From Streptomyces sp. NBC_01454 (GTDB lineage Bacteria; Actinomycetota; Actinomycetes; Streptomycetales; Streptomycetaceae): a stretch of 64,000 nt of DNA. Made by a program: the position numbers and the translations under genes. This document shows, piece by piece, positions 1 to 64,000 of the stretch (positions are counted from its first letter, which is position 1; each line of letters begins with the position of its first letter). A model generated the notes under the pieces. That model saw only the letters and a list, made by a program, of their open reading frames with translations, did not search any database and had not been told where the DNA came from. Where the stretch lies: NCBI RefSeq assembly GCF_036227565.1, contig NZ_CP109460.1, forward strand, positions 7,068,001 through 7,132,000. Reading direction: 5' to 3'.

Positions 1-2180
1 CGTGAGAAGCGGGAGGCCACACCGGGGTTGACCGCCAGGAACCGCGCCATCTCGGCGGTGTAGCCCGCCACGATCACCACCACCGCCTCCCGGTGGTCCT
101 CCATCAGCTTCACCAGGGTGTCGATGGCTTCCTTGCCGAAGTCCCGTCCGGAGTCCTCGGGGGAGAGGGCGTACGCCTCGTCGATGAACAGCACCCCGCC
201 GCGCGCCCGGTCGAACGCCTCCTGCGTGCGGATCGCCGTCGAGCCGATGTGCTCGCCGACCAGGTCGACCCGGGACACCTCGACCAGATGCCCGCGCTCC
301 AGCACGCCGAGGGCGGCGAGGATCTCGCCGTACAGGCGGGCCACGGTGGTCTTGCCGGTACCGGGGGAGCCGGTGAAGACCAGGTGGCGGCGCACCGAGG
401 CTGCCTTCAGCCCCGCCTCCTGCCGCCGGCGTCCCACCTCGATCATGTTGATCAGGCTGCGCACCTCACGCTTGACGCTCTCCAGGCCCACCAGGGTGTC
501 CAGTTCGCCCAGCACCTCGTCGGAGGGCCGGCCGCTGACGGCCGGGGCCACGGCGGCGGGGGCGGACGGGGAAGTGGCGGGCGGGGCGGCCGGGGGTGTG
601 CCCTGCGCCGGCACCGTGCCCAGCAACCCGGCCGTGCGCGTCACCTGCTGGACCGCGGGCGCCGCCACCGCACCGGCGGCCGCTGCCGGCCGGGCGCGGC
701 TCTCGTCGCTGGTGCAGTCCTGGACCGTCGGCCCGTCGCCCTGCCCCGCGCCGCCCTCGGCGAATTCGTAGCCGCCTCGGGCACACCGCTCCGTACGGCA
801 CCGCGTCAGGGTCGTACGGCAGCCGTCGATCACATGGAAACCGAAGCCCGAACTCCCGGTGACCCGGCAGCCGTGGAAGGTGCCGCGGCCCTCCGCGGAG
901 ACATAGAACCCGGCCTCGGCCGGTGAACTGACCGTGCACCCCTCGATGGTGGGGTCCGCGCCCTTGGTGACGATCACGCCGGTCTGGGCGGCGTCGATGG
1001 TGCAGTTGGCGAGCGTGCCGCCGCTGCCGTGGTCGCGGAACCACGCGCCGGTGGCGGCCTCGCGGATCCGGCAGTCGTCGAGCTGGACGGTCGCCCCGTC
1101 GCTCACCGACACCGCGGTGTTGCGGACCTGGGTGAGGTCGCAGTCCACCACGTCGGCGCGCGAGCCCCGGTCCAGCACGAACAGCGCGTCCGGCACGTCG
1201 TGCACCCGGGTCGAGTCGAGCACGGCGGTGGCGCCGTCGCTGACCCACACCGCCGGATAGTCGCCCGTGCTGTCGTGGATCTCGCACCGGTTGGCGTCCA
1301 CCCGGGTGCCCGGGTCCCATACGGACAGGCCGTTGCGCCCGAAGTGCCGCACCGTGCTGCGGGTCAGCGTCAGCACCGAACGGGAGCGCAGATCGACCGC
1401 GTTCTCCGGGATGTCGTGGATGTCGCAGTCGGCGAGGGTGAGGACCGCGTCGGTGTCCAGGGTGACCCCGTCCGCGGAGGTGCGGTGCACGGTGCAGTCG
1501 GTGAAGTGGCCGGTGGCCCGCGCGGCGATCTGGATCCCCGCGCCCTTGATCTCATAGAGCTCACAGCCGACCGCCTCGACCGCGCTGCCCTCGCCGTTGA
1601 CCGACAGGCCGGCCCCCGAGGCGTGGTGGATCCGGCAGTTCTCCAGCCGCGGATGGGCCCCGTCGCGCACCGCCACACCGGCCTGCCCGGCGGCCACCAC
1701 CTCGCACTCCTCGAAGAGGCCGCCGGCGCCGTCCTGGACGCTGATGCCGACCCCGCCCGGATTGTCCACCGTGCAGCGGCGCACCGTCGGGCGGGCGCCC
1801 CCGCGGACCTCGATACCGGAAGCGGACCGGGTCACCACCCGCAGGCCGGACAGCTCCGGGGCGCCGTCCTCCACCAGCAGGGCGGGCGAGGCCGAATCCG
1901 TCGCCTCCAGATGCAGATCGTGGACGGTGGCCGAGGCCCGGACCGTCAGTGCCACCCCGTCGGCCGGGGCGATCCGCACCGAACCGCGGGCGCCGTCCGG
2001 GCCGCGCAGCGTCACCGCGCGCACCAGCACCAGATTCTCCCGGTACGTACCGGCCGGGACGGTCAGTACATCGCCGTCCCCGGCGGCCTCCAGGGCGGCG
2101 GCGAGCGAGCTGTACTCCCCTGTACGGCGCCGCCACCGGGAGGTTCCGGAGTGCGTCACCTGGACCGAGCCCTGTGCCAT
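1..2180 (-). CDS. Parallel beta-helix / AAA+ (CbxX-type) ATPase fusion, C-terminus cut by window edge
   Basis: The reading frame starts at ATG 2180 and is still open at base 1, so about 726 residues are visible and the C-terminus is missing. Residues of about 20-480 are tandem short repeats rich in Asp, Gly, Val and Cys ('DGA', 'NC.I', 'GVxV' patterns), typical of a right-handed parallel beta-helix of the pectate-lyase/NosD type. A Pro/Ala-rich linker follows, then a AAA+ domain of the CbxX/CfxQ family with Walker [10 protein letters not shown] near residue 603, Walker B LFIDEA near 663 and an ASRFS motif at the edge. CbxX-type AAA domains are known as assembly remodellers, for example EccA in type VII secretion. 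A scaffolding role is inference. The start fits because the beta-helix begins almost at once. The gene lies 164 bases downstream of a same-strand membrane protein. Confidence 0.85.
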
Positions 2181-2344
2181 GGTGCTGTCGTGTCCCCACT
2201 TCGTGCGGCTGTGTCGGCTCGCCGGCATCCGTCCGCGGATGTCCGCTTTCCGGCCTGCGAGACGCCGGCCGAGGGGCCGGCGCCACCACCGTAGCGCGCC
2301 GGGCGAACGGTGGTTGACACGGTCAGCGGCCTGCTCGGCCGCCC

Positions 2345-2947
2345 TCAACTACCGGCATCGGCCCGCCCCCAGTCCTGACCCGCCCGTTCCCACTCCTGGT
2401 CCCAGCGGCGGAAGCGACGCACCATCAACTGCCAGCCGACCAGCCGCCTGGCACCTTCGATCATCATGCCGACGCCGGCCGCCGTGCCCAGGCCCGCCAG
2501 CACCGCGTGCGTACCGGCCGTGCTGACGTCCATCGGCCGAGGCATCACCCGGCCCAGGTCGTCCGTCCAGATCCGGAACCGTTCGCCGGGCTCGACGGGA
2601 CGGGGCGCGGCCAGCTCCCCGATCCGCCCGCTGCCGTCCGGCGCGGACCAGCGGGCGAGGACCCGGCGGTGCGCATCGCGCTGCGAAGCGGTCTCCGGAT
2701 CGGGGTCGAGCGGGGTCCACGACACCAGCCGGTCGACCGTGACCCACACCAGATGCCGCTGCTGGTGCTGTATCCGTACGGTGTCCAGCAGCGCGCCGTG
2801 TGCGGCCCGGCCGGCGGCCCAGCCCGCGGAGGTCGCGCCGAGGGCGATCAGCAGGGCGGCGGCCAGCGCCACCCAGGCCTCGATCCGGTCCGTGCGGCGC
2901 CACAGCGGACTGTGCCGCCAGCGCCACACTCCTCGCATCGCTCGCAT
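2345..2947 (-). CDS. Rv1733c-like two-helix membrane protein
   Basis: The product is 200 residues. ATG 2947 is chosen because a GAGGGGG ribosome site sits seven bases upstream and because translation from further upstream gives sequence without membrane-protein character. Hydrophobic helices lie at about residues 23-45 and 142-165, with an extracytoplasmic loop of about 95 residues between them that contains [11 protein letters not shown] and a Trp-rich stretch. This architecture matches the actinobacterial Rv1733c family, whose function is not established. The gene precedes the beta-helix/AAA gene on the same strand and follows a terminator-like hairpin after the CocE gene, so it may start its own transcript. 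Family assignment is by recall of the pattern. Confidence 0.75.
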
Positions 2948-3130
2948 GATTGCCCCCTCTCGGTGTGTCCGTGAATACCCCATCGCGGGTGGTCCACGCG
3001 AGAGTTCTGCGAAGAGGGAGCAACTTCGCGACGTACAAAACGTGACATCAGGAGGGATAGACATGCCGCTCGTACGTCTGTCGCCCTGCGGCCCCAGCGG
3101 TGCGGAGAGCCGTCCCGCCGACAGAGGAGC

Positions 3131-3157
3131 GCCCTCGCCGACGGGACGGCGAAGGGC
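3131..3157 (-). terminator. Hairpin terminator of the CocE-type hydrolase gene
   Basis: GCCCTCGCCG at 3131-3140 pairs with CGGCGAAGGGC at 3147-3157 with a single bulged A and a six-base loop. It lies 17 bases past the stop codon of the minus-strand hydrolase gene. There is no U-tract, which is common in Streptomyces. Confidence 0.55.
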
Positions 3158-3173
3158 TGGCCCCGGCGGCCCG

Positions 3174-4850
3174 TCAGAGCGCGGGTTCGCCGGCGTCGAA
3201 GTCCTCGTCGGAGAGGGGCAGGACGAGCGCGGACGCCGGGAAGAGCGAGATCTCGGACGGCAGGAGGCGGGTCGCCGTCGCCGGCGGTTCACCGGTGCCG
3301 GTGTTGCGGGCGAAGCGCGGATGGGCGCCGCCGCTGAGCTGCAGTCGGATCCGGTGGCCGGCGGCGAAGCGGTGGGCGGTGGCGCTCATCGGCACCGTGA
3401 CCTCGGCCGGTCCGTCCCCGGTGAGGCGGAGCCGTTGCAGGCCGTCGCAGACGTTCACCGAGCGGCCCCGGCCGTCGACCTCGCAGAGCCGGGCGAAGAC
3501 ATCGGCATGGCCGGTGTCCGCCGTGACCCGCAGCTCCGCCCGGACCGGGCCGACGACATGCAGCGGCTCGGTGAGCGGGGCGGTGGTGAAGGTCAGCACG
3601 TCGTCCCGGGCCTCCAGGGAGGTGTTGTCCCGGCTCCCGGCCTTGGGGGACAGCAGCGGACCGCCGACCGAGGGGGTCGGGTCGGCCGGGTCGTAGCGGA
3701 ACGACAGCGGCGCGGTCGCGTCCTGGGGTATCCGGTCGTGCAGCGTGCCGCCGCTGCCGAGGTACCAGTGCCGGTCCGTGGCGGGCGGGGGCCAGTCGGG
3801 CAGGTCGTGCCAGGTGCGCCGGCCGCCCACGTGGACCCGCACCCGCGACGTGGGCAGGCCCGTGGGGTCGTCACACAGGTGGGCCCGCAGCCACGCCAGG
3901 CTCGCGCCGAGGGCCTCGGGCCCGTTCAGCGCGGAGCTGTGCGTCCAGGGGCCGATGAGCAGGGAGGTGTCACAGCCGGCCCGCCGGAGCCGGGCGTACT
4001 GCCGCAGGTTCTGGTCGAGCAACGCGTCGTGCCAGCCGCCGATCAGAGCGGTCGGCGCGGTCAGACGCCCGGCCGCGACCCCCGCGTCCGCCCCCTGCCA
4101 GTGCGGGTCGCCGGGGTCGGGGTGCGCCATCGCGTCCTCCAGGAACGGGACCCGGCCGCCCAGACCGGGCACGTACGCCTCGCCGAGGGGGAGGGTCCGG
4201 GCGATCTTCCCCAGGTGGCGCCGGAGCCGCAGCCCGGCCCGCAGCAGCTCCTTCATGCCCCGGTGGTGGGACAGCCGGCCCATCGTGGAGATCAGCGCGG
4301 TCTCCAGGGCGAACGCGCCTGCGGGGTGGAAGAAGGTATGCAGGTCGTGCAGGCCGATCTGGACCACCATCGCCCGCAGTTCCGGCGGCGGGTCGAGGGC
4401 GAGTGCCCACTGCGTGTAGCCGAGGTAGCTGGCGCCGATCGTCCCGAGCACGCCGGTGAACCAGGGCTGTCGGCGCAGCCAGGCGACGGTGGCCTGCCCG
4501 TCGGCGGCCTCGTGGTGCCACAGGGCGGATTCGCCGCCGGACCCGCCGGAGCCGCGGCAGCTCTGCAGGACGACATGGAAGCCCTGTTCGGCCAGGTGCA
4601 CGCCGTACATCGCCGCCCAGGGGAAGCCCCGGCCGTACGGGGAGCGGGCCAGGACCGTGGGGAAGTCGCCCTCGGCCAGGGGGAAGTAGTGGTCGGTCAG
4701 CAGGGCGCTGCCGTCGGCGGCGGGCACCGTGAGGCCGGGCTCGCGGGCGACGTCATACCGCTTGGGCGGCAGGTTCCCCATGGCGCGCCTCATGGCCCGG
4801 ACGCGCAGGGGCAGCTTCTTCGCGGAGGGGCGGGCGGTCGTCGTCGTCAC
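3174..4850 (-). CDS. CocE/NonD family alpha/beta hydrolase (X-Pro dipeptidyl-peptidase S15 type)
   Basis: The 558-residue product has the S15 peptidase-like catalytic domain followed by the C-terminal jelly-roll domain seen in cocaine esterase. The nucleophile elbow is GASYLGY (Ser near residue 142), the acid is in GGWHDALLDQ and the histidine is in GPWTHSS. Such enzymes hydrolyse acyl esters or amides in the cytoplasm; the substrate here is unknown. There is no clear signal peptide, although the N-terminus is basic. The gene is divergent from a TetR-family regulator across 97 bases holding a palindrome, so control by that regulator is likely. The length is normal for the family and no key residue is missing. 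Confidence 0.9.
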   Translation of the reverse strand: MTTTTARPSAKKLPLRVRAMRRAMGNLPPKRYDVAREPGLTVPAADGSALLTDHYFPLAEGDFPTVLARSPYGRGFPWAAMYGVHLAEQGFHVVLQSCRGSGGSGGESALWHHEAADGQATVAWLRRQPWFTGVLGTIGASYLGYTQWALALDPPPELRAMVVQIGLHDLHTFFHPAGAFALETALISTMGRLSHHRGMKELLRAGLRLRRHLGKIARTLPLGEAYVPGLGGRVPFLEDAMAHPDPGDPHWQGADAGVAAGRLTAPTALIGGWHDALLDQNLRQYARLRRAGCDTSLLIGPWTHSSALNGPEALGASLAWLRAHLCDDPTGLPTSRVRVHVGGRRTWHDLPDWPPPATDRHWYLGSGGTLHDRIPQDATAPLSFRYDPADPTPSVGGPLLSPKAGSRDNTSLEARDDVLTFTTAPLTEPLHVVGPVRAELRVTADTGHADVFARLCEVDGRGRSVNVCDGLQRLRLTGDGPAEVTVPMSATAHRFAAGHRIRLQLSGGAHPRFARNTGTGEPPATATRLLPSEISLFPASALVLPLSDEDFDAGEPAL

Positions 4851-4888
4851 GGTGCCTCGATTCCTGAGCAGGAGCGCGGGAGATTCCC

Positions 4889-4905
4889 GTACGTCGTACT
4901 AGAAT
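4889..4905 (+). promoter_or_regulatory. Palindromic operator overlapping a -10 element between hydrolase and tetR
   Basis: GTACGTCGTAC at 4889-4899 is a perfect five-base-arm palindrome immediately followed by TAGAAT at 4900-4905, a good -10 hexamer for the rightward tetR gene. Overlap of operator and -10 in a divergent intergenic region suggests autoregulation and control of the hydrolase. Confidence 0.45.
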
Positions 4906-4947
4906 AGGCGATGAGAGGATGACGGGCAGGAACGAGGAGAGGCTGCC

Positions 4948-5685
4948 GTGGCCCGTACCAGCACAGCCGGCCGCAGTGCCGGGGTCGACCCCGAGGTGCT
5001 CTGGCCGACGGCCGAACGCCCGCGGCGGGGGCGGCCGCCGGCCCATAGTCGCGCCGAGATCACCGCCGAGGCCGTCGCCCTCGCCGACGCCGAGGGGCTC
5101 CCCGCCGTCACGATGCGCGCGGTCGCGGCCCGGATCGGGGCCGGCACGATGTCCCTCTACAGCTACGTCCCCAACAAGGAGACGCTGCTGGAGCTCATGA
5201 TCGACCAGGTCAGCGGCGACCACCGGATGCCCCGCGAACCCTCCGGCGACTGGCGCGCCGACCTGCGCCAACTCGCCCGTGAACAGCGTGCGATCATGCG
5301 GCGTCACCCCTGGCTGCCGGCCGCGCTGCCCGCCCGGCAGACGCTCGGCCCGCAGGCCCTCGCCGTCCTGGAGCACGCGCTCGCCGTCCTCGCCCCCGCC
5401 GGCCTGGACGCCCGGGCCCGGCTGGAGACCTTCACCCTGCTCACGGGTTTCGTGGCCAGTCACGTGTCGTACGAACTCGCCCAGGAGCAGGCCACGGTGG
5501 CCGCCGGCCGCACCTCCGGCGAACTCCTGGAGGCCCAGGCGCGCCACCTCCGGTCCGTCGCCACCGGGGAGTCCTACCCCCACCTCGCCCAAGCCCTGGC
5601 GGCGGCGAGCCAGGACCCCGGTGGTCAGGATGCCTTCGACCGCCTCCTCGACCGCATGATCGACGGGCTGACGGCAACGGGCTGA
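4948..5685 (+). CDS. TetR/AcrR family transcriptional regulator (TetR_C_1 type)
   Basis: The 245-residue protein starts at GTG 4948 behind GAGGAGAGG. The N-terminal arm is proline/arginine-rich, followed by a TetR helix-turn-helix at about residues 35-80 (recognition part AARIGAGTMSLYSYVPNKE). The C-terminal domain resembles the tetracycline-repressor C-terminal type seen in many Streptomyces regulators, with HPWLPAALPARQTLGP. It is divergent from the CocE-type hydrolase, so the hydrolase is the likely target. Ligand unknown. Confidence 0.88.
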   Translation: MARTSTAGRSAGVDPEVLWPTAERPRRGRPPAHSRAEITAEAVALADAEGLPAVTMRAVAARIGAGTMSLYSYVPNKETLLELMIDQVSGDHRMPREPSGDWRADLRQLAREQRAIMRRHPWLPAALPARQTLGPQALAVLEHALAVLAPAGLDARARLETFTLLTGFVASHVSYELAQEQATVAAGRTSGELLEAQARHLRSVATGESYPHLAQALAAASQDPGGQDAFDRLLDRMIDGLTATG

Positions 5686-5784
5686 CGGCCTGCGGCGCGG
5701 CGGGCGGCGGCGTCGCGGCAGCCTCTCGGCAGCCGTCGCGGCAACTGTCTCGGCGGCCACGGCGAAGGGCCGCCCCGGGCTACC

Positions 5785-6609
5785 TCAGTCGAGTATCTCG
5801 AACGGGTCGCCGATCCGGATCGTGCCGGCCCCGCGCGGTATCAGGTTCTGGCCGAAGACCAGGCGGTCACCGAAGCGGCGATGGCGGGCGAGCGTGCGCA
5901 GCGGCTCCTTGCCGCGTTCGGCGGTGTGCTGGTCGGTGGTCGTGACCACGCAGCGCGCGCTGGGCTTGGCCACCTGGAAGACCACCTCGCCGATGCGGAT
6001 CCGCCGCCAGTCGTCCTCCGCCCAGGGAGCGGTGCCGTCCACCACCACATTGGGCCGGAAGCGGTTCATGGGCAGCGGCCCCTCGTCGCCATGGTCGCCC
6101 TGCGCGATGAGGGAGTTGAGGGCGTCCAGCGAGGAACTCGTCGTCAGCAGCAGCGGGAAGCCGTCGGCGAAACCGACCGTGTCACCGGGCTCGCAGAACT
6201 CCGGGTCGATCGGGCGTCGCTTCTCCGGGGCGTCGAGATACACCAGCCGGCACTCGACGCCCAGACAGGCGCGAAACCACTCGGCCGCCGCCGGATCCGC
6301 CGGCACCGCCTCGACCCCGTCCTTCCAGACCTCGACCGGGAACGTCTCCCCGAAGGCGGGCACCTCGACCGTCAGCGGCTGCCTTCCGGGCGCGGTGAGG
6401 CGCAGGGCGCCGCCCGGCAGCCCCTGGGCATGCGCCAACGCCATGGCGGGCAGCTGCCGTTGGGTGAGCTGCCGGTGCTCGGCGTCGACCAGCAGCCAGC
6501 GTCGGTCCCCGGCGAGCCCCCACGGCTCCACGACCGCTTCGCCGGGACCGGACCCCGCAAGGGACTTGACCGGGTAGAGATGGATCGAACGGAGCGCAGG
6601 CGTCGGCAT
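5785..6609 (-). CDS. MOSC domain protein (MOSC_N plus MOSC, molybdenum cofactor sulfurase C-terminal type)
   Basis: The 274-residue product begins MPTPALRSIHLYPVKSLAG, the usual start of two-domain MOSC proteins with an N-terminal MOSC beta-barrel (about 1-125) and a MOSC domain (about 130-270). The conserved cysteine is in SARCVVTTTDQ, followed by the family pattern RGKEPLRTLARHR. Eukaryotic relatives are amidoxime-reducing proteins that carry molybdenum cofactor on that cysteine; the bacterial role is often N-oxide or hydroxylamine reduction, which is inference here. A second in-frame ATG three codons upstream (6618) is an alternative start. It converges on the tetR gene with about 100 bases between. 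Confidence 0.88.
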   Translation of the reverse strand: MPTPALRSIHLYPVKSLAGSGPGEAVVEPWGLAGDRRWLLVDAEHRQLTQRQLPAMALAHAQGLPGGALRLTAPGRQPLTVEVPAFGETFPVEVWKDGVEAVPADPAAAEWFRACLGVECRLVYLDAPEKRRPIDPEFCEPGDTVGFADGFPLLLTTSSSLDALNSLIAQGDHGDEGPLPMNRFRPNVVVDGTAPWAEDDWRRIRIGEVVFQVAKPSARCVVTTTDQHTAERGKEPLRTLARHRRFGDRLVFGQNLIPRGAGTIRIGDPFEILD

Positions 6610-6656
6610 GCGATCCATCCTGCCAGCCGCCTCGGACAAGTGGCCGATCGGCCAGG

Positions 6657-7088
6657 TCAGTACCCCCGCGGATACTGGCGGCCGTAGGGGTCGTCGTAGG
6701 GCGAGGGCGGCCGCGGCGCCACCGGGGCGGCCGGTCGCATCGCCTCGTACCCCGTGCCCATGGGCGGGCGCTGGGGCTGCTGCTGCGGGGGCGGATAGCC
6801 GCGGACGCCCGCCTGCTGCGGGATGTAGGGCGCCGGGGCCTGCTGGAGCGGGGCGACCGGCTGGGCGGCCGCGCCCGGGTAGCCCTGGGAGGGCCCGGAC
6901 GGAAGCGCCGGAAGGGCCGGCAGCGCCGGGGCGTAGTGCGAGCCCGTGTCGTAAGGGGAGGGGTTCACCCGGATCGGGGCGATCTGGGGCGTGCCGCGTT
7001 CTGCTACGAGGCTGTCGTAGATCGGGGTGTCCGGGAAGGAAGGCGAAGCGTAGTAGCCGCCGCCGTAGGTAGAGCGGGGGGAGGTCAT
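6657..7088 (-). CDS. Proline/tyrosine/glutamine-rich conserved Streptomyces protein (DUF6643-like)
   Basis: The 143-residue product is low-complexity, with many Pro, Tyr, Gly and Gln residues and repeated 'YPPPQQQ' and 'PYDDPYGRQYPRGY' type motifs; it is predicted to be largely disordered and has no membrane segment. The N-terminus (STYGGGYYASPSFPDTPIYD) matches my memory of a conserved Streptomyces family annotated as DUF6643; that name is not certain. ATG 7088 is preceded by TAACTT with a seven-base gap, consistent with a leaderless message, which also supports the start. It is divergent from the TerD gene. Function unknown. Confidence 0.7.
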   Translation of the reverse strand: MTSPRSTYGGGYYASPSFPDTPIYDSLVAERGTPQIAPIRVNPSPYDTGSHYAPALPALPALPSGPSQGYPGAAAQPVAPLQQAPAPYIPQQAGVRGYPPPQQQPQRPPMGTGYEAMRPAAPVAPRPPSPYDDPYGRQYPRGY

Positions 7089-7095
7089 GCTTCAT

Positions 7096-7101
7096 AAGTT
7101 A
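7096..7101 (-). promoter_or_regulatory. -10 element of a leaderless transcript
   Basis: On the minus strand TAACTT ends seven bases before ATG 7088, the spacing expected when transcription starts at the start codon itself. Confidence 0.5.
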
Positions 7102-7334
7102 AGCCCACGATGTGCCGATTGGGGAGTCTGGCAAGAGGGTTGTTTTCCGTGTTCGGAGTGGCTGCGGAGCGCCAATGCGAGCGAACTTGTGGAAATCGGT
7201 CGCGATCGCCCGTAGGGATCGTGTAAAGACCCCGCTCCTCGCAGGTGAACAAGGGGCGTTCGGAACGGTTCGGGCCAAGTAGGTTGGGAGGCGGCACCAC
7301 CGGCAGGTACGGCGGACGAGAGGAAGGCGCGGCG

Positions 7335-8747
7335 ATGTCGATGCTCAAGGGCGGCAATGTTCCGGTCCCGGCCCCGGAGGTCCGGGTGGAACTGGGCTGG
7401 CACACCGCCCCGGGGACGCCGGACGTCGATGCCTCCGCGCTGCTGCTGGTGTCCGGAAAGGTCCGCGACGACGGCGACTTCGTCTTCTACAACCAGGCCG
7501 TGCACCGCTCCGGCGCCGTACGCCACGAGGGCAAGCGCCCGGCCGGCGGCGCGGTGACCGACGGCCTCACCGTCGATCTGACCGCCGTCGAACCCGCCGT
7601 GGACACCGTGGTGCTCGCCGCCTCCGCCGACGGCGGCACCTTCGGGAGCGTCCCCGGGCTGCACATCCGGGTGCTGGACGCCGCGGACGGTGCCGAGCTG
7701 GCCCGCTTCGACAGCCAGGACGCCGGGCCCGAGACCGCCTTCGTGCTGGGCGAGCTCTACCGCCGCCAGGGCGCCTGGAAGTTCCGTGCGGTGGGCCAGG
7801 GCTACGACACCGGTCTCGCCGGGCTGGCCACCGACTTCGGCATCAGCGTCGAGGAGCCCGCGCCCGCCCCGGCTCCCGCCGTACCTTCCGCCGCGCCGCG
7901 GCCCGCCCCCGTCATGCCGCCGCCCGCCGCGCCCCCGGCCATGGCGCCCGCGCCGCCCCTGGCGCCGCCGCCCGTGCCCCCTCTCGCGCCCCCGGCCCCG
8001 GCGCCGACGGGGCAGCCGGTGACGTCCGTCCCGCCCCCGCCCGGGCAACCCGCCCCGGCCTCCGTGCCCCCGGCCGTCCGGCTGACCAAGGTGACGCTCA
8101 CGAAGGCCGCCCCCGCCGTCTCGCTGACGAAGCAGGGCGGCACCTCCGGGACGATGCGGGTGAACCTCAACTGGAACAGCGGCACGGCGGGCAAGCGGCT
8201 GGGCAAGACCCTCGGCCGTAAGGCCATGCAGGCCATGGGTGCCCGCGGCGCGCTGCTGTCGCCGTCCGGGGAGGTCGACCTCGACCTGTGCGCGCTGTAC
8301 GAACTCACCGACGGCGCCGCCGGTGTGGTCCACCCCCTCGGCAACAACTTCGGCGCCCTGCACGCCCCGCCGTTCATCCAGCTCGACGGCGACGACCGCA
8401 CCGGCGCCGTCGCGGCCGGCGAGAACATGACCATCAACCTCGACCACCAGGCGCGGATCAAACGCATCCTGATCTTCGTCACGGTCTACGCCGGCGCCCG
8501 CAGCTTCGAAGGCCTGCAGGCGACGGTCACCCTCCAGCCCCAGCACGGTGCCCCCGTCGACTTCACGCTCGACGCCTGCACGGTGCCCTCCAACGTCTGC
8601 GCGCTGGCCCTGATCACGAACACCGGCAGCGAACTCGTCGTCCAGCGCGAGGCCCGCTACCTCGTGCCCGCGCCCGGCGTCAGCCCGCAGCGGACCGTCG
8701 ACCAGGCCTACGGCTGGGGCCTGGACTGGGCGCCGGCCCGGAAGTGA
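7335..8747 (+). CDS. TerD family (tellurium-resistance) protein with two TerD-like domains
   Basis: The 470-residue product starts at ATG 7335 behind GAGGAAGG; an upstream in-frame ATG at 7245 would add a basic tail unlike the family. Residues 1-175 are a TerD/CABP domain with acidic [10 protein letters not shown] and DGLTVDL motifs of the type that bind calcium. A Pro/Ala-rich linker of about 75 residues follows, and residues of about 280-470 form a second TerD-like half with NLNWNSG and [12 protein letters not shown]. TerD proteins take part in tellurite, phage and stress phenotypes with ter cluster partners, but no other ter gene is nearby. The long proline linker resembles other Streptomyces multi-domain TerD proteins. 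Confidence 0.88.
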
Positions 8748-8767
8748 CGGCGGCACCGGGGCGCCGC

Positions 8768-9940
8768 TCAGGGCTTCGGGTACGTCCGGCCCTTCCACGC
8801 CGCGCCGCGCCCCCGGTGGTGCTGCACCGCCGAGTCCACCGTCATCAGCAGATACAGCAGCGCGGTGAACGGCAGCAGCGGAGCCGTCCACCACGGCTGC
8901 CCGTAATGGCGGAGCATCGGCAGATACGTCCCGCACATCACGGCCCAGGCGGCCCCGCCCAGCGCGGCCACCGCCGTCCCGCCGCCGGCCGCACCGGCCA
9001 CCAGCGCGAGGGGCGGCACGAGGTACACCAGCGTCAGGCCGAGCACCGTGCCGAGCAACAGCAGCGGCTGGTGCCGCAGTTGGGCGTAGGCGCTGCGCGA
9101 GACCATCCGCCACAGATCGGCCGGCCGCGGATACGGCCGCACACTGGCCACCCGGTCCGCCAGCCCCAGCCAGATCCGCCCGCCCGCCGCCGCGCGCCCG
9201 CCCCGGCCGGAGTGCTTGACCGCGCGGGCCAGCGTCACGTCGTCGATCACCGCATGCCGGATCGCCTCCGGGATGCCCGCCCGCTCCGCGGCCTCCCGCC
9301 GCAGCAGCACACAGCCGCCGGCCGCCGCCGCGGTCCGCGCCCCGGGACGGTTGACCCACCGGAACGGATACAGCTGCCCGAAGAAGTACACGAACGCCGG
9401 CACGATCAGCCGCTCCCAGCGCGTCACCACCCGCAGCCGTGCCATCTGGGAGACCAGATCCAGGTCCGCCGACCGGGCCGCGGCCACCAACTCCCGCAGG
9501 CTGTCCGGTTCGTGTGCGATGTCCGCGTCGGTCAGCAGCAGATACTCCGGCTCGACGCGCTCGCGCGCCAGCGCGATGCCGTGCCGCAGCGCCCACAGCT
9601 TCCCCGTCCACCCCGGCCCGGGCTCACCGGGCGAGGACACGGTCAGCGGCAGCCCGCCCCGCGCGGCCGCCAGCTCCCGGGCCAGCGCGCCGGTCCCGTC
9701 CGTACTCCCGTCGTCGACCAGGAACACCTCCGCCCGGCCCGGGTACTTCTGCCCGAGCAGCGAGGGCAGGCTGTCCGGCAGCACCGCGGCCTCGTCCCGC
9801 GCCGGGACCACCACCGCGACCGACGGCCAGCGCTCCGGGTCCCGGCGGGCCGGCAGCCGGACGTCCGTCCGCCAGAAGAAGCCCTGCCCCAGCAGCAGCC
9901 ACACCCAGGCCAGCAGCGACCCGGCACCGATCCACTCCAT
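8768..9940 (-). CDS. hpnB: Hopene-associated glycosyltransferase HpnB-like (GT2)
   Basis: The 390-residue membrane protein has an N-terminal helix (about 5-22), a GT2 catalytic domain with VPARDE, LVDDGSTDGT (about 74-83) and LLTDADIAH (about 137-145), and three or four C-terminal helices (LGTVLGLTLVYLVPP, AWAVMCGTYL, PLLPFTALLYLL). This layout and the HYGQPWWTAPLLP segment fit HpnB, a glycosyltransferase often found near hopanoid genes. No other hopanoid gene is visible here, so the acceptor cannot be assigned. ATG 9940 is the best start for a cytosolic-to-membrane N-terminus; a GGGAG lies upstream. It converges with the TerD gene after only 20 bases. Confidence 0.82.
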   Translation of the reverse strand: MEWIGAGSLLAWVWLLLGQGFFWRTDVRLPARRDPERWPSVAVVVPARDEAAVLPDSLPSLLGQKYPGRAEVFLVDDGSTDGTGALARELAAARGGLPLTVSSPGEPGPGWTGKLWALRHGIALARERVEPEYLLLTDADIAHEPDSLRELVAAARSADLDLVSQMARLRVVTRWERLIVPAFVYFFGQLYPFRWVNRPGARTAAAAGGCVLLRREAAERAGIPEAIRHAVIDDVTLARAVKHSGRGGRAAAGGRIWLGLADRVASVRPYPRPADLWRMVSRSAYAQLRHQPLLLLGTVLGLTLVYLVPPLALVAGAAGGGTAVAALGGAAWAVMCGTYLPMLRHYGQPWWTAPLLPFTALLYLLMTVDSAVQHHRGRGAAWKGRTYPKP

Positions 9941-10007
9941 CGCTCCCACGGCACCGCAGTCTGCCGCACCGCACCCGGCGCGCGGCGGCGATCGGCACGG
10001 TGTCCCC

Positions 10008-10062
10008 GGCGTGGCGCCGGCGTGGCGCCGGCGCGGAGCCGGCGCGGAGCCGGCGCGGAGCC
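10008..10062. repeat. Five tandem 11-bp repeats
   Basis: Two copies of GGCGTGGCGCC (10008-10018, 10019-10029) are followed without a gap by three copies of GGCGCGGAGCC (10030-10040, 10041-10051, 10052-10062). The array lies in the 225-base divergent region between the glycosyltransferase and racemase genes. Each unit can pair with its neighbours, so it may form hairpins. Confidence 0.9.
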
Positions 10063-10153
10063 GGCCAGGATGTCGTCCGCCGGCCGCCCCGGGCGGTGGC
10101 TCGTCCCCGCCCGGCATGACGAGCCGGTATGACAAGACGGACGCCTGGCTGAG

Positions 10154-10159
10154 TAAGGT
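10154..10159 (+). promoter_or_regulatory. -10 element of leaderless racemase transcript
   Basis: TAAGGT ends six bases before GTG 10166, with no ribosome site between, indicating a leaderless start. Confidence 0.5.
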
Positions 10160-10165
10160 GTCCGG

Positions 10166-10993
10166 GTGAAGATCGCGCTGATGGACTCCGGGAATGGGCT
10201 GCTCGCGGCGGCCGCCACCATGCGCCGACTGCGGCCGGACGCGGATCTGGTGCTCTCCAGTGATCCCGACGGCATGCCGTGGGGGCCCCGTACGCCCGAG
10301 GACGTCACCGCACATGCGCTGGCGGTGGCCCGGGCCGCGGCCGCGCACCGGCCCGACGCCCTGATCGTCGCCTGCAACACCGCCTCGGTCCATGCCCTGC
10401 CGGCCCTCCGCGCCGCCCTCGAACCGGGCATCCCGGTCATCGGCACCGTCCCGGCGATCAAGCCCGCCGCGGCCGGCGGCGGACCGATCGCCATCTGGGC
10501 CACCCCCGCCACCACCGGCAGCCCCTACCAGCGCGATCTGATCGACCGGTTCGGACGCGACGCGGACGTCACCGGGGTGCCCTGCCCGGGGCTCGCCGAC
10601 GCGGTCCAGCAGGCCGACGAGGCCGCCATCGACGCCGCCGTGGCGGCCGCCGCCCGGCACACCCCCCGGGACCTGCGGGCCGTCGTCCTGGGCTGCACCC
10701 ACTACGAGCTGGTCGCCGAGCGCATCCGTGCCGCCCTCCAGCAGCCCGGCGCCCCGGCCCTCGTGCTGTACGGCTCCGCCGAGGCGGTCGCCGCCCAGGC
10801 GCTGCGCCGGATCGGCGCCGAGCCCGCGCCGGCGGCCGCCCCGACCGGCACCCTGAGCGTGATCCTCAGCGGCCGCCCCGACACGCTCCCGGCCACGGCG
10901 CTCGCCTACGAAGAGGGCCAACTGCTCGCCCGGTCCCCTGCGGACGACGCCGCACCGACGGCCGGCGGGGCCGCCGCCACCGCCCGCCGCTGA
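10166..10993 (+). CDS. Asp/Glu racemase family protein (glutamate racemase-like)
   Basis: The 275-residue product has both catalytic cysteines of the family, in IVACNTAS (near residue 76) and VLGCTHYELV (near 178), and the substrate-binding DSGNG at residues 7-11. This is the MurI-type fold that interconverts L- and D-glutamate for peptidoglycan. It is divergent from typical MurI, with a GTVPAIKPA segment and an Ala-rich tail, and may be a second racemase rather than the housekeeping enzyme. GTG 10166 is supported by the leaderless -10. It stands alone between a divergent glycosyltransferase and a downstream membrane protein. Confidence 0.82.
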   Translation: MKIALMDSGNGLLAAAATMRRLRPDADLVLSSDPDGMPWGPRTPEDVTAHALAVARAAAAHRPDALIVACNTASVHALPALRAALEPGIPVIGTVPAIKPAAAGGGPIAIWATPATTGSPYQRDLIDRFGRDADVTGVPCPGLADAVQQADEAAIDAAVAAAARHTPRDLRAVVLGCTHYELVAERIRAALQQPGAPALVLYGSAEAVAAQALRRIGAEPAPAAAPTGTLSVILSGRPDTLPATALAYEEGQLLARSPADDAAPTAGGAAATARR

Positions 10994-11074
10994 CGCCGGC
11001 CACGACGCCGCGCGCGCCGCGACCCGGGGCGTGAAGGACGCGTCCGACGCGCTGCCCCAGGGTGCAAAGACGCG

Positions 11075-11080
11075 TACGCT
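11075..11080 (+). promoter_or_regulatory. -10 element of leaderless membrane-protein transcript
   Basis: TACGCT ends seven bases before ATG 11088, which also selects that ATG over one 57 bases upstream. Confidence 0.5.
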
Positions 11081-11087
11081 GCGTCTC

Positions 11088-11705
11088 ATGAGGGACCACC
11101 CCCACGAGGGGGCAGCCGCCCCCGACAGCCAGGGCCCCACCGACGGCGCCGACAGCCCGGCGCGCCCCGCCGGCGGCTCCCACGCGGAGCTCCCCGAGGT
11201 CTGGCACGGCAGTGCCACCAACCGCATCCAGTGGCTGCTGGCCGCGATCGGCGCCGCCTGTCTGGCCCTGGGCATCGAACTCGCCGTCGACAGCAACTGG
11301 ACCTCGGGCCTGGCGCCCCTGGTGATGTCGGTGGTCGGCTGTGTCGCGGCCGGCCTGTTGGTGCTCTTCGGCACGCTCGCCTTCGTCCATGTCGCGGTAC
11401 GCGTCGACAAGGAGTATCTGGAGGTGCGGTGCGGGCATATAGGGGTGCCGCGCCGCCGGATCCCCCTGGAAACCGTCGTCGGCGCCGATTTCACCCCGCA
11501 GGTCACGCCCCGCCACTGGGGCGGCTGGGGCTACCGCTGGCGCCCCGAACAGGGGACGGCCGTGGTCGTCCGCCGCGGCGAGGGCGTGATCCTGCGGCTC
11601 GGCGACGGGCGGACCTTCACCATCACCGTCGATGACGCGGAGGTCGCCGTGCGGGTGATCCGCGGGCGGCTCCGCCCGCGCAAGGGGACCCCGGCGGGCG
11701 CCTGA
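11088..11705 (+). CDS. Two-helix membrane protein with PH-like cytoplasmic domain
   Basis: The product is 205 residues from ATG 11088. An acidic/Pro N-terminus is followed by two membrane helices at about 48-68 and 74-98 (IQWLLAAIGAACLALGIEL; LAPLVMSVVGCVAAGLLVLF). The rest reads like a bacterial pleckstrin-like domain: VRVDKEYLEVRCGHIGVPRRRIPLETVVGA, then a GWGYRWRPEQG turn and GRTFTITVDDAE. It resembles DUF3093-like proteins of actinobacteria, but I am not sure of the family. The leaderless promoter suggests an independent transcript. Function unknown. Confidence 0.72.
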   Translation: MRDHPHEGAAAPDSQGPTDGADSPARPAGGSHAELPEVWHGSATNRIQWLLAAIGAACLALGIELAVDSNWTSGLAPLVMSVVGCVAAGLLVLFGTLAFVHVAVRVDKEYLEVRCGHIGVPRRRIPLETVVGADFTPQVTPRHWGGWGYRWRPEQGTAVVVRRGEGVILRLGDGRTFTITVDDAEVAVRVIRGRLRPRKGTPAGA

Positions 11706-11770
11706 GCGCGGCACGGGCGGGCGGCGGCGGCCAGCGCACCGCACGCCGGGAGCCTCCGGAAGATCTCCCG

Positions 11771-11776
11771 TAGGGT
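11771..11776 (+). promoter_or_regulatory. -10 element just upstream of Nudix start
   Basis: TAGGGT ends six bases before ATG 11783. The intervening CGGAGG could also serve as a ribosome site, so the message may be leaderless or nearly so. Confidence 0.45.
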
Positions 11777-11782
11777 CGGAGG

Positions 11783-12280
11783 ATGGCAACTCCCGAATTC
11801 ATCCGTGACCTGCGGACCTCCATCGGCCGCCAGCTGCTGTGGCTGCCCGGGGTGAGCGCGGTGGTCTTCGACGACCGGGGCCGCGTCCTGCTGGGCAAGC
11901 GGGTCGACACCGGCGGCTGGTCGGTGATCGGCGGCATCCCCGAGCCCGGCGAGCAGCCGGCCGAGACCGCGGTGCGCGAGGTCTACGAGGAGACCGCGGT
12001 GCGGGTCGTCCCCGAGGACGTGGTCCTCATCGAGACCATGCCGCCCACCCACTACCCCAACGGGGACGTCTGCCAGTTCATGGACGTCACGCTGCGCTGC
12101 CGGGCGATCGGCGGCGAGGCCAGGGTCAACGACGACGAGTCGCTGGAGGTGGGCTGGTTCGCGGTCGACGCCCTGCCGGAGCTCAAGGAGTACGCGCTGA
12201 CCCGCATCAAGCGGGCGCTGGAGCCGGGGCCGACGTGGTTCCAGGGGATGGGGGAGGAGCCGGGGACTCCGCCGGCCTGA
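11783..12280 (+). CDS. Nudix hydrolase
   Basis: The 165-residue protein carries a complete Nudix box, GGIPEPGEQPAETAVREVYEE (residues about 54-74), with the metal-binding REVYEE helix intact. It is about the size of small nucleotide pyrophosphatases and has a DUF4743-like or ADP-ribose-type aromatic region (HYPNGDVCQFMDV). Substrate cannot be predicted. The next gene lies on the opposite strand after 31 bases. Confidence 0.9.
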   Translation: MATPEFIRDLRTSIGRQLLWLPGVSAVVFDDRGRVLLGKRVDTGGWSVIGGIPEPGEQPAETAVREVYEETAVRVVPEDVVLIETMPPTHYPNGDVCQFMDVTLRCRAIGGEARVNDDESLEVGWFAVDALPELKEYALTRIKRALEPGPTWFQGMGEEPGTPPA

Positions 12281-12311
12281 AGGCACCCGGTGGGCCCGGC
12301 CCGGCGCACGC

Positions 12312-12854
12312 CTACAGCTCCTCCGTCGACGGCCCCTCCATCGGGTCGGAGGGCTCATCGGGGAGGGTGGGCAGCTGCGAGCCGTCCGGTTCGCCGGGCT
12401 GCTCGGACGGGCCGGGGTCGCTGTGCCCGCTGGACGGCTCCTCCGTGTGCATCTCCCGCTTGTCCTTGCGGCAGGTCGTGATCCAGGTGCCCGTGGGGCC
12501 GCTCTCGTACTGACAGAGCCAGCCCCGTACGGCGAGGGTGCCCCGGTCGTCCTCGGCCTCGCGCGGAGCCCGCAGGAAGAACTCGGACATCACCGTGCGG
12601 GCCTCCGTGCAGCCCACCGTGCCACCGGCCGCGGCATCCGCGAAGAGCGTGACATCGCCTTCGGGACCCAGCGCGTCGGCGAGCTCGCCGCAGTCCACCG
12701 GCTGTCCCGGGACGGTCGGGGACGCCGAGCCGCGGCCCCCCGGACCGCTGCCCGTGGCGGACGACGCCGCGGTCGTCGTCTCGCCGCCGCCGTCCCCGCA
12801 GCCCGCCGCGGCAAGGGCGAGCAGCACGGTCGGCACGGTGAGGACCCTCCGCAT
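12312..12854 (-). CDS. Secreted lipoprotein of unknown function
   Basis: The 180-residue product starts at ATG 12854 behind AGGGAG. A signal peptide ends in a clear lipobox, LALAAAGC (Cys near residue 19), so the mature protein is tethered to the membrane outer face. A Thr/Ser/Gly linker follows, then a small domain with four cysteines (DCGEL, GCTEA, WLCQYE, TTCRKD) that may form two disulfides, and an acidic Pro/Ser tail. No enzymatic motif is visible. It resembles small Streptomyces lipoproteins without a named family. Confidence 0.78.
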   Translation of the reverse strand: MRRVLTVPTVLLALAAAGCGDGGGETTTAASSATGSGPGGRGSASPTVPGQPVDCGELADALGPEGDVTLFADAAAGGTVGCTEARTVMSEFFLRAPREAEDDRGTLAVRGWLCQYESGPTGTWITTCRKDKREMHTEEPSSGHSDPGPSEQPGEPDGSQLPTLPDEPSDPMEGPSTEEL

Positions 12855-13237
12855 GTCGGACTCCCTTGTGGCGGCGGTGCGCAGACGGCACGCTGCGTCG
12901 TACGACGCTAGGGGGCCGGGACGGGCCCGGCGAACCGGGACGACCGATCGGGTGACACACACAAGCGGCACGGCGCAGGGCCCGCCACCGGGCTGCCACC
13001 GGGCTGCCACCGGGCCCCGACCGGCAGACGCCCGAACGGGCCCTGGAGAGCCGGCTCGGGCTGCCGCCGCACCGGCGCTCCGCCGCTGTCGCACGGGATA
13101 CCGATGCGTAGCGCGACCCCCGGAACGGACCGTGGCCGCACGGGGGTTCCCTCCGGCAGCCGCCTCCGGGTGCGCGCCGGTGCGACCTGCGGCAGCGTGG
13201 TGGCGAAGCTTTCCCCCTCCGCACGAAGGAGTTCGAC
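12855..13237. other. Gene-free divergent region with three 11-bp tandem repeats
   Basis: This 383-base region separates the lipoprotein and csbD-like genes. It holds three tandem 11-mers, GCCACCGGGCT twice and GCCACCGGGCC once, at 12984-13016. I see no convincing open frame or named promoter in the rest; the csbD ribosome site GAAGGAG is at 13220-13229. Confidence 0.6.
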
Positions 13238-13429
13238 ATGGGTGACAAAGGTGCCATGGACAAGATGAAGGGCAAGGCCAAGCAGAAGGCCGGCAAGGTC
13301 ATGGGCGACGAGCGCATGAAGGCCGAAGGCCGCACGGACGAGGCCAAGGGCCGGGCCAAGAGCGCGATGGGCGATGCCCGCGAGAACGCCCAGGGGATGA
13401 AGGACTCCCTCAAGGGCAAGCGCTCCTGA
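13238..13429 (+). CDS. CsbD family general-stress protein
   Basis: The 63-residue, lysine-rich hydrophilic protein has the CsbD repeat pattern KGKAKQKAGKVMGDERMKAEG followed by DEAKGRAKSAMGDA. CsbD proteins are small, abundant stress proteins controlled by sigma-B-type factors in Firmicutes; in Streptomyces they are often osmotic-stress induced, which is family knowledge. ATG 13238 has a strong GAAGGAG eight bases upstream. The gene is monocistronic and ends at a long hairpin. Confidence 0.93.
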   Translation: MGDKGAMDKMKGKAKQKAGKVMGDERMKAEGRTDEAKGRAKSAMGDARENAQGMKDSLKGKRS

Positions 13430-13434
13430 CGCCC

Positions 13435-13500
13435 GGCGGGGGCGTGGCGGACCCACTGGCCCGTCTCCCGGAGCCGTCACCGGCCCGCCACGCCCCCGCC
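13435..13500 (+). terminator. 16-bp perfect stem terminator after csbD
   Basis: GGCGGGGGCGTGGCGG (13435-13450) is exactly complementary to CCGCCACGCCCCCGCC (13485-13500), with a 34-base loop. It begins six bases after the csbD stop and probably terminates that gene; it may also act on the converging reductase operon. Confidence 0.7.
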
Positions 13501-13743
13501 GTACATCAGGTATTCCAGGCCCCCGTGGACGGTACGGCCGACGACGCCCCACCTTGCGTGGCGTCCGCGGCCACCGTCCCGGGGGTCGCGTCCGTCTCCA
13601 CGGCCACAAGGTCGCGGCTCTGGGCTTCCCGCGCCGCGCCAAGAGTGTCGCTCCGTCACACGTCAACGTGGTGGCGCGGCATCTGCCCCGGAACGGCACG
13701 TGTGATGGGCACGGAGGGGGCCGTCAATGCGGTGCTCGTCTCG
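13501..13743. other. Gene-free convergent spacer
   Basis: Together with the terminator this makes a 314-base stretch between the converging csbD-like and reductase genes. I see no supported gene or repeat in it beyond the terminator. Confidence 0.5.
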
Positions 13744-14652
13744 TCAGAGGTCCAGGACAAGGCGCGGGGACAGGGCGCGGGAGACGCAGGCGTACATCCG
13801 GCCCTCCCGGGCGCCGATGTCGTCGCGGTGCTCGGGTTCGCCGTCGAGGACGGTGAGTTCACAGCTTCCGCAGACGCCTTCACGGCATCCCGACGGGAGG
13901 GGGTGCCCGGCGTGCGCCAGGGCGTCGAGCAGCGTCTCGTCGGCCGTCACCTGGACCGTACGCGCCGACCGCGCGCACATCGCCTCGAACTCCGTGTCAG
14001 GGCCGAACGTCCTGGGCGCCGGGCGGAACCGTTCCGCGCGCAGCCGTTCGGCCGGGAACGCGGCCTTTGCCGCGGCGAGCATCGAGGCGGGGCCGCAGCA
14101 GTAGACCAGCGTGCCGGGGGCCGGCCCCGCTGCCAGGGCCGCGAGGTCCGGCCTGCCCTGCTCCCGGGTGGCGACGATCCGGACCCGCTCGCCGTAGGCG
14201 TCCCGCAGTTCGTCGGCGAACGGCATGGTCGCGGCCGTGCGCCCCACGTACACGAGAGAGGCCGGGACGCCCGCCCCGGCCGCCGCGCGCAGCATCGGCA
14301 GGACGGCCGTGATGCCGATGCCGCCCGCGAGGAAGAGGTAGGCGGGCGCGGGGACGAGCGGGAAGTGGTTGCGGGGGAGGGACACCTCGAGGGTGCGGCC
14401 CCGGCGCAGGAACCGGTGGACGTATTCCGAGCCGCCCCGGCTGAGTCGTTCGTGGCGTACGGCGACGCGGTAGGACTCCCGGTCGGCCGGGTCGCCGCAC
14501 AGCGAGTACTGCCGGGTGAGCCAGTTCGGCAGCGCCAGGTCGATGTGGGCTCCGGGCTCCCAGGGCGCGAGCGGCCCTGAGGTGCCGCGCAGGAGCAGGG
14601 CGACGGTGTCTTCAGTGATCGGGTCGATGCGGTCGACGACGGTTTGCTGCAT
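13744..14652 (-). CDS. PDR/VanB family oxidoreductase (FMN, NAD(P), plant-type 2Fe-2S)
   Basis: The 302-residue protein has the phthalate dioxygenase reductase order: FMN-binding barrel (about 1-95, with RQYSLCGDP), NAD(P) domain (about 100-205, LAGGIGITAVLPML and YCCGPASML) and a C-terminal ferredoxin domain with CREGVCGSC and a final ACVSR cysteine. Such reductases pass electrons from NADH to a Rieske oxygenase, or sometimes to a P450. No oxygenase is adjacent; the neighbour is a PPOX flavoprotein, and a P450 lies 3.4 kb away. It follows the PPOX gene on the same strand by 44 bases, making an operon controlled from the TetR-bound intergenic region. Confidence 0.9.
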   Translation of the reverse strand: MQQTVVDRIDPITEDTVALLLRGTSGPLAPWEPGAHIDLALPNWLTRQYSLCGDPADRESYRVAVRHERLSRGGSEYVHRFLRRGRTLEVSLPRNHFPLVPAPAYLFLAGGIGITAVLPMLRAAAGAGVPASLVYVGRTAATMPFADELRDAYGERVRIVATREQGRPDLAALAAGPAPGTLVYCCGPASMLAAAKAAFPAERLRAERFRPAPRTFGPDTEFEAMCARSARTVQVTADETLLDALAHAGHPLPSGCREGVCGSCELTVLDGEPEHRDDIGAREGRMYACVSRALSPRLVLDL

Positions 14653-14696
14653 GGAAAGTCCTAGGGGAAGTCCCGGGGCAGGCCGGGTCGTTGCGG

Positions 14697-15326
14697 TCAG
14701 TAGAGCGTGCGGTAGGCCCCTTCGAGGGCGACGTCGATGGCGGCCGGGGAGATGTCGAGGCCGAGCTGGGACGAGACCATCTCGCCGGGCGACGGGATCT
14801 CATCGGCGAGGGCCTGGCTCGCGGGGTCCCACAGTCGGGAGCGCAGGAGCGCGCGTCCGCAGTGGAAGTACGCCTCGGCGACGTCCACGATGAGGGCGAG
14901 CTCCGGCTCGCGCGCCTCGGTCCGCATCCGGGCGAGCACGTCGGGCTCGTCGGTGGGGTAGGCGCGGCCGTTGACGCGAAGCATCTCGGGCAGCCCGGGG
15001 ATCAGGAAGACCAGCCCTATCCCGTCGTTCTCGGCGAGGTTGCGGAAGGAGTCGGCGATCTTGTTGCCGGGCCGGTCCGGGATGGCGAGCGTGTGCGCGT
15101 CCAGGACTTTCACGAACCCCGGGTAGTCGCCGCGGGGCGAGCAGTCGGCGCGGCCCGCCGCGTCCGCCGTGGCCATCGTCAGGAAGGGGGAGTGGGCGAT
15201 GAAGCGGTGGAAGTGCTCGTCCATACGGTCGAGGATCTTGGCTTTGATCATCTCCTCGGGCTCGCCGAGCCGGGCACGGACATCGGCGGGCGAGACCCGC
15301 CGGGGGCGTGTGCCGGTCTGGTTCAC
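14697..15326 (-). CDS. PPOX-class FMN flavoprotein (MSMEG_1061-like, pyridoxamine-phosphate-oxidase fold)
   Basis: I start it at GTG 15326 (209 residues) because GGAAGGAG sits just upstream; an ATG 26 codons earlier has no ribosome site and adds an Arg/Pro tail. The split-barrel core shows HSPFLTMATADAAGRADCSPRGD, IPDRPGNKIADSFRNL and GIGLVFLIPGLPEMLRVNGRA, which match the MSMEG_1061 family of flavin-dependent proteins. The reaction is unknown. It is the first gene of a two-gene operon with the VanB-type reductase, so the reductase may supply reduced flavin or electrons to a shared pathway (inference). Confidence 0.85.
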   Translation of the reverse strand: MNQTGTRPRRVSPADVRARLGEPEEMIKAKILDRMDEHFHRFIAHSPFLTMATADAAGRADCSPRGDYPGFVKVLDAHTLAIPDRPGNKIADSFRNLAENDGIGLVFLIPGLPEMLRVNGRAYPTDEPDVLARMRTEAREPELALIVDVAEAYFHCGRALLRSRLWDPASQALADEIPSPGEMVSSQLGLDISPAAIDVALEGAYRTLY

Positions 15327-15414
15327 GGGGGCTCCTTCCGGATCGGGGGGGACGGGCAGGCGACCGCGCAGGGGAGCACGACGTACCGTTCCGTCGCAGG
15401 TCATGCCACTATTG

Positions 15415-15428
15415 TGAGCAATTACTCA
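15415..15428. promoter_or_regulatory. Palindromic operator between PPOX/VanB operon and tetR
   Basis: TGAGCAATTACTCA is a 14-base near-perfect inverted repeat (TGAG.AATT.CTCA) centred in the 145-base divergent region. It is AT-rich against a very GC-rich background and is the natural candidate for binding by the adjacent TetR protein. Confidence 0.6.
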
Positions 15429-15471
15429 GGTCTCGCGCTACTCGCATTCGCAGCGCTGCCAAGGAGGTGCC

Positions 15472-16119
15472 ATGACGTCGGGACGAGGTGGACTCCAGCC
15501 ACGTAAACAGCCCCGTCAGGCTCGTGCGGAGCTCACCCGGCAGCGGATTCTCGCGGCCGCTGCTCACGTTTTCGCGGAGTACGGCTATGCCGCCGGGACC
15601 ACCAACCGGATCGCCGAGCGGGCACAGATCTCCATCGGCTCGCTGTACCAGTACTACCCGAACAAGGACGCGATCCTGGTGGAGCTGCTGACCCGGCATC
15701 TGGACGCGGGAATGGCCGCCACCGCGCGCCAACAGGACGGGGGGCCGCCCCGCCCCCTCGAAGAGGTCGTCCGTGGTTATGTGCGCCTCTCGATCGAGAA
15801 CCACCTGGACGACCCGCAGCTCCTCCGCGTCATGATCGAACAGGCGCCCCGTTCCCCGGAGTTGCTGGCGAAGACGTCCCGGTACCAGCAGGCACGGACC
15901 GCCTATGTCCGCGAGCTGATCGAGAACCATCCGCAGAGCCGGGTCGACGATGTGCATATCGCCGCGCGGCTCGTCGTCTCCACGGTCGAACTGCTGGTCC
16001 ACCAACTCGTCGCGGCGCCCGACCCTCTCGATCCCGCCCGCCTGGAGAACGAGCTGGTCGCCATGCTCACCCGGTACCTCACAGGCGGACCGCAGGGGCA
16101 GGGAACCGTAGCCCCGTAG
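15472..16119 (+). CDS. TetR/AcrR family regulator
   Basis: The 215-residue regulator starts at ATG 15472 behind AAGGAGG. The TetR helix-turn-helix spans about residues 20-66 (TRQRILAAAAHVFAEYGYAA, then SIGSLYQYYPNKDAI). The C-terminal ligand domain has the IENHLDDPQLLRVMIEQAP helix common to regulators of flavin or xenobiotic oxidoreductases. Its divergence from the PPOX/VanB operon and the shared palindrome suggest it represses that operon and itself. Confidence 0.9.
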   Translation: MTSGRGGLQPRKQPRQARAELTRQRILAAAAHVFAEYGYAAGTTNRIAERAQISIGSLYQYYPNKDAILVELLTRHLDAGMAATARQQDGGPPRPLEEVVRGYVRLSIENHLDDPQLLRVMIEQAPRSPELLAKTSRYQQARTAYVRELIENHPQSRVDDVHIAARLVVSTVELLVHQLVAAPDPLDPARLENELVAMLTRYLTGGPQGQGTVAP

Positions 16120-16420
16120 GCTGCGGCGGCTCCGTCGTGACGCGGCGGTTCGGCAGGACCTGGTCGACCTTCTTGCCTTGCGGTGCGAGGTGGGGGGCGG
16201 ATGACGCGGCTTGGTGCCATCCGGTGTCACGCGGCGCCGTCCGGCGCCATCCGGCGCCATTCCGCGCCACCAAAGGAGAAATGAGCACGCATGGTGCCGC
16301 GATGACTCAGGTCGCCACCCTCGCGTTTCACCAGCTCAGAGAGGCTTTCCTCGGGCCGGACCCGGCCGGGGATGTCGGCCGGGCTTGCACATGGTGCCAT
16401 GGTGATGCCATGATGACGTC
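16120..16420. other. Gene-poor spacer with tandem 10-mers and palindromes upstream of HicB-like gene
   Basis: This 301-base spacer holds three tandem 10-mers (GCCGTCCGGC, GCCATCCGGC, GCCATTCCGC) at 16236-16265. A ribosome-site-like AAAGGAG precedes an ATG at 16281 whose 88-codon frame runs into the next gene; I do not call it. Just before the next gene are CATGGTGCCATG at 16390-16401 and the palindrome TGACGTCA at 16414-16421, which could be an autoregulatory site for the ribbon-helix-helix protein. Confidence 0.5.
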
Positions 16421-16939
16421 ATGGACCTCACTCCGTATGTCGACACCCTCCGTCGCGAACTCGCGGTGGCCGCCGAAGCCGGCGGGGACGATGCCCGCGA
16501 GCTGGCCGAGCGGCTCACCACTCCTCTGGAGTCGGCGACCCGTCTGACCATGCTCAATGTGCTCTCCGCCGCGATGGACGAGATCACCCGCGAGCTCGCC
16601 CCGGGCTCCGTCGACGTACGGCTGCGCGGGCTGGACCCCGACTTCGTGGTGACGCTGCCGCCCGGTGACAGCGGCCCCCCGGAGGTGGCGGCCGCACCCG
16701 CCGAACCGCTCGCGGCGCCGCCCCCCACGGACGGCGACGACGGTGGTATCGCCCGCGTCAATCTGCGCCTGCCGGCCCACCTCAAGGCGCGCGCCGAGGA
16801 GGCCGCGAACCGCGAGGGCCTGTCGGTCAACGCGTGGCTGGTGCGCGCCGTCTCGGCCGCGGTCGACGGCGGCACGCGGCCACGTACGACGGAGAAGACC
16901 CACACCGTCGGACAGAACTTCACGGGCTGGGTGCGCTAG
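16421..16939 (+). CDS. HicB-like ribbon-helix-helix protein (antitoxin-type)
   Basis: The 172-residue protein has an N-terminal helical region (about 1-70), a Pro/Ala/acidic linker and a C-terminal ribbon-helix-helix domain at about 108-145: RVNLRLPAHLKARAEEA then GLSVNAWLVRAVS. This is the HicB/Arc DNA-binding fold, but no HicA toxin is adjacent. In Streptomyces such genes are recurrently paired with a DUF4097 gene, as here, so it may be a dedicated regulator of the downstream gene rather than a toxin-antitoxin component (inference). The start is ATG 16421 inside the TGACGTCA palindrome. Confidence 0.8.
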   Translation: MDLTPYVDTLRRELAVAAEAGGDDARELAERLTTPLESATRLTMLNVLSAAMDEITRELAPGSVDVRLRGLDPDFVVTLPPGDSGPPEVAAAPAEPLAAPPPTDGDDGGIARVNLRLPAHLKARAEEAANREGLSVNAWLVRAVSAAVDGGTRPRTTEKTHTVGQNFTGWVR

Positions 16940-17021
16940 CCGCGCCCGCGCCCGCCCCACTTCACCCACACCACGTCCCACCAGCGGGGACGACCGCGAG
17001 ACCCAAGAGGACGGGACAGCC

Positions 17022-17867
17022 ATGCCTACTTTCGACACTCCCGGACCGATTTCCACCACCGCCCATGTGTACGCCGGTTCCCTCCACTTCATCGCGGGCG
17101 ATCGCCCCGACACCGTCGTCGAGGTGCGGCCCCGCGACCCGCAGCGGGATGTGGACGTGCGGGCCGCCGAGCAGACCGAGGTGACGTACGCGAGTGGCGT
17201 CCTGACCGTCCGGACGCCCAAGCAGCGCTATCTGCTCGGGCGCACCGGCACCGTGGACGTGACGGTCGACCTGCCCACCGGCTCGCGCGTCGACATGACC
17301 GGCGCCTGGGCCCAGGTGCTCGGCGAGGGCCGGCTCGGCGAGGTCCGGGTGAAGACCTCCTCGGGCGATGTACGCCTGGACACGACCGGGCCGCTGCACC
17401 TCACCGCGTCGCACGGCTCGATCACCGTGGACCGCATCGAGGGCAAGGCCGAGATCACCACCAGCTCCGGCAGCCTGCGCGTCGGCCTCGTCGACGGACC
17501 CGCGGTCCTGAAGAACTCGCACGGCACCACGACCGTCGGCGCCGCGACCGGGGAGCTGCGGGTGAGCGGCGCCAACGGCGACATCGACATCGTGCGCGCC
17601 GAGGGCTCGGTCGCCGCGACCACCGCGAACGGCACCCTGCGCGTGGCCGAAGTGGTCCGCGGAACCGTCCAGTTGGAGACCTCCCACGGCGCCATCGAGG
17701 TCGGCATCCGCGCCGGCACGGCCGCCTGGCTGGACGTCAGCTCGGGTGCCGGGCAGGTGCGCAACGCGCTCGCCGCCTCCGAGACCCCGGAGAAGGCCGA
17801 GGACACCGTCGAGGTCCGCGCCCGTACCCGGTACGGCAACATCGACATCCTCCGCGCCAAGTCCTGA
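17022..17867 (+). CDS. DUF4097 family beta-strand repeat protein
   Basis: The 281-residue protein is made of repeated beta-strand units such as VKTSSGDVRLDTTGPLHLTASHG, ITTSSGSLRV and ANGDIDIVRAEGSVAATTANG, the signature of DUF4097. These fold as single-stranded beta-helices or adhesin-like sheets; their role is not known. There is no signal peptide or membrane segment. ATG 17022 lies 82 bases after the HicB-like gene and behind AAGAGGACGG, so the two form an operon. Confidence 0.88.
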   Translation: MPTFDTPGPISTTAHVYAGSLHFIAGDRPDTVVEVRPRDPQRDVDVRAAEQTEVTYASGVLTVRTPKQRYLLGRTGTVDVTVDLPTGSRVDMTGAWAQVLGEGRLGEVRVKTSSGDVRLDTTGPLHLTASHGSITVDRIEGKAEITTSSGSLRVGLVDGPAVLKNSHGTTTVGAATGELRVSGANGDIDIVRAEGSVAATTANGTLRVAEVVRGTVQLETSHGAIEVGIRAGTAAWLDVSSGAGQVRNALAASETPEKAEDTVEVRARTRYGNIDILRAKS

Positions 17868-18032
17868 GCACCCCCGCGCGTCCAGCACGGCATCCGCAAC
17901 TCACCCCAGCCTCCCGCTGCTTCAGCCTTCGAGCGGGAGGGCTCCACGAGCTCATCTGTCATGCCCACGCCACTTCGCGCCTTCGGTCGCCCGCCGCCGT
18001 CCGGTCGCCACCACCGCCACGAAAGGAAACCC

Positions 18033-19259
18033 ATGACTCAGCCGGTTCCCCTCCCGCACGGCCTTCCGATGGAGCGCGATGCGGGCCCCTTCGACCCGCC
18101 CCGCCGCATCACCCGGCTGCGCGAGGCTCGCCCCGTCAGTCCCATGGTGTTCCCCGACGGCCACGAGGGCTGGCTCGTCACCGGCTACGAAGCGGTCCGC
18201 CAGCTCATGGCCGACACCCGGTTCAGCTCCCGCCAGGACATCGGCGTTCTGCACGTGCCGTACGAGGTCCCCGGCATGCCCGTCAGTACCGAACCGGCCC
18301 CGCAGATACCGGGCATGTTCATCGCCATGGACCCGCCGGACCACGGCCGGTTGCGGCGCAGACTCACCGGCGCCTTCACCGTCAGACGCATGAAAATGCT
18401 CGAGGAGCGCATCGTCGACATCACCGAGCGGCAACTGGACGAAATGGCGCGCCTTTCCCCGCCGGTCGACCTGGTCAAGGAGTTCGCGCTGCCGGTCCCC
18501 TCGCTGGTGATCTGCGAACTGCTCGGTGTTCCCTACGCGGACCGGGAGAATTTCCAGGTCAACTCCGCCAAGTTCCTGGTCAAGGACCAGCCGCTCGACG
18601 AGAAGATGGCCGCATACATCGCACTGACCACGTACCTGTCCGAACTGGTCACGCGCAAACGCGCCACCCCCGGCGACGACATACTCTCCGACCTGGCCCG
18701 CCATGACGACCTCACCATCGAGGAGCTGACCGGCAGCGCCTTCCTGCTGTTGCTCGCGGGCCACGAGACCACCGCCAACATGCTGGCACTGGGCACCTTC
18801 GCGCTCCTGGAGCACCCCGAGCAGCTGGCCGAATTGCGTGCCGATCCGGATCTGCTGCCCGGCGCCGTCGAGGAACTCATGCGCTACCTGTCCGTCGTCG
18901 ATGTCCTCTATCGCTACGCCACGGAGGACATCGAACTCGGCGGGGAAACAATCCGTAAGGGATCGACGGTCGTTGTCTCCCTGCTGGCCGCCAACCGCGA
19001 CCCCCTGCGCTTCGACCACCCCGACACCCTGGACATCCACCGCAAGGCCCGCGGTCACCTGTCCTTCGGCCACGGCATCCACCAATGCCTCGGCCAGCAA
19101 CTGGCCCGCATCGAGATGCGCGCCGGTTTCGACGGACTCCTGCGTCGCCTCCCGACCCTCAGGCTCTCCCTCCCCGCCGACGAGGTGAAACTCAGGACCG
19201 ACATGAATATCTACGGCGTCCACGAACTGCCGGTCACCTGGACGGACACGGCCCGGTAA
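18033..19259 (+). CDS. Cytochrome P450 (CYP105-like)
   Basis: The 408-residue soluble P450 has the I-helix LLAGHETTANML, the K-helix region EELMRYLSV, and the haem loop FGHGIHQCLGQQLAR with Cys352 as thiolate ligand. Start ATG 18033 follows GAAAGGAAA at good spacing. It resembles Streptomyces CYP105-type enzymes that hydroxylate natural products or xenobiotics. No ferredoxin gene is adjacent, so electrons must come from elsewhere; the VanB-like reductase 3.4 kb upstream is one possibility. Note that the usual ExxR motif is less obvious (EELMR is present). Confidence 0.93.
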   Translation: MTQPVPLPHGLPMERDAGPFDPPRRITRLREARPVSPMVFPDGHEGWLVTGYEAVRQLMADTRFSSRQDIGVLHVPYEVPGMPVSTEPAPQIPGMFIAMDPPDHGRLRRRLTGAFTVRRMKMLEERIVDITERQLDEMARLSPPVDLVKEFALPVPSLVICELLGVPYADRENFQVNSAKFLVKDQPLDEKMAAYIALTTYLSELVTRKRATPGDDILSDLARHDDLTIEELTGSAFLLLLAGHETTANMLALGTFALLEHPEQLAELRADPDLLPGAVEELMRYLSVVDVLYRYATEDIELGGETIRKGSTVVVSLLAANRDPLRFDHPDTLDIHRKARGHLSFGHGIHQCLGQQLARIEMRAGFDGLLRRLPTLRLSLPADEVKLRTDMNIYGVHELPVTWTDTAR

Positions 19260-19495
19260 GGCAGGAGGCGGTGGTGCGACGCCCCGGGAAGGTGTCAGCC
19301 GGCCGGCGGTTTCCGCAGCTGAACGAGGCCGGCCAAGCGAGCCCGGAATCCGACCGATATGGCGGCGTTCATGCTCAAATGTCTCAGATCGTGAGGGGCA
19401 GTCCCTCTGCGCGGAGAACGCATACCCGCGTTCCCCGGCGTCAGATCCCGGCACCGCCTGGCGGATGGCCCAGCCTCAGCGAAAGGACATGCAGG

Positions 19496-20509
19496 ATGTC
19501 GAATCACTTCACCGGTCTCAGCCTTGGCGCACCGCTCGGGGACCAAAGGCTCGACCTCTGTGACCTCTACGCGTTTCCGTCCCCGGCGGACCCGGCGAGG
19601 ACGGTACTCATCCTCAACGCGAACCCGAATGCCGATGCTTTGCACCCCGACGCCATCTATCGCCTCAACATCGACAATGACGGCGACTGCCTCGCCAACA
19701 TCGCGATCAGCTATGTCTTTTCGCCCCCGCGGGACGGCCGTCAGACATTCAGTGTGTTCCTCGCGAAGGGCGAGGAGGCCCGCTCGGCCGAAGCTGTCGG
19801 AGAGAAGGTCGTCACCGACGCCGAGGTGTCGTTCGGCACCCAGGCGAACCGTGTCACCGCCGGCCCCTACACATTCTTCGCCGGTAGTCGTAGCGACGCC
19901 TTCTTCTTCGACTTCGACGGGATCAAGAACCTCTTCGACACCAACGGCGGCAGGAACTTCACGGCGCCTCATCTCGGTGGCGAGTCGCCATGGACCGGCG
20001 TGGACTCGAACACGGAAGCCAATGTGTTCTCGACGGTGGTGGAAGTGCCGACGAGTGAGCTCCGTGCCGACCCCGAGATCCGCATCTGGGGCCGTTGCAG
20101 TGTGCGGAAGGACGGCCGGCTCGTCCATGCCGACCGTGCGGGTCACCCTTCCGTCAGCAGCTTCTTCAACACCGACGAGACAAAGGAGGAGTACAACGCC
20201 AGTGAGCCGGTGAACGACCGTGAGCGCTGGACCGATCTGTTCGTCCACCTCATGGGGCACACCGGCAACTACACGCGAGAAGCGGCGATCGCGGCGATCG
20301 ACGCCGACCGCATCCTGCCCGACATGCTGGTCTTCGATCCCTCGAAGCCCGCGCAATACCCCAACGGGCGCGTCTTCACCGATGACGTCATCAACTACCG
20401 GCTCGCCTTCCTCTCGGCGGGTGACATTCCGCCCACCGGGCTCGCGCCGCACACCGACCTGCTGAACGAGTTTCCCTACCTCGGCACTCCGCACCCCAAG
20501 GGGAACTGA
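19496..20509 (+). CDS. DUF4331 domain protein
   Basis: The 337-residue product starts at ATG 19496 behind AAAGGA. It opens SNHFTGLSLGAPLGDQRLDL and has the DUF4331 features DLYAFPSPADPARTVLILNANP, YTFFAGSRSDAFFFDFDGI and FTDDVINYRLAFLS. The family occurs widely in actinobacteria and marine bacteria without an assigned function. There is no signal peptide. The 236-base gap from the P450 suggests its own promoter. It converges with the DUF2470 remnant after only 17 bases. Confidence 0.88.
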   Translation: MSNHFTGLSLGAPLGDQRLDLCDLYAFPSPADPARTVLILNANPNADALHPDAIYRLNIDNDGDCLANIAISYVFSPPRDGRQTFSVFLAKGEEARSAEAVGEKVVTDAEVSFGTQANRVTAGPYTFFAGSRSDAFFFDFDGIKNLFDTNGGRNFTAPHLGGESPWTGVDSNTEANVFSTVVEVPTSELRADPEIRIWGRCSVRKDGRLVHADRAGHPSVSSFFNTDETKEEYNASEPVNDRERWTDLFVHLMGHTGNYTREAAIAAIDADRILPDMLVFDPSKPAQYPNGRVFTDDVINYRLAFLSAGDIPPTGLAPHTDLLNEFPYLGTPHPKGN

Positions 20510-20526
20510 GTGCGCTGCCCGGCGGA

Positions 20527-21044
20527 TCAGGTCAGCAGGTGGCCGGTGTGGGAGATACGGCGTGCCGTGGCCAGGAGGGCGTGGATCTGGGCGCCGGCCT
20601 GCTCGATGTCGGTCAGGGGTGTGTGGAACGGCAGCCGGACGTCGTGGTGGGTGTGCGGGTACTCGAGACGCAGGGTCACGCCGTAACGGTCCATCGCCAC
20701 CGGGAGGGCGCGCAGCATGCCGCTGTCCGGCTGGGGATGGACCAGGCGCAGCAGCAGGGGGCAGTCCGGTCACCGTGACGCGGGCACGCAAGCGGTCGCG
20801 TACGGGTGTGGGGGGCGATGTCGGTGAGCTCCAAGCGGACCGGGACGCGCGTCCCCGTCGGGGCCTCGGTGCCCTCGAACGGTGCATGCAGGTGGAAGTG
20901 GCCCATCGCCCCCGTGCCGTCGAGGCGGTGTACTTCGGTGTGCTGCCCGTCGCTCACCACGGTCATGGAATGGGCGGCAGCCAGGATCGACCGGACGCGT
21001 TCGGCGGCAGTCGGGGTGGCGGCGCGGTTGCTGAAAGGACGCAT
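20527..21044 (-). pseudogene. DUF2470 family protein gene, broken by two +1 frameshifts
   Basis: Three minus-strand frames join to one DUF2470-like protein of about 171 residues. The first (from ATG 21044) has SILAAAHSMTVVSDGQHTEV and VRLELTDIAP, the second has PTPVRDRLRARVTVTGL, and the third has LLLRLVHPQPDSGMLRALP to the stop at 20527. Each switch is repaired by removing one base from a C-run (six Gs at 20810-20815 and five Gs at 20757-20761 on the plus strand), and removing both makes the length exactly divisible by three. DUF2470 domains relate to haem-utilisation HugZ-type proteins, and an iron box lies upstream. It may be a real pseudogene or two homopolymer sequencing errors. Confidence 0.75.
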
Positions 21045-21085
21045 CCGGGCTCCAGGCGCGGGTAGGGAGACACCAAGCGGTCTAC

Positions 21086-21104
21086 TTAGGTATGCCTAAC
21101 CTAA
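21086..21104 (-). promoter_or_regulatory. Iron box (DmdR/IdeR-type operator)
   Basis: TTAGGTATGCCTAACCTAA is a 19-base inverted repeat matching the DmdR1/IdeR/DtxR consensus in both TTAGGT and TAACCTAA arms. It lies 42-60 bases upstream of the DUF2470 start codon, placing that gene under iron repression. Confidence 0.85.
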
Positions 21105-21230
21105 CTCACGAGATGGGGTTCGGGTAGCCGGCACGCGAGTGCGGAAGATGTGGCCGGTGCACGCGGCTGTGCCACGCGCGGCCGGTGCCGGGCGCGATTG
21201 CTCCACGGCCAGGGGCGCCCGCCGGGAGGT

Positions 21231-21806
21231 TCAGTCGCCGAGTTGCGGCCCGGCAAGCTCGGCGAGACCGGACCGGCGCATCACCTGGTCGATCGTCCCG
21301 GCCAGGGAGCTGGTCGCGGGGATGACCGTCTCGACGCCGCCGGGCAGCAGGTCGAGCGGCCGGTACCACGAGCGCAGCTCCGTCTCGCCGACCGTGCCGG
21401 CGATCGGCTTGGTGGCATGCCGGGCCAGGGTCTCCTCGAAAGGTACGTCCAGGGAGAAACCATGGGTGCGGCCTGAATGGTCGGCGAAGAGCGCGGCGAG
21501 CATGTCCCCGTAGTGCGCGACGGACAAGATGCCTTCCAGTACGACATGGAAGCCGTGATCCATGGCGTGCCGCACGGTCAGATCGATCAAGCCGATGTTC
21601 GCGCCGCCGGGGACGTCGTGCTCGCGCAGGACCACGCGACGGAGATTGTCCTGACCGACCAGGGCGATACCGCGCCCGTACCGCTCGCGCAGCCCGGCGG
21701 CGACGGAGCTCTTGCCGGAGGCGCTGTTGCCGCGCAGCACCACGAGTCGTGTCCGGGAAGCCGCCGTCGTCATCGGAGTCACGTCACCCATCGGGCCGGT
21801 GCGCAT
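21231..21806 (-). CDS. P-loop kinase-like AAA protein (zeta-toxin/Chloramphenicol-phosphotransferase type)
   Basis: The 191-residue protein has Walker A GNSASGKSS and the strand order of small P-loop kinases (LVVLRGN, then VLEGIL). I use ATG 21806, nine to twelve bases after the stop of the upstream gene; GTG 21809 and ATG 21773 are alternatives and neither has a better ribosome site. The substrate is unknown; similar proteins phosphorylate antibiotics, nucleosides or UDP-sugars. It is the second gene of a pair with an uncharacterised upstream protein, with translational coupling likely. Confidence 0.8.
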   Translation of the reverse strand: MRTGPMGDVTPMTTAASRTRLVVLRGNSASGKSSVAAGLRERYGRGIALVGQDNLRRVVLREHDVPGGANIGLIDLTVRHAMDHGFHVVLEGILSVAHYGDMLAALFADHSGRTHGFSLDVPFEETLARHATKPIAGTVGETELRSWYRPLDLLPGGVETVIPATSSLAGTIDQVMRRSGLAELAGPQLGD

Positions 21807-21818
21807 CACCGGCGGCGG

Positions 21819-22358
21819 TCAGGAGCGCACTTTGGCGAGCGCCCGCTCGGTGAGCTTGAGGGCCAGGGCGATGGCCTCGTCGTCCTTCAGCGGGCAGGTG
21901 ACGACGTATTTGTGGTCGGGGCGTACGTCCCGGATGCCGATGTGGTGGTCCACCACGTCTGCGACATCGTTCTCGGTCAGGCGGAGGGTCAGCCCGCCGT
22001 TGGTCGCCCCCACGTAAGTGACCGCCCCGAACCGCCGCTTGCCCGCGTCGCGGACCATGACGTAGTCGGTGAGGCCGTCCTTGGTGCGGATCGAAGTCCC
22101 GGTGGCGATCTCGACGTTCAGGTCCAAGACCTGCCGGAGGTAGCCGAGTACGCGTCGGGTCGTGTCGGCGTCCCGGCCGCGGCCGTTGACGTGCCGCTCG
22201 ATCTCCAGCCACTGCGGGCCGTCCGGCGACTGGGCGACCGTACCCACGTCCGCTTCCTCAGCTGCGAACACGTCCGGCTCCTGGGCATCGTGCTCGGCCG
22301 TCCCGGTCAGACGAAGGAATTCGGCGATCTCCGCCGGCGTGCCGTCGAAGTAACGCAT
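21819..22358 (-). CDS. Hypothetical protein paired with P-loop kinase
   Basis: I do not recognise this 179-residue protein. ATG 22358 is chosen for its AAGGAG. The N-terminal third is acidic (QEPDVFAAEEADVGTV); the rest alternates strands and helices, with ATNGGLTLRLTENDVADVV and a Lys-rich C-terminal helix ALALKLTERALAKVRS. There are no membrane segments. Its stop is ten bases from the kinase-like start, so the two are probably one operon. Base composition is a little less GC-rich than neighbours, and the upstream 327 bases are also less GC-rich, which could mean recent acquisition. Confidence 0.6.
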   Translation of the reverse strand: MRYFDGTPAEIAEFLRLTGTAEHDAQEPDVFAAEEADVGTVAQSPDGPQWLEIERHVNGRGRDADTTRRVLGYLRQVLDLNVEIATGTSIRTKDGLTDYVMVRDAGKRRFGAVTYVGATNGGLTLRLTENDVADVVDHHIGIRDVRPDHKYVVTCPLKDDEAIALALKLTERALAKVRS

Positions 22359-22685
22359 AGGTGTCTCCTTGCGGCAGAAGCGGAACCGCTCGTGCTTGAG
22401 TGAGGGAAATTTAGCGTGAACTCCCTTCTGGGTGTGTGGTGTTCGACGAAATGGTCTCCGCTCACGCAGACGCTCCAGCTGTTCGGCTGTTCGGCTGTCC
22501 GGCTGATCGTCCGGGCCGGGCCCGCACCCGTGGAGTCCCGCGTCCGCGACACGGTCAGGCAATGTGCCCACGATGACCTTTTGCGCCCGAAGGTCACATA
22601 TCCATCACAACGGTCAGTTTTCCCACACATGTGGAACGTCCCCGCGCCAAACTCAAGCTCCAGCCAGAACCACCAGGGGGGCACC
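22359..22685. other. Gene-free divergent region of lower GC
   Basis: This 327-base stretch separates the hypothetical protein from the secreted DUF3761 gene. It contains AT-richer tracts (for example 22600-22630) likely to hold promoters for both sides. I see no gene or repeat array that I can support. Confidence 0.45.
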
Positions 22686-22958
22686 TTGCTCAACCGCACT
22701 CGTCCGGCACGGCGTATCCGCAGCGCCATCGCCGCCGCCGCATTCGCCACCGCGGTGATCGCGCCGGTCACCTTCAGCGCCGGCACCGCTCAAGCCGCCA
22801 CCGTCCACTGCGCCCACCACACCACCGGGACCTGTGGCACTCACATCAAGCACCCCGCGGGCGTCATGGCCAAATGCAAGGACGGCACCTGGTCCTACAG
22901 CCGTCACTTCTCCGGTACCTGCAGCCACCACCACGGCGTGAGGTACTGGTTCAAGTAG
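22686..22958 (+). CDS. Secreted DUF3761-like small cysteine/histidine-rich protein, TTG start
   Basis: The 90-residue product starts at TTG 22686, selected because AGGGGG lies at 22674-22680 and because the protein then opens with a basic N-region and a perfect Sec signal peptide ending AGTAQAATV. The mature part of about 55 residues has four cysteines (VHCAHH, GTCGTH, AKCKDGTWSYS, GTCSHHHGV) in the order of DUF3761, a family of small secreted proteins. The histidine clusters could bind metal (inference). A strong terminator follows. Confidence 0.8.
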   Translation: MLNRTRPARRIRSAIAAAAFATAVIAPVTFSAGTAQAATVHCAHHTTGTCGTHIKHPAGVMAKCKDGTWSYSRHFSGTCSHHHGVRYWFK

Positions 22959-22988
22959 GCCGACCCGGGGCCCTTGTGGCCTCGGCAT

Positions 22989-23027
22989 GCCGATGCCCCA
23001 CCCGACATCGCCGGGTGGGGCATCGGC
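22989..23027 (+). terminator. Strong terminator with 16-bp perfect stem
   Basis: GCCGATGCCCCACCCG (22989-23004) pairs perfectly with CGGGTGGGGCATCGGC (23012-23027) around a seven-base loop, 31 bases after the DUF3761 stop. Confidence 0.85.
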
Positions 23028-23195
23028 GCGTGCGGGGGAGGGCGCGGTGGGCGGCGCAAAAGTTTTTCAACCCGCCACCCATCCATGGGGGTTGTGGCTC
23101 CGAATCACGGCTGATGCCTCGCTGAGGTGTTGCTTCGAACCCGGACGACGCGCGGTCCCCCCTCCTCCGCGGAGGCCGCCGGAAAAGGAACGAAC

Positions 23196-24032
23196 GTGAT
23201 AGCCAAGCGCACCAGCCGACTCGCCGTACTCGTTGCTCTGCCCGCCGCCCTGGCCCTCACCGCGGGTGCCTCGTCCCCGGCCGTCGCCGAGGGCAACGGC
23301 GCGTACCAGATCAACCTGTCGCCGCTGAACAACTCCGGCTCCAAGGGCACGGCGATGCTCAGCCTCAAGGGCAACCAGCTGACCGTGAAGATCGAGTCCG
23401 AGGGGCACGTACCCGGACAGCCCTCCGCCCAGCACCTCCACGGCTCCACCGACGGCCATGACTTCCACTGCCCGGACGCGAGCGCCGACACCAACCGCGA
23501 CGGAGTCCTCACCAACACCGAAGCCACGGTCGACTACGGCAACATCAACATCTCGCTCACCACCAAGGGGCCCACGGACGCCATGGGCAGCGGCCTCGCC
23601 GTCGACCGCATGCCCACGGCCGACGCACAGGGGAAACTCTCCTACGAGCGCACGATCCCCGTCTCCCAGGCGGTGATCGACCACATCAAGGATCTGCACA
23701 TCGTGCAGCACGGCATCGACCGCAACCACAACAACAAGTACGACTTCCAGGGCGCGGGCAAGAGCGAACTCGATCCCAAGCTGCCCCAGGAGGCCACCGC
23801 CCCGACCAACTGCGGTGAGGTCAGGGGCGCTGCGGTGGGATCCATTCCGGTCGGCGGTGTCGAGACCGGGACCGGGCCCGCCGAGGAGAAGGGGGTGCCG
23901 GCCGCGGTGCTCGGTGCCGGGGGAGTCGCTTTCGTGGCGTTGACCGGGGTGCTGGCCTTCGTGCGACGGCGCCGGGGCGTGCTCTTCACCGGGCGGACCG
24001 TGCGGAGCGGGAGCAACGGGGGCGCCGCGTGA
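23196..24032 (+). CDS. CHRD-like secreted surface protein with C-terminal anchor
   Basis: The 278-residue product begins at GTG 23196 behind AAAAGGA. A signal peptide ends near residue 31 (SSPAVAEG). The body has the CHRD-like pattern, with GSKGTAMLSLKGNQLTVKIES, QHLHGSTDGHDFHCP and DLHIVQHGIDRN, rich in His and Asp. After a linker comes a membrane helix (GVPAAVLGAGGVAFVALTGV) and an Arg-rich tail. There is no canonical LPXTG motif. It overlaps the class F sortase by four bases (stop TGA and start GTG), so the sortase may process or anchor it, or a partner. Confidence 0.82.
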   Translation: MIAKRTSRLAVLVALPAALALTAGASSPAVAEGNGAYQINLSPLNNSGSKGTAMLSLKGNQLTVKIESEGHVPGQPSAQHLHGSTDGHDFHCPDASADTNRDGVLTNTEATVDYGNINISLTTKGPTDAMGSGLAVDRMPTADAQGKLSYERTIPVSQAVIDHIKDLHIVQHGIDRNHNNKYDFQGAGKSELDPKLPQEATAPTNCGEVRGAAVGSIPVGGVETGTGPAEEKGVPAAVLGAGGVAFVALTGVLAFVRRRRGVLFTGRTVRSGSNGGAA

Positions 24033-24727
24033 GCCGCGTGAGTCGTGTGAGCCGCCGGAGTGAGGACAGCGTGCGCACCGCCGGCCGCCGGGGCCGCCGT
24101 GCCACCGCGTGTGTGATCGCCGCGGCAGTGGCATCCGTGCTCGTCGCCGGGTGCGGCGGGCAGGACGCGCCGCCACGGTCGGCCCCCGTGGAACAGCCGG
24201 CTCCGGGCGGCGGTCAGGCGTCCCACGATGGTGCGCCCGGGGGAGACGCAAGCGGGAAGCCCGCGGCCGCGATGCCCAAGTCGGCTCCGGAACGGCTCTC
24301 CATCCCCGCGCTCCAGCTCTCCTCCTCACTGGAGTCGCTGGGCCAGCACAAGAACGGCGCCATGCAGACCCCCCGGGACCCCGACAAGGCGGGCTGGTAC
24401 GAGCCGGGGCCGACGCCCGGCTCGCAGGGGCCGGCCGTGATCGCCGGACATGTCACCTGGAACGGCAAGCCGGCGGTGTTCCACGCGCTGTCGAAGATGA
24501 AGGCCGGTGACGCGATCGAGGTCACCCGGCAGGACGGGAGCACGGCGAAGTTCACCGTCGACCGCGTCGCCCAGTACCCGAAGAACAAGTTCCCGACGCT
24601 CGAGGTGTACAAGAACCTCGATCACGCCGGTCTCCGCCTGATCACCTGCGGCGGCCAGTACGACCAGGGCAAGCACTACTACCCCGACAACCTGGTGGTG
24701 TTCGCCAGCCTCACGGGCAGCGCGTAG
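24029..24727 (+). CDS. Class F sortase
   Basis: The 232-residue protein has an N-terminal signal with a lipobox-like LVAGC (Cys near residue 42), a Gly/Pro spacer and a sortase domain. The catalytic histidine is in AGHVTW and the cysteine in RLITCGGQYD, typical of class F sortases in actinobacteria. Class F enzymes lack a defined partner motif in most genomes. The start overlaps the upstream CHRD-like gene, implying coupled translation. The usual catalytic arginine is not obvious in DNLVVFA, so structure should decide which residue fills that role. Confidence 0.88.
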   Translation: MSRVSRVSRRSEDSVRTAGRRGRRATACVIAAAVASVLVAGCGGQDAPPRSAPVEQPAPGGGQASHDGAPGGDASGKPAAAMPKSAPERLSIPALQLSSSLESLGQHKNGAMQTPRDPDKAGWYEPGPTPGSQGPAVIAGHVTWNGKPAVFHALSKMKAGDAIEVTRQDGSTAKFTVDRVAQYPKNKFPTLEVYKNLDHAGLRLITCGGQYDQGKHYYPDNLVVFASLTGSA

Positions 24728-24749
24728 CCGCGACCGGCGAGCGAACGGC

Positions 24750-24790
24750 CGGCGGCCCGGCGCCCTCAGCCGAGGGTGACCGGGCCGCCG
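24750..24790 (+). terminator. Terminator after the sortase
   Basis: CGGCGGCCCGG (24750-24760) pairs perfectly with CCGGGCCGCCG (24780-24790); CCCTC and GAGGG form an inner stem. It lies 22 bases past the sortase stop. Confidence 0.75.
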
Positions 24791-25327
24791 TCTCCCCTGA
24801 ACGTCGAAGCGGGGCAGTATTCGCGGCTTGTCCGGAATCTTTCGTTCAGTCATTGCCGTCCTGGCATTCAGCAGAGAGATTCAGCCAATTGGGATGCCCT
24901 CTTGGTCAATGTCGGGGGGTCGTCTTCACGGTTCTCCGGGCGGCAGGGTGTGAACAGAAGTTGAATCCCAGGTCAGGGTATTGATCGGAGTCACCGGATC
25001 CCGGAATTTTTGGGGACGGTGCCTGCGGTGAGACCTTCGGCGGTGCCTGATACGCCGGTCCGTCCCGGAGGCAGCGCAGGTCACAGGGGCGCGGGCGGAC
25101 CCGGAACGGACTGAACGGTTCCCTTAACTCGCTTTTTACAGTTGACAGTTGGGAGTGGCGGGTCCCAAGATCCGTCCGTCGATTCACACCGCGGACATCA
25201 ACTCGACGAGTGGAGAGTTCGGCAGACGCGGTATGGCGGGACGCATTCATGGGCGGAAAAAACGTTCGGTGCCACTGAGTCCACTCGATCCCTGTCGCCG
25301 CTCTTTCGCATACTCAAAGGAGAACTT
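24791..25327. other. Long leader/intergenic region before the thiG-like operon
   Basis: From the sortase stop to the next start is 600 bases, part of it the terminator above. The middle (24800-25000) is less GC-rich than the flanks. A promoter-like TTGACA at 25142-25147 with CAAGAT at 25166-25171 (18-base spacer) would give a leader of about 150 bases. I checked for a TPP riboswitch and did not see its conserved core. No gene is supported. Confidence 0.5.
25142..25171 (+). promoter_or_regulatory. Candidate promoter of the thiG-like operon
   Basis: TTGACA (25142-25147) and CAAGAT (25166-25171) are separated by 18 bases and lie about 160 bases upstream of the thiG-like start. The -35 is perfect; the -10 is only fair. 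Confidence 0.4.
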
Positions 25328-26095
25328 ATGTCAACGGCTGCCCTGGGCACTGCTGTTACCGCTGAGCCCTGGCTCTCTCTCCGCGGTCGCGCATTCCGGT
25401 CCCGGCTCATCCTCGGCATTGAGCAGTACACCGACCCCACCCTCGTCAGCGAGGTCCTGCGCAGCGCGGCCTGTGATGTCTTCATCACCACCTTCGACCT
25501 GGAGCAGACCAAGCCCAGCCTGCTGATGTCGGACCTGGACGAGGCCGTCGGGCTCGATGACTACGTGTGGATCGGCACCACGTCCTTCGCCCGCTCCCAG
25601 CAGGACGCGCTGCTCACCGCGCGCCGGCTGCGGGACTCCTACGGCATCGACATCATGAAGCTCGATGTACGCCCCTCGGACAACCTGCCGCACAACGCGC
25701 AGACCATCACGGCGGCAGCGGAGCTGATCGCGGAGGGCTTCGACGTCCTGCCGTTCATCCTTCCCGACCCGGCCACGGCCGTCGCGCTGGAGAAGGCCGG
25801 CTGTGCCGCCGTCCGCATCATGTGTTCGCCCGTGGCCAGTGCCCGTGGTGTGGTGGACGAGCGGGCGGTGCGGGAGACCATGGCTGCCGTCTCCATACCG
25901 GTGGTCCTGGAGGGTGGTCTGGGCACTCCCGCCCAGGTCGTCCGCGCGATGGAGCTCGGTGCCGACGCCGTACTGGTCAACACCGCCGTGGCGCAGGCTC
26001 CTTCACCCACCAAGCTCGCGGAGTCGATGCGGCTGGCGGTGGAGGCCGGGCGTCTCGCGGCCGACCAGGGCCTCGTCGGCCCGCTCGACAAGTAA
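25328..26095 (+). CDS. ThiG homologue, probable sulfur-inserting enzyme (BexX-like)
   Basis: The 255-residue protein aligns with thiazole synthase ThiG along its length, from FRSRLILG through MELGADAVLVNTA to RLAVEAGRLAADQG. The Schiff-base lysine is kept as Lys111 in DIMKLDV. Several ThiG features differ: the active-site KLE is KLD, the VDAG-type aspartate is Glu195 in VLEGGLGTPA, and the phosphate loop usually reading PIGSG is PVASARG. BexX of the BE-7585A pathway is a known ThiG homologue that makes 2-thiosugar phosphate using a Lys at a near-identical position and sulfur-carrier proteins. Here a sulfur carrier, a phosphatase and an exporter follow, and no thiamine gene. ATG 25328 follows AAAGGAG. 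A sugar-phosphate substrate is inference. Confidence 0.85.
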   Translation: MSTAALGTAVTAEPWLSLRGRAFRSRLILGIEQYTDPTLVSEVLRSAACDVFITTFDLEQTKPSLLMSDLDEAVGLDDYVWIGTTSFARSQQDALLTARRLRDSYGIDIMKLDVRPSDNLPHNAQTITAAAELIAEGFDVLPFILPDPATAVALEKAGCAAVRIMCSPVASARGVVDERAVRETMAAVSIPVVLEGGLGTPAQVVRAMELGADAVLVNTAVAQAPSPTKLAESMRLAVEAGRLAADQGLVGPLDK

Positions 26096-26115
26096 GGCAC
26101 AACGGAGGTATCACC

Positions 26116-26868
26116 GTGCAGTTTTCTGGCGTGCTGTTCGACATGGACGGCGTCCTGGTCGATACGGACCAAGCCATCGCCGACCTGTGGAACCAGCTGG
26201 CCTCGGAATACGGACTGACCATCAGCGAACGGGACTTCGCGGCCCATGTCTACGGCTGCGTCCCCGAGCACACCGTCGAGACCGTGTTCGCCCCGCTCGC
26301 GCCGCCCGACCGGGCGAAGGTCTTGACCCGGGTGCGTGAGTCCGAGCCCGGCCTTGCGTTCACGCCGGTTCCCCATGCCTCCGAGTTGGTGCACGACCTG
26401 GCCGGTGCGGGTGTCCCGCTCGCCCTCGTCACCGGGGCCTCGGCCGCCCGAGCGGACCGCGCGCTGCGGACGCTCGGGCTGGCGGGACTCTTCGGCACCA
26501 CCGTGACCTGGGGTGAATCCGCCCGCGGCAAGCCCGCGCCGGACTGCTATCTGCTGGCTGCCCGCCGCCTGGGCATCCCGCCCGCCGTCTGCCTGGTCTT
26601 CGAGGACACCTCCGGCGGGGTGCGTGCGGCCACCGCGGCCGGCGCCACCTGTGTCGCGGTCAGCCGGCTCGACCCGGCGCCGCTGCGCGCGAGCGGGGCC
26701 CGCCATACCGTCCCGGGCTTCGAGGCGGTGTCGTTCCGCCGGCAGGCGACCGGCGCGGTGCTCAACGTGGCGGACCAGGAGGACCTGCACATCGGCTCCA
26801 CCGCGGGGCACCGGCCGGTGACCCCGACCACGGCAACCCACACAGAAGGGGGCTCACCATGCCGGTGA
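26116..26868 (+). CDS. HAD-superfamily phosphatase/phosphomutase (subfamily IA)
   Basis: The 250-residue protein starts at GTG 26116 with ACGGAGG upstream. It has HAD motif I DMDGVLVDTD, motif II LVTGAS, motif III lysine in RGKPAPDCY and motif IV EDTSGG, with a helical cap of the beta-phosphoglucomutase/sugar-phosphatase type. The enzyme should act on a small phosphorylated substrate in the cytoplasm. Position between the ThiG-like enzyme and the sulfur carrier suggests it dephosphorylates or isomerises the pathway intermediate. The C-terminal 45 residues are an unusual polar extension, and the gene overlaps the next by ten bases. Confidence 0.88.
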   Translation: MQFSGVLFDMDGVLVDTDQAIADLWNQLASEYGLTISERDFAAHVYGCVPEHTVETVFAPLAPPDRAKVLTRVRESEPGLAFTPVPHASELVHDLAGAGVPLALVTGASAARADRALRTLGLAGLFGTTVTWGESARGKPAPDCYLLAARRLGIPPAVCLVFEDTSGGVRAATAAGATCVAVSRLDPAPLRASGARHTVPGFEAVSFRRQATGAVLNVADQEDLHIGSTAGHRPVTPTTATHTEGGSPCR

Positions 26869-27137
26869 CAGTCCGGATTCCCACGGTCCTGCGCTCCTAC
26901 ACGGCCGGCGCGACGGAGGTGTCGCTGAACACCGGTACCGTCGGCGAGGCGTTCACCGCGCTCGAGGGCGACTTCCCGGGAATCTGCGCACGCATCCTGG
27001 ACGACGACGGGAAGCTGCGCCGCTTCATCAACGTCTACGTGGAGGACGAGGACATCCGCGCGGCCGACAGCCTGCGGACGGCCACCCCGGACGGATCGAG
27101 CATCACCGTCATTCCCGCCGTCGCCGGAGGCTGTTGA
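26859..27137 (+). CDS. MoaD/ThiS-family sulfur carrier (CysO-like), ends Gly-Gly-Cys
   Basis: The 92-residue protein is a ubiquitin-fold sulfur carrier of the CysO/MoaD type, with VTVRIPTVLRSYT, RRFINVYVEDEDIR and SITVIPAVAGGC. Sulfur carriers work as C-terminal Gly-Gly thiocarboxylates made by an adenylating enzyme; here a Cys follows the di-glycine, so a JAMM-type protease of the Mec or QbsD kind would have to trim it, or the Cys is part of a different mechanism. No E1-like or protease gene is in this operon, so the shared cellular set may serve. RBS AGAAGGGGG precedes ATG 26859. Confidence 0.88.
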   Translation: MPVTVRIPTVLRSYTAGATEVSLNTGTVGEAFTALEGDFPGICARILDDDGKLRRFINVYVEDEDIRAADSLRTATPDGSSITVIPAVAGGC

Positions 27138-27140
27138 CCC

Positions 27141-28409
27141 ATGACCGCCCCGCGACGACGCGGCCCCACCGCCCCTCGCGGGACGGCCGAGGCCGGCCCG
27201 TCCGATCCCACCGCCCGCCGTGCCGGGCCGGACTTCCGGCGTGATCGCATCACCGCCCTGGGGTACACCAGCCTGGCGGCCTACGCCTACTGCCTGTACG
27301 CCCTCGCCCCCTTCCTCACCCTTCTCCGGCGTGACCTGGACTTCAGCTACCTGGTCATGAGCCTGCACTCCACCACGTTCGCCGCCGGCAGTGTGCTGTC
27401 CGGTCTCTTCTTCACCCAGGCGCTGCGCCGCTTCGGCCGGCACCGGCTGTTCTGGCTGTCCGTGATCGGCACCGCATGCGGCGCCGTCCTGCTCGCCGTC
27501 GGCAGCACCGTCGCGTTCACCCTCGCCGCCACGGCCCTGCTGGGTGTCACCGGGCCGATGCTCCAGACGTCCAGCCTGGCGCTGCTCTCCGTCCACCATT
27601 CCGCGCACCGGGACCGGGCGTTGGTGGAGGCGAACGCGACCGCGAGCCTGGCCGCGGTCCTCGCGCCCGCCCTGATCGGTTCGCTGGGGGGCACGGACAC
27701 CGGCTGGCGCGCGGGCCTGACGCTGCCGGTCGTGGCCTTCGTCCTCCTGTACTTTCTGGGCCGGGGCCGGCCCTTGCCCGATCGGGGCCCCGCCGCCGGC
27801 GCCGTGCGACAGGGCCGCTTGCCCGGCCGCTTCTGGCTGCGTTCCGCCGCTCTGGGGGCCGCGGCGGGGATCGAGTTCGGGACGGTCTTCTACGGGGCGC
27901 CCCTGATGGTGAGCCGCCTCGACCTCAGCATCAGCCATGCCGCCACCCTCATGACCCTCTTCGCCGTGGGCATCCTGATCGGGCGCACGGCGGGCAGCCG
28001 GCTGGTGAACGACCAGGGCAAGGCGCCCCGGTTGCTGACCGGCTCCCTCCTGCTCACCGCGGCGGGACTGGGCCTCTTCTGGTCCTCGCACGCGCTGGTG
28101 CTGTCCTGCGGTGCGCTGCTGGCCGCGGGAGCGGGGGTGGCCAATCTCTTCCCGCTCAGCTTCTCGCACGCCATCGCCGCCGCGCCGGACCGCTCCGACC
28201 TCGCGGCCGCCCGTAACCAACTCGTGGTGAACTCCGCGATCATGGCGGCGCCGCTGGCGCTGGGCGCACTGTCCGACCGGGTCGGTGTGTCGGCCGCGTT
28301 CGCCGTGCAGGCCGTGCTGATCGTCGCGGCGCTGCTCCTGGTCACCGTCGACAGATCGGCCGCGTCGGGGGGCGCGGGCCGTGAGCCGCTTCCGGCGGAC
28401 GGGGGCTGA
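27141..28409 (+). CDS. MFS transporter, probable exporter of the operon product
   Basis: The 422-residue integral membrane protein has about 12 predicted helices, with the first after a 35-residue Arg/Pro-rich cytoplasmic tail (ALGYTSLAAYAYCLYALAPF), and a central loop near residue 210 (GRGRPLPDRGPAAG). The MFS motif-like FTQALRRFGRHRLFW occurs between helices 2 and 3. It starts three bases after the sulfur carrier stop, so it is translationally linked. As last gene of the operon it most likely exports the product or gives self-protection. Confidence 0.87.
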   Translation: MTAPRRRGPTAPRGTAEAGPSDPTARRAGPDFRRDRITALGYTSLAAYAYCLYALAPFLTLLRRDLDFSYLVMSLHSTTFAAGSVLSGLFFTQALRRFGRHRLFWLSVIGTACGAVLLAVGSTVAFTLAATALLGVTGPMLQTSSLALLSVHHSAHRDRALVEANATASLAAVLAPALIGSLGGTDTGWRAGLTLPVVAFVLLYFLGRGRPLPDRGPAAGAVRQGRLPGRFWLRSAALGAAAGIEFGTVFYGAPLMVSRLDLSISHAATLMTLFAVGILIGRTAGSRLVNDQGKAPRLLTGSLLLTAAGLGLFWSSHALVLSCGALLAAGAGVANLFPLSFSHAIAAAPDRSDLAAARNQLVVNSAIMAAPLALGALSDRVGVSAAFAVQAVLIVAALLLVTVDRSAASGGAGREPLPADGG

Positions 28410-28490
28410 GCTGTGCCGGCCCGGCCACGGACTGGGGGTAGCCCGCGCCGGCAGGCCACGGCCGGGGGCTGACCCGCCTCGGCCCGGCCG

Positions 28491-29609
28491 CTACCGCGGG
28501 GCCTCGGAGGGGGCCGCGATCGCGATGGCGGCCGCGTCGTCGCCCAGGGTGCCGCCGGCGTAGCGGAGCAGGTCGTGGCGGAGCCGGCGCACCAGGGCCG
28601 TGGGGTCGGTCTCGTTCCAGGACGTGAGGCGCTCGATCAGCGGATAGAACGTGCCGGTGTGGTCGCGCGCCTCGATGACCCCGTCGGTGTGGAGCAAGAG
28701 CAGATCGCCGGGCGAGAACCCGAACCGCTCCACCCGGAAGTCGCTCTCCGTGGCGGCGCTCAGGCCCAGAGGGAGCGCGGGCTCGGCGACCTCCAGCGCC
28801 TCGACGGTGCCGTTCCGCAGCCGCAGTGGCGGCGGATGCCCGCAGTTCACCATCTCGATGAACGGGCCGTCGCGGTGGACGTCGACGACCACGGCGGTGA
28901 CGAAGGACTCCGCGGTGTCGGGATCGGTGCCGTCGAGGTGGGTCGAGTTCCAGTACGCGGAATTGCCCAGGTGCGCCACGATGCCGGGCAGCGGAAGGTT
29001 GCGGTAGGCGGACCCGCGGAAGGCCCCGACCAGCACCGTGGCCTCCCCGACGGCGGACAGTCCCTTGCCGCGGACATCACCGACGACCAGCCTGATCGCG
29101 CCCGGGGCGGGCACCGCCGCATACAGGTCACCGCCGATCTGGGCCTCGGCCTCCGCCGCCAGATACATGGACGCGATCCGCAGCGGTCCGGCCCGGTGGG
29201 GCAGCGGCCGCAGCAGTACCTCCTGCGCCGCGGCGGCCACCGACCGTATTTGGTGCAACTGCCGTTCGCGCCGGTCGCGGAGATGGCGGAATACCGTGAC
29301 GAGGACGGAGATCACGATGAGGGCGGCGATCTGGGCCTGATGGTTCGCGGTCAGCAGGCCGCCGTGCAGCTGGCCGATGAGGACCTGGGCCGCCACAGCC
29401 AGGACGCCGACCGCGCCGGTGACACCGGGCCCGGCGAACGACGCGGTGATCGCGGGCGCCGCCACCAGGAAGGGCCCCAGGTGGATGGTCGTCGGGCTGT
29501 TGATGTCGATCACCGTGATCACCGCGATGAGCACGAGCGGGAGGGCGATCAGCCCACGGCCCAGCCGCCAGGGTCCGCCGGGAGTGGTGACAGCGCGCCG
29601 GACGCTCAT
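28491..29609 (-). CDS. Membrane-bound SpoIIE/PP2C-type serine phosphatase
   Basis: The 372-residue protein has four or five N-terminal helices (about 17-125), then a SpoIIE catalytic domain (about 145-372) with metal-binding motifs GGDLY, GDVRGKG and LGDDAAA all intact. Such phosphatases usually dephosphorylate STAS-type anti-anti-sigma factors; candidates include the STAS protein at 49.8 kb, but no direct link is visible. ATG 29609 has a near-usual RBS. It converges on the MFS gene with 81 bases between. Confidence 0.88.
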   Translation of the reverse strand: MSVRRAVTTPGGPWRLGRGLIALPLVLIAVITVIDINSPTTIHLGPFLVAAPAITASFAGPGVTGAVGVLAVAAQVLIGQLHGGLLTANHQAQIAALIVISVLVTVFRHLRDRRERQLHQIRSVAAAAQEVLLRPLPHRAGPLRIASMYLAAEAEAQIGGDLYAAVPAPGAIRLVVGDVRGKGLSAVGEATVLVGAFRGSAYRNLPLPGIVAHLGNSAYWNSTHLDGTDPDTAESFVTAVVVDVHRDGPFIEMVNCGHPPPLRLRNGTVEALEVAEPALPLGLSAATESDFRVERFGFSPGDLLLLHTDGVIEARDHTGTFYPLIERLTSWNETDPTALVRRLRHDLLRYAGGTLGDDAAAIAIAAPSEAPR

Positions 29610-29794
29610 ATCTCTTCCCTACACCTGTCCCGCCCCCGGCGCCCGGCAGACCCGGTCGGCCGGGCGACGCAGCGTGACCGCCCGGGAACGGCGGGGTCAT
29701 GGCCGGCTGATCGCCGGGGCGCCCGCTCGGCCGCCGCCGTCAACCGCCATACTGCCTGCGATCTTTCTCCCGGCTCCGAAGGGAACGTCGCGAC

Positions 29795-31006
29795 GTGTCC
29801 TCCTCCACCCCCTCCCTCCCCCTCGCCCGTACCGGCGTCGTCATCGTCGGCGCGGGCCCGGCCGGGCTCACCGTGGCGAATCTGCTGCGCGCCGCCGGGG
29901 TCGACTGCGTGGTGCTGGAGGCGGAGAGCCGGGAGTTCATCGAGCAGCGGCCACGGGCCGGATTCATGGAGGAGTGGGCGGTGCGTGCCCTGGCCCGGCA
30001 CGGGCTCGCCGACCGGCTGCTCGAACGGGCCGCCACCCAGGGCGAGTTCGAGTTCCGCTTCGACGGGGAGCGGCACACCGTGCGGACGGCGGAGCTGTCG
30101 GGACGGCGTCACTTCGTCTATCCGCAGCCGCTGTTGGTCACCGACCTGCTGGCCTCCTACGCCGACACGGCGGGCGGCGACGTGCGCTTCGGCGTGCGGG
30201 AGGTGCGGCTGCACGACATCGACGGCGACCGGCCCGCGGTGTCGTACACCGACCCGGCGAGCGGCGAGCGGCACCGGATCGGGTGCGACTTCATCGCGGG
30301 CTGCGACGGCGCGCGCGGGGTCACCCGGGCGGCCATACCCGACGACCGCACGGTCCTCACCCGCTACGACCACGGTGTCGCCTGGCTCGCCCTCCTCGCC
30401 GAGGCGCCGCCGTCCGCGGACGGCGTGATCTTCGGCATCCATGAGCGCGGGCTGGGCGCCCATATGGCCCGCAGCCCCGAGGTCACCCGCTACTACCTCC
30501 AGGTCGCGCCCGGCGAGGACGCCGGCAACTGGTCGCACACCAGGGTGTGGGACGAGCTGCGCACCCGGCTCGCCGCCGAGGGCGCCCCGCCGCTCGCCGA
30601 AGGGCCGCTGCTCGAAAAGGTGGTCCTGGACATGCACAACTACGTGGTGGAGCCCATGGTGTACGGCCGCCTGCACCTGGCGGGCGACGCGGCGCACCTG
30701 GTCGCGCCGATCGCCGCGAAGGGCATGAACCTCGCACTCCATGACGCCCTGTTGCTCGGTGACGCGCTGATCGCGCACTACCGGGGCGACGACAGCGGTC
30801 TCGCCGGATACTCGCAGGCATGTCTGCGGCGGGTCTGGCAGTACCTGGAGTTCTCGCAGTGGCTGTCCGAGGTGCTGCACGGCGCCTCCTCCGGTGACCG
30901 CTTCCGGGCGGGTACGGCGACGGCGCGGCTGCGGCGGCTGCTGGGTTCCGAGTCTGCGGGAAAGGCGTTCGCCGGGCTCTACTTGGGGGAGAAGGCCGAC
31001 CTGTGA
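29795..31006 (+). CDS. pobA: FAD-dependent 4-hydroxybenzoate 3-monooxygenase-like
   Basis: The 403-residue class A flavoprotein has the Rossmann GAGPAG motif (about 19-24), the DG motif in GCDGARGVTR (about 168-177) and GDAAHLVAP near the C-terminal third, in the order of PobA. The N-terminal ESREFIEQRPRAGFME and HYYxxxP-type residues (RHFVYPQPLLVT) match 4-hydroxybenzoate 3-monooxygenase, which gives protocatechuate. No pca genes are adjacent, so catabolic context is missing. GTG 29795 is the start. Identification is from motif order and overall similarity, without an alignment. Confidence 0.82.
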   Translation: MSSSTPSLPLARTGVVIVGAGPAGLTVANLLRAAGVDCVVLEAESREFIEQRPRAGFMEEWAVRALARHGLADRLLERAATQGEFEFRFDGERHTVRTAELSGRRHFVYPQPLLVTDLLASYADTAGGDVRFGVREVRLHDIDGDRPAVSYTDPASGERHRIGCDFIAGCDGARGVTRAAIPDDRTVLTRYDHGVAWLALLAEAPPSADGVIFGIHERGLGAHMARSPEVTRYYLQVAPGEDAGNWSHTRVWDELRTRLAAEGAPPLAEGPLLEKVVLDMHNYVVEPMVYGRLHLAGDAAHLVAPIAAKGMNLALHDALLLGDALIAHYRGDDSGLAGYSQACLRRVWQYLEFSQWLSEVLHGASSGDRFRAGTATARLRRLLGSESAGKAFAGLYLGEKADL

Positions 31007-31179
31007 GACCGCTGCGCGCACCCGCCCGAGCAGGGACTTCGTGGGGTGATTCACACCTCGGGGTGGGGTGAGCCGCGCGGGGCCGGGTACGCGGCCTCGT
31101 GATCGCCGGGCGAGATACCGTTGTGAAGTGGTAGAAATTCGGCGAAACCTATCGCTGAGACTCCGAGGAAGGGGACGAC

Positions 31180-31257
31180 ATGTCATCGAAGCGCCGTCGT
31201 AAGAAGAAGGCCCGCCGCAAGAACGGTGCCAACCACGGCAAGCGGCCGCAGTCCTGA
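31180..31257 (+). CDS. 50S ribosomal protein bL37 (25 residues)
   Basis: The frame encodes 25 residues: a Lys/Arg-rich stretch beginning MSSKRRRKKKARRK and ending ANHGKRPQS. It starts at ATG 31180 behind GAGGAAGGGG and ends at TGA 31257. This matches the actinobacterial ribosomal protein bL37 of mycobacteria (24 residues, with KANHGKRPN near its end), found in the large subunit. The sequence is highly basic, as expected. It is so short that gene-finding usually misses it. It stands alone between pobA and a membrane-protein gene and is followed by a hairpin. Confidence 0.8.
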   Translation: MSSKRRRKKKARRKNGANHGKRPQS

Positions 31258-31274
31258 AGCCGGGACGGTGACCG

Positions 31275-31291
31275 GCCCCCGCCGAGGGGGC
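31275..31291 (+). terminator. Short hairpin after bL37
   Basis: GCCCCC (31275-31280) pairs with GGGGGC (31286-31291) around a five-base loop, 18 bases past the stop. Confidence 0.5.
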
Positions 31292-31555
31292 ACCCGTGGG
31301 CTCCTGGTGTCCGTGTCGCAGCGGAGGCCGGGAGCCCACCGTCGTGCCGGCGGGCGCGCGGCCGTTCCGCCGGACCCCGCCCCGCACCTTCGCGAGCGGG
31401 GACGGAGCGGCAACTGACCTGCCGGACAGGGAAGAAGGCCTCATGCCGGACAGCCTTCCGCGTCCGGGCCGCGCTGCCCTCCGGGACCGCCCCGACCCCT
31501 CCCTGATCCGTCCCTGAACCGACCCTCGAGGCCTCCCCCGAACCTCCCGTGGTCC

Positions 31556-32344
31556 ATGCCGGAGGGTCTCGACAGCCCCGTCATCGGTATGTCGCCCTGG
31601 ATCGCCATGTCCGTCCTCGTCGGGCCTGGGCGCTACGAACTGGCGGTCGGGATCGCCCTCGCGCTGGCCGTCGCGATCGTCATCATCGGTCGCATACGCC
31701 ACCCCGGCTCGTCGTTCAAAATCCTCGAAGTGGCCGATGTGGTCTTCTTCGCGGTGATGGCCGTCATCGGCCTCTTCGCCTCCGCCGGCACCCATCGCTG
31801 GCTGGAGAACTATTCCGGGGAAATCTCGAATATCGCGCTGCTGGTGATTGCCCTCGGCTCCATGGCGGTCCGGGTGCCGTTCACCCTCCAGTACGCCCGG
31901 GAACAGGTACCCCGTGAACTCTGGCATGAGCCGGCATTCCTGCGGACCAATTACTACATCACCGGTGTATGGGGCGCCGCATTCGGAATCGCTGCGATAT
32001 CGGGTGCCTTTGGCGACCTTGTGCTGCACAATTCCAATAACCTGTGGACGGGCTGGGTCATCCAGATCGCGGCCATTATCGTCGCGCTGCAGTTCACCCA
32101 GTGGTACCCGGAGGTCGTACGGGCCCGCGGGCGGCGGGAACGCCATGTCCCCGGCCCGCCGGAGCCCCCGGTGAGCAGCATGCTCATCCCGCTGGCGGGC
32201 TATCTGACCCCGGTGGGCATCGTGGTGCTCGCTTTCGGTGGCGGGCCGACCTGGCTGGGTGTGGTGCTGATCGTGCTCGGGGTGCTGCTCGTCAAATCAC
32301 TGAGCCGCACCTCGGCGACCGGGGCCGATACGCAAAGTCAGTGA
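31556..32344 (+). CDS. Multi-pass membrane protein of unknown function
   Basis: The 262-residue protein has about six predicted helices: residues near 28-48, 58-80, 90-110, 130-150, 165-185 and 220-250. A conserved-looking loop NSNNLWTGWVIQ and the polar segment ARGRRERHVPGPPEPPV separate groups. I do not recognise the family. ATG 31556 has no good ribosome site; a start at the internal Met12 (31589) is possible. The upstream 298 bases contain only the bL37 hairpin and no other supported feature. Confidence 0.65.
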   Translation: MPEGLDSPVIGMSPWIAMSVLVGPGRYELAVGIALALAVAIVIIGRIRHPGSSFKILEVADVVFFAVMAVIGLFASAGTHRWLENYSGEISNIALLVIALGSMAVRVPFTLQYAREQVPRELWHEPAFLRTNYYITGVWGAAFGIAAISGAFGDLVLHNSNNLWTGWVIQIAAIIVALQFTQWYPEVVRARGRRERHVPGPPEPPVSSMLIPLAGYLTPVGIVVLAFGGGPTWLGVVLIVLGVLLVKSLSRTSATGADTQSQ

Positions 32345-32411
32345 GGCGGACCCGCGGAACGGGTGACCGGAAGACCGAGGACCGGGGCACCGGATCCCGC
32401 CGGCCGTGACC

Positions 32412-32417
32412 TAGAAT
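32412..32417 (+). promoter_or_regulatory. -10 element of leaderless ABM transcript
   Basis: TAGAAT ends six bases before ATG 32424. It is a near-consensus -10 and the spacing fits a leaderless message. Confidence 0.6.
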
Positions 32418-32423
32418 CGCTGG

Positions 32424-32747
32424 ATGATCTTCATTGTCGTCAAGTTCCCCGTGAAGCCCGAGTACGCCGACGAGTGGCCGCAGCACGTCGAATCCTTCAC
32501 CGGCGCCACCCGCGCCGAGCCCGGCAACCTCTGGTTCGAATGGTCCCGCAGCATTACCGACCCGAACACCTATGTCCTGGTCGAGGCATTCCAGGACGAC
32601 GCGGCCGAAGCGCACGTCAATTCCGACCATTTCCGCGCCGGAATCGAGCGGATGCGCCCGCTGCTGCGCCACACCCCCGACATCGTGAGCACCACCATCG
32701 AGGGTGCAGACGGCTGGAGCAAGATGGGCGAACTCGCCCTCGACTGA
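32424..32747 (+). CDS. ABM-domain protein, putative quinol monooxygenase (YgiN-like)
   Basis: The 107-residue protein is a single antibiotic-biosynthesis-monooxygenase domain with the ferredoxin-like beta-alpha-beta fold: MIFIVVKFPVKPEYADEW, ARAEPGNLWFEWSRS and YVLVEAFQDDAAEAHVNSDHF, where the final His is usual. Family members act as cofactor-free quinol monooxygenases. ATG 32424 is supported by the leaderless -10. It converges on the next gene with five bases between stops. Confidence 0.88.
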   Translation: MIFIVVKFPVKPEYADEWPQHVESFTGATRAEPGNLWFEWSRSITDPNTYVLVEAFQDDAAEAHVNSDHFRAGIERMRPLLRHTPDIVSTTIEGADGWSKMGELALD

Positions 32748-32760
32748 GGGCGTTACGCCC
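32748..32760. terminator. Small inverted repeat across the convergent stop codons
   Basis: GGGCG at 32748-32752 pairs with CGCCC at 32756-32760 around TTA, which is also the stop codon of the minus-strand gene. It may terminate both converging transcripts. Confidence 0.4.
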
Positions 32761-34054
32761 CTTTCACCAGGTGGCTGAGGAACCAGTCCCGCGCCAGGCC
32801 GGCGACCTCCTGGAGGGCACCGGGTTCCTCGAAGAGATGGGTGGCGCCGGGGACGATCTCCAGGCGGCTCTCGCAGCGCAGCGCCGCCTGCGCCTCGCGG
32901 TTGAGCTCGATGACCATCGTGTCGTCGCCGCCCACGATCAGCAGCGTCGGCGCCCGTACGCCGGACAGCTGCGGGCCGGCGAGGTCCGGGCGCCCGCCGC
33001 GGGAGACCACCGCACCGATGTCCGCGCCGGGGCCGGCGGCGGCCCGCAGTGCCGCCGCGGCTCCGGTGCTCGCCCCGAAATAGCCGAGCGGGACGGTGGT
33101 GCGGCCGCGCAGCCAGCCGGTGGCGTCCGTCAGCCGCCCGGCGAGGGTCTCGATGTCGAAGACCTTCGCCCGGTTGTCCTCCTCCGCCGGGGTGAGCAGG
33201 TCGAAGAGCAGCGTGCCCAGGCCCGCGTCCTGGAGCGCCGTGGCGACCAGCCGGTTGCGCGGGCTGTGGCGGCTGCTGCCCGAGCCGTGTGCGAACATCA
33301 CCACCGCCCCGGCGCCCGCCGGCACCGTGAGGTCACCGGTGAGGCGCACCCCGGAGGCATCGATCGCCACCTCCTGCGCCACGTCCCCGCCGGCCTCCGG
33401 CCCGTCCGCTGCCCCGGGACCGTCCGCGGCCTGCGCCAGCAGTGAGACGACCTCGTCGTCCGGGGTCTGGGAGAAGTCCCGGTACCACTCGCCGACGGCG
33501 GAGAAGCCGAACGGGGTGGAGAGACACACGAATTCATCGAGGGCGGCGCGCAGCCGCTCGGCCGCGTCCGGTGGCGCCACGGGCACCGCCAGCACCACGC
33601 GGGCCGCGCCCTGGGCCCGCACCACCTCGCAGGCGGCCGCCGCGGTGGCGCCGGTGGCGACCCCGTCGTCCACGACGATCGCCGTGCGGCCCTCCAGGGG
33701 AAGCCGCTGCCGCCCGGCGCGGAAGCGCTCCGCCTGCCTGGCGAGTTCCGCGGCCTCGGCATGTTCCACGGAGGCCAGATCCGACGCGTCGAGCCGGCCT
33801 CGGCGGACGATGTCGTTGCTGATCACCCGCACGCCGCCCTCGCCGATGGCGCCGAAGCCCAGTTCCCGCTGGTAGGGGACGCCCAGCTTGCGGACCACGA
33901 TCACATCGAGCGGTGCCCGGAGCACCCGCGCCACCTGGAAGGCCACCGGGACCCCGCCCCGGGGCAGGCCCAGCACGACGGGATCTTCCCCCTCCAGATG
34001 CCGTAGCGCCTCGGCAAGGCGACGGCCGGCGTCCGCGCGGTCAGTGAACAGCAC
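32753..34054 (-). CDS. Phosphoribosyltransferase fused to dienelactone-hydrolase-like alpha/beta hydrolase
   Basis: The 433-residue protein (GTG 34054, AGGGGG upstream) joins two domains. Residues of about 1-205 are a type I phosphoribosyltransferase with PRPP loop IVVDDGVATGAT. Residues of about 220-433 are an alpha/beta hydrolase with nucleophile in FGASTGAAAAL, acid in GGDDTMV and histidine in GATHLF. This fusion recurs in actinobacteria and some proteobacteria, where its job is not known. The order suggests dual action on a ribosyl-ester substrate or regulation by PRPP (inference). It is divergent from a HAD-IIA gene. Confidence 0.87.
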   Translation of the reverse strand: MLFTDRADAGRRLAEALRHLEGEDPVVLGLPRGGVPVAFQVARVLRAPLDVIVVRKLGVPYQRELGFGAIGEGGVRVISNDIVRRGRLDASDLASVEHAEAAELARQAERFRAGRQRLPLEGRTAIVVDDGVATGATAAAACEVVRAQGAARVVLAVPVAPPDAAERLRAALDEFVCLSTPFGFSAVGEWYRDFSQTPDDEVVSLLAQAADGPGAADGPEAGGDVAQEVAIDASGVRLTGDLTVPAGAGAVVMFAHGSGSSRHSPRNRLVATALQDAGLGTLLFDLLTPAEEDNRAKVFDIETLAGRLTDATGWLRGRTTVPLGYFGASTGAAAALRAAAGPGADIGAVVSRGGRPDLAGPQLSGVRAPTLLIVGGDDTMVIELNREAQAALRCESRLEIVPGATHLFEEPGALQEVAGLARDWFLSHLVKGA

Positions 34055-34175
34055 GTGTGCACCCCCTACCCAGGGGAGACGGAAGCTGCGTCCACACCTC
34101 ACTTCGAAGTAACCCCATTTGAGGGGGCCGCGCAAGTCGGGCCCGCGGTGCGCCGCGGCTACGGCCGGACGTGGT

Positions 34176-34181
34176 TACCGT
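34176..34181 (+). promoter_or_regulatory. -10 element of leaderless HAD-IIA transcript
   Basis: TACCGT ends six bases before ATG 34188, in the divergent region with the fusion gene. Confidence 0.5.
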
Positions 34182-34187
34182 CGGCGT

Positions 34188-34991
34188 ATGGAAGGAATCG
34201 GAGCGGTCCTGATCGACATCGACGGCGTGCTCACCGTGTCCTGGAAGGCGCTGCCCGGCGCGGTCGAGGCGATGGAACGGCTGCGCGCCGCGGGACTGCC
34301 GCTGGCACTGGTCACCAACACCACCTCCCGCACCCGCGCGGCGGTCGCCGGACGCCTGGCCCGGGAGGGATTTCCGGTCGGTGCCGACGACATCCTGACC
34401 GCGCCCACGGCGACCGCCGCGTACCTGCGCGCGCACCATCCCGACGCCCGGTGCCTGCTGATCAGCAGCGGTGAGGTCGGTGCGGACCTGGCGGGTGTGC
34501 AGCTCGTCGAGGAGGGGGCGGGGGAGGGCGACGCGGGCCGGACCGCCCCGGATGTGATCGTTTTCGGTGGTGCGGGCCCGGAATTCAGCTATGCGGCGCT
34601 CAATCGGGCCTTCCGGCACCTCCAGCGCGGCGCGCTGCTGGTCGCGATGCACCGCAACCTGTACTGGCGCACGGCGGACGGCTTTGACCTCGACACCGGA
34701 GCCTTTCTCCCGGGGCTGGAGCAGGCGGCCGGGGTGACGGCGACGGTCACCGGCAAGCCGTCACCGGCCTTCTTCGACACCGCCCTGGCACACCTCGGTG
34801 TCCCGGCGTCGCGCGCGCTGATGATCGGGGACGACATCGAGAACGATGTGCTGGCGGCCCAGCGCTGCCGGATCACCGGCGTGCTCGTCAAGACGGGCAA
34901 ATACCTGCCGGAGACACACCGGGCGGCCGACGGCACACCGGACCAGGTGCTGGACTCCTTCGCCGGTCTGCCCGGCCTGCTCGGGATCTAG
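34188..34991 (+). CDS. HAD-IIA family phosphatase (NagD/HDHD2-like)
   Basis: The 267-residue protein has HAD motifs DIDGVLT, TNTTSRT, lysine in TGKPSPAFF and GDDIENDV, with the C2 cap between motifs II and III. NagD-like enzymes hydrolyse sugar or nucleotide phosphates. ATG 34188 fits the leaderless promoter. It converges on the DHFR-like gene with 82 bases between. Confidence 0.88.
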   Translation: MEGIGAVLIDIDGVLTVSWKALPGAVEAMERLRAAGLPLALVTNTTSRTRAAVAGRLAREGFPVGADDILTAPTATAAYLRAHHPDARCLLISSGEVGADLAGVQLVEEGAGEGDAGRTAPDVIVFGGAGPEFSYAALNRAFRHLQRGALLVAMHRNLYWRTADGFDLDTGAFLPGLEQAAGVTATVTGKPSPAFFDTALAHLGVPASRALMIGDDIENDVLAAQRCRITGVLVKTGKYLPETHRAADGTPDQVLDSFAGLPGLLGI

Positions 34992-35073
34992 ACCGCGAGC
35001 CGGCCCGGGGGCGGTCCGCGGGCCCACTCGGCGTCCCGGCGGTTGCCGCGAACTCCCGCCCGGCCCACGGCAG

Positions 35074-35652
35074 TCACTCCGCCGCGACACCCCGGGCGCG
35101 CCGGTAGTGGAGGAGGACGACGCCGTTGCCGAAGGTGCGGGTCCCGGCGAGCTGGAGGTCGGCCTTGATGTCGGACGGCGGGAACAGCGGTTTGCCGCGG
35201 CCGATGAGGACCGGATGGACGTAGACGCGGAATTCGTCGATCAGATCGAGCCGGCGGAAGGAGGCGGCGAGGTCGGCGCCGCTCAGCGCCAGGTCCCCGC
35301 CCGGCTGTGCCGTGAGCGCCCGGATCTCCTCGGGGACGACATCCCGCATGACGGTGGTGTTCCAGTCGGCCCGCTCCAGGGTCCGGGAGAACACGATCTT
35401 GGGCATGTCCCGCCAGATCCCGGCAAACTCCGCCATGGGCCCGGTGACTGACGGATCGGCATCCGCGGTCGGCCAGAATCCGGCCATCAGCTCATGGGTG
35501 ACCCGCCCGCTCAGGAAGGCGCCCATCGTCCGGAGCTGCTCGTTGAAGTAGCGGTGCAGCTCGTCGTCGACCAGATGCCAGCTGATGTCGCGGTCCGGTC
35601 CCTCGATGAAGCCGTCGAGGGACACCGACGTGGTCAGGACGATCTTTCTCAT
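35074..35652 (-). CDS. Dihydrofolate reductase family protein (RibD C-terminal/YyaP-like)
   Basis: The 192-residue protein has the NADPH-fold start RKIVLTTSVSLDGFIEGPD, the motif SGRVTHELMAGFWP and the C-terminal ELAxxRTFGNGVVLLHYRRA, matching YyaP/RibD-C proteins. True DHFR activity is not implied; similar proteins reduce other pyrimidine or flavin precursors. The gene stands between a converging HAD gene and, upstream on the same strand, a GGCT-like gene 101 bases away. Confidence 0.88.
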   Translation of the reverse strand: MRKIVLTTSVSLDGFIEGPDRDISWHLVDDELHRYFNEQLRTMGAFLSGRVTHELMAGFWPTADADPSVTGPMAEFAGIWRDMPKIVFSRTLERADWNTTVMRDVVPEEIRALTAQPGGDLALSGADLAASFRRLDLIDEFRVYVHPVLIGRGKPLFPPSDIKADLQLAGTRTFGNGVVLLHYRRARGVAAE

Positions 35653-35753
35653 CGCGTTCCTCGCCGAGTCGTCAGGGCCGGGTGCACCGGCCGGAGGGCA
35701 CCAGTGTGCCCGGGACGGGGACGGCGGGGGAGCAGCAACGCACCGCGCGCCGG

Positions 35754-36461
35754 TCAGCGAGCGGCGCCGAGCAGTGCCTCGATCTCCCCGGCGCTCCAGT
35801 GACCGGCGGCTCCCGGACAGCCGGCGAGATACCCGGCGGTCCGGTGCACGCTCCACCCGTGGGCGGCGACGATCCCGGCCCCGATGTGCCGCAGGTAGGC
35901 GGCCGACGGGGCGTTCAGGGCGATGTCCTCGCTGCGCCACGGGGCCGTGCAGGTCAGGACCGGACAGCCGTCCAGCACCCCGGCGCACACCAGGGTCTCG
36001 TACCGGCCCGGGCCGATCCGGGCCCGCCCATGGGTGAGGACCTGCGTCAGATCGAGATCCTCGCCGGGCTCCCGGTACATCTCCTGCGCCACGAGGTCGG
36101 AGAACTGGCCGGTGGTCAGCAGATAGCCGTGGCAGGGGAGTTCGGGGCGGTCCGGGCCGGCGGCCGGCGCGACGGCGGGGTCGTAGAAGGCCCGGCCGCC
36201 GGTCCACACCTGCGATTCGGTGGCGAAGTACAGCAGCCCGGGCAGCATGACCGCTGCCGTACGGGCCGGGGGGCGGGGGTCCCGGCAGCCGGGGCAGGTG
36301 CGCAGTCCGCCGGGTGGCCGGCCGCCGGCCAGGTAGGCGGTCAGCCGTTCCCGGTGCATGTTGGAGCCGTACGCGGCGTACCACAGGCGGCGCACGGGCA
36401 TGCGGCGGCGGACGGCTTCGGGGGAGCCGTCGAGGGGGTCGAGGCGTCGGGGCCTGATCAC
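35754..36461 (-). CDS. Gamma-glutamylcyclotransferase-like protein
   Basis: The 235-residue protein carries the GGCT fold hallmark WYAAYGSNMHRERL near residue 27, with the loop that binds gamma-glutamyl groups. Downstream it diverges from AIG2 proteins, with an MLPGLLYFATESQVWTGG segment often mis-labelled in Streptomyces as 'histone deacetylase'. GTG 36461 is preferred because TAGCGT lies six bases upstream; a start at Met21 (36401) would remove a non-conserved Arg-rich tail. It precedes the DHFR-like gene on the same strand. Confidence 0.75.
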   Translation of the reverse strand: MIRPRRLDPLDGSPEAVRRRMPVRRLWYAAYGSNMHRERLTAYLAGGRPPGGLRTCPGCRDPRPPARTAAVMLPGLLYFATESQVWTGGRAFYDPAVAPAAGPDRPELPCHGYLLTTGQFSDLVAQEMYREPGEDLDLTQVLTHGRARIGPGRYETLVCAGVLDGCPVLTCTAPWRSEDIALNAPSAAYLRHIGAGIVAAHGWSVHRTAGYLAGCPGAAGHWSAGEIEALLGAAR

Positions 36462-36467
36462 GTCCTC

Positions 36468-36473
36468 ACGCTA
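36468..36473 (-). promoter_or_regulatory. -10 element of leaderless GGCT-like transcript
   Basis: On the minus strand TAGCGT ends six bases before GTG 36461. Confidence 0.45.
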
Positions 36474-36632
36474 CGCGGCCCGGTCCGCCGGGGCGGCCGC
36501 GGCGGCCGTGGCTTGATCGTTTCCGTCCGGGTTTCGCCGCGGGTGGTCTGGAGATGCGCTCTGCACGGGCAGGACCTGTCCGAACGACAGCCGGCGCCGG
36601 CCCTCGGTCGGACGCCGGGGGACGGAGGCAGT

Positions 36633-37757
36633 GTGACGGACGAGGTGTCAGGCCGAAGCGGCTCCGGGATACCCCGGGCCCGGGGGGCCGGCGGCCGCTC
36701 CGCCCGGTCCATGCCGTCGCCGGACGCGAGCCGGCGACGGATGCTCGCGGTCACCGCGGCGGCGGGTCTCGGCGCGCTCACCGGGTGCGGAGGCACTCCC
36801 TCCGGAGGGGGTTCGGAGGCCAAGGCGCCACCGCCGGACGGCTCGCGCTCCTCGCCCTCCACGGGGACCGGCACCTCCGGCAGTTCCCCCTCGGCCGGGG
36901 CCGGTGCCCCCGGCCCGTCCGGCTCCGCGACCGCGCACCCGGCCCGTCCGCACAAGCGGAGCCGCCCCGAACTCCCGCGTGGCGGACGAGAGTTGTTCCC
37001 GCACTACCGCCTGGTCGGGTTCTGCGGGCTGCCCGGTGCCGCGGCGCTCGGCCGGCTCGGGACCGGTACGCCGGCGCAGCGGGCCGCCGAGGTGGAGAAG
37101 GTGGCGCACCGCTACGCCGCGGGGCGCGAACCGCTGCCCGTGCTCGAACTCCTGGCGAGCGTCGCCAATGCCACGGCCGGCCCGGACGGCACCTACCGCT
37201 CACGGACGCCGGCCGCCACCATCCGGCGCTTCCACGACGTGGCGCGCGACCGGCGGGCACTGCTGCTGAACATCCAGCCGGGCCGCGCCCCCGTGCTCGA
37301 CGAGGTCAAGACGCTGCGCGACTGGCTCGTTCACCCCGATGTGGGGATCGCGCTCGACCCGGAATGGGAGATGGGCCGCGGTCAGGTGCCGGGCGACACC
37401 TACGGGCGGACCAGCGGCCATGAGCTGACCGAGGTGGCCCGCTATCTGTCCGGGCTGGTCGAGGCGCACGATCTGCCGCAGAAGCCACTGGTCTTCCACC
37501 AGGTCGCCCCGTCCGTCGTGCACGCGCAGTCCGCGCTGCGGCCGCAGCCCGGCGTGGCGCTGATCAAGAGCGCCGACGGCATCGGCTCACCGGGCCTGAA
37601 GCGCGGTACTTGGCAGCGGCTCGTCCGCGGCCTGCCGGAGGGGCTCCACACCGGCTTCAAACTCTTCTACGAGGAGGACGCCGAGGGCAGCCGGCTGATG
37701 ACGCCGAAGGAGGTGCTGGCGCTCAGGCCGCAGCCGGAGTACGTGATGTACGAGTGA
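36633..37757 (+). CDS. Tat-type lipoprotein of unknown function
   Basis: The 374-residue protein starts at GTG 36633 behind GGAGG. Its N-region has SRRRMLAV, a twin-arginine-type signal, followed by a lipobox LGALTGC near residue 52; a Pro/Ser/Gly stretch then leads to a folded domain of about 260 residues (LFPHYRLVGFCGLPG through ALRPQPEYVMYE). That domain resembles nothing I can name, but its pattern (regular strands with DPEWEMG, KSADGIG and GFKLFYEED) suggests a TIM-barrel-like hydrolase. An upstream start at ATG 36711 is possible. It is divergent from the GGCT-like gene. Confidence 0.75.
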   Translation: MTDEVSGRSGSGIPRARGAGGRSARSMPSPDASRRRMLAVTAAAGLGALTGCGGTPSGGGSEAKAPPPDGSRSSPSTGTGTSGSSPSAGAGAPGPSGSATAHPARPHKRSRPELPRGGRELFPHYRLVGFCGLPGAAALGRLGTGTPAQRAAEVEKVAHRYAAGREPLPVLELLASVANATAGPDGTYRSRTPAATIRRFHDVARDRRALLLNIQPGRAPVLDEVKTLRDWLVHPDVGIALDPEWEMGRGQVPGDTYGRTSGHELTEVARYLSGLVEAHDLPQKPLVFHQVAPSVVHAQSALRPQPGVALIKSADGIGSPGLKRGTWQRLVRGLPEGLHTGFKLFYEEDAEGSRLMTPKEVLALRPQPEYVMYE

Positions 37758-37882
37758 GACCCCGACGCCCGCGCGGTCCGCACCCGGCTCACTCCTCGCC
37801 GTCCGTGCGGGCCGCGCTCCCCGCCGCGCGCCGGGCCCCGCCCGTCCGGCGGGGCCCGGCGTCCGCCGGTGGTGATGGGATG

Positions 37883-38470
37883 TCAGTAGGCGTGCTGGAG
37901 CCTCCGGTTGTTCCATGCCTGGTAGGCATGGGCACCCATCTCGGGATAGATCTGCTGGATCTTGATCCTGCGCTCGGAGAGCGGCCTTTCGAAGTCCTCG
38001 TACTGGAACGAGTCGTCGAAGCCGATCTTGGCGGTGTCGGTCAGGTCGCAGCTGTAGTACACCGCGTCCATCCGTGCCCAGTAGATGGCGCTCATGCACA
38101 TCGGGCAGGGGGCGCCGCTGATGTAGATCTCGTGGCCCTGGAGCATCCGGGCGCGCTCCGGGAGCGGGTCCGGTGACCCCTCGGGGCGGGGGACGTACCC
38201 CAGGGTGCTCTCGTTCTGACGCTCCACGGAGATGCTCGGCGCATCCGGGTTGAGGACCTGCACAGCCTTCCGGATCGCCTCGACTTCGGCGTGGGCCGTG
38301 GGGTCGCCGGTCAGCAGAACGTGGTTCTGTCCGCGGGCGACGATGTTGCCGTTGCGCGCGATGACCGCGCCGAACGGGCCGCCCCAGCCGTTCTCCACGG
38401 ATTCCGTGGCGAGCCGGACGGCTTCTGCGAGGAGTTCTTTCTGTTCCATTACGGGGTCTCCGATCGGCAT
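37883..38470 (-). CDS. Nucleoside/guanine deaminase (CDA superfamily)
   Basis: The 195-residue protein has the zinc motifs of the deaminase family: HAEVEAIRK near residue 82 and APCPMCMSA near residue 118. The GGPFGAVIARNG start and WGGPFGA region are like guanine deaminase. ATG 38470 behind AGAGGA is used; ATG 38449 with GGAGA is nearly as good. It is divergent from an ABM-domain membrane protein. The C-terminal ERRIKIQQIYPEMGAHA is usual for the family. Confidence 0.88.
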   Translation of the reverse strand: MPIGDPVMEQKELLAEAVRLATESVENGWGGPFGAVIARNGNIVARGQNHVLLTGDPTAHAEVEAIRKAVQVLNPDAPSISVERQNESTLGYVPRPEGSPDPLPERARMLQGHEIYISGAPCPMCMSAIYWARMDAVYYSCDLTDTAKIGFDDSFQYEDFERPLSERRIKIQQIYPEMGAHAYQAWNNRRLQHAY

Positions 38471-38530
38471 CGATTCCTCTGCGGAACGGTAAGGCGTATG
38501 CTCCATTTGCCCGATAAATCCCTTGTGCAC

Positions 38531-38536
38531 TAGGCT
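38531..38536 (+). promoter_or_regulatory. -10 element of leaderless two-ABM transcript
   Basis: TAGGCT ends seven bases before GTG 38544; TTGCCC lies upstream at a plausible -35 position near 38508. Confidence 0.5.
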
Positions 38537-38543
38537 ACTCAAG

Positions 38544-39530
38544 GTGAGTCCCCGTGCAAGCCGTGCTTCAGCGGCCGAGAATGCCACCGTCGTGACCTCG
38601 CAAAAGGTGCGCGAGGGACGGACGGATGAGTACCAGCGGTGGCAGGACAAGACGAACCGGGCGGCCCGTGAATTCGAGGGATTCGTGGGCGCCGAGGTAT
38701 ATCCGCCGGGCACCGGCGAGGAAAATGAATGGGTCACTGTATTCCGGTTTTCCGGTATGGACCACTTGACCGCCTGGCTGGATTCGAGCCGGCGGCAGGA
38801 TTTGCTCCACGAGGCGACCGGGCTCTTCGACGGGCCTCCGCGTCAGGAGGTGCTCCAGGGCGGCACCCCCGCCGAGCAGGCTCCGGAAGCGGTCACGGCC
38901 GTCATCTCGCACGAGGTGCGCCCCGGACACGAGCAGGCCTTCCTCGACTGGCAGGAGCACGCGCTCGAGGAGCAGGAGAAGGCGCCCGGCTTCATGGGCT
39001 CCGAGCTGTTCAAGCCGGTCCGGGGCGTGCAGGAACACTGGGTCGTCGTCTTCCGCTTCGACTCCCGCGAACACCTCGACGACTGGCTGGCATCCGACGC
39101 CCGCAAGGCGCTGCTGCAGGAGGGGAGCAAGCACTTCACCTCCTACGACGTCCGCAAGGTCGGTTCGTCGTTCAGCGGCTGGTTCCAGTTCGACCACGGC
39201 AAGGGCAGCACCGCGCCGCCCAACTGGAAACAGGCGATGTCCGTCGTCCTGGCGCTCTATCCGACGGTGATGGTGCTCAACCTGACCGTGGGCATCGCGC
39301 TGGAGAAGATCACCATCCGCGAGTACATCGGCCTGTTCCTGTCCAACGTGCTGAGTGTCAGCGCCCTGACCTGGCTGCTGATGCCGCTGGTGAACAAGGC
39401 GCTCGCCTTCTGGCTGGTGCCCGAGCGCTGTACCAGCCGCCGGATCCAGGTGCTGGGCACCGGGGTGGTGGTGCTCGGCTATCTGGTGTGCATCGGTGTC
39501 TTCGGCCTGATCACCCAGCAGATCTGGTGA
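38544..39530 (+). CDS. Two-domain ABM protein with C-terminal membrane helices
   Basis: The 328-residue protein has two ABM domains. The first, at about 20-120, has NATVVTSQKVREGRTDEYQRW and WLDSSRRQDL; the second, at about 125-225, has EAVTAVISHEVRPGHEQAFL and WLASDARKAL. Three or four membrane helices follow (about 236-328), starting NWKQAMSVVLALYPTVMVLNL. GTG 38544 is set by the leaderless -10. The ABM halves may act as quinol monooxygenases anchored at the membrane. The gene sits eleven bases before an FAD oxidase, so the two likely work together. Confidence 0.85.
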   Translation: MSPRASRASAAENATVVTSQKVREGRTDEYQRWQDKTNRAAREFEGFVGAEVYPPGTGEENEWVTVFRFSGMDHLTAWLDSSRRQDLLHEATGLFDGPPRQEVLQGGTPAEQAPEAVTAVISHEVRPGHEQAFLDWQEHALEEQEKAPGFMGSELFKPVRGVQEHWVVVFRFDSREHLDDWLASDARKALLQEGSKHFTSYDVRKVGSSFSGWFQFDHGKGSTAPPNWKQAMSVVLALYPTVMVLNLTVGIALEKITIREYIGLFLSNVLSVSALTWLLMPLVNKALAFWLVPERCTSRRIQVLGTGVVVLGYLVCIGVFGLITQQIW

Positions 39531-39540
39531 GGAGGCCGGG

Positions 39541-40929
39541 ATGTGTCCAGGGGAACCGGAGCCGGAGCCCGAGGTGGAGGGCACGCTGATCCGGCGGGGC
39601 GACGCCGGCTATGAGACCGCCCGCTCCCGTGCCGTGTGGAACGCGCGCCTGCCCGGCCGGTTCCCCGAGGTCGTCGTGCGGGCCGCGTCGGAAGCGGACG
39701 TGGCACACGCCGTCCGCCACGCCCGCGCGCACGGGCTGCGGGTGGCACTGCGTTCCGGCGGACACAACTGGTCCGGCTCGGCACTGCGGGACGACAGCCT
39801 GCTGCTCGATCTCGCCGGGCTGCGGGAGTGCCGCCTGACCCCCGCGACCGGCACCGACCCGGCGACCGCCACGGTCGAACCCGCCGCCACCGGTCAGGAA
39901 CTGGTCGCGGCCCTCACCCCGCAGGACCTGGCCTTCCCCGTCGGCCACTGCCCCAGCGTGGCGGTCGGCGGGTTTCTGCTCAGCGGGGGCCTCGGCTGGA
40001 ACTCCCGCGCCTGGGGGGCGTCCTGCGCGGACGTGGTGGAGATCCGCGCCGTGACCGCCGACGGGCGGACGGTCACCTGCAGCGAGCGGGAGCACCCCGA
40101 CCTCTTCTGGGCCGCGCGGGGTGCTGGGCCGGGATTCTGCGCGGTCGTCACCCGCTTCCGCCTCGCCCTGCACCCCCACCCCGCCTCGATCGTGACGACC
40201 AATCTCACCTTCCCCATGGCGGAGCTCGCCGGGGTGACCGAGTGGACCGAGGAGGTCGCGGACGGACTCCCGCCGTATGTCGAGGTGGCGTTCGTCCTCC
40301 AGCCCGCCGAGCCGGACGCCGACGGCACACCCGGGCTGCGGATCACGGTCGGTGCCACCGCGTTCGCGGCCACGCAGCGGGAGGCACTGCGGGCGCTGGA
40401 GCCGTTCGACGACTGCCCCTTCGGCACCCTGACCCGGCAGCCGCCCGTGCCGACCTCGTTCGCCACCCTGCACGAGGGCGCGGCGGTCCTCTGGCCGCCG
40501 CTGCACCGGTATGCGGCGGACACCCTGTGGTCGGCGGAGAGTTACCCGACGCAACTGGGCCGGATCGCCGAGGTGGTGGCCCGCGCCCCGTCCGGCAAGT
40601 CGCTGGTGCTCTCGCCCGTGCGGCCGGTCTCCACGGAGCCCGCCCTGCTGCGGAACATGGCCTTCGCCCCGCTCGGCGGGTCCTACCTGGTCCCCTACGC
40701 GGTCTGGGAGGACCCGCACGCGGACCGGGCCAATGAGCAGTGGGTGCGGGACGTCATGGCCGCCGCCGACCCGCAGGACGACGGCCGCCACTACATCGGC
40801 GAGACGGACCTGGAAGCCGGCGCGGACCGGCCCCGGCGCTCGTACACCCCGGCCACCTGGGACCGTCTGCAGGAGATCAAGGCGCAGTGGGACCCCGACA
40901 ACGTCTTCCATTCCTACCTCGCCCCCTGA
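39541..40929 (+). CDS. FAD-linked oxidase (PCMH-type, berberine-bridge-enzyme-like)
   Basis: The 462-residue protein has an FAD-binding PCMH domain (about 35-215) and a substrate domain ending in a BBE segment (WDPDNVFHS). His in RSGGHNW is the usual covalent FAD ligand, and the Cys in GHCPSVAVGG sits where the second covalent link occurs in BBE-type enzymes. Such oxidases act on alcohols, sugars or phenols. No signal peptide is present. It follows the two-ABM membrane protein by eleven bases. Confidence 0.88.
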   Translation: MCPGEPEPEPEVEGTLIRRGDAGYETARSRAVWNARLPGRFPEVVVRAASEADVAHAVRHARAHGLRVALRSGGHNWSGSALRDDSLLLDLAGLRECRLTPATGTDPATATVEPAATGQELVAALTPQDLAFPVGHCPSVAVGGFLLSGGLGWNSRAWGASCADVVEIRAVTADGRTVTCSEREHPDLFWAARGAGPGFCAVVTRFRLALHPHPASIVTTNLTFPMAELAGVTEWTEEVADGLPPYVEVAFVLQPAEPDADGTPGLRITVGATAFAATQREALRALEPFDDCPFGTLTRQPPVPTSFATLHEGAAVLWPPLHRYAADTLWSAESYPTQLGRIAEVVARAPSGKSLVLSPVRPVSTEPALLRNMAFAPLGGSYLVPYAVWEDPHADRANEQWVRDVMAAADPQDDGRHYIGETDLEAGADRPRRSYTPATWDRLQEIKAQWDPDNVFHSYLAP

Positions 40930-40995
40930 CCGGATCCCGGCGGGCACGGCGCCGGCCGGGAAGCGGGAACGGCGCCGCGGGGGCACCATGGGCCT

Positions 40996-42543
<1,548 letters not shown>

Positions 42544-42548
42544 CGGCC

Positions 42549-43022
42549 GTGGCGGGAAAGCGAAGTGCCGGGCTGTTGCTGTACCGGCGCGCGGCGGCCG
42601 GTGTCGAGGTGCTCCTGGGGCACATGGGCGGTCCGTTGTGGGAGCACCGGGACGCGCGGGCGTGGTCCGTGCCCAAGGGCGAGTACGTACCTCCGGAGGA
42701 GGCGCGGGACGCCGCCCGGCGGGAGTTCACGGAGGAGCTGGGGATGCCGCCGCCCGCCGGCCGCTACCGCCCCCTGGGGGACGTCCGCCAGGCGAGCGGC
42801 AAGGTGGTGACCGTCTGGGCCGTCGAGGGTGATCTCGATCCGCGGCGGATCGTGCCCGGCACGTTCCGGATGGAGTGGCCGCGCGGATCGGGGGTGATCG
42901 CCGCCTTTCCCGAGGTCGACCGGGTGGCCTGGTTCCCGCCGCACGAGGCACGGGAGCGGCTGGTGGCCGGCCAGCAGGTGTTCCTGGACCGGCTGGCCGA
43001 GCAGTTGGCCGGCGAGGGCTGA
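42549..43022 (+). CDS. Nudix hydrolase linked to DNA ligase
   Basis: The 157-residue protein starts at GTG 42549, five bases after the ligase stop. It has GGPLWEHRDARAWSVPKGEY and a Nudix-box-like EEARDAARREFTEELGM, with REFTEE intact. It could be a diadenosine polyphosphate or 8-oxo-nucleotide hydrolase. The coupling with an ATP-dependent ligase suggests clean-up of AMP-linked side products or a repair role (inference). Confidence 0.9.
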   Translation: MAGKRSAGLLLYRRAAAGVEVLLGHMGGPLWEHRDARAWSVPKGEYVPPEEARDAARREFTEELGMPPPAGRYRPLGDVRQASGKVVTVWAVEGDLDPRRIVPGTFRMEWPRGSGVIAAFPEVDRVAWFPPHEARERLVAGQQVFLDRLAEQLAGEG

Positions 43023-43194
43023 GCGCCCGGCCGCCCGGAAGCCGCCCGGCGTCCAGTGGTCGAGGCAGCCGGCGACGGCGCTCACGGGAACGGCCGGAAA
43101 GGGCCGCCGTACCGGAAGGGAAAGGGCGCCCCGCGCTCCCCACCTTCACCACCGCGCAGGCCGAAGGCTCCCACTCGCCCTGGACAGCCCCGTT

Positions 43195-43220
43195 CCCCGC
43201 CGGGCAGTCTGGCGGCGGGG
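43195..43220 (+). terminator. Terminator after the ligase-Nudix pair
   Basis: CCCCGCCG (43195-43202) pairs with CGGCGGGG (43213-43220) around a ten-base loop. It lies 172 bases after the Nudix stop in a 263-base gap that holds no other supported feature. Confidence 0.5.
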
Positions 43221-43285
43221 CCCGCACGGCCGGACCCCGAACGGGGGCCCTGGCCACAGGGTCATGAGCATGCCGCGGGGGCCGC

Positions 43286-44413
43286 ATGTTGCGCATCCAC
43301 TTCGAAGACCGGGATCTGGCACGGGTACAGATCGCCGCCGAACCCGATCCGCTCTGGGAAACCGTCCTGGCCATGCACCATCTGGTGCCGCCCGGCCGCG
43401 GCGTGCCGGTCTTCGGCCCCTGGCGCGCCAGGGCCCGCCGCGAACTGGACGAGCGGGGGCTGATACCGGCCGCCAGGCTGATCGGTGCCCTGGCCCCGGC
43501 CCACGCCCCCTACTTCCCGGACTTCCTCACCCCCGACGCGGCCCGCGACGGCCTGGCCGCGGGCCTGGCCGCGCTGCGGGACACCCCCCGGGGGCGGCTG
43601 GCCGCGGAGAGCGCGCGAGCCGCGCTGCCGGCCCGGCTCCCGCGCTGGACCGGCGCGCTGGCCACGGGCAGCCGGCGGCCGCTCGACGAACTGGCGGCCG
43701 CGCTCCAGGAGGTGCACCGCGCGGTGATCGCCCCGGACTGGACGGAGGCGGCCGCCACGGTCGACGCCGACCGCGGCGCGCGCGCCCGCACCCTGTGCCG
43801 CGACGGCGTCGACCGGCTGCTCCACACCTTCCGCCCCATGCTGCGCTGGGAGCCGCCGGTGCTGCACGTCGACTATCCCCAGGACCGCGATCTGCGGCTC
43901 CAGGGGCGCGGACTGCGGCTGATCCCCTCCCACTTCTGCTGGCGCAGACCCATCGCCCTGGCCGACCCCGGGCTGCCGCCGGTGCTGGTCCACCCCGTGG
44001 AACACCCCACGTCCTGGGCGCCGGCCACCACCCGCAGCTGCCATCCGCAGGCGCTGTCCACCCTGCTCGGCCGGACCAGGGCCCGTATCCTCGCCGCCCT
44101 CGACGCCCCGGCCACCACCGGCGAACTCGCCCGCCGCCTACGGGTCTCCGCCCCCTCGGCCAGCGAGCACGTGAGTGCCCTGCGCGAGGCCAACCTCGCC
44201 CGCAGCCGGCGGGAGGGCGGCTGTGTCATCCACGCCCTCACCCCGCTCGGCACGGCACTGCTGCACGGCGAACTCTCCCCCGCACGCGGCGCCGTGGGCG
44301 GCCCGGCCCGCCGCCCGCCCGGCCTCACGGCCGTACCAGGATCTTCCTCCCTTCGCCTGCCCGGAAGCGGCCCAGCGCCTCGGCATAGTGGTCCAGCGGC
44401 AGCCGGTCGCTGA
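43286..44413 (+). CDS. ArsR-family regulator with DUF5937-like N-terminal domain
   Basis: The 375-residue protein has a long N-terminal region (about 1-255) of the DUF5937 type that occurs with HTH domains in Streptomyces, then an ArsR-like winged helix (about 265-330): LLGRTRARILAALDAPATTGELARRLRVSAPSASEHVSALRE. The C-terminal 45 residues are a Pro/Ser-rich tail that overlaps the converging dehydrogenase gene by 89 bases. Such regulators are often linked to antibiotic or metal response; target and ligand are unknown. Confidence 0.82.
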   Translation: MLRIHFEDRDLARVQIAAEPDPLWETVLAMHHLVPPGRGVPVFGPWRARARRELDERGLIPAARLIGALAPAHAPYFPDFLTPDAARDGLAAGLAALRDTPRGRLAAESARAALPARLPRWTGALATGSRRPLDELAAALQEVHRAVIAPDWTEAAATVDADRGARARTLCRDGVDRLLHTFRPMLRWEPPVLHVDYPQDRDLRLQGRGLRLIPSHFCWRRPIALADPGLPPVLVHPVEHPTSWAPATTRSCHPQALSTLLGRTRARILAALDAPATTGELARRLRVSAPSASEHVSALREANLARSRREGGCVIHALTPLGTALLHGELSPARGAVGGPARRPPGLTAVPGSSSLRLPGSGPAPRHSGPAAAGR

Positions 44414-45317
44414 TGAAGACCTCCGGGTCCAGGGCCCCGGCGGCGAACAGCTCCGCGGCGCGCTCGTAGCTGTGCAGGACCGCCATCGAGCCGGTGATGG
44501 TGATCTCCTGGTTGTAGATGCGGTAGGGCTCGATGGTGGCGCGGGCCGCGTAGTCGGCGACGCCGAACTGCAGGAAGGTACCGCCCTTGCCGACCCGCCC
44601 CAGCGCGTCCTGGATGGCGTGGGCGTTGCCGGTGGCGTCGATGACCACGTCCCAGCCGCGCGGCCGGTCCAGCTCGTCGGCGGAGCCGGCCGCGGCACTG
44701 CAGCCCAGGGTGCGGGCGGTGGCCAGCCGCTGCGGGTTGATGTCGACGACATCCACGCCGGCCGCGCCGGTGCGCTTGGCGAGCTCCAGCATCATCAGGC
44801 CCATCGTGCCCGAGCCGTAGATCAGGACCCGGGTGCCCAGTTGGGCCGAGCGCAGGATGTCGTAGCCGCGGACGGCGCAGGAGAGCGGCTCGATGAGGGC
44901 CGCGTCCTCGGTGCGGACGTGCTCGGGCAGTTTGATGCAGTTCGCGACGGGGGCGACGGCGAACTCGGCGGCGCCGCCGGCCGTCGTCACCCCGATCGCG
45001 GCCCAGCGCTCGCAGAGGTTGTTGCGCCCCCGGCGGCAGTAGTGGCACTCGTAGCAGTACAGCGAGGGGTCGACGGCCACCCGGTCGCCCTCGGCCAGTT
45101 CGGTCACCGCGCTGCCGGTGGCGACGACCGTACCGGCGAACTCATGGCCCGGTACGACGGGCAGGGTGGGCGCGAACTCGCCCTGGAGGATGTGCAGATC
45201 GGTGCCGCACAGTCCGCAGGCGGCGACCGAGACCACGACCTCGCGCGGGCCGGGCGTCGGGTCCTGGACGGTGCTGACCTCGACCGTACCGGGGGCGCTG
45301 ATCACTGCGGCTTTCAT
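44325..45317 (-). CDS. Zinc-dependent medium-chain alcohol/polyol dehydrogenase
   Basis: The 330-residue protein is a GroES-like zinc dehydrogenase. Catalytic ligands are in CGLCGTDLH and GHEFAG; the structural zinc site is CYECHYCRRGRNNLC; NAD binding uses GSGTMGL. The overall pattern suits sorbitol, mannitol or arabitol-type polyol dehydrogenases. Its ATG overlaps the permease stop by four bases, so it is the last gene of the uptake operon and likely oxidises the imported sugar alcohol. Its 3' end overlaps the converging ArsR-type gene by 89 bases. Confidence 0.9.
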   Translation of the reverse strand: MKAAVISAPGTVEVSTVQDPTPGPREVVVSVAACGLCGTDLHILQGEFAPTLPVVPGHEFAGTVVATGSAVTELAEGDRVAVDPSLYCYECHYCRRGRNNLCERWAAIGVTTAGGAAEFAVAPVANCIKLPEHVRTEDAALIEPLSCAVRGYDILRSAQLGTRVLIYGSGTMGLMMLELAKRTGAAGVDVVDINPQRLATARTLGCSAAAGSADELDRPRGWDVVIDATGNAHAIQDALGRVGKGGTFLQFGVADYAARATIEPYRIYNQEITITGSMAVLHSYERAAELFAAGALDPEVFISDRLPLDHYAEALGRFRAGEGRKILVRP

Positions 45318-46198
45318 TTCACGGCTCCAAGCGACAGGCCCTGGACGAGTTTGTCCTGGGCGGCGAACCCGGCGAGCAGCACCGGGAGGGAGATGACGGT
45401 GGCGGCGGCGCACACCTTGGCCAGGAACAGGCCCTGGCTGGTCACGAGTCCGGTCAGGAAGACCGGTGAGGTTCCGGCCACGACGCCGGTCAGGACCCGC
45501 GCGAACAACAGCTCGTTCCAGCTGAAGATGAAGGAGATCAGGGCCGTGGCCGCGATGCCCGGCATGGCGACCGGAGCGACGATCCGGGTCAGGGTGGTGG
45601 TCAGCCCCGCCCCGTCGATCGAGGCGGCCTCCAGCATCTCCACCGGGACCTCGGCGAGGAACGAGCGCATCATCCACACCGCGATCGGCAGGTTCATCGA
45701 GGTGTAGAGCAGGACCAGCAGCCAGATGCTGTCGAGCATCCCGGTGTGCTGGGCGACGAGATAGACCGGCAGCAGCCCGGCCACCAGCGGCAGCATCTTC
45801 GTGGAGAGGAAGAAGAAGAGGACATCGCTCCACTTGCGGACCGGCTTGATGGCCAGCGCGTAGGCGGCGGGCACCGCCAGCAGCAGCACCAGCAGGGTGG
45901 AGACGACGGAGGCGGTCAGCGAGTTGAGCAGCGGGGGCCAGGGGCTGACGCCGCCGCCCGCCGCGCCGAAGAACTCGCGGTAGCCGTGCAGGCTGAGCCC
46001 GGCGCCGACGCTCGGCGGATTGGTCGCCGCGTCCGCCTCACTGTGGAAGGACGTCAGCACCATCCAGGCGACGGGCAGGAAGAAGGCGATCCCGCACAGC
46101 CAGGCCGCCAGGCCCAGCAGACCGCCGGTGCGTCGCCGGTGCCGTGTGGCGGTGGCAAGGGAGCCGCCGCGGCGCGGGGTCAGGGGGGCGCTGGTCAT
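45314..46198 (-). CDS. Carbohydrate ABC transporter permease (MalG/UgpE-type)
   Basis: The 294-residue protein has six predicted helices and the EAA loop (EAASIDGAGLTTTLTRIVAPVAMPG) that contacts the ATPase. The first helix lies near residues 30-50 after a basic tail. It belongs to the second permease type of sugar ABC systems. Both ends overlap neighbours by four bases, so translation of the operon is coupled. Confidence 0.92.
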   Translation of the reverse strand: MTSAPLTPRRGGSLATATRHRRRTGGLLGLAAWLCGIAFFLPVAWMVLTSFHSEADAATNPPSVGAGLSLHGYREFFGAAGGGVSPWPPLLNSLTASVVSTLLVLLLAVPAAYALAIKPVRKWSDVLFFFLSTKMLPLVAGLLPVYLVAQHTGMLDSIWLLVLLYTSMNLPIAVWMMRSFLAEVPVEMLEAASIDGAGLTTTLTRIVAPVAMPGIAATALISFIFSWNELLFARVLTGVVAGTSPVFLTGLVTSQGLFLAKVCAAATVISLPVLLAGFAAQDKLVQGLSLGAVK

Positions 46199-47178
46199 GT
46201 GGTGACCTCCTCGCGCAGCAGGGACGAGACGGTGCGCAGTGCGAAGGTCGCCACCAGCAGCGAACACAGCACCACGACGACGCCCTGCGCGGACGCCCGT
46301 CCGTAGTCATGGGCCTGGTAGAAGGTCTGGTAGATGGTGTACGGAAGGTTGGCGGTGCCCAGGCCGCCGGAGGTGAGGGTGAACACCGCGTCGAAGTTCT
46401 GGACGACGTACACCGTGCCCAGCAGGGCGGCCAGTTCGAGGTAGCGCCGCAGATGCGGCAGGGTCAGATAGCGGAAGATGTCGAACGCGGAGGCGCCGTC
46501 CATCCGGGCCGCCTCGACCGCGTCCGCCGCCCGGCTCTGCAGCCCGGCCAGCAGGATCAGCATCATGAACGGGGTCCACTGCCAGATCAGCGACACCTCC
46601 ACCGCGGCCAGCGGCGAGTTGGTCATCCAGTCCGGCTGCGGCGGACTGTCGCTGCCGAACAGCCCCCATATCCAGGTCAGTGCGCCGTTGAGCAGCCCGT
46701 ACGAGGCGTTGTACAGCGCGTGCTTCCACAGCAGCGCGGAGGCGACCGGCACGATGAGGAACGGCGTGATGAGCAGGGTCCGTACGAGGCCGCGCCCCCG
46801 GAAGCTCCGGTCGAGCAGCAGCGCCAGACCGAGCCCGAGGAGCAGGCTGACCAGCACCACGGTCACCGTCAGCAGCACCGTCGTGCCCATCGAGGCCCGC
46901 ATCGCCGGATCGGTGAAGACGGCGCGGTAGTTGTCGAGGGCGGCGAAGCCGCGGTGGTCGGGGGCCAGCGCGTTCCAGCGGGTGAAGGAGATCACCACCG
47001 TGGCCAGGAACGGCAGTTGGGTGACGAGGACGAGGAAGACCAGTGCGGGCAGGAGCGGGGCCCGGCGGGCCCATTCCTTTGCCCGCTCGCCGCGGCGCAC
47101 CCGCACGGCCGGGCGGATGCCGCCGCGGACGGCGGCCGCCGGGGCGCCGGCCGCGGGTTCAGTGATCCCGGTAGGCAT
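46195..47178 (-). CDS. Carbohydrate ABC transporter permease (MalF/UgpA-type)
   Basis: The 327-residue protein has six predicted helices and an EAA-type loop (DAVEAARMDGASAFDIFRYLTLPHLR). It pairs with the downstream permease to form the pore. Its start overlaps the binding-protein gene by twenty bases. No ATP-binding subunit is encoded in this operon; in Streptomyces the shared ATPase MsiK often serves such systems, so that partner is expected. Confidence 0.92.
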   Translation of the reverse strand: MPTGITEPAAGAPAAAVRGGIRPAVRVRRGERAKEWARRAPLLPALVFLVLVTQLPFLATVVISFTRWNALAPDHRGFAALDNYRAVFTDPAMRASMGTTVLLTVTVVLVSLLLGLGLALLLDRSFRGRGLVRTLLITPFLIVPVASALLWKHALYNASYGLLNGALTWIWGLFGSDSPPQPDWMTNSPLAAVEVSLIWQWTPFMMLILLAGLQSRAADAVEAARMDGASAFDIFRYLTLPHLRRYLELAALLGTVYVVQNFDAVFTLTSGGLGTANLPYTIYQTFYQAHDYGRASAQGVVVVLCSLLVATFALRTVSSLLREEVTT

Positions 47179-48538
47179 CGGACACCTCCTGTGCCAGTCG
47201 CTGGCTCTTCTTCAGGGCCTCGGGGACGCTCTGCTTGCCCGCGATGGCCGAACTGATCTCGTTCGACGTCTTGGTGCCCAGGTCGGAGAACTCGGGGATG
47301 CCGACGAACTGGATCCCGGGCGCCGGGCGTGGCTGGACGCCGGGGTCATGCGGCCGGGCCGCGCTGATCGCCCGCTCGGTCGCACCGGTGAACGCCCCGG
47401 ACTCCTTGGCGTACGCCGGGTCGCGGTAGAGCGAGGCCCGCTTGCCGCCGGGCACCCTCGACCAGCCCAGCTCGTGGCCCACCAGCTGTTCGTACTTCTT
47501 GCCGGAGGCCCAGGAGATGAATTTCCACGCCGCGTCCTGGTGCTTGCTGGCCTTCTGCACGCCCCAGGCCCAGGTGTAGAGCCAGCCCGCCTCGCGGGTC
47601 CGCTCCACCGGCGCCGGGGCATAGCCGACCTTGCCCGCGACCTTGGACTCGCTGCTCTCCAGCGAACCGGCGCCGGCCGTCGCGTCGTACCACATGGCGA
47701 CCTTGCCCTGCTGCATGTCGTTGAGGCACTCGGTGTAGCCGGCCTGCGGGGCGCCCCGCTCGCCGTGCTTGCGCACCAGGTCGACGTAGAACCGGGTGGC
47801 GGCGGTGAATTGCGGGCTGTCGACCTTCGGCTGCCAGTCCTTGTCGAACCAGGTGCCGCCGAAGGTGTTGACGACGGTGGTCAGCGGGGCCGCCAGCTGG
47901 CCCCAGCCGGGCTGGCCGCGCAGGCAGATGCCCTTCATGCCCGGGCGGGAACCGTCCAATTCGGCGGCCATGGCGGCGACTTGGTGCCAGGTGGGCCGGG
48001 CGGGCATGGTCAGCCCGGCGGCCTTGAGGAGGTCCTTGCGGTACATCAGGAAGGACGACTCGCCGTAGAACGGCTCCGCGTAGAGCTTGCCGTCGGCGGC
48101 GGTCAGCGAGGAGCGGACCGGGGGGAGGATGTCGCCCTGGTCGAACCCGCGGTCCGCCGCGGCCCGCGCACCGAGCGGGGAGAGCCAGCCGTTGCGGGCG
48201 TAGATGGGCGTCTCGTAATTGCTGACGCTGGCCACGTCGTACTGCCCGGCCTGGCTGGAGAAGTCCTGGCTCATCTTGTCGCGCAGATCGTCCTCCGGCA
48301 GCACGGTGAAGTGGACCGTGATGCCGGTCTCCTTGGTGAAGTGCTCGGCGGTGAGCCGTTGCAGATCCACCATCTGCGGGTTGTTGACCATCAGGACATT
48401 GAGCGTGTCGCGGCCGTCGTTGCCCGCGTCGCCGGCGCCGCGGTAGCAGCCGGTGGCGGACAGCGCCAGGGCCACGGCCAGGGCGGTCAGCCCGAGGGGG
48501 CGGCTGCCGCGGCGCGGTCCGGGGGGTCGTGCTCTCAC
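47159..48538 (-). CDS. Sugar/polyol-binding lipoprotein of the ABC transporter
   Basis: The 459-residue protein (GTG 48538) has a signal peptide with lipobox LALSATGC, then an extracellular solute-binding protein type 1 fold: VLMVNNPQMVDLQRL, GQYDVASVSNYETPIYARNGWL, ESSFLMYRKDLLKAAGL and AMWYDATAGAGSLE. Similar proteins bind polyols or disaccharides. It opens the operon, followed by two permeases and a zinc dehydrogenase. A DeoR-type regulator lies 222 bases upstream on the same strand. Confidence 0.92.
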   Translation of the reverse strand: MRARPPGPRRGSRPLGLTALAVALALSATGCYRGAGDAGNDGRDTLNVLMVNNPQMVDLQRLTAEHFTKETGITVHFTVLPEDDLRDKMSQDFSSQAGQYDVASVSNYETPIYARNGWLSPLGARAAADRGFDQGDILPPVRSSLTAADGKLYAEPFYGESSFLMYRKDLLKAAGLTMPARPTWHQVAAMAAELDGSRPGMKGICLRGQPGWGQLAAPLTTVVNTFGGTWFDKDWQPKVDSPQFTAATRFYVDLVRKHGERGAPQAGYTECLNDMQQGKVAMWYDATAGAGSLESSESKVAGKVGYAPAPVERTREAGWLYTWAWGVQKASKHQDAAWKFISWASGKKYEQLVGHELGWSRVPGGKRASLYRDPAYAKESGAFTGATERAISAARPHDPGVQPRPAPGIQFVGIPEFSDLGTKTSNEISSAIAGKQSVPEALKKSQRLAQEVSDAYRDH

Positions 48539-48760
48539 GGCTCGTACCTTTCTGAGGGCGTGGGACAGGGGTCGGGGGAGGGAGAAGGGGAGGGGAGGGG
48601 GACGACCGCCGGGGGTGCGGCGGTGCGGGGGCGCATCCCGCTGTTTCGCGGTACGCCGGGGAGCCGTCCGGCGGCCAGGGGTTGCCTGGCTGCCGGCGGT
48701 GCGCTGTGGAGGATGTGGTGGTGCCGTACGGGGCCGGTCGTCCGGGCGGCCCCCGCCCGG

Positions 48761-49522
48761 TCAGACCCTGAGCACCTGCGGCCCCAGGAGCGAGTAGCGA
48801 TGCGCCTCCGGCGCGGACAGGCCCGCGTCGGTGACGATCGTGTCGATGTCGCGCACCTCTCCGAACCGGCAGAAACTGCTGGCGCCGAACTTGCTGTGCA
48901 CCCCGACCAGCACCCGGCGCCGGGCGGAGCGGAGGGCCTGCTCCTTCACCTCGGCCACCGCCGGGTCCGGGGTGGTCAGACCGTGTTCCCGGGAGATGCC
49001 GTTCGCCCCCAGGAACGCCAGGTCGATCACGAAGCGGGCGAGCATGTCGCGGGCCCAGGAGCCCACGGTGGCCTGCGTCCCCGAGCGCACCCGTCCGCCC
49101 GCCAGCAGGACGGTGATGTCATCGGACGCCGCGACCAGCGAGGCGGTCCGCAGCGAGGCGGTGAGCACGGTCAGCGGACGGTCGGCGGGCAGCAGCGTGG
49201 CGACCAGCTCGGGCGTGTAGCCCTCGTCGACGAACACCGTCTCCGCCTCGCCGACCAGCGCCGCCGCGGCCGCCGCGATCCGGCGCTTCTCGTCCACCTG
49301 CTGGGTCTCCCGACGGGCGAGCGTGGTCTCGAAACCGGCGCTCTCGACCGGGTACGCCGCCCCGTGGGTGCGCCGGACCAGGCCCCGGCGCTCCAGCTCG
49401 CTCAGATCGCGCCGTACGGTCTCGCGGGCGACGCCGAACTCCGCCGCGGCGTCGGCGACCTCGACCCGGCCGGACGACCGGGCGAGCGCGAGGATGCGGT
49501 GCTGGCGTTCCTCGGCTCTCAT
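48761..49522 (-). CDS. DeoR/GlpR family transcriptional regulator
   Basis: The 253-residue protein has an N-terminal DeoR winged helix (RQHRILALARSSGRVEVADA, VARETVRRDLSELERRGLV) and a C-terminal sugar-phosphate-binding domain with FVDEGYTPELVATLLP. It has ATG 49522 behind CAGGAG. As the gene before the sugar/polyol transport operon it is the likely regulator of it, with a phosphorylated sugar as effector. Direct repeats upstream may be its operators. Confidence 0.92.
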   Translation of the reverse strand: MRAEERQHRILALARSSGRVEVADAAAEFGVARETVRRDLSELERRGLVRRTHGAAYPVESAGFETTLARRETQQVDEKRRIAAAAAALVGEAETVFVDEGYTPELVATLLPADRPLTVLTASLRTASLVAASDDITVLLAGGRVRSGTQATVGSWARDMLARFVIDLAFLGANGISREHGLTTPDPAVAEVKEQALRSARRRVLVGVHSKFGASSFCRFGEVRDIDTIVTDAGLSAPEAHRYSLLGPQVLRV

Positions 49523-49574
49523 GGCTCACTCCTGGCTGATTCTGATTGTTTCCACTTTCCGTTCGGTCACAGGA

Positions 49575-49592
49575 CTGCCCGTTTCCGCCCGC
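49575..49592. promoter_or_regulatory. Direct-repeat operator candidate, copy 1
   Basis: CTGCCCGTTTCCGCCCGC lies 53 bases upstream of the DeoR-type start. A near-identical copy is at 49648-49665. Confidence 0.45.
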
Positions 49593-49647
49593 ATCAGGTT
49601 TATAGCAAGCGGGGCGGCGTGCAAGGCTGCCCGTCACGGCAGAAGAT

Positions 49648-49665
49648 CTGCCCGTTTCTGCCCGC
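49648..49665. promoter_or_regulatory. Direct-repeat operator candidate, copy 2
   Basis: CTGCCCGTTTCTGCCCGC differs from the copy at 49575 in one base and lies 73 bases away from it. A shorter related CTGCCCGTC is at 49627. Repeats of this kind suit tandem binding by a DeoR-type regulator. Confidence 0.45.
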
Positions 49666-49815
49666 TTCGGACCGCTGTCAGCCTGGCCGGACGCACGAAC
49701 GGGTGCCCGTACGGCCCTGATGACGGGCCCGTACGGGGCTCCGGGACCGGCCGGCGGGCGGGCCCGCCGCGGTGCGCCGACCGGCTGTGGCGGTGAGGCG
49801 GCCGACGGCGGCGCT

Positions 49816-49821
49816 TAGTCT
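49816..49821 (+). promoter_or_regulatory. -10 element of leaderless STAS transcript
   Basis: TAGTCT ends seven bases before ATG 49829. Confidence 0.5.
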
Positions 49822-49828
49822 GGACGGC

Positions 49829-50251
49829 ATGAGTTCGGAGATGCGGTCGTTGGCGGTCACTGCGATCGTGCAGGCGGAGGAGTGCGCGGTGCTGCGGGTC
49901 AGCGGGGAGCTGGACCTCCGCACCGAGCAGGCGTTTCTCGCCGAGGCACGGTCGGTGGTCTCGGCCGGGCACCGCTTCCTGGTGCTCGATCTGACCGCAC
50001 TGCGCTTCTGCGACTCACGGGGGCTGAGCTGCCTGCTCGCCCTGGAGTGGCTGTGCCGGCGGTTGGAGGGCCGGCTGCTGCTGGCCTCGCTCGGCGTGCG
50101 GATGCTGCGCCTGCTGGTCGGCACGCAGTCCCTGAACGTCTTCTCCTGCTATCCCACCGTCGGTCACGCGCTGGCCGCGGTCCCCGACACCAGCCGCCCG
50201 GCCTGGCCGCCCGAGGTGGAGGGATCCGCGCCGGACCCGGACGAGGTGTGA
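49829..50251 (+). CDS. STAS-domain anti-sigma factor antagonist
   Basis: The 140-residue protein has a STAS domain at about 10-115: AIVQAEECAVLRVSGELDLRT, FLVLDLTALRFCDSRGLSCLL. The Ser in FCDSRGL is the phosphorylation site of SpoIIAA/BldG-type antagonists. It acts by binding an anti-sigma kinase when unphosphorylated; no anti-sigma gene is adjacent. The short Pro/Glu C-terminal tail is not part of the domain. Two SpoIIE phosphatases in the window are possible partners. Confidence 0.88.
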   Translation: MSSEMRSLAVTAIVQAEECAVLRVSGELDLRTEQAFLAEARSVVSAGHRFLVLDLTALRFCDSRGLSCLLALEWLCRRLEGRLLLASLGVRMLRLLVGTQSLNVFSCYPTVGHALAAVPDTSRPAWPPEVEGSAPDPDEV

Positions 50252-50260
50252 GGCGGCCGG

Positions 50261-51436
50261 TCAGCCGGCCGGGCAGCGCCCGCCCAGCCAGGCGTCGTCG
50301 AACCGGGCAAAGGTGATCTTCCGGTAGGGACCGGACTCGTAGAGCAGCCCGAAGGTGCCGTCCGGCAGCCGGGTCAGCGTCGAGTAGGCCGCCGGGCCCG
50401 GGGTGACGACCCGGGCGAAGGGCCAGTGCGCGCCGTCGTCGCAGGACATCCGCACGGTGAGGTTCCGGCGGGCGCCGGTGCTCGCCGTATTGCTGAACAG
50501 CAGCCGGTGCGCCCGCTCCCGCCCCGGCGACGCCGCCGGGTCATAGCGCAGGATCGCGGCATTGTTGCCCGGATCGATCAGCTCGTCGTCCGCCACCGGT
50601 GCGCTGTAGCTCAGCCCGCCGTCCCGGGAGAAGGCCACCAGCCGCCTTCCGGCCCCGTGGGTCCGGCTGTTGAGCAGGATGCGGCCATCGGCCAGTTCGA
50701 CCGTCTTGTTCTCGTCCATCAGCGGCCCCACCGGCGTCCCCAGCCGCCAATGCGCCCCGTGGTCGTCGCTGTACGCACTCGCCGCCCACATACTGCCGTC
50801 GGCCTTACGGAACGCGTACTGCTGCAGCAGCCGTCCGCCGGCCAGCTGGATGCCGGAGCCCGACGAGGCGAAGATGCCGTGCCAGGACGGGTCCTTGAGG
50901 TCGTGGGTGATCCGCCGGGTGCGCCAGCTGCGGCCGCCGTCGTCGGAGTAGGCGTAGTCGGTGTGCAGCACCGTGGTGCTGTCGTGGGCGTTGCCCGCGC
51001 CCGCGCTGCGGAACCCGACGCCCTTGGGCGCGTAGGCGTGGAAGAGGAAGACCCGGCCGGTCCGGCGGTCGGCGAGCAGACTCGGGTCGCCCGCGCCCAC
51101 CCCGCCGTCGTAGTCCACGGCCGCCCGCGGCGCACTCCAGGTCCGCCCCCGGTCGGTGCTGCGCCGCACCATCACGTCCACATTGCCGGGCAGATCGGCC
51201 GCGCTGTCGTTCCGCCGGTCGAAGGCCGCGACGAGGGTGCCGTCCGCCAGCGTGGTCAGCGCCGGGATGCGGTAGGTGTGCGCGCCGTGGCCGGACACCG
51301 CCAGATCGGTGGTCTCGTACAGCGGTGGCCGGACGGCGCCGCGCCCGGCCGCGGCGGCGGGTGGCGCCGGAGCGGCCGGCAGCCCGGCCGCGACGGCCAG
51401 CAGCATGGCCGGTGCGACCAGGCGGACGGCTCTCAC
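50261..51436 (-). CDS. Secreted exo-alpha-sialidase (BNR-repeat)
   Basis: The 391-residue protein starts at GTG 51436 behind GGAGG; an upstream start adds a Pro/Cys tail. A signal peptide ends near AAAAG (about residue 31). The YRIP motif stands for the catalytic arginine region, and Asp-box repeats are STDRGRTW, SDDGGRSW, SDDHGAHW and SRDGGLSY, the hallmark of GH33 sialidases. The catalytic Asp, Tyr and Glu positions cannot be checked by eye. It hydrolyses terminal sialic acid from host or environmental glycans. No sialic acid uptake or catabolic gene is adjacent. Confidence 0.9.
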   Translation of the reverse strand: MRAVRLVAPAMLLAVAAGLPAAPAPPAAAAGRGAVRPPLYETTDLAVSGHGAHTYRIPALTTLADGTLVAAFDRRNDSAADLPGNVDVMVRRSTDRGRTWSAPRAAVDYDGGVGAGDPSLLADRRTGRVFLFHAYAPKGVGFRSAGAGNAHDSTTVLHTDYAYSDDGGRSWRTRRITHDLKDPSWHGIFASSGSGIQLAGGRLLQQYAFRKADGSMWAASAYSDDHGAHWRLGTPVGPLMDENKTVELADGRILLNSRTHGAGRRLVAFSRDGGLSYSAPVADDELIDPGNNAAILRYDPAASPGRERAHRLLFSNTASTGARRNLTVRMSCDDGAHWPFARVVTPGPAAYSTLTRLPDGTFGLLYESGPYRKITFARFDDAWLGGRCPAG

Positions 51437-51689
51437 CGGACCTCCAGGACGGACGGGGCGGACGGGCCGCGGCACGGCGTGCGGCGGGCGCGCGCAGGGG
51501 GGCGGCGGGCAGCACGGCGGCATGCGGACGGCGGCGAGGCCGGCGCATCTGCGGGGGCCCTGCGAATCTAAGGTCCGGGCGGGACCGCGTCCATTCCACC
51601 GGGCGAGGGGAGTGAGGGGTGGCCGGTGGCGGGACGGGCGGGCATCCGCGGCCCTGCCCGGCGGAACGCCGCCCTTCCCGACGGGCCCG

Positions 51690-52442
51690 CTACTGCGCCC
51701 GGCCCAGATCCCGGACGAGCGTGGGCGAGGGCCGGGGGATCACCCCGAAGTCCTCGTCCTCGCCGTCCACGGCAAGGCGATGGATCACCTTCTCCAGGGC
51801 GTCCGGCAGGGTCGGGGCCAGCCCGCTGTGCCACTGGACCAGGAGGTTGTGCCGGGCGGCGTCCGGCAGCAGCTGCTTCTCGTCGAACGCGGCCACACAG
51901 CGGCGCTCCTCGTCGGGCGCGTGGGCGGCCTGCTCGCGCCAGTAGGCGGCGTCCCGGTACTCGCCGTTGCGGCGGTGGGCCAGATACAGGCAGTAGGCGG
52001 CGGTCCGGCTGCCGGCGCCGGCGCCGAAGTGCCACCAGAAGTGGGCCGCTTCACCGCGTCCGGTGATGTGCAGCAGGCAGGCGAAGACCAGCGCCCCTTC
52101 GGGGTCGATGCGGTGGTCGTTGACCAGCCGATCCAGGCTCGCCGCGGCCGCCGCGGCATTGACGACCAGCGCACAGGCCAGCTGGAGCTCATGGGTGGCC
52201 TCGTCGCGGGCGCTGGGGTAGGTGCTGGGCGCGCCCTGGCCGTCGCGGCCGGCCGACACCGCCGGCGGCGGGCCTTCCGGGTCCGCCGCCCCGCTCCGGC
52301 GGGTGGTGCCCAGGGCGCCGAGCACCCCCGGGTCATCGAGATCGTGGAACCCCGACAGGCCCTCGATCCAGGACACCGCCGCGGCCGCGCTGAGCAGCGT
52401 CTCGACGGTCTCCCGGCGGGCGGCGGGACGGATGTGCGACAT
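51690..52442 (-). CDS. Sigma-factor-linked protein of unknown function
   Basis: The 250-residue protein begins MSHIRPAARRETVETLLSAA and has an Ala-rich helical body with repeated helix pairs (ALVVNAAAAAASLDRLV, AAYCLYLAHRRNGEYRDAAYW) reminiscent of TPR repeats. An HFWWHFGAGAG segment is the most distinctive part. There is no signal or membrane segment. It starts two bases after the sigma factor stop, so the two are co-transcribed; it may be an anti-sigma partner or an effector. Confidence 0.65.
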   Translation of the reverse strand: MSHIRPAARRETVETLLSAAAAVSWIEGLSGFHDLDDPGVLGALGTTRRSGAADPEGPPPAVSAGRDGQGAPSTYPSARDEATHELQLACALVVNAAAAAASLDRLVNDHRIDPEGALVFACLLHITGRGEAAHFWWHFGAGAGSRTAAYCLYLAHRRNGEYRDAAYWREQAAHAPDEERRCVAAFDEKQLLPDAARHNLLVQWHSGLAPTLPDALEKVIHRLAVDGEDEDFGVIPRPSPTLVRDLGRAQ

Positions 52443-52444
52443 GG

Positions 52445-53089
52445 TCAGTTCCCCCTGGGGTTTCCCCGGTCGATGCCGAGCGCGGCGGCGAGTTTGCGCT
52501 TGCCGCGGCTCGCGTAGGAGCGCACGGTCACTTCGTCGACGCCGAGCAAGGAGCCGATCTGTGCGTCGCTGTACCCGATGACATGGCGCAGCACGATCAC
52601 ATCGCACTGCCGCTCCGGCAGCCGGGCGATGGCCGCGTACAGCCCCAACTGGCTCTCCAGCATGGCGAATTGCTGCTGGCATTCGCGCAGCAGGGCGTGG
52701 GTGACGACGGCGAAGGCGGCGGTCTCGGTGAGCGCGGTGGGCTGCTGGTGGTCGTAGAGCCACTCCACCACCCGCTCCTTGAGCACCGACCAGGCGTAGG
52801 CCTCCACCGACGCCTGCCGCAGCGCATGCGGCCACAGCCGGCCGAGCCGCTCATACGCCGCCCGGGTGACCTCCCGGGCCGCGGCCTGGCTTCCGGTGTG
52901 CAGATAGGCGTACGTCAGCCACTTGCGCGCATGCGTCGACAGGAACGCCTCGAAGGTGATCGACAGCTGACGGTCGAGCGGAACCGGGGTGACGGACGGG
53001 AGCCCGCAGCGGGAGGGTGCCGCTAACTCCGCGGTATGGACACGCGCCGGAGCGCACGCCGGTAGCGGTCGGTCCCGGTCTACGCTCAC
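52445..53089 (-). CDS. ECF-type sigma factor
   Basis: The 214-residue protein (GTG 53089, GAGGA upstream) has a sigma region 2-like segment (about 45-115, FEAFLSTHARKWLTYAYLHTG) and a clear region 4 (about 150-205, RLPERQCDVIVLRHVIGYSDAQIGSLLGVDEVTVRSYASRGKRKL). The N-terminal 40 residues are a Pro/Arg-rich extension. It leads a two-gene operon with an unknown partner and has a 378-base divergent region upstream, which should contain its autoregulated promoter. Confidence 0.85.
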   Translation of the reverse strand: MSVDRDRPLPACAPARVHTAELAAPSRCGLPSVTPVPLDRQLSITFEAFLSTHARKWLTYAYLHTGSQAAAREVTRAAYERLGRLWPHALRQASVEAYAWSVLKERVVEWLYDHQQPTALTETAAFAVVTHALLRECQQQFAMLESQLGLYAAIARLPERQCDVIVLRHVIGYSDAQIGSLLGVDEVTVRSYASRGKRKLAAALGIDRGNPRGN

Positions 53090-53467
53090 GAGCCGTCCTC
53101 GTTCCGGTTGCCGTGCACCGCCATCGGGCGCCGAGACGGGCCGGCGGCGGGAGGGCGGTTGCCCTCACCCTCCAATGAACCGGAAAGTACGCCCGTTTGT
53201 GGCACCGCGTGGGCAAAAATCTTCCGTAGCGTATTCATATGACTACGCGTGACACAGGCATGTGACGTCGGTGCCACGGGCGGCTCCGGTTGCCGTGCAC
53301 CTCGGCCGGTGCGCCCCGGCATGTTCCGGGGCGTTCGGGGCAGTGCTTCCACAGCCAGGCGCACGGCGGCGCAGGACGCGCCGCTGGGGTGCGCGGCTTG
53401 CGAGGGGGAGGCACCGTGCGCCGGTCGGGCGCCGGAGTCATGTGCCGTACTGGGGAGGCAGCACACG
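53090..53467. other. Divergent region with a 17-bp direct repeat
   Basis: This 378-base stretch separates the sigma factor from the methyltransferase. A perfect 17-base direct repeat, TCCGGTTGCCGTGCACC, is at 53103-53119 and 53285-53301. Near 53226 is an imperfect inverted repeat CGTAG...CTACG flanking an AT-rich core. I see no gene I can support. Confidence 0.55.
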
Positions 53468-54280
53468 ATGAGCGAGCACGAGTCCGTGGTGGACCTGCGG
53501 CTGGACCGGGCCCATTCGTCCCGGATCTACGACTACTTCCTGGGCGGCAAGACCAACTTCCTCGCCGACCGGGTGGCCGCCGGTAGCGTGCTGGGCGTCT
53601 TCCCCGCCGCGCTGGTCGCGGCCCGCATCAACCGCGAGTTCATGCACCGCACCACCCGCGTCCTTGCCGCGTCCGGGTTGCGCCAGTTCCTCGACATCGG
53701 CACCGGCATCCCGACCGCCCCGAACCTCCACGACGTCGCCCAGGGCATCGCCCCGGACGCCCGGGTCGTCTACACCGACAACGACCCGATCGTCCTCGCG
53801 CACGCCGCGGCCCTCCTGCGCAGCACCCCCGAGGGCCGGACCGCGTACGTCCAGGCCGACGTCCACGACGCCGAGGGCATCCTCACGGCGCCGCAGCTTC
53901 TGGACACGCTCGATCTGCGCCGGCCGGTCGCGCTCAGCCTGAACGCGCTGATGCACTTCGTCCCCGGCCGGTACCGCGCACACGAGATCGTCGAGTGCCT
54001 CAAGGCCGCGCTGCCCAGCGGCAGTACGCTCGCCATGAGCCATGCGACACAGGACTTCAGCCCCGAGGCCATGGGCAAGATCATCAAGATCTACGGCGAG
54101 GCGGGCACCCGGCTCCAGTTCCGCTCCCGCGCCGCGTTCCTGCGCTTCTTCGACGGCTGGGAGCTGCTGGAGCCGGGTGTGACCCTCTCCCACCAGTGGC
54201 GCCCGGACCACCCCGAGGACGCCACCCATGTCACCGACGCGGAGGCCGCCTGCTACGCGGGCGTCGCCCGCAAACCCTGA
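53468..54280 (+). CDS. SAM-dependent methyltransferase-like protein (DUF574)
   Basis: The 270-residue protein has the DUF574/PF04672 pattern: RLDRAHSSRIYDYFLGGKTNFLADR, the SAM loop LDIGTGIPTAPN, VVYTDNDPIVLAHA and ALMHFVP. ATG 53468 behind GGGAGG is chosen; an upstream in-frame ATG at 53249 would add a non-conserved Gly/Arg tail. This family is very abundant in Streptomyces and acts on unknown substrates. It is divergent from the sigma factor operon. Confidence 0.9.
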   Translation: MSEHESVVDLRLDRAHSSRIYDYFLGGKTNFLADRVAAGSVLGVFPAALVAARINREFMHRTTRVLAASGLRQFLDIGTGIPTAPNLHDVAQGIAPDARVVYTDNDPIVLAHAAALLRSTPEGRTAYVQADVHDAEGILTAPQLLDTLDLRRPVALSLNALMHFVPGRYRAHEIVECLKAALPSGSTLAMSHATQDFSPEAMGKIIKIYGEAGTRLQFRSRAAFLRFFDGWELLEPGVTLSHQWRPDHPEDATHVTDAEAACYAGVARKP

Positions 54281-54316
54281 GCACGACGCGGCAGGCGGCC
54301 TCCCGCACGGTCTCCC

Positions 54317-54766
54317 TCACTCCTTGCGGTAGCCGTACGCCTCCCCGGCCGCCGCCGCGACCGCGTCCAGATCCGCTCCGGTCGAGGCGGTGACCACCGC
54401 GGCCACCGCGCCCTCCACGAACGGCGCGTCCACCAGCCGTGCGCCCTCGGGGAGTTCATCGCCCTCGGCGAGCAACGACTTCACGGTCAGCACGGCGCTG
54501 CCCAGATCGACCAGGAGCGCCACCCCGGCCCCCCGGTCCACCGACCGGGCCGCCTCGGTGATCAGCTCCGCACTCGTCCCCAGCCCGCCGTCCGGACCGC
54601 CGCCCGCGGCGGCCACCGGCACCGTGCCACCGCCACCGGCGAGCCCGACCGCCAGCTGTGCCACCGAGTCGGCGACCGTTGCACTGTGCGACACCAGCAC
54701 CACCCCGACCACCCCGACCGGCGCGCCCGCGCCGCCGGCCGTACCGCCCGTCGTCCGCTCGCTCAC
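54317..54766 (-). CDS. dhaM: DhaM, PTS phosphoryl-transfer subunit of dihydroxyacetone kinase
   Basis: The 149-residue protein is an EIIA-mannose-like domain with phosphorylatable histidine in VLVSHSATVAD (His near residue 27) and the GLGTSAELI loop. It passes phosphate from HPr to ADP bound by DhaL. Its start overlaps dhaL by four bases. The long Gly/Ala N-terminus (MSERTTGGTAGGAG) is not conserved. Confidence 0.9.
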   Translation of the reverse strand: MSERTTGGTAGGAGAPVGVVGVVLVSHSATVADSVAQLAVGLAGGGGTVPVAAAGGGPDGGLGTSAELITEAARSVDRGAGVALLVDLGSAVLTVKSLLAEGDELPEGARLVDAPFVEGAVAAVVTASTGADLDAVAAAAGEAYGYRKE

Positions 54767-55371
54767 TTCGCCACCTCCGCCAGGGCCGCGAACAGCAGTG
54801 CCGAGGACGTCGCCCCCGGATCCTGATGCCCGATGCTGCGTTCGCCCAGATAGCTGGCCCGGCCCTTTTTGGCCTGGAGCGGTACGGTCGCCAGCGCGCC
54901 CTCCTCGGAGGCCGTGGCCGCCGCGTCGAAGGAGGTCGCCAGCGCCTCGACGCCCGGCACCAGCGCATCGAGCATCGTCTTGTCGCCCGGCGCCGAGCCG
55001 CCGAGCTGTGCCACCGCGTCGACCCCGGCGCCCAGCCCCGTCCGCAGCTCGTCCGCGGACACCTGCGGCGCCTCACCGAACGCCTTGCCGGCCCGCCGCA
55101 GCAGCGTCCCGTACAGCGGCCCGGACGCCCCGCCCACACTGGAGATCAGCTTCCGTCCGGCGGCGGTCAGTACGGCGCCGGGCGTCGCCGGCGGCTCCGC
55201 CTCCAGCGCCGAGACCACGGCCGCGAAGCCGCGCTGCATATTCCTCCCGTGGTCGGCGTCACCGATGGGGGAGTCCAGCTCGGTGAGCTGGTCGGCCTCC
55301 CGGTCGATGACGGCGGCCGCCGCCGTCATCCAGCGTACGAAGAACGCGGCATCCAGCACCGTTTCGGACAC
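54763..55371 (-). CDS. dhaL: DhaL, ADP-binding subunit of dihydroxyacetone kinase
   Basis: The 202-residue all-helical protein has the DhaL signature DSPIGDADHGRNMQRGF (Asp residues that bind Mg-ADP), TPGAVLTAAGRKLISSVGGASGPLYG and SIGHQDPGATS near the C-terminus. In PTS-linked systems ADP stays bound as a cofactor and is rephosphorylated by DhaM. It sits between dhaK and dhaM. Confidence 0.93.
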   Translation of the reverse strand: MSETVLDAAFFVRWMTAAAAVIDREADQLTELDSPIGDADHGRNMQRGFAAVVSALEAEPPATPGAVLTAAGRKLISSVGGASGPLYGTLLRRAGKAFGEAPQVSADELRTGLGAGVDAVAQLGGSAPGDKTMLDALVPGVEALATSFDAAATASEEGALATVPLQAKKGRASYLGERSIGHQDPGATSSALLFAALAEVAK

Positions 55372-55428
55372 GGACTACTCTCCTTGGTCGTTCGGGCACT
55401 CAACAAAAAGCGGGTACGGGGCGCGGGT

Positions 55429-56421
55429 TCACCGGCCCCAGCGGAGTCCCGCGGTCTGCACCGGCGCGTCCCACAGCCGCAGCAGCTCCCCGTCCACCTG
55501 GCACAGCGTCACCGAGCAGCCCGCCATGTCCAGCGAGGTCACATAGTTCCCCACGAGCGTGCGGGCCACCGCCACGCCGCGTTCGTCGAGCACCCGGCGG
55601 ACCTCCGCCTGGAACCCGTACAGCTCCAGCAGCGGGGTCGCGCCCATGCCGTTGACCAGCACCAGCACCGGCAGCCGCGGATCCAGGTCCGCCAGGACCG
55701 CGTCGACCGCGAAGTCCGCGATCTCACGCGAGGTCATCATCGCGCGGCGCTCGCGCCCCGGCTCGCCGTGGATCCCGACGCCCAACTCCAGCTCACCGGC
55801 CGGAAGATCGAACGTCGGACTGCCCTTCGCCGGCGTCGTACAGGCACCCAGCGCCACCCCGAAGCTGCGCGACGACGCCACGACCTGCCGGGCCAGGGCC
55901 TCCACCCGCTCCAGCGGCATGCCCTCCTCGGCCGCGGCACCGGCGATCTTCTCCACGAAGAGCGTCGCGCCGGTACCGCGCCGCCCCGCGGTGAACGTCG
56001 AGTCGTTCACCGCGACATCGTCATCGATGAGCACGCTGGCCACCTGCACCCCCTCGTCCTCCGCCAGCTCCGCCGCCATCTGGAAGTTGAGTACGTCCCC
56101 GGTGTAGTTCTTCACGAGGAACAGCACCCCCTGGCCGCTGTCCACGGCCGCCGCGGCACGCACCATCTGATCGGGCACCGGTGACGTGAAGACCTCCCCC
56201 GGACAGGCGGCGTCCAGCATGCCGGGCCCGACGAATCCCCCGTGCAGCGGCTCGTGTCCGCTGCCGCCCCCGGACACCAGCGCCACCTTGTCCGCCACCG
56301 GCGCGTCCCGCCGCACGATCACCCGGTTCTCGACATCCACCACCAGCTCCGGATGCGCCGCGGCCATGCCGCGCAGCGCATCGGCCACCACGGTTTCGGC
56401 GACGTTGATCAGCATCTTCAT
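55429..56421 (-). CDS. dhaK: DhaK, dihydroxyacetone-binding subunit of dihydroxyacetone kinase
   Basis: The 330-residue protein has the DhaK motifs SGGGSGHEPLHGGFVG, KNYTGDVLNF and GVGIHGEPGR, the last holding the histidine that binds dihydroxyacetone as a hemiaminal. ATG 56421 follows GGAGGTACCC. It opens the dhaKLM operon, which converts dihydroxyacetone to its phosphate using PTS phosphoenolpyruvate, probably fed by glycerol or polyol oxidation. Confidence 0.94.
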   Translation of the reverse strand: MKMLINVAETVVADALRGMAAAHPELVVDVENRVIVRRDAPVADKVALVSGGGSGHEPLHGGFVGPGMLDAACPGEVFTSPVPDQMVRAAAAVDSGQGVLFLVKNYTGDVLNFQMAAELAEDEGVQVASVLIDDDVAVNDSTFTAGRRGTGATLFVEKIAGAAAEEGMPLERVEALARQVVASSRSFGVALGACTTPAKGSPTFDLPAGELELGVGIHGEPGRERRAMMTSREIADFAVDAVLADLDPRLPVLVLVNGMGATPLLELYGFQAEVRRVLDERGVAVARTLVGNYVTSLDMAGCSVTLCQVDGELLRLWDAPVQTAGLRWGR

Positions 56422-57171
56422 GGGTACCTCCTGGTGAAACTGGCAGTGGGCCCGGTGACCGGCGTTTGTCCAGGTCATGGTAGGTAGGACGCGGTTGATC
56501 CCGGTAGTCTCCGGCGGGGGAAACGGGCTTCGGCAGGCGGCTGTCGACCTCGTGCGGACAGTGCTGACGGCATATCAGGTGGCGGGTGCGGGCCTCCGGG
56601 ACGTCGAGGAGCGGCGGGACCAGTATCGGACGGTGAGGGGCCTGGCGGCACTGCTGCGTGCTGGTGTCGTTGTGCTCTCTGTAGTGCGTTCCCCTTGGGT
56701 TGCCCGCGGGCGTGCCTTCCCTGCCGTCGTCCTCCGGGGGGTGCGCCCCGGCTCCTGGGGACCGTGGTGTGCGGCCTCCACCGCGTGGGTGTCCCGGCGT
56801 GTCACCGTGACGTGGAGGGGCTGCTTCCCTGATCCGGCCCCGCGTAAAACCCGGCGGCGGGACTCCGCCGGGAGCGCGCGGATGCCCGCCGCGGCGCCGG
56901 ATGCTCACCCCCTGCCTGCCACCTCTGCGGCACGCCGCACCCTCACCGCCGGGGCAACCGCCCGCGGCCCGCGCACCGGTCCGAACGGTGGAATGCTGCG
57001 GCCTGTCGCGCTGCGCTGTCCGGAGCCCGCGCCGTCGGTCGGCTTGATTGATCGCGGTGGGGCCGGCCGCGTCGCTCCCGCACCGGGCGGCAGTGCGGGC
57101 GGGACGAGAGGAGCGGCGTATAGAACGCGTACCCCGGATGCCTGGAAGTGGGAAGCCGGCCGGACATCCGA
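56422..57171. other. Long gene-free stretch upstream of dhaK
   Basis: About 750 bases separate dhaK from the agmatinase remnant. The two long open frames present are Arg/Pro/Gly-rich without family pattern or ribosome site and I do not call them. The dhaK promoter should lie in the first 150 bases; I cannot place it. Confidence 0.5.
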
Positions 57172-57179
57172 CCCCAGGC

Positions 57180-57660
57180 GCGAGCCAGGGCCGATCAACC
57201 TGCAGCGGTAGGCGCTGGTACCCGCCTATGCCGGGATCGCCACCCTCTTCGGGCTGCCGCTGTGCCTGAACCCGGACGATCTGCGGGCCGGCCGGGTCGA
57301 GGTGGCGGTCCTCGGGGCTTCATGGCGGAGATCGACCGGCGCGGGGTCGACGCGGTCCTCCAGCAGGCCATCGACGAGGCGCTGGACGGACCGGAGTTCC
57401 CGTTCGTGTCGCTGGACATCGACGTACTGGACCCGGCCTTCGCCCCCGGCACCGGAACGCCGGAGCCGCCCGGGCTGACCAACCGTGAACTGCTGCCGGC
57501 CCTCCGCCGCATCTGTCACGAGACACCCGTCGTCGGCATGGACATCGTCGAGGTCGCACCCCACCTCGACCCCGGCTACACCACCACGATGAACGCCCGC
57601 CGTGCCCTCTTCGAGGCCCTGACCGGAATCGCCATGCGCCGCAAGCGGCAGACCGTCCCG
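57180..57660 (+). pseudogene. Decayed agmatinase/guanidinobutyrase (ureohydrolase) remnant
   Basis: The N-terminal piece reads like ...EPGPINLQR, a TAG stop at 57209-57211, then ALVPAYAGIATLFGLP and RVEVAVLGAS, matching the start of agmatinase-type proteins. At about 57320 it jumps to another frame and to the C-terminal piece FMAEIDRRGVDAVLQQAIDEA then SLDIDVLDPAFAPGTGTPEP and MDIVEVAPHLDPGYTT, which is typical. About 180 residues with the first metal ligands (the H..GGDHS region) are gone. The remnant ends near 57660 before the sequence turns to nonsense. No function is expected. Confidence 0.8.
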
Positions 57661-57920
57661 GTGCTCGCGGGCAGCAGGTGCGGCGGCGGTGGTGGTCTCG
57701 GTGGGCGGATGGCAGGGCCCCTCGCGGGCCGGGGGCGGCCTGGGAGGGGCGGGCCGTGGCCATCCCGGCCATGCCCACCGTGATGACCTCACGCAACAGA
57801 TCGAACCACAGGCGGGGTGCTCCCTACCTCGCGGCGACCGTGCCAATTCGCTCCGTACAGGCGGTTGACAGGACTACAGTCGTTGCTGACTGACAACTGG
57901 TATCGGCGTAGGGGGCGTGG

Positions 57921-58220
57921 GTGATCGAGTTAGCCAGTGTGATCAGGGACCTGCGGGCGGAGTTGGAGCAGGCGGTCGTCGCGGCGGAGGGTGAGACGCT
58001 GCGCTTCGAGTTGGGAACGATCGAGCTGGAATTGTCGGTCGGGCTGGAGCGCACCGGGCACGCGGGGGCGAAGGTACGGTTCTGGGTGGTCGAGTCCGGT
58101 GCGGACGCGACGGTGAACGCCACCTCGACGCAGCTGATCAAACTGGCTTTGCGGCCGACCCTCGAAGGGTCGCTCAACCCGCCATTCGTCTCCGGCCGCG
58201 CTGGCCGGCACGAGCAGTGA
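57921..58220 (+). CDS. Trypco2 (trypsin-co-occurring domain) protein
   Basis: The 99-residue protein reads IELASVIRDLRAELEQAV then ELELSVGLERTG and KVRFWVVESGADATV, the pattern of the small Trypco2 domain that is found next to or fused to trypsin-NACHT/STAND proteins. These pairs are described in comparative genomics of bacterial conflict systems. GTG 57921 follows TAGGGGG. It overlaps the protease-NTPase gene by four bases, so the two are made together. The domain is thought to bind or gate the protease partner. A TTGACA at 57865-57870 may be a -35, without a convincing -10. Confidence 0.82.
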   Translation: MIELASVIRDLRAELEQAVVAAEGETLRFELGTIELELSVGLERTGHAGAKVRFWVVESGADATVNATSTQLIKLALRPTLEGSLNPPFVSGRAGRHEQ

Positions 58221-61120
58221 GCCCTGCGGACGGCCGCGCATCGGGGGCGCCCGGGCCGGACGAGCTCGACGTACGGCGAGTGGTCCAGGTCGTCATCACC
58301 CGGCGCGGAGGCGAGGAGCGGCGCGGTTCGGGTTACCGCGTGAGCGGGGATACGGTACTCACAGCCGCGCATGTGGTGCGGGACGCGGTCTCGGTCACGC
58401 TGCGCTTTCTCACCGAGGACGGTGACGTAACGGAGCTGTCCGGTGAGGCGGAGCCACTGTGGGCGGACTCCGATGTCGATGTCGCGGTGCTCAAGATCCC
58501 GAACGACGCGGGCAGCAGCGGGCTCCACGCCGCCGAGGTCCTGCCGGTGCGGTTCGGCCTCATCACCCAGCCGGCGGATTGCGAAGCGCTGGGGTTCCCC
58601 AAATTCAAGCTACGCCCCGATATCGCATCGTCGGAGCTCAACAGGATCACCTGGTTCCGGGATTCCCACCATGCGCAGGGCAAGACCACGCCGTGGGCGG
58701 ACCTGCGTACGGGCACCCTGGAGATCTCCGTGGGCGCTCCGGGGCCCGATCCGGAGAGCCGTTCCCCGTGGGAGGGGATGTCGGGAGCCGCGGTGTGGAG
58801 CGGTGGGTGCCTGATCGGAGTGGTCAGCGCGCATCACCTCACCGACGGAGCCGGCAGGCTCACGGCGAGCCGGGTGCAACGCTGGTACAAACGCCTCACC
58901 CAAGCCCAGATCGACGAACTGGGTGAGCTGATCGGCCTGCCGGCCCGCGCGGTCCACCTCACGCGGCTCCCACCGCCGCCGCCACATCCACCGCTGGCGG
59001 AGGATGATCCGGCCGAGGCCCTCGCCGGCGAGGTGTCCAAGCAGTGGCGTAAGGAGGAGGAGCAGCGGCGGGTGCACGACCCGTTCCCGCTCCCCGTGCG
59101 CTTCCGGTGCACCGACCGGGATGTCGTCGATCACTGGGCCAACATCCGCAAGCTCCCGCGCAGGCTGGCTGCGGAGCGCCTCCCGCTGGACGGTGAACTC
59201 GACCAGATCGTGGACGCGTACACCTCCGTCCCGTCCTGTCGGTTGGTGGTGCTGGGTGAGGCCGGGTCGGGCAAGTCGATTCTGACCCTGCGTTTCCTCG
59301 TCGACTGGCTCGATGCCCGCACCCCCGGCGACCGGGTACCGGTGATCTTCGGCCTGGGTTCCTGGGATCCGGCCGCGACTTCGCTGCGCGACTGGATGTG
59401 CGCCCAGCTGGTGCGTGACCACCCCTTCCTCGCGGCTCCCGCCGCACGCGGAGGCAGCCTGGCCCGCGTCCTGCTCGACACGGGCAAGATCCTGCCCGTT
59501 CTCGACGGCTTCGACGAGATCCCCAGCGGCCTGCACGGTATGGCGCTCAAAGCGCTCAACCAGGCCACCACCATGCCGCTGTTGCTCACCAGCCGCCCCG
59601 ACGAATACACCAGGGCCGTCAACGGCTCCGAAGATTCCGACGTGCTCACCGCCGCCGCAGTCATCGAGTTGGAGGGCCTCACCGTAGACGACTACGCCGA
59701 CTACCTGAGGCGCGCCAGCCGGACGATCAGAGGCGGCGGCGCGGACCGTACGGTATGGGATGCCGTCCTGGCACGGTTGCGCGAAGGGCCCTACACCCTC
59801 GGCACGGCGAACCTCGCCGAGGTGCTCACCACCCCGCTCATGGTCTCCCTGGCCCGCACCATCTACAGCGACGCTCCCGGACGCGATCCCGGAAAACTGC
59901 TGCACTTCCCCACGCCCGAAGCCCTGCAGGACCATCTCCTGGCCGCATTCGTCCCCGCCGTCTACAAACCCGCGCCGAATGACGATCGTGACGCCCACGG
60001 TTCTCATCACCGCCGTCACTGGACGCCCCAACGGGCCCAGCACTGGCTCGGCTACCTCGCCGCGCACCTGGAGCAACTCGAGACCCACGACCTCGCCTGG
60101 TGGCAACTGGGCACCACGATGCGCCGTTCTTCGCGCATGCTGGTGATCGGGTTCCTCTCCGGGATGGCTTTGGGGGTGCCGACCGGGATCGGGAACCTGC
60201 CCGTGGACTTGGTCGCGACCGAGAATGGGCCCGGGTTCGCGGTCGTGCGGGGGTTTTTGGTCTGGCTCCTGCACGGGCTGGTGGCCGGATTGGTGTTCGG
60301 GTTCGTGTACGAGTTCGCGCCCAGAGGGGCGGCGTCCAAGCCGTCGACTCTGCGCATACAGATCTTCGGTGAGACCCGGCGCAATGGTTCCGAGATCGCC
60401 CGGAGGTTCATGCTGGGGCTCGCGTTCGGGGTGCCCACCGCAGTCGTGCTGGAGCTCATGGACAGATGGGTCGTCGGGCCGCTGGGGTTCGACGACGGAC
60501 TCGGCGGCGGGCTCAGGGGGGCGTTGCTGTTCCCGGTGGAGCTCGGTTTCGGCGCCGGAATCGCGCTTGCCGTCATGGCGTGGCTGGAAACTCCGATTGA
60601 CACCACATCCGCTATCAGCGCCTCGGACCTGTTGAGGACGAACCGCAAGAACGCATTCGTCCATATGCTCGTGTGGTTGCTCGTGCTCGGGGTCCCGGCC
60701 GGGATCGCCATCGGCCTCACGCCCGGCCAGGTAGGCAGGTTCGCGTCCGGGCCCGTGCTCGGGCTGCTGGCCGGGCTCGTCTTCGGGATCGAGGCCGCGT
60801 TCGGGGGCGGTCTCGGGTACGGGCTGAGTTTCACCGCTTGGGGGCAGTGGGTAGCCCTGTCGCGTATGTGGTTGCCGCTGACCCGGTGTCTGCCCTGGGC
60901 AGTGATCGCTTTCCTGGATGACGCCCATGATCGAGGCGTGCTGCGCAAGGCCGGCGCGGTCTACCAATTCCGCCACGCTCGGCTCGAAGCCCATCTGGCC
61001 CACGTCTACCGGTCGCGCCAGGACCGCACCGGCCGCCGAGTTCACCCGGTCGGCAATCCGGAAACCATGGGAGAGCGGACGAGCGTCGTCATGGACACGG
61101 TGATACCCGACAGGCGTTGA
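58217..61120 (+). CDS. Trypsin-like protease / NACHT NTPase / membrane-segment fusion (STAND-type conflict protein)
   Basis: The 967-residue protein has three parts. Residues of about 20-235 are a trypsin-like protease with all catalytic residues: His52 (TAAHVV), Asp88 (DVDVAVLKI) and Ser189 (GMSGAA). Residues of about 295-600 are a NACHT-type NTPase with Walker A LGEAGSGKS (Lys353), Walker B LPVLDGFDE (Asp430) and arginine in LTSRPDE (Arg460). Residues of about 630-900 carry about six membrane helices such as GFLVWLLHGLVAGLVFGFVYEF. Such proteins are innate-immune-like: the NTPase senses a threat and releases the protease. GTG 58217 overlaps the Trypco2 gene. The membrane part suggests action at the envelope (inference). 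Confidence 0.88.
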   Translation: MSPADGRASGAPGPDELDVRRVVQVVITRRGGEERRGSGYRVSGDTVLTAAHVVRDAVSVTLRFLTEDGDVTELSGEAEPLWADSDVDVAVLKIPNDAGSSGLHAAEVLPVRFGLITQPADCEALGFPKFKLRPDIASSELNRITWFRDSHHAQGKTTPWADLRTGTLEISVGAPGPDPESRSPWEGMSGAAVWSGGCLIGVVSAHHLTDGAGRLTASRVQRWYKRLTQAQIDELGELIGLPARAVHLTRLPPPPPHPPLAEDDPAEALAGEVSKQWRKEEEQRRVHDPFPLPVRFRCTDRDVVDHWANIRKLPRRLAAERLPLDGELDQIVDAYTSVPSCRLVVLGEAGSGKSILTLRFLVDWLDARTPGDRVPVIFGLGSWDPAATSLRDWMCAQLVRDHPFLAAPAARGGSLARVLLDTGKILPVLDGFDEIPSGLHGMALKALNQATTMPLLLTSRPDEYTRAVNGSEDSDVLTAAAVIELEGLTVDDYADYLRRASRTIRGGGADRTVWDAVLARLREGPYTLGTANLAEVLTTPLMVSLARTIYSDAPGRDPGKLLHFPTPEALQDHLLAAFVPAVYKPAPNDDRDAHGSHHRRHWTPQRAQHWLGYLAAHLEQLETHDLAWWQLGTTMRRSSRMLVIGFLSGMALGVPTGIGNLPVDLVATENGPGFAVVRGFLVWLLHGLVAGLVFGFVYEFAPRGAASKPSTLRIQIFGETRRNGSEIARRFMLGLAFGVPTAVVLELMDRWVVGPLGFDDGLGGGLRGALLFPVELGFGAGIALAVMAWLETPIDTTSAISASDLLRTNRKNAFVHMLVWLLVLGVPAGIAIGLTPGQVGRFASGPVLGLLAGLVFGIEAAFGGGLGYGLSFTAWGQWVALSRMWLPLTRCLPWAVIAFLDDAHDRGVLRKAGAVYQFRHARLEAHLAHVYRSRQDRTGRRVHPVGNPETMGERTSVVMDTVIPDRR

Positions 61121-61161
61121 CTGATGAATGTCGCAACCGATCAACTGATGGGGGATAACTC

Positions 61162-62052
61162 ATGAGCACCGGGCACAGCTTGGGAAGGCCAAAGGCGAGG
61201 TTCGCCCTTGGCGTCGTGACGGCAGCAGGAGTTGCGGTCGGAGTCGTGGGCGTTCCAGGAGCCGGCACCGCGTCCGCGCACCCGGTTTCGACCACGCTGC
61301 ATTACACATGCTCAGCTTTTGGGGTCAGCCGGTCCGTCCCGATGGAGATCCACGCGGATGTCCCGGATTCAGTCGCAGTCGACAAGCCCAGCCCGGAATT
61401 CGCGTTCAACGCGACGATGAGGGCGAGTAAGGACGACACGCACCTGATCCACAGTTTCCTTGGGAGCCTGAAGTCCCTTGAGGGCACGGTGAACACGAAC
61501 GTCGAACTGCGCTCGCAGCAGGGCAACTTCACAGTCCCTGTGCGCTTCAGCATCAACAAGGTCACCCTTCCCGAGTCCGACCGTGCCTTTGCCGTCACGG
61601 CGACCGGCTCCCTCCCCTCTCGCACGTTCCACAAGCCGGGCACCGTGCGGATCGTCGTTGGCGACCTCCACCTGACGCTCGTCGGGAAGAAGGCGAACGG
61701 CAAACCCCTGGGCAGGGTCAACCCGGCGTGCACGCTCGATGCCCACCAGTCGCCCGGCGTGGCATCGTTCGCGGTCACAGGGGCAGGGGCAGGGGCAGGG
61801 GCAGGGGCAGGGACAGGGACGACGACCGGCTCGCCCGCGTCCGGCACTTCGGGCACGGGCGCCACGACCGGTTCGGCCTCCGCCGGGGCGTCGGCACTGT
61901 CGCCCTCCCATGCCGACGCCACGGTGCAGGGCGCCACCGCGAGGACCGGCCAGGACACCAAGAACCTGATGCTGCTGGCTGTTGGCACTCTCGTCGCGGG
62001 CGGCGGCGTCTTCCTCTTCGGCTCGCGGCTGAAGCACCGCCGTCGCGGGTGA
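61162..62052 (+). CDS. Secreted DUF6801-like surface protein with hexamer-coded GA repeat
   Basis: The 296-residue protein has a signal peptide ending SASAHP (about residue 38), a beta-rich extracellular domain (about 40-195, with STTLHYTCSAFGVSRSV, SVAVDKPSPEFAFNAT and HKPGTVRIVVGDLHLTLVG) like DUF6801, an Ala/Gly/Thr-rich linker and a C-terminal membrane helix (LMLLAVGTLVAGGGVFLF) with Arg tail. ATG 61162 follows GATGGGGGAT. It lies 41 bases after the NACHT gene on the same strand and may belong to its transcript. No catalytic motif is visible. Confidence 0.8.
   Translation: MSTGHSLGRPKARFALGVVTAAGVAVGVVGVPGAGTASAHPVSTTLHYTCSAFGVSRSVPMEIHADVPDSVAVDKPSPEFAFNATMRASKDDTHLIHSFLGSLKSLEGTVNTNVELRSQQGNFTVPVRFSINKVTLPESDRAFAVTATGSLPSRTFHKPGTVRIVVGDLHLTLVGKKANGKPLGRVNPACTLDAHQSPGVASFAVTGAGAGAGAGAGTGTTTGSPASGTSGTGATTGSASAGASALSPSHADATVQGATARTGQDTKNLMLLAVGTLVAGGGVFLFGSRLKHRRRG
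61779..61820 (+). repeat. Seven in-frame hexanucleotide repeats
   Basis: Five copies of AGGGGC (61779-61808) and two of AGGGAC (61809-61820) encode alternating Gly-Ala and then Gly-Thr. In-frame hexamers can expand or shrink by slippage without a frameshift, changing linker length. Confidence 0.85.
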
Positions 62053-62211
62053 CGGCCGTCGTGCGTGACGGCCGGCCGGCGGTGTCCTTGCGGTAAGCGC
62101 CATGGACGGGGGTGCGGCACCGCGACAGTGGGGATCCGCCCGGTGGCATCGGGCCCCGCCGTCGCCCCGGCCGTTCACCCCCCGTCGTCCCGGAAGCCCG
62201 TGCCACCGGGC

Positions 62212-63999
62212 TCATACCGGGATGGCCGGTCCGGCCGGCAGGGCCGACAGCAGAAGCAGTGCCACATCGTCCTGCCGGTCCGTGTCGGCGTCCTGGTTCT
62301 CCAGGAGGACGTCGGCGAGGCGCTCGGGGTCCAGCGACGGTGCGTCGTTGAGCCGCCCGGCCAGTTCGGCGACGGAGCGCTCCGGGTCGACGCCCGGCGT
62401 TTCGACCAGGCCGTCGGTGTAGAGCGCCAGGACGGAACTGGGCGGCAGGGTGATCTCCGTGGCGGAGTACCGGGCGTCCGGGTCGATGCCCAGGAGCAGG
62501 CCGGGCGGTACGTGCAGCACCGAGGTGTGCCGGTCGGGGTGGCGCAGGATGGGCGGCGGATGACCGGCACCGGCCAGGCACGCCCGCCGGGTCCGCAGAT
62601 CGATGTGGACGTACAGACAGCTGGTGAACAGATCCGGGTCCAGGTCGGTGAGCAGCCGGTTGGTGCGGGCCAGCACCTCTCCGGGGGACACCCCCGCGGC
62701 CGCATAGGCGCGCACGGCGGTGCGGGCCTGTCCCATGAAGGCGGCGGCCGCCGCGTTGTGGCCCTGCACATCACCGATGACGGCCGCGATGTGCCCCTCG
62801 TCGAGCCGGATCAGGTCGTAGAAGTCGCCGCCGATCTCCATACCGCGGGTCGACGGCAGGTAACGGCCGGCGACGGCGAACCCGGGCACCGCGGGCAGAC
62901 TGTGCGGCAGCAGGCCGGCCTGCAGATCGTGGGCCAGCTGCTGCTTGGTGTCGTACAGCCGGGCGCGGTCGAGTGCCTGGGCGATCAGCCCCGCCAGCGA
63001 GGTGAGGACCTGGCGCTCCTCCGGGCTGAAGGTGCGGGGCCGGGTGTACGAGAGGATGCAGCAGCCGACCGGGCGGCCGGAGACCACCAGCGGCAGCACG
63101 GCCCGGGACGCCTTGCCGGTCAGCCGCAGCAGCCCCGGGTAGTCGCGTTCGACCTCCTCCGGAGAGCTGAAGAAGCTGGACTCCCCGGTGGCGAGGGCGT
63201 GTACGGCGGGGCTGTGGGCGGCGTCCAGGGCGACACCTTCGAAGGCGGCGATGGCCTCCGGGGGGTATCCGCGGTGGCCGATGGTGTGCAGCCGGCCCGC
63301 CTCCGCCGCGTACATGATCATGCCCTGGGCGCCGAACGCCGGCACGATCTGATCGGCGATGAGATCGACGACGTCCCGCACGCCCACGGCCTCGGTGAGG
63401 GCGGCCGCGAGGTGCAGGACGTGGTAGATCTGCCCGGCCCGCGCCGGTACCCCCTGTCCCGCCGTCTCGCCCTGCGCGGGAGGAGGCGCCACCGGCCCGT
63501 AGTCCTTGCCCGAGGGGCTGATCCACACACTCAGCCCGCGGGCGTCCGGGAACATCCGGAACGTCAGCCACCGGTCCGGTGGCCGGCAGGCGGTGAACGA
63601 CATCGCCCGGCGGCTGATCACCGCGGCGCGGTAGCGGTCCTCGAAGGCCGGGTCGCGCAGCCACGGCAGGGCATCCCAGGGACGCGAGCCGAGCAGCCGG
63701 ATGTCCGACCCGCCGAGCAGCTCCGCCGCGCCCGTGGTGACCAGGGTGAAGCGTCCCTCCAGGTCGAGGGCGCAGCAGCCGCCGGGCAGCCGTTCCAGGT
63801 AGTCGACGGCCGCCAGCGCCTCGTCGGGTTCCACGGCCCGCGGCGGCGGGGGCGACAGCACCCGCGGGGCACCGGCGGGCGAGGTGGCACCCCGGGGCCG
63901 GGGGCGCTCGTCCAGCAGCGTCGCCAGACGCCGGCAGGAGGCCTCCACCGCCTCGTACTCGTCCTCCGACAGCTGCGTCGCGTGGCCGGCCGGCCACAT
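62212..63999 (-). CDS. PAS-GAF-SpoIIE serine phosphatase, may continue past the right edge
   Basis: The visible 595 residues hold a PAS-like domain (about 65-170, GRFTLVTTGAAELLGGSD), a GAF domain (about 190-345) and a SpoIIE/PP2C domain (about 360-595) with GGDFYDL, GDVQGHN and QDDVALL metal motifs. ATG 63999 is the last possible start in the window; the true start may be further right. Such multi-domain phosphatases regulate anti-sigma/STAS partners in response to small-molecule signals. It converges on the DUF6801-like gene after 159 bases. Confidence 0.88.
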   Translation of the reverse strand: MWPAGHATQLSEDEYEAVEASCRRLATLLDERPRPRGATSPAGAPRVLSPPPPRAVEPDEALAAVDYLERLPGGCCALDLEGRFTLVTTGAAELLGGSDIRLLGSRPWDALPWLRDPAFEDRYRAAVISRRAMSFTACRPPDRWLTFRMFPDARGLSVWISPSGKDYGPVAPPPAQGETAGQGVPARAGQIYHVLHLAAALTEAVGVRDVVDLIADQIVPAFGAQGMIMYAAEAGRLHTIGHRGYPPEAIAAFEGVALDAAHSPAVHALATGESSFFSSPEEVERDYPGLLRLTGKASRAVLPLVVSGRPVGCCILSYTRPRTFSPEERQVLTSLAGLIAQALDRARLYDTKQQLAHDLQAGLLPHSLPAVPGFAVAGRYLPSTRGMEIGGDFYDLIRLDEGHIAAVIGDVQGHNAAAAAFMGQARTAVRAYAAAGVSPGEVLARTNRLLTDLDPDLFTSCLYVHIDLRTRRACLAGAGHPPPILRHPDRHTSVLHVPPGLLLGIDPDARYSATEITLPPSSVLALYTDGLVETPGVDPERSVAELAGRLNDAPSLDPERLADVLLENQDADTDRQDDVALLLLSALPAGPAIPV

Positions 64000-64000
64000 C

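Follow-up and report, generated by a model that had tools for sequence, protein, structure and literature searches.

What does a ThiG-like enzyme make when its gene stands in an operon with those of a phosphatase, a sulfur carrier and a transporter? The question is raised by four genes of Streptomyces sp. NBC_01454, located in a window of 64,000 nucleotides (the whole stretch of DNA that was analysed). The initial annotation saw in them a compact route to a secreted thiosugar-like metabolite. We consider it probable that the operon specifies a self-contained thiosugar pathway of the BexX type: the combination of a BexX-like enzyme with a carrier, a phosphatase and a transporter of its own suggests a thiosugar that is small and probably secreted. 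No description of the operon itself was found in the open-licence PMC literature.

Layout and control region of the operon

The operon is composed of the following elements.

25142..25171, + strand: candidate promoter TTGACA-18-CAAGAT, with boxes that recur in the loci L004, L005 and L007
25328..26095, + strand: gene 1, putative BexX-type thiosugar phosphate synthase (ThiG superfamily), 255 aa, with Lys111
26116..26868, + strand: gene 2, HAD-superfamily phosphatase, probably acting on a thiosugar phosphate, 250 aa
26859..27137, + strand: gene 3, CysO-like, dedicated sulfur carrier of the ThiS family, 92 aa, with a GGC end
27141..28409, + strand: gene 4, MFS transporter (Pfam MFS_1), putative exporter, 422 aa

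The Pfam assignments of genes 1 to 4 are, in this order, ThiG, HAD, ThiS-family carrier and MFS. A gap of 20 bases separates genes 1 and 2, the HAD and carrier genes overlap by 10 bases and the MFS gene follows after 3 bases, which bears out the initial description of four co-directional genes (25328-28409, + strand), the last three overlapping or separated by three bases. The same description began at 25142. As the start of gene 1 this position was set aside: 25142 is the first T of the TTGACA box, and gene 1 most likely starts at the ATG at 25328, behind the motif AAAGGAG. The residue numbering of the initial annotation agrees with this 255-aa form.

The single candidate promoter that had been proposed consists of TTGACA (25142-25147) and CAAGAT (25166-25171), with a spacer of 18 nt. 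The same two boxes, 17-18 nt apart, are present upstream of the operon in L004, L005 and L007, and the 13-base sequence GTTGACAGTTGGG is identical in all four loci with the four genes, including L004 with its otherwise very different leader. This conservation argues for the promoter, but a strict sigma-70 consensus scan calls no site there. No RNA element was matched in Rfam between 24700 and 28600 (E<=0.1) and, with regard to bldA control, TTA codons are absent from all four genes. The GC content is 68.5-73.9% in the four genes, 62.0% in the leader and 72.1% in the window; a foreign origin was considered on the basis of composition, for which these figures are not telling.

The genes directly flanking the operon encode a sortase, a GVDTG protein, a SpoIIE phosphatase and a hydroxybenzoate hydroxylase-like protein. 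On the upstream side (23127-24727), a gene whose product has a GVDTG sorting signal is immediately followed by the gene of a class F sortase (193.8 bits), and the two probably represent a sortase and its substrate. On the other side (28491-31006), the SpoIIE-type phosphatase gene and the 4-hydroxybenzoate 3-monooxygenase-like gene follow the operon in L005 and L007 as well. Farther away, at 58373-61120, the window encodes a 915-aa NACHT-domain protein.

Family placement of the gene 1 protein

The gene 1 protein matches Pfam ThiG with 182 bits, as would a second thiazole synthase or the product of a thiamine salvage gene. Such an identity is nevertheless highly improbable. The genome already has a ThiG of 357.8 bits in a thiO-thiS-thiG locus about 0.94 Mb from the operon, and no thiamine genes were found beside the operon, as the initial annotation had noted. 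Compared with solved structures, the protein scores 272.7 bits against BexX and 121.6 bits against ThiG. In both trees it groups with BexX and falls outside the housekeeping ThiG proteins, with a support of 100/100, and it differs from ThiG at every one of 35 columns that are invariant in nine ThiG and were picked so as to separate the groups. A housekeeping ThiG identity is therefore rejected, given the separate locus, the residue columns and the trees. The fold and the Schiff-base lysine are common to gene 1 protein and ThiG; the residues at the separating columns, the place in the tree and the partners differ. In one Streptomyces genome, a second high-scoring ThiG (346.9 bits) was noticed at G794:C1:5497914-5498645.

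The residues singled out initially (Lys111, KLD, Glu195 and PVASARG) are all present in the alignment. The Schiff-base lysine Lys111, the KLD motif (with Asp113) and Glu195 do not vary among the ten BexX-like sequences of the alignment. KLD, a Glu in place of the Asp of ThiG and the PVAS-x-RG loop can be considered family marks, since BexX itself has them together with the catalytic lysine. The structures concerned are PDB entries 4n6e and 4n6f, BexX of BE-7585A biosynthesis in Amycolatopsis orientalis. Sequence, residues, trees and structure comparison thus agree on the initial view of a BexX-like enzyme instead of a thiazole synthase; from this family membership, the protein is predicted to be a thiosugar synthase, with a sugar phosphate as its presumed substrate.

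The clade of the gene 1 protein differs at several columns (T35, E59, Q60, Y79 and A222) from a second clade, whose genes occur near OtsA-like genes. These differences could be explained by the use of another sugar or keto-phosphate, for instance a pentose or a heptulose, which would lead, through the same chemistry of the carrier, to a different thio compound. We judge this to be unlikely, and glucose 6-phosphate is retained as the most likely substrate.

Proposed sulfur supply, dephosphorylation and export

The operon carrier is a ubiquitin-like protein (Pfam ThiS, 37.0 bits) that scores 86.6 bits against CysO of Mycobacterium tuberculosis and 73.3 bits against the CysO crystallised with BexX; a partner of the CysO type is thus common to both systems. 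Its C-terminus, Gly90-Gly91-Cys92 (27126-27134), has the GG pair followed by one Cys, and the GGC end is also found in the three other operon carriers. According to PMC6006322, a JAMM protease is typically required by carriers that have MV or a single C as their cap, and thioacid products are lost in mutants of the JAMM gene or of the MoaZ-type activator. The same paper describes PtmS2 and PtmS3 of the platensimycin producer: they carry residues behind GG, a single C in PtmS3 as in the operon carrier, and depend on both proteins, of which the window genome has counterparts. PtmS2 and PtmS3 deliver sulfur to a thiocarboxylic acid, whereas the operon carrier would presumably deliver it to a sugar. 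The counterparts are a JAMM gene and a MoeZ-type protein (392 aa) that combines ThiF with rhodanese, and by analogy these may activate the operon carrier to the thiocarboxylate.

Besides the operon copy, the window genome has two further carriers. The second has a GGC end, adjoins a PALP-family gene and is 59% identical to the operon carrier; the third has a longer tail, is 45% identical and is flanked by a Prok-JAB gene and a further PALP gene. The second carrier is that of the locus L024 (7848-12356), where the PALP-family gene is, judged by eye, presumably threonine-synthase-like and a GT20 (OtsA-like) gene is close by; close relatives of the L024 carrier (79-98%) exist in all seven other genomes searched. 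Among these seven, the genomes of L004 (G030), L005 and L007 have three carriers each, one of which is the operon copy, and those of L008, G085 and G155 have two each. In the L006 genome there are also three, of which the third (44%) and the BexX-like gene are on different contigs. PMC6225789 states that the BE-7585A cluster itself lacks a ThiS paralogue and, therefore, the dedicated GGC carrier of the operon, accompanied by its HAD and MFS genes, appears to be a real difference. Furthermore, BE-7585A is made by a polyketide cluster with an OtsA-like gene, while neither an OtsA-like glycosyltransferase nor polyketide genes were recognised among the scanned genes directly flanking the operon.

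For the HAD enzyme, the dephosphorylating role proposed initially is favoured over that of a mutase, as far as scores and residues go. The protein scores 107.3 against a subfamily cut-off of 153.35 and 77 against the curated equivalog cut-off of 189.4 for beta-phosphoglucomutase (beta-PGM). The distal phosphate residues R49, S116, K117 and N118 of beta-PGM face Pro50, Ala110, Ala111 and Arg112, in a region where the gap placement is uncertain. By score and by these residues the protein lies outside beta-PGM; its structure model, however, gives a tie between a phosphatase and beta-PGM. According to PMC9171722, replacement of R49 alone causes only a modest loss of rate. A phosphomutase would convert the thiosugar 6-phosphate into the 1-phosphate, to be activated and attached elsewhere, and the MFS protein would then export the conjugate. 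Besides scores and residues, the directly flanking genes speak against this course, since neither a nucleotidyltransferase nor a glycosyltransferase was recognised among them. We consider it improbable and maintain the phosphatase.

The MFS protein (MFS_1, 126.3 bits) is retained in the three other four-gene loci and has no match at 1e-3 in seven other BexX-like loci. Other transporter genes occur at some of these, of the MFS type in L018, L019 and L021 and of the ABC type in L008, and no exporter was recognised beside the BexX-like/HAD pair of L006.

The following scheme could be imagined. A JAMM protease encoded elsewhere would trim the C-terminal Cys off the carrier, and the MoeZ-like protein, with its ThiF and rhodanese parts, would convert the exposed GG to a thiocarboxylate, as in the known BexX system. 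Lys111 would form an imine with the sugar phosphate, most likely glucose 6-phosphate, and sulfur from the carrier would yield 2-thiohexose 6-phosphate. The HAD enzyme would then remove the phosphate, and the thiosugar or a simple derivative may be exported by the MFS protein, which is the weakest step of the scheme. The product would be a free, secreted thiosugar.

Relatives in Streptomyces and on Klebsiella plasmids

The co-occurrence of the genes in other actinomycetes, on which the initial proposal depended, is confirmed: all four are found in the same order in Streptomyces sp. ISL-10 (L004), S. sioyaensis (L005) and S. kronopolitis (L007). Both flanks are common with the window in L007, only the downstream one in L005 and neither in L004. 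Streptantibioticus silvisoli (L006) and Streptomyces sp. SID9727 (L008) have a BexX-like protein (77% and 53%, respectively) and a HAD protein (65% and 51%) and no carrier match; the carrier is therefore not obligatory. In L008 (8001-15966), the pair precedes two ABC transporter genes and the genes of a 519-aa protein that matches no family and of a GT2 glycosyltransferase, and this locus possibly directs a larger thiosugar product. In L006 (7911-11521), a Dyp peroxidase gene and FTR1/imelysin iron-uptake genes adjoin the pair; an HTH regulator and a thioesterase were further recognised there.

BexX-like genes are rare. They occur in five of 392 Streptomyces genomes (E<=1e-40), and the HAD gene in three (E<=1e-30), all within these five. 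With the own genome excluded, both HAD genomes are among the four of 391 with a BexX-like gene, a coincidence with a chance of about 8e-5 if relatedness is ignored. The family scan gave two of 394 (E<=1e-50), the own genome and one protein at 78%, presumably from the species of L006, and the class scan also two of 394 (E<=1e-36), the own genome and G555; the latter was rejected as a BexX relative, being a ThiG by residues and tree. A profile scan of the phylum gave 11 of 168 (E<=1e-50), and the ten besides the own genome all belong to one family, f60. The tree covers three of these ten (L107, L108 and L113), which score high with the BexX-side profile, yet fall with ThiG in the tree. The SpoIIE gene flanking the operon was used to look for an empty site in 120 relatives; away from the own locus, its matches do not exceed 64% identity and are likely paralogues, and hence no empty site could be demonstrated. 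Among viral contigs, no relative was found of either the gene 1 protein or the Klebsiella protein described below.

BexX-like proteins seem to be of two types, associated with either OtsA or HAD. In G085 and G155 (L020 and L021), a GT20 (OtsA-like) gene is near the BexX-like gene, and on two Streptomyces plasmids (L018 and L019) an OtsA-like gene and a BexX relative adjoin aromatase/cyclase genes. The enzymes of these four loci are 52.8-53.3% identical to the gene 1 protein, and the OtsA-like glycosyltransferase takes the place of the HAD of the operon. In both trees the OtsA-type proteins group with BexX, presumed to be of this type, at a support of 98/97. For the HAD-type group with L008, the support is 46/26 in one tree, the first, and 88/81 in the other, and the placement of L008 is therefore unsure.

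Outside the actinomycetes, the search of plasmids with the gene 1 protein matched a hypothetical protein of Klebsiella oxytoca, encoded in the following row.

L106, 4505-8223: PTS EIIA-man, carrier-like protein, ThiF, BexX-like protein and HAD, then a convergent DeoR regulator

Among solved structures, BexX is the best match of this protein (160.4 bits, against 110.1 bits for the best ThiG). It has the letter of gene 1 or BexX at 17 of 34 columns and that of the window genome's ThiG at two, and in the tree it is placed on the BexX side with a support of 100/100; its branch is long and was flagged as unsure by the program. The carrier-like protein (86 aa, AGG end) scores 17.8 bits with ThiS, below the cut-off of 22.5, and has no match among solved structures up to E 1. 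The HAD protein is 30-33% identical to the Streptomyces HADs, of which no relative was found in plasmid records at E<=1e-30. A second K. oxytoca plasmid (L115) repeats this row, except that an IS3 element interrupts the BexX-like gene, and these two are the only ones of 72,556 plasmid records at E<=1e-40. No DNA match to the block was found in E. coli genomes, and among phages, eight records match the Klebsiella protein (28.7-30.3%), of which four have a ThiG annotation. A gene annotated as anti-phage is situated close to the L106 row. The same set of functions is thus found together in two phyla, in the second with sugar-linked neighbours, and this is the strongest support for an order from carrier to sugar to phosphatase.

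What would be new here, and we think there is a fair likelihood of it, is a stand-alone variant of the BexX thiosugar pathway with a phosphatase, a transporter and a capped carrier of its own, which occurs rarely and is conserved as a unit. More tentatively, carrier, BexX-like synthase and HAD may constitute an undescribed portable module, free-standing in Streptomyces and equipped with its own ThiF on Klebsiella plasmids, that makes a small free thiosugar as end product (an antimetabolite, a metal ligand or a signal) instead of decorating an antibiotic. No characterised thiosugar synthase of this type other than BexX was found in the open-licence PMC literature. If the proposed pathway exists, enzymatic C-S bond formation on a sugar could be tested without a surrounding polyketide cluster and with a small product as the prediction, and free thiosugars would suggest themselves as a class of secreted metabolites. 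The Klebsiella plasmid with the same set of functions would extend thiosugar chemistry to the enterobacteria.
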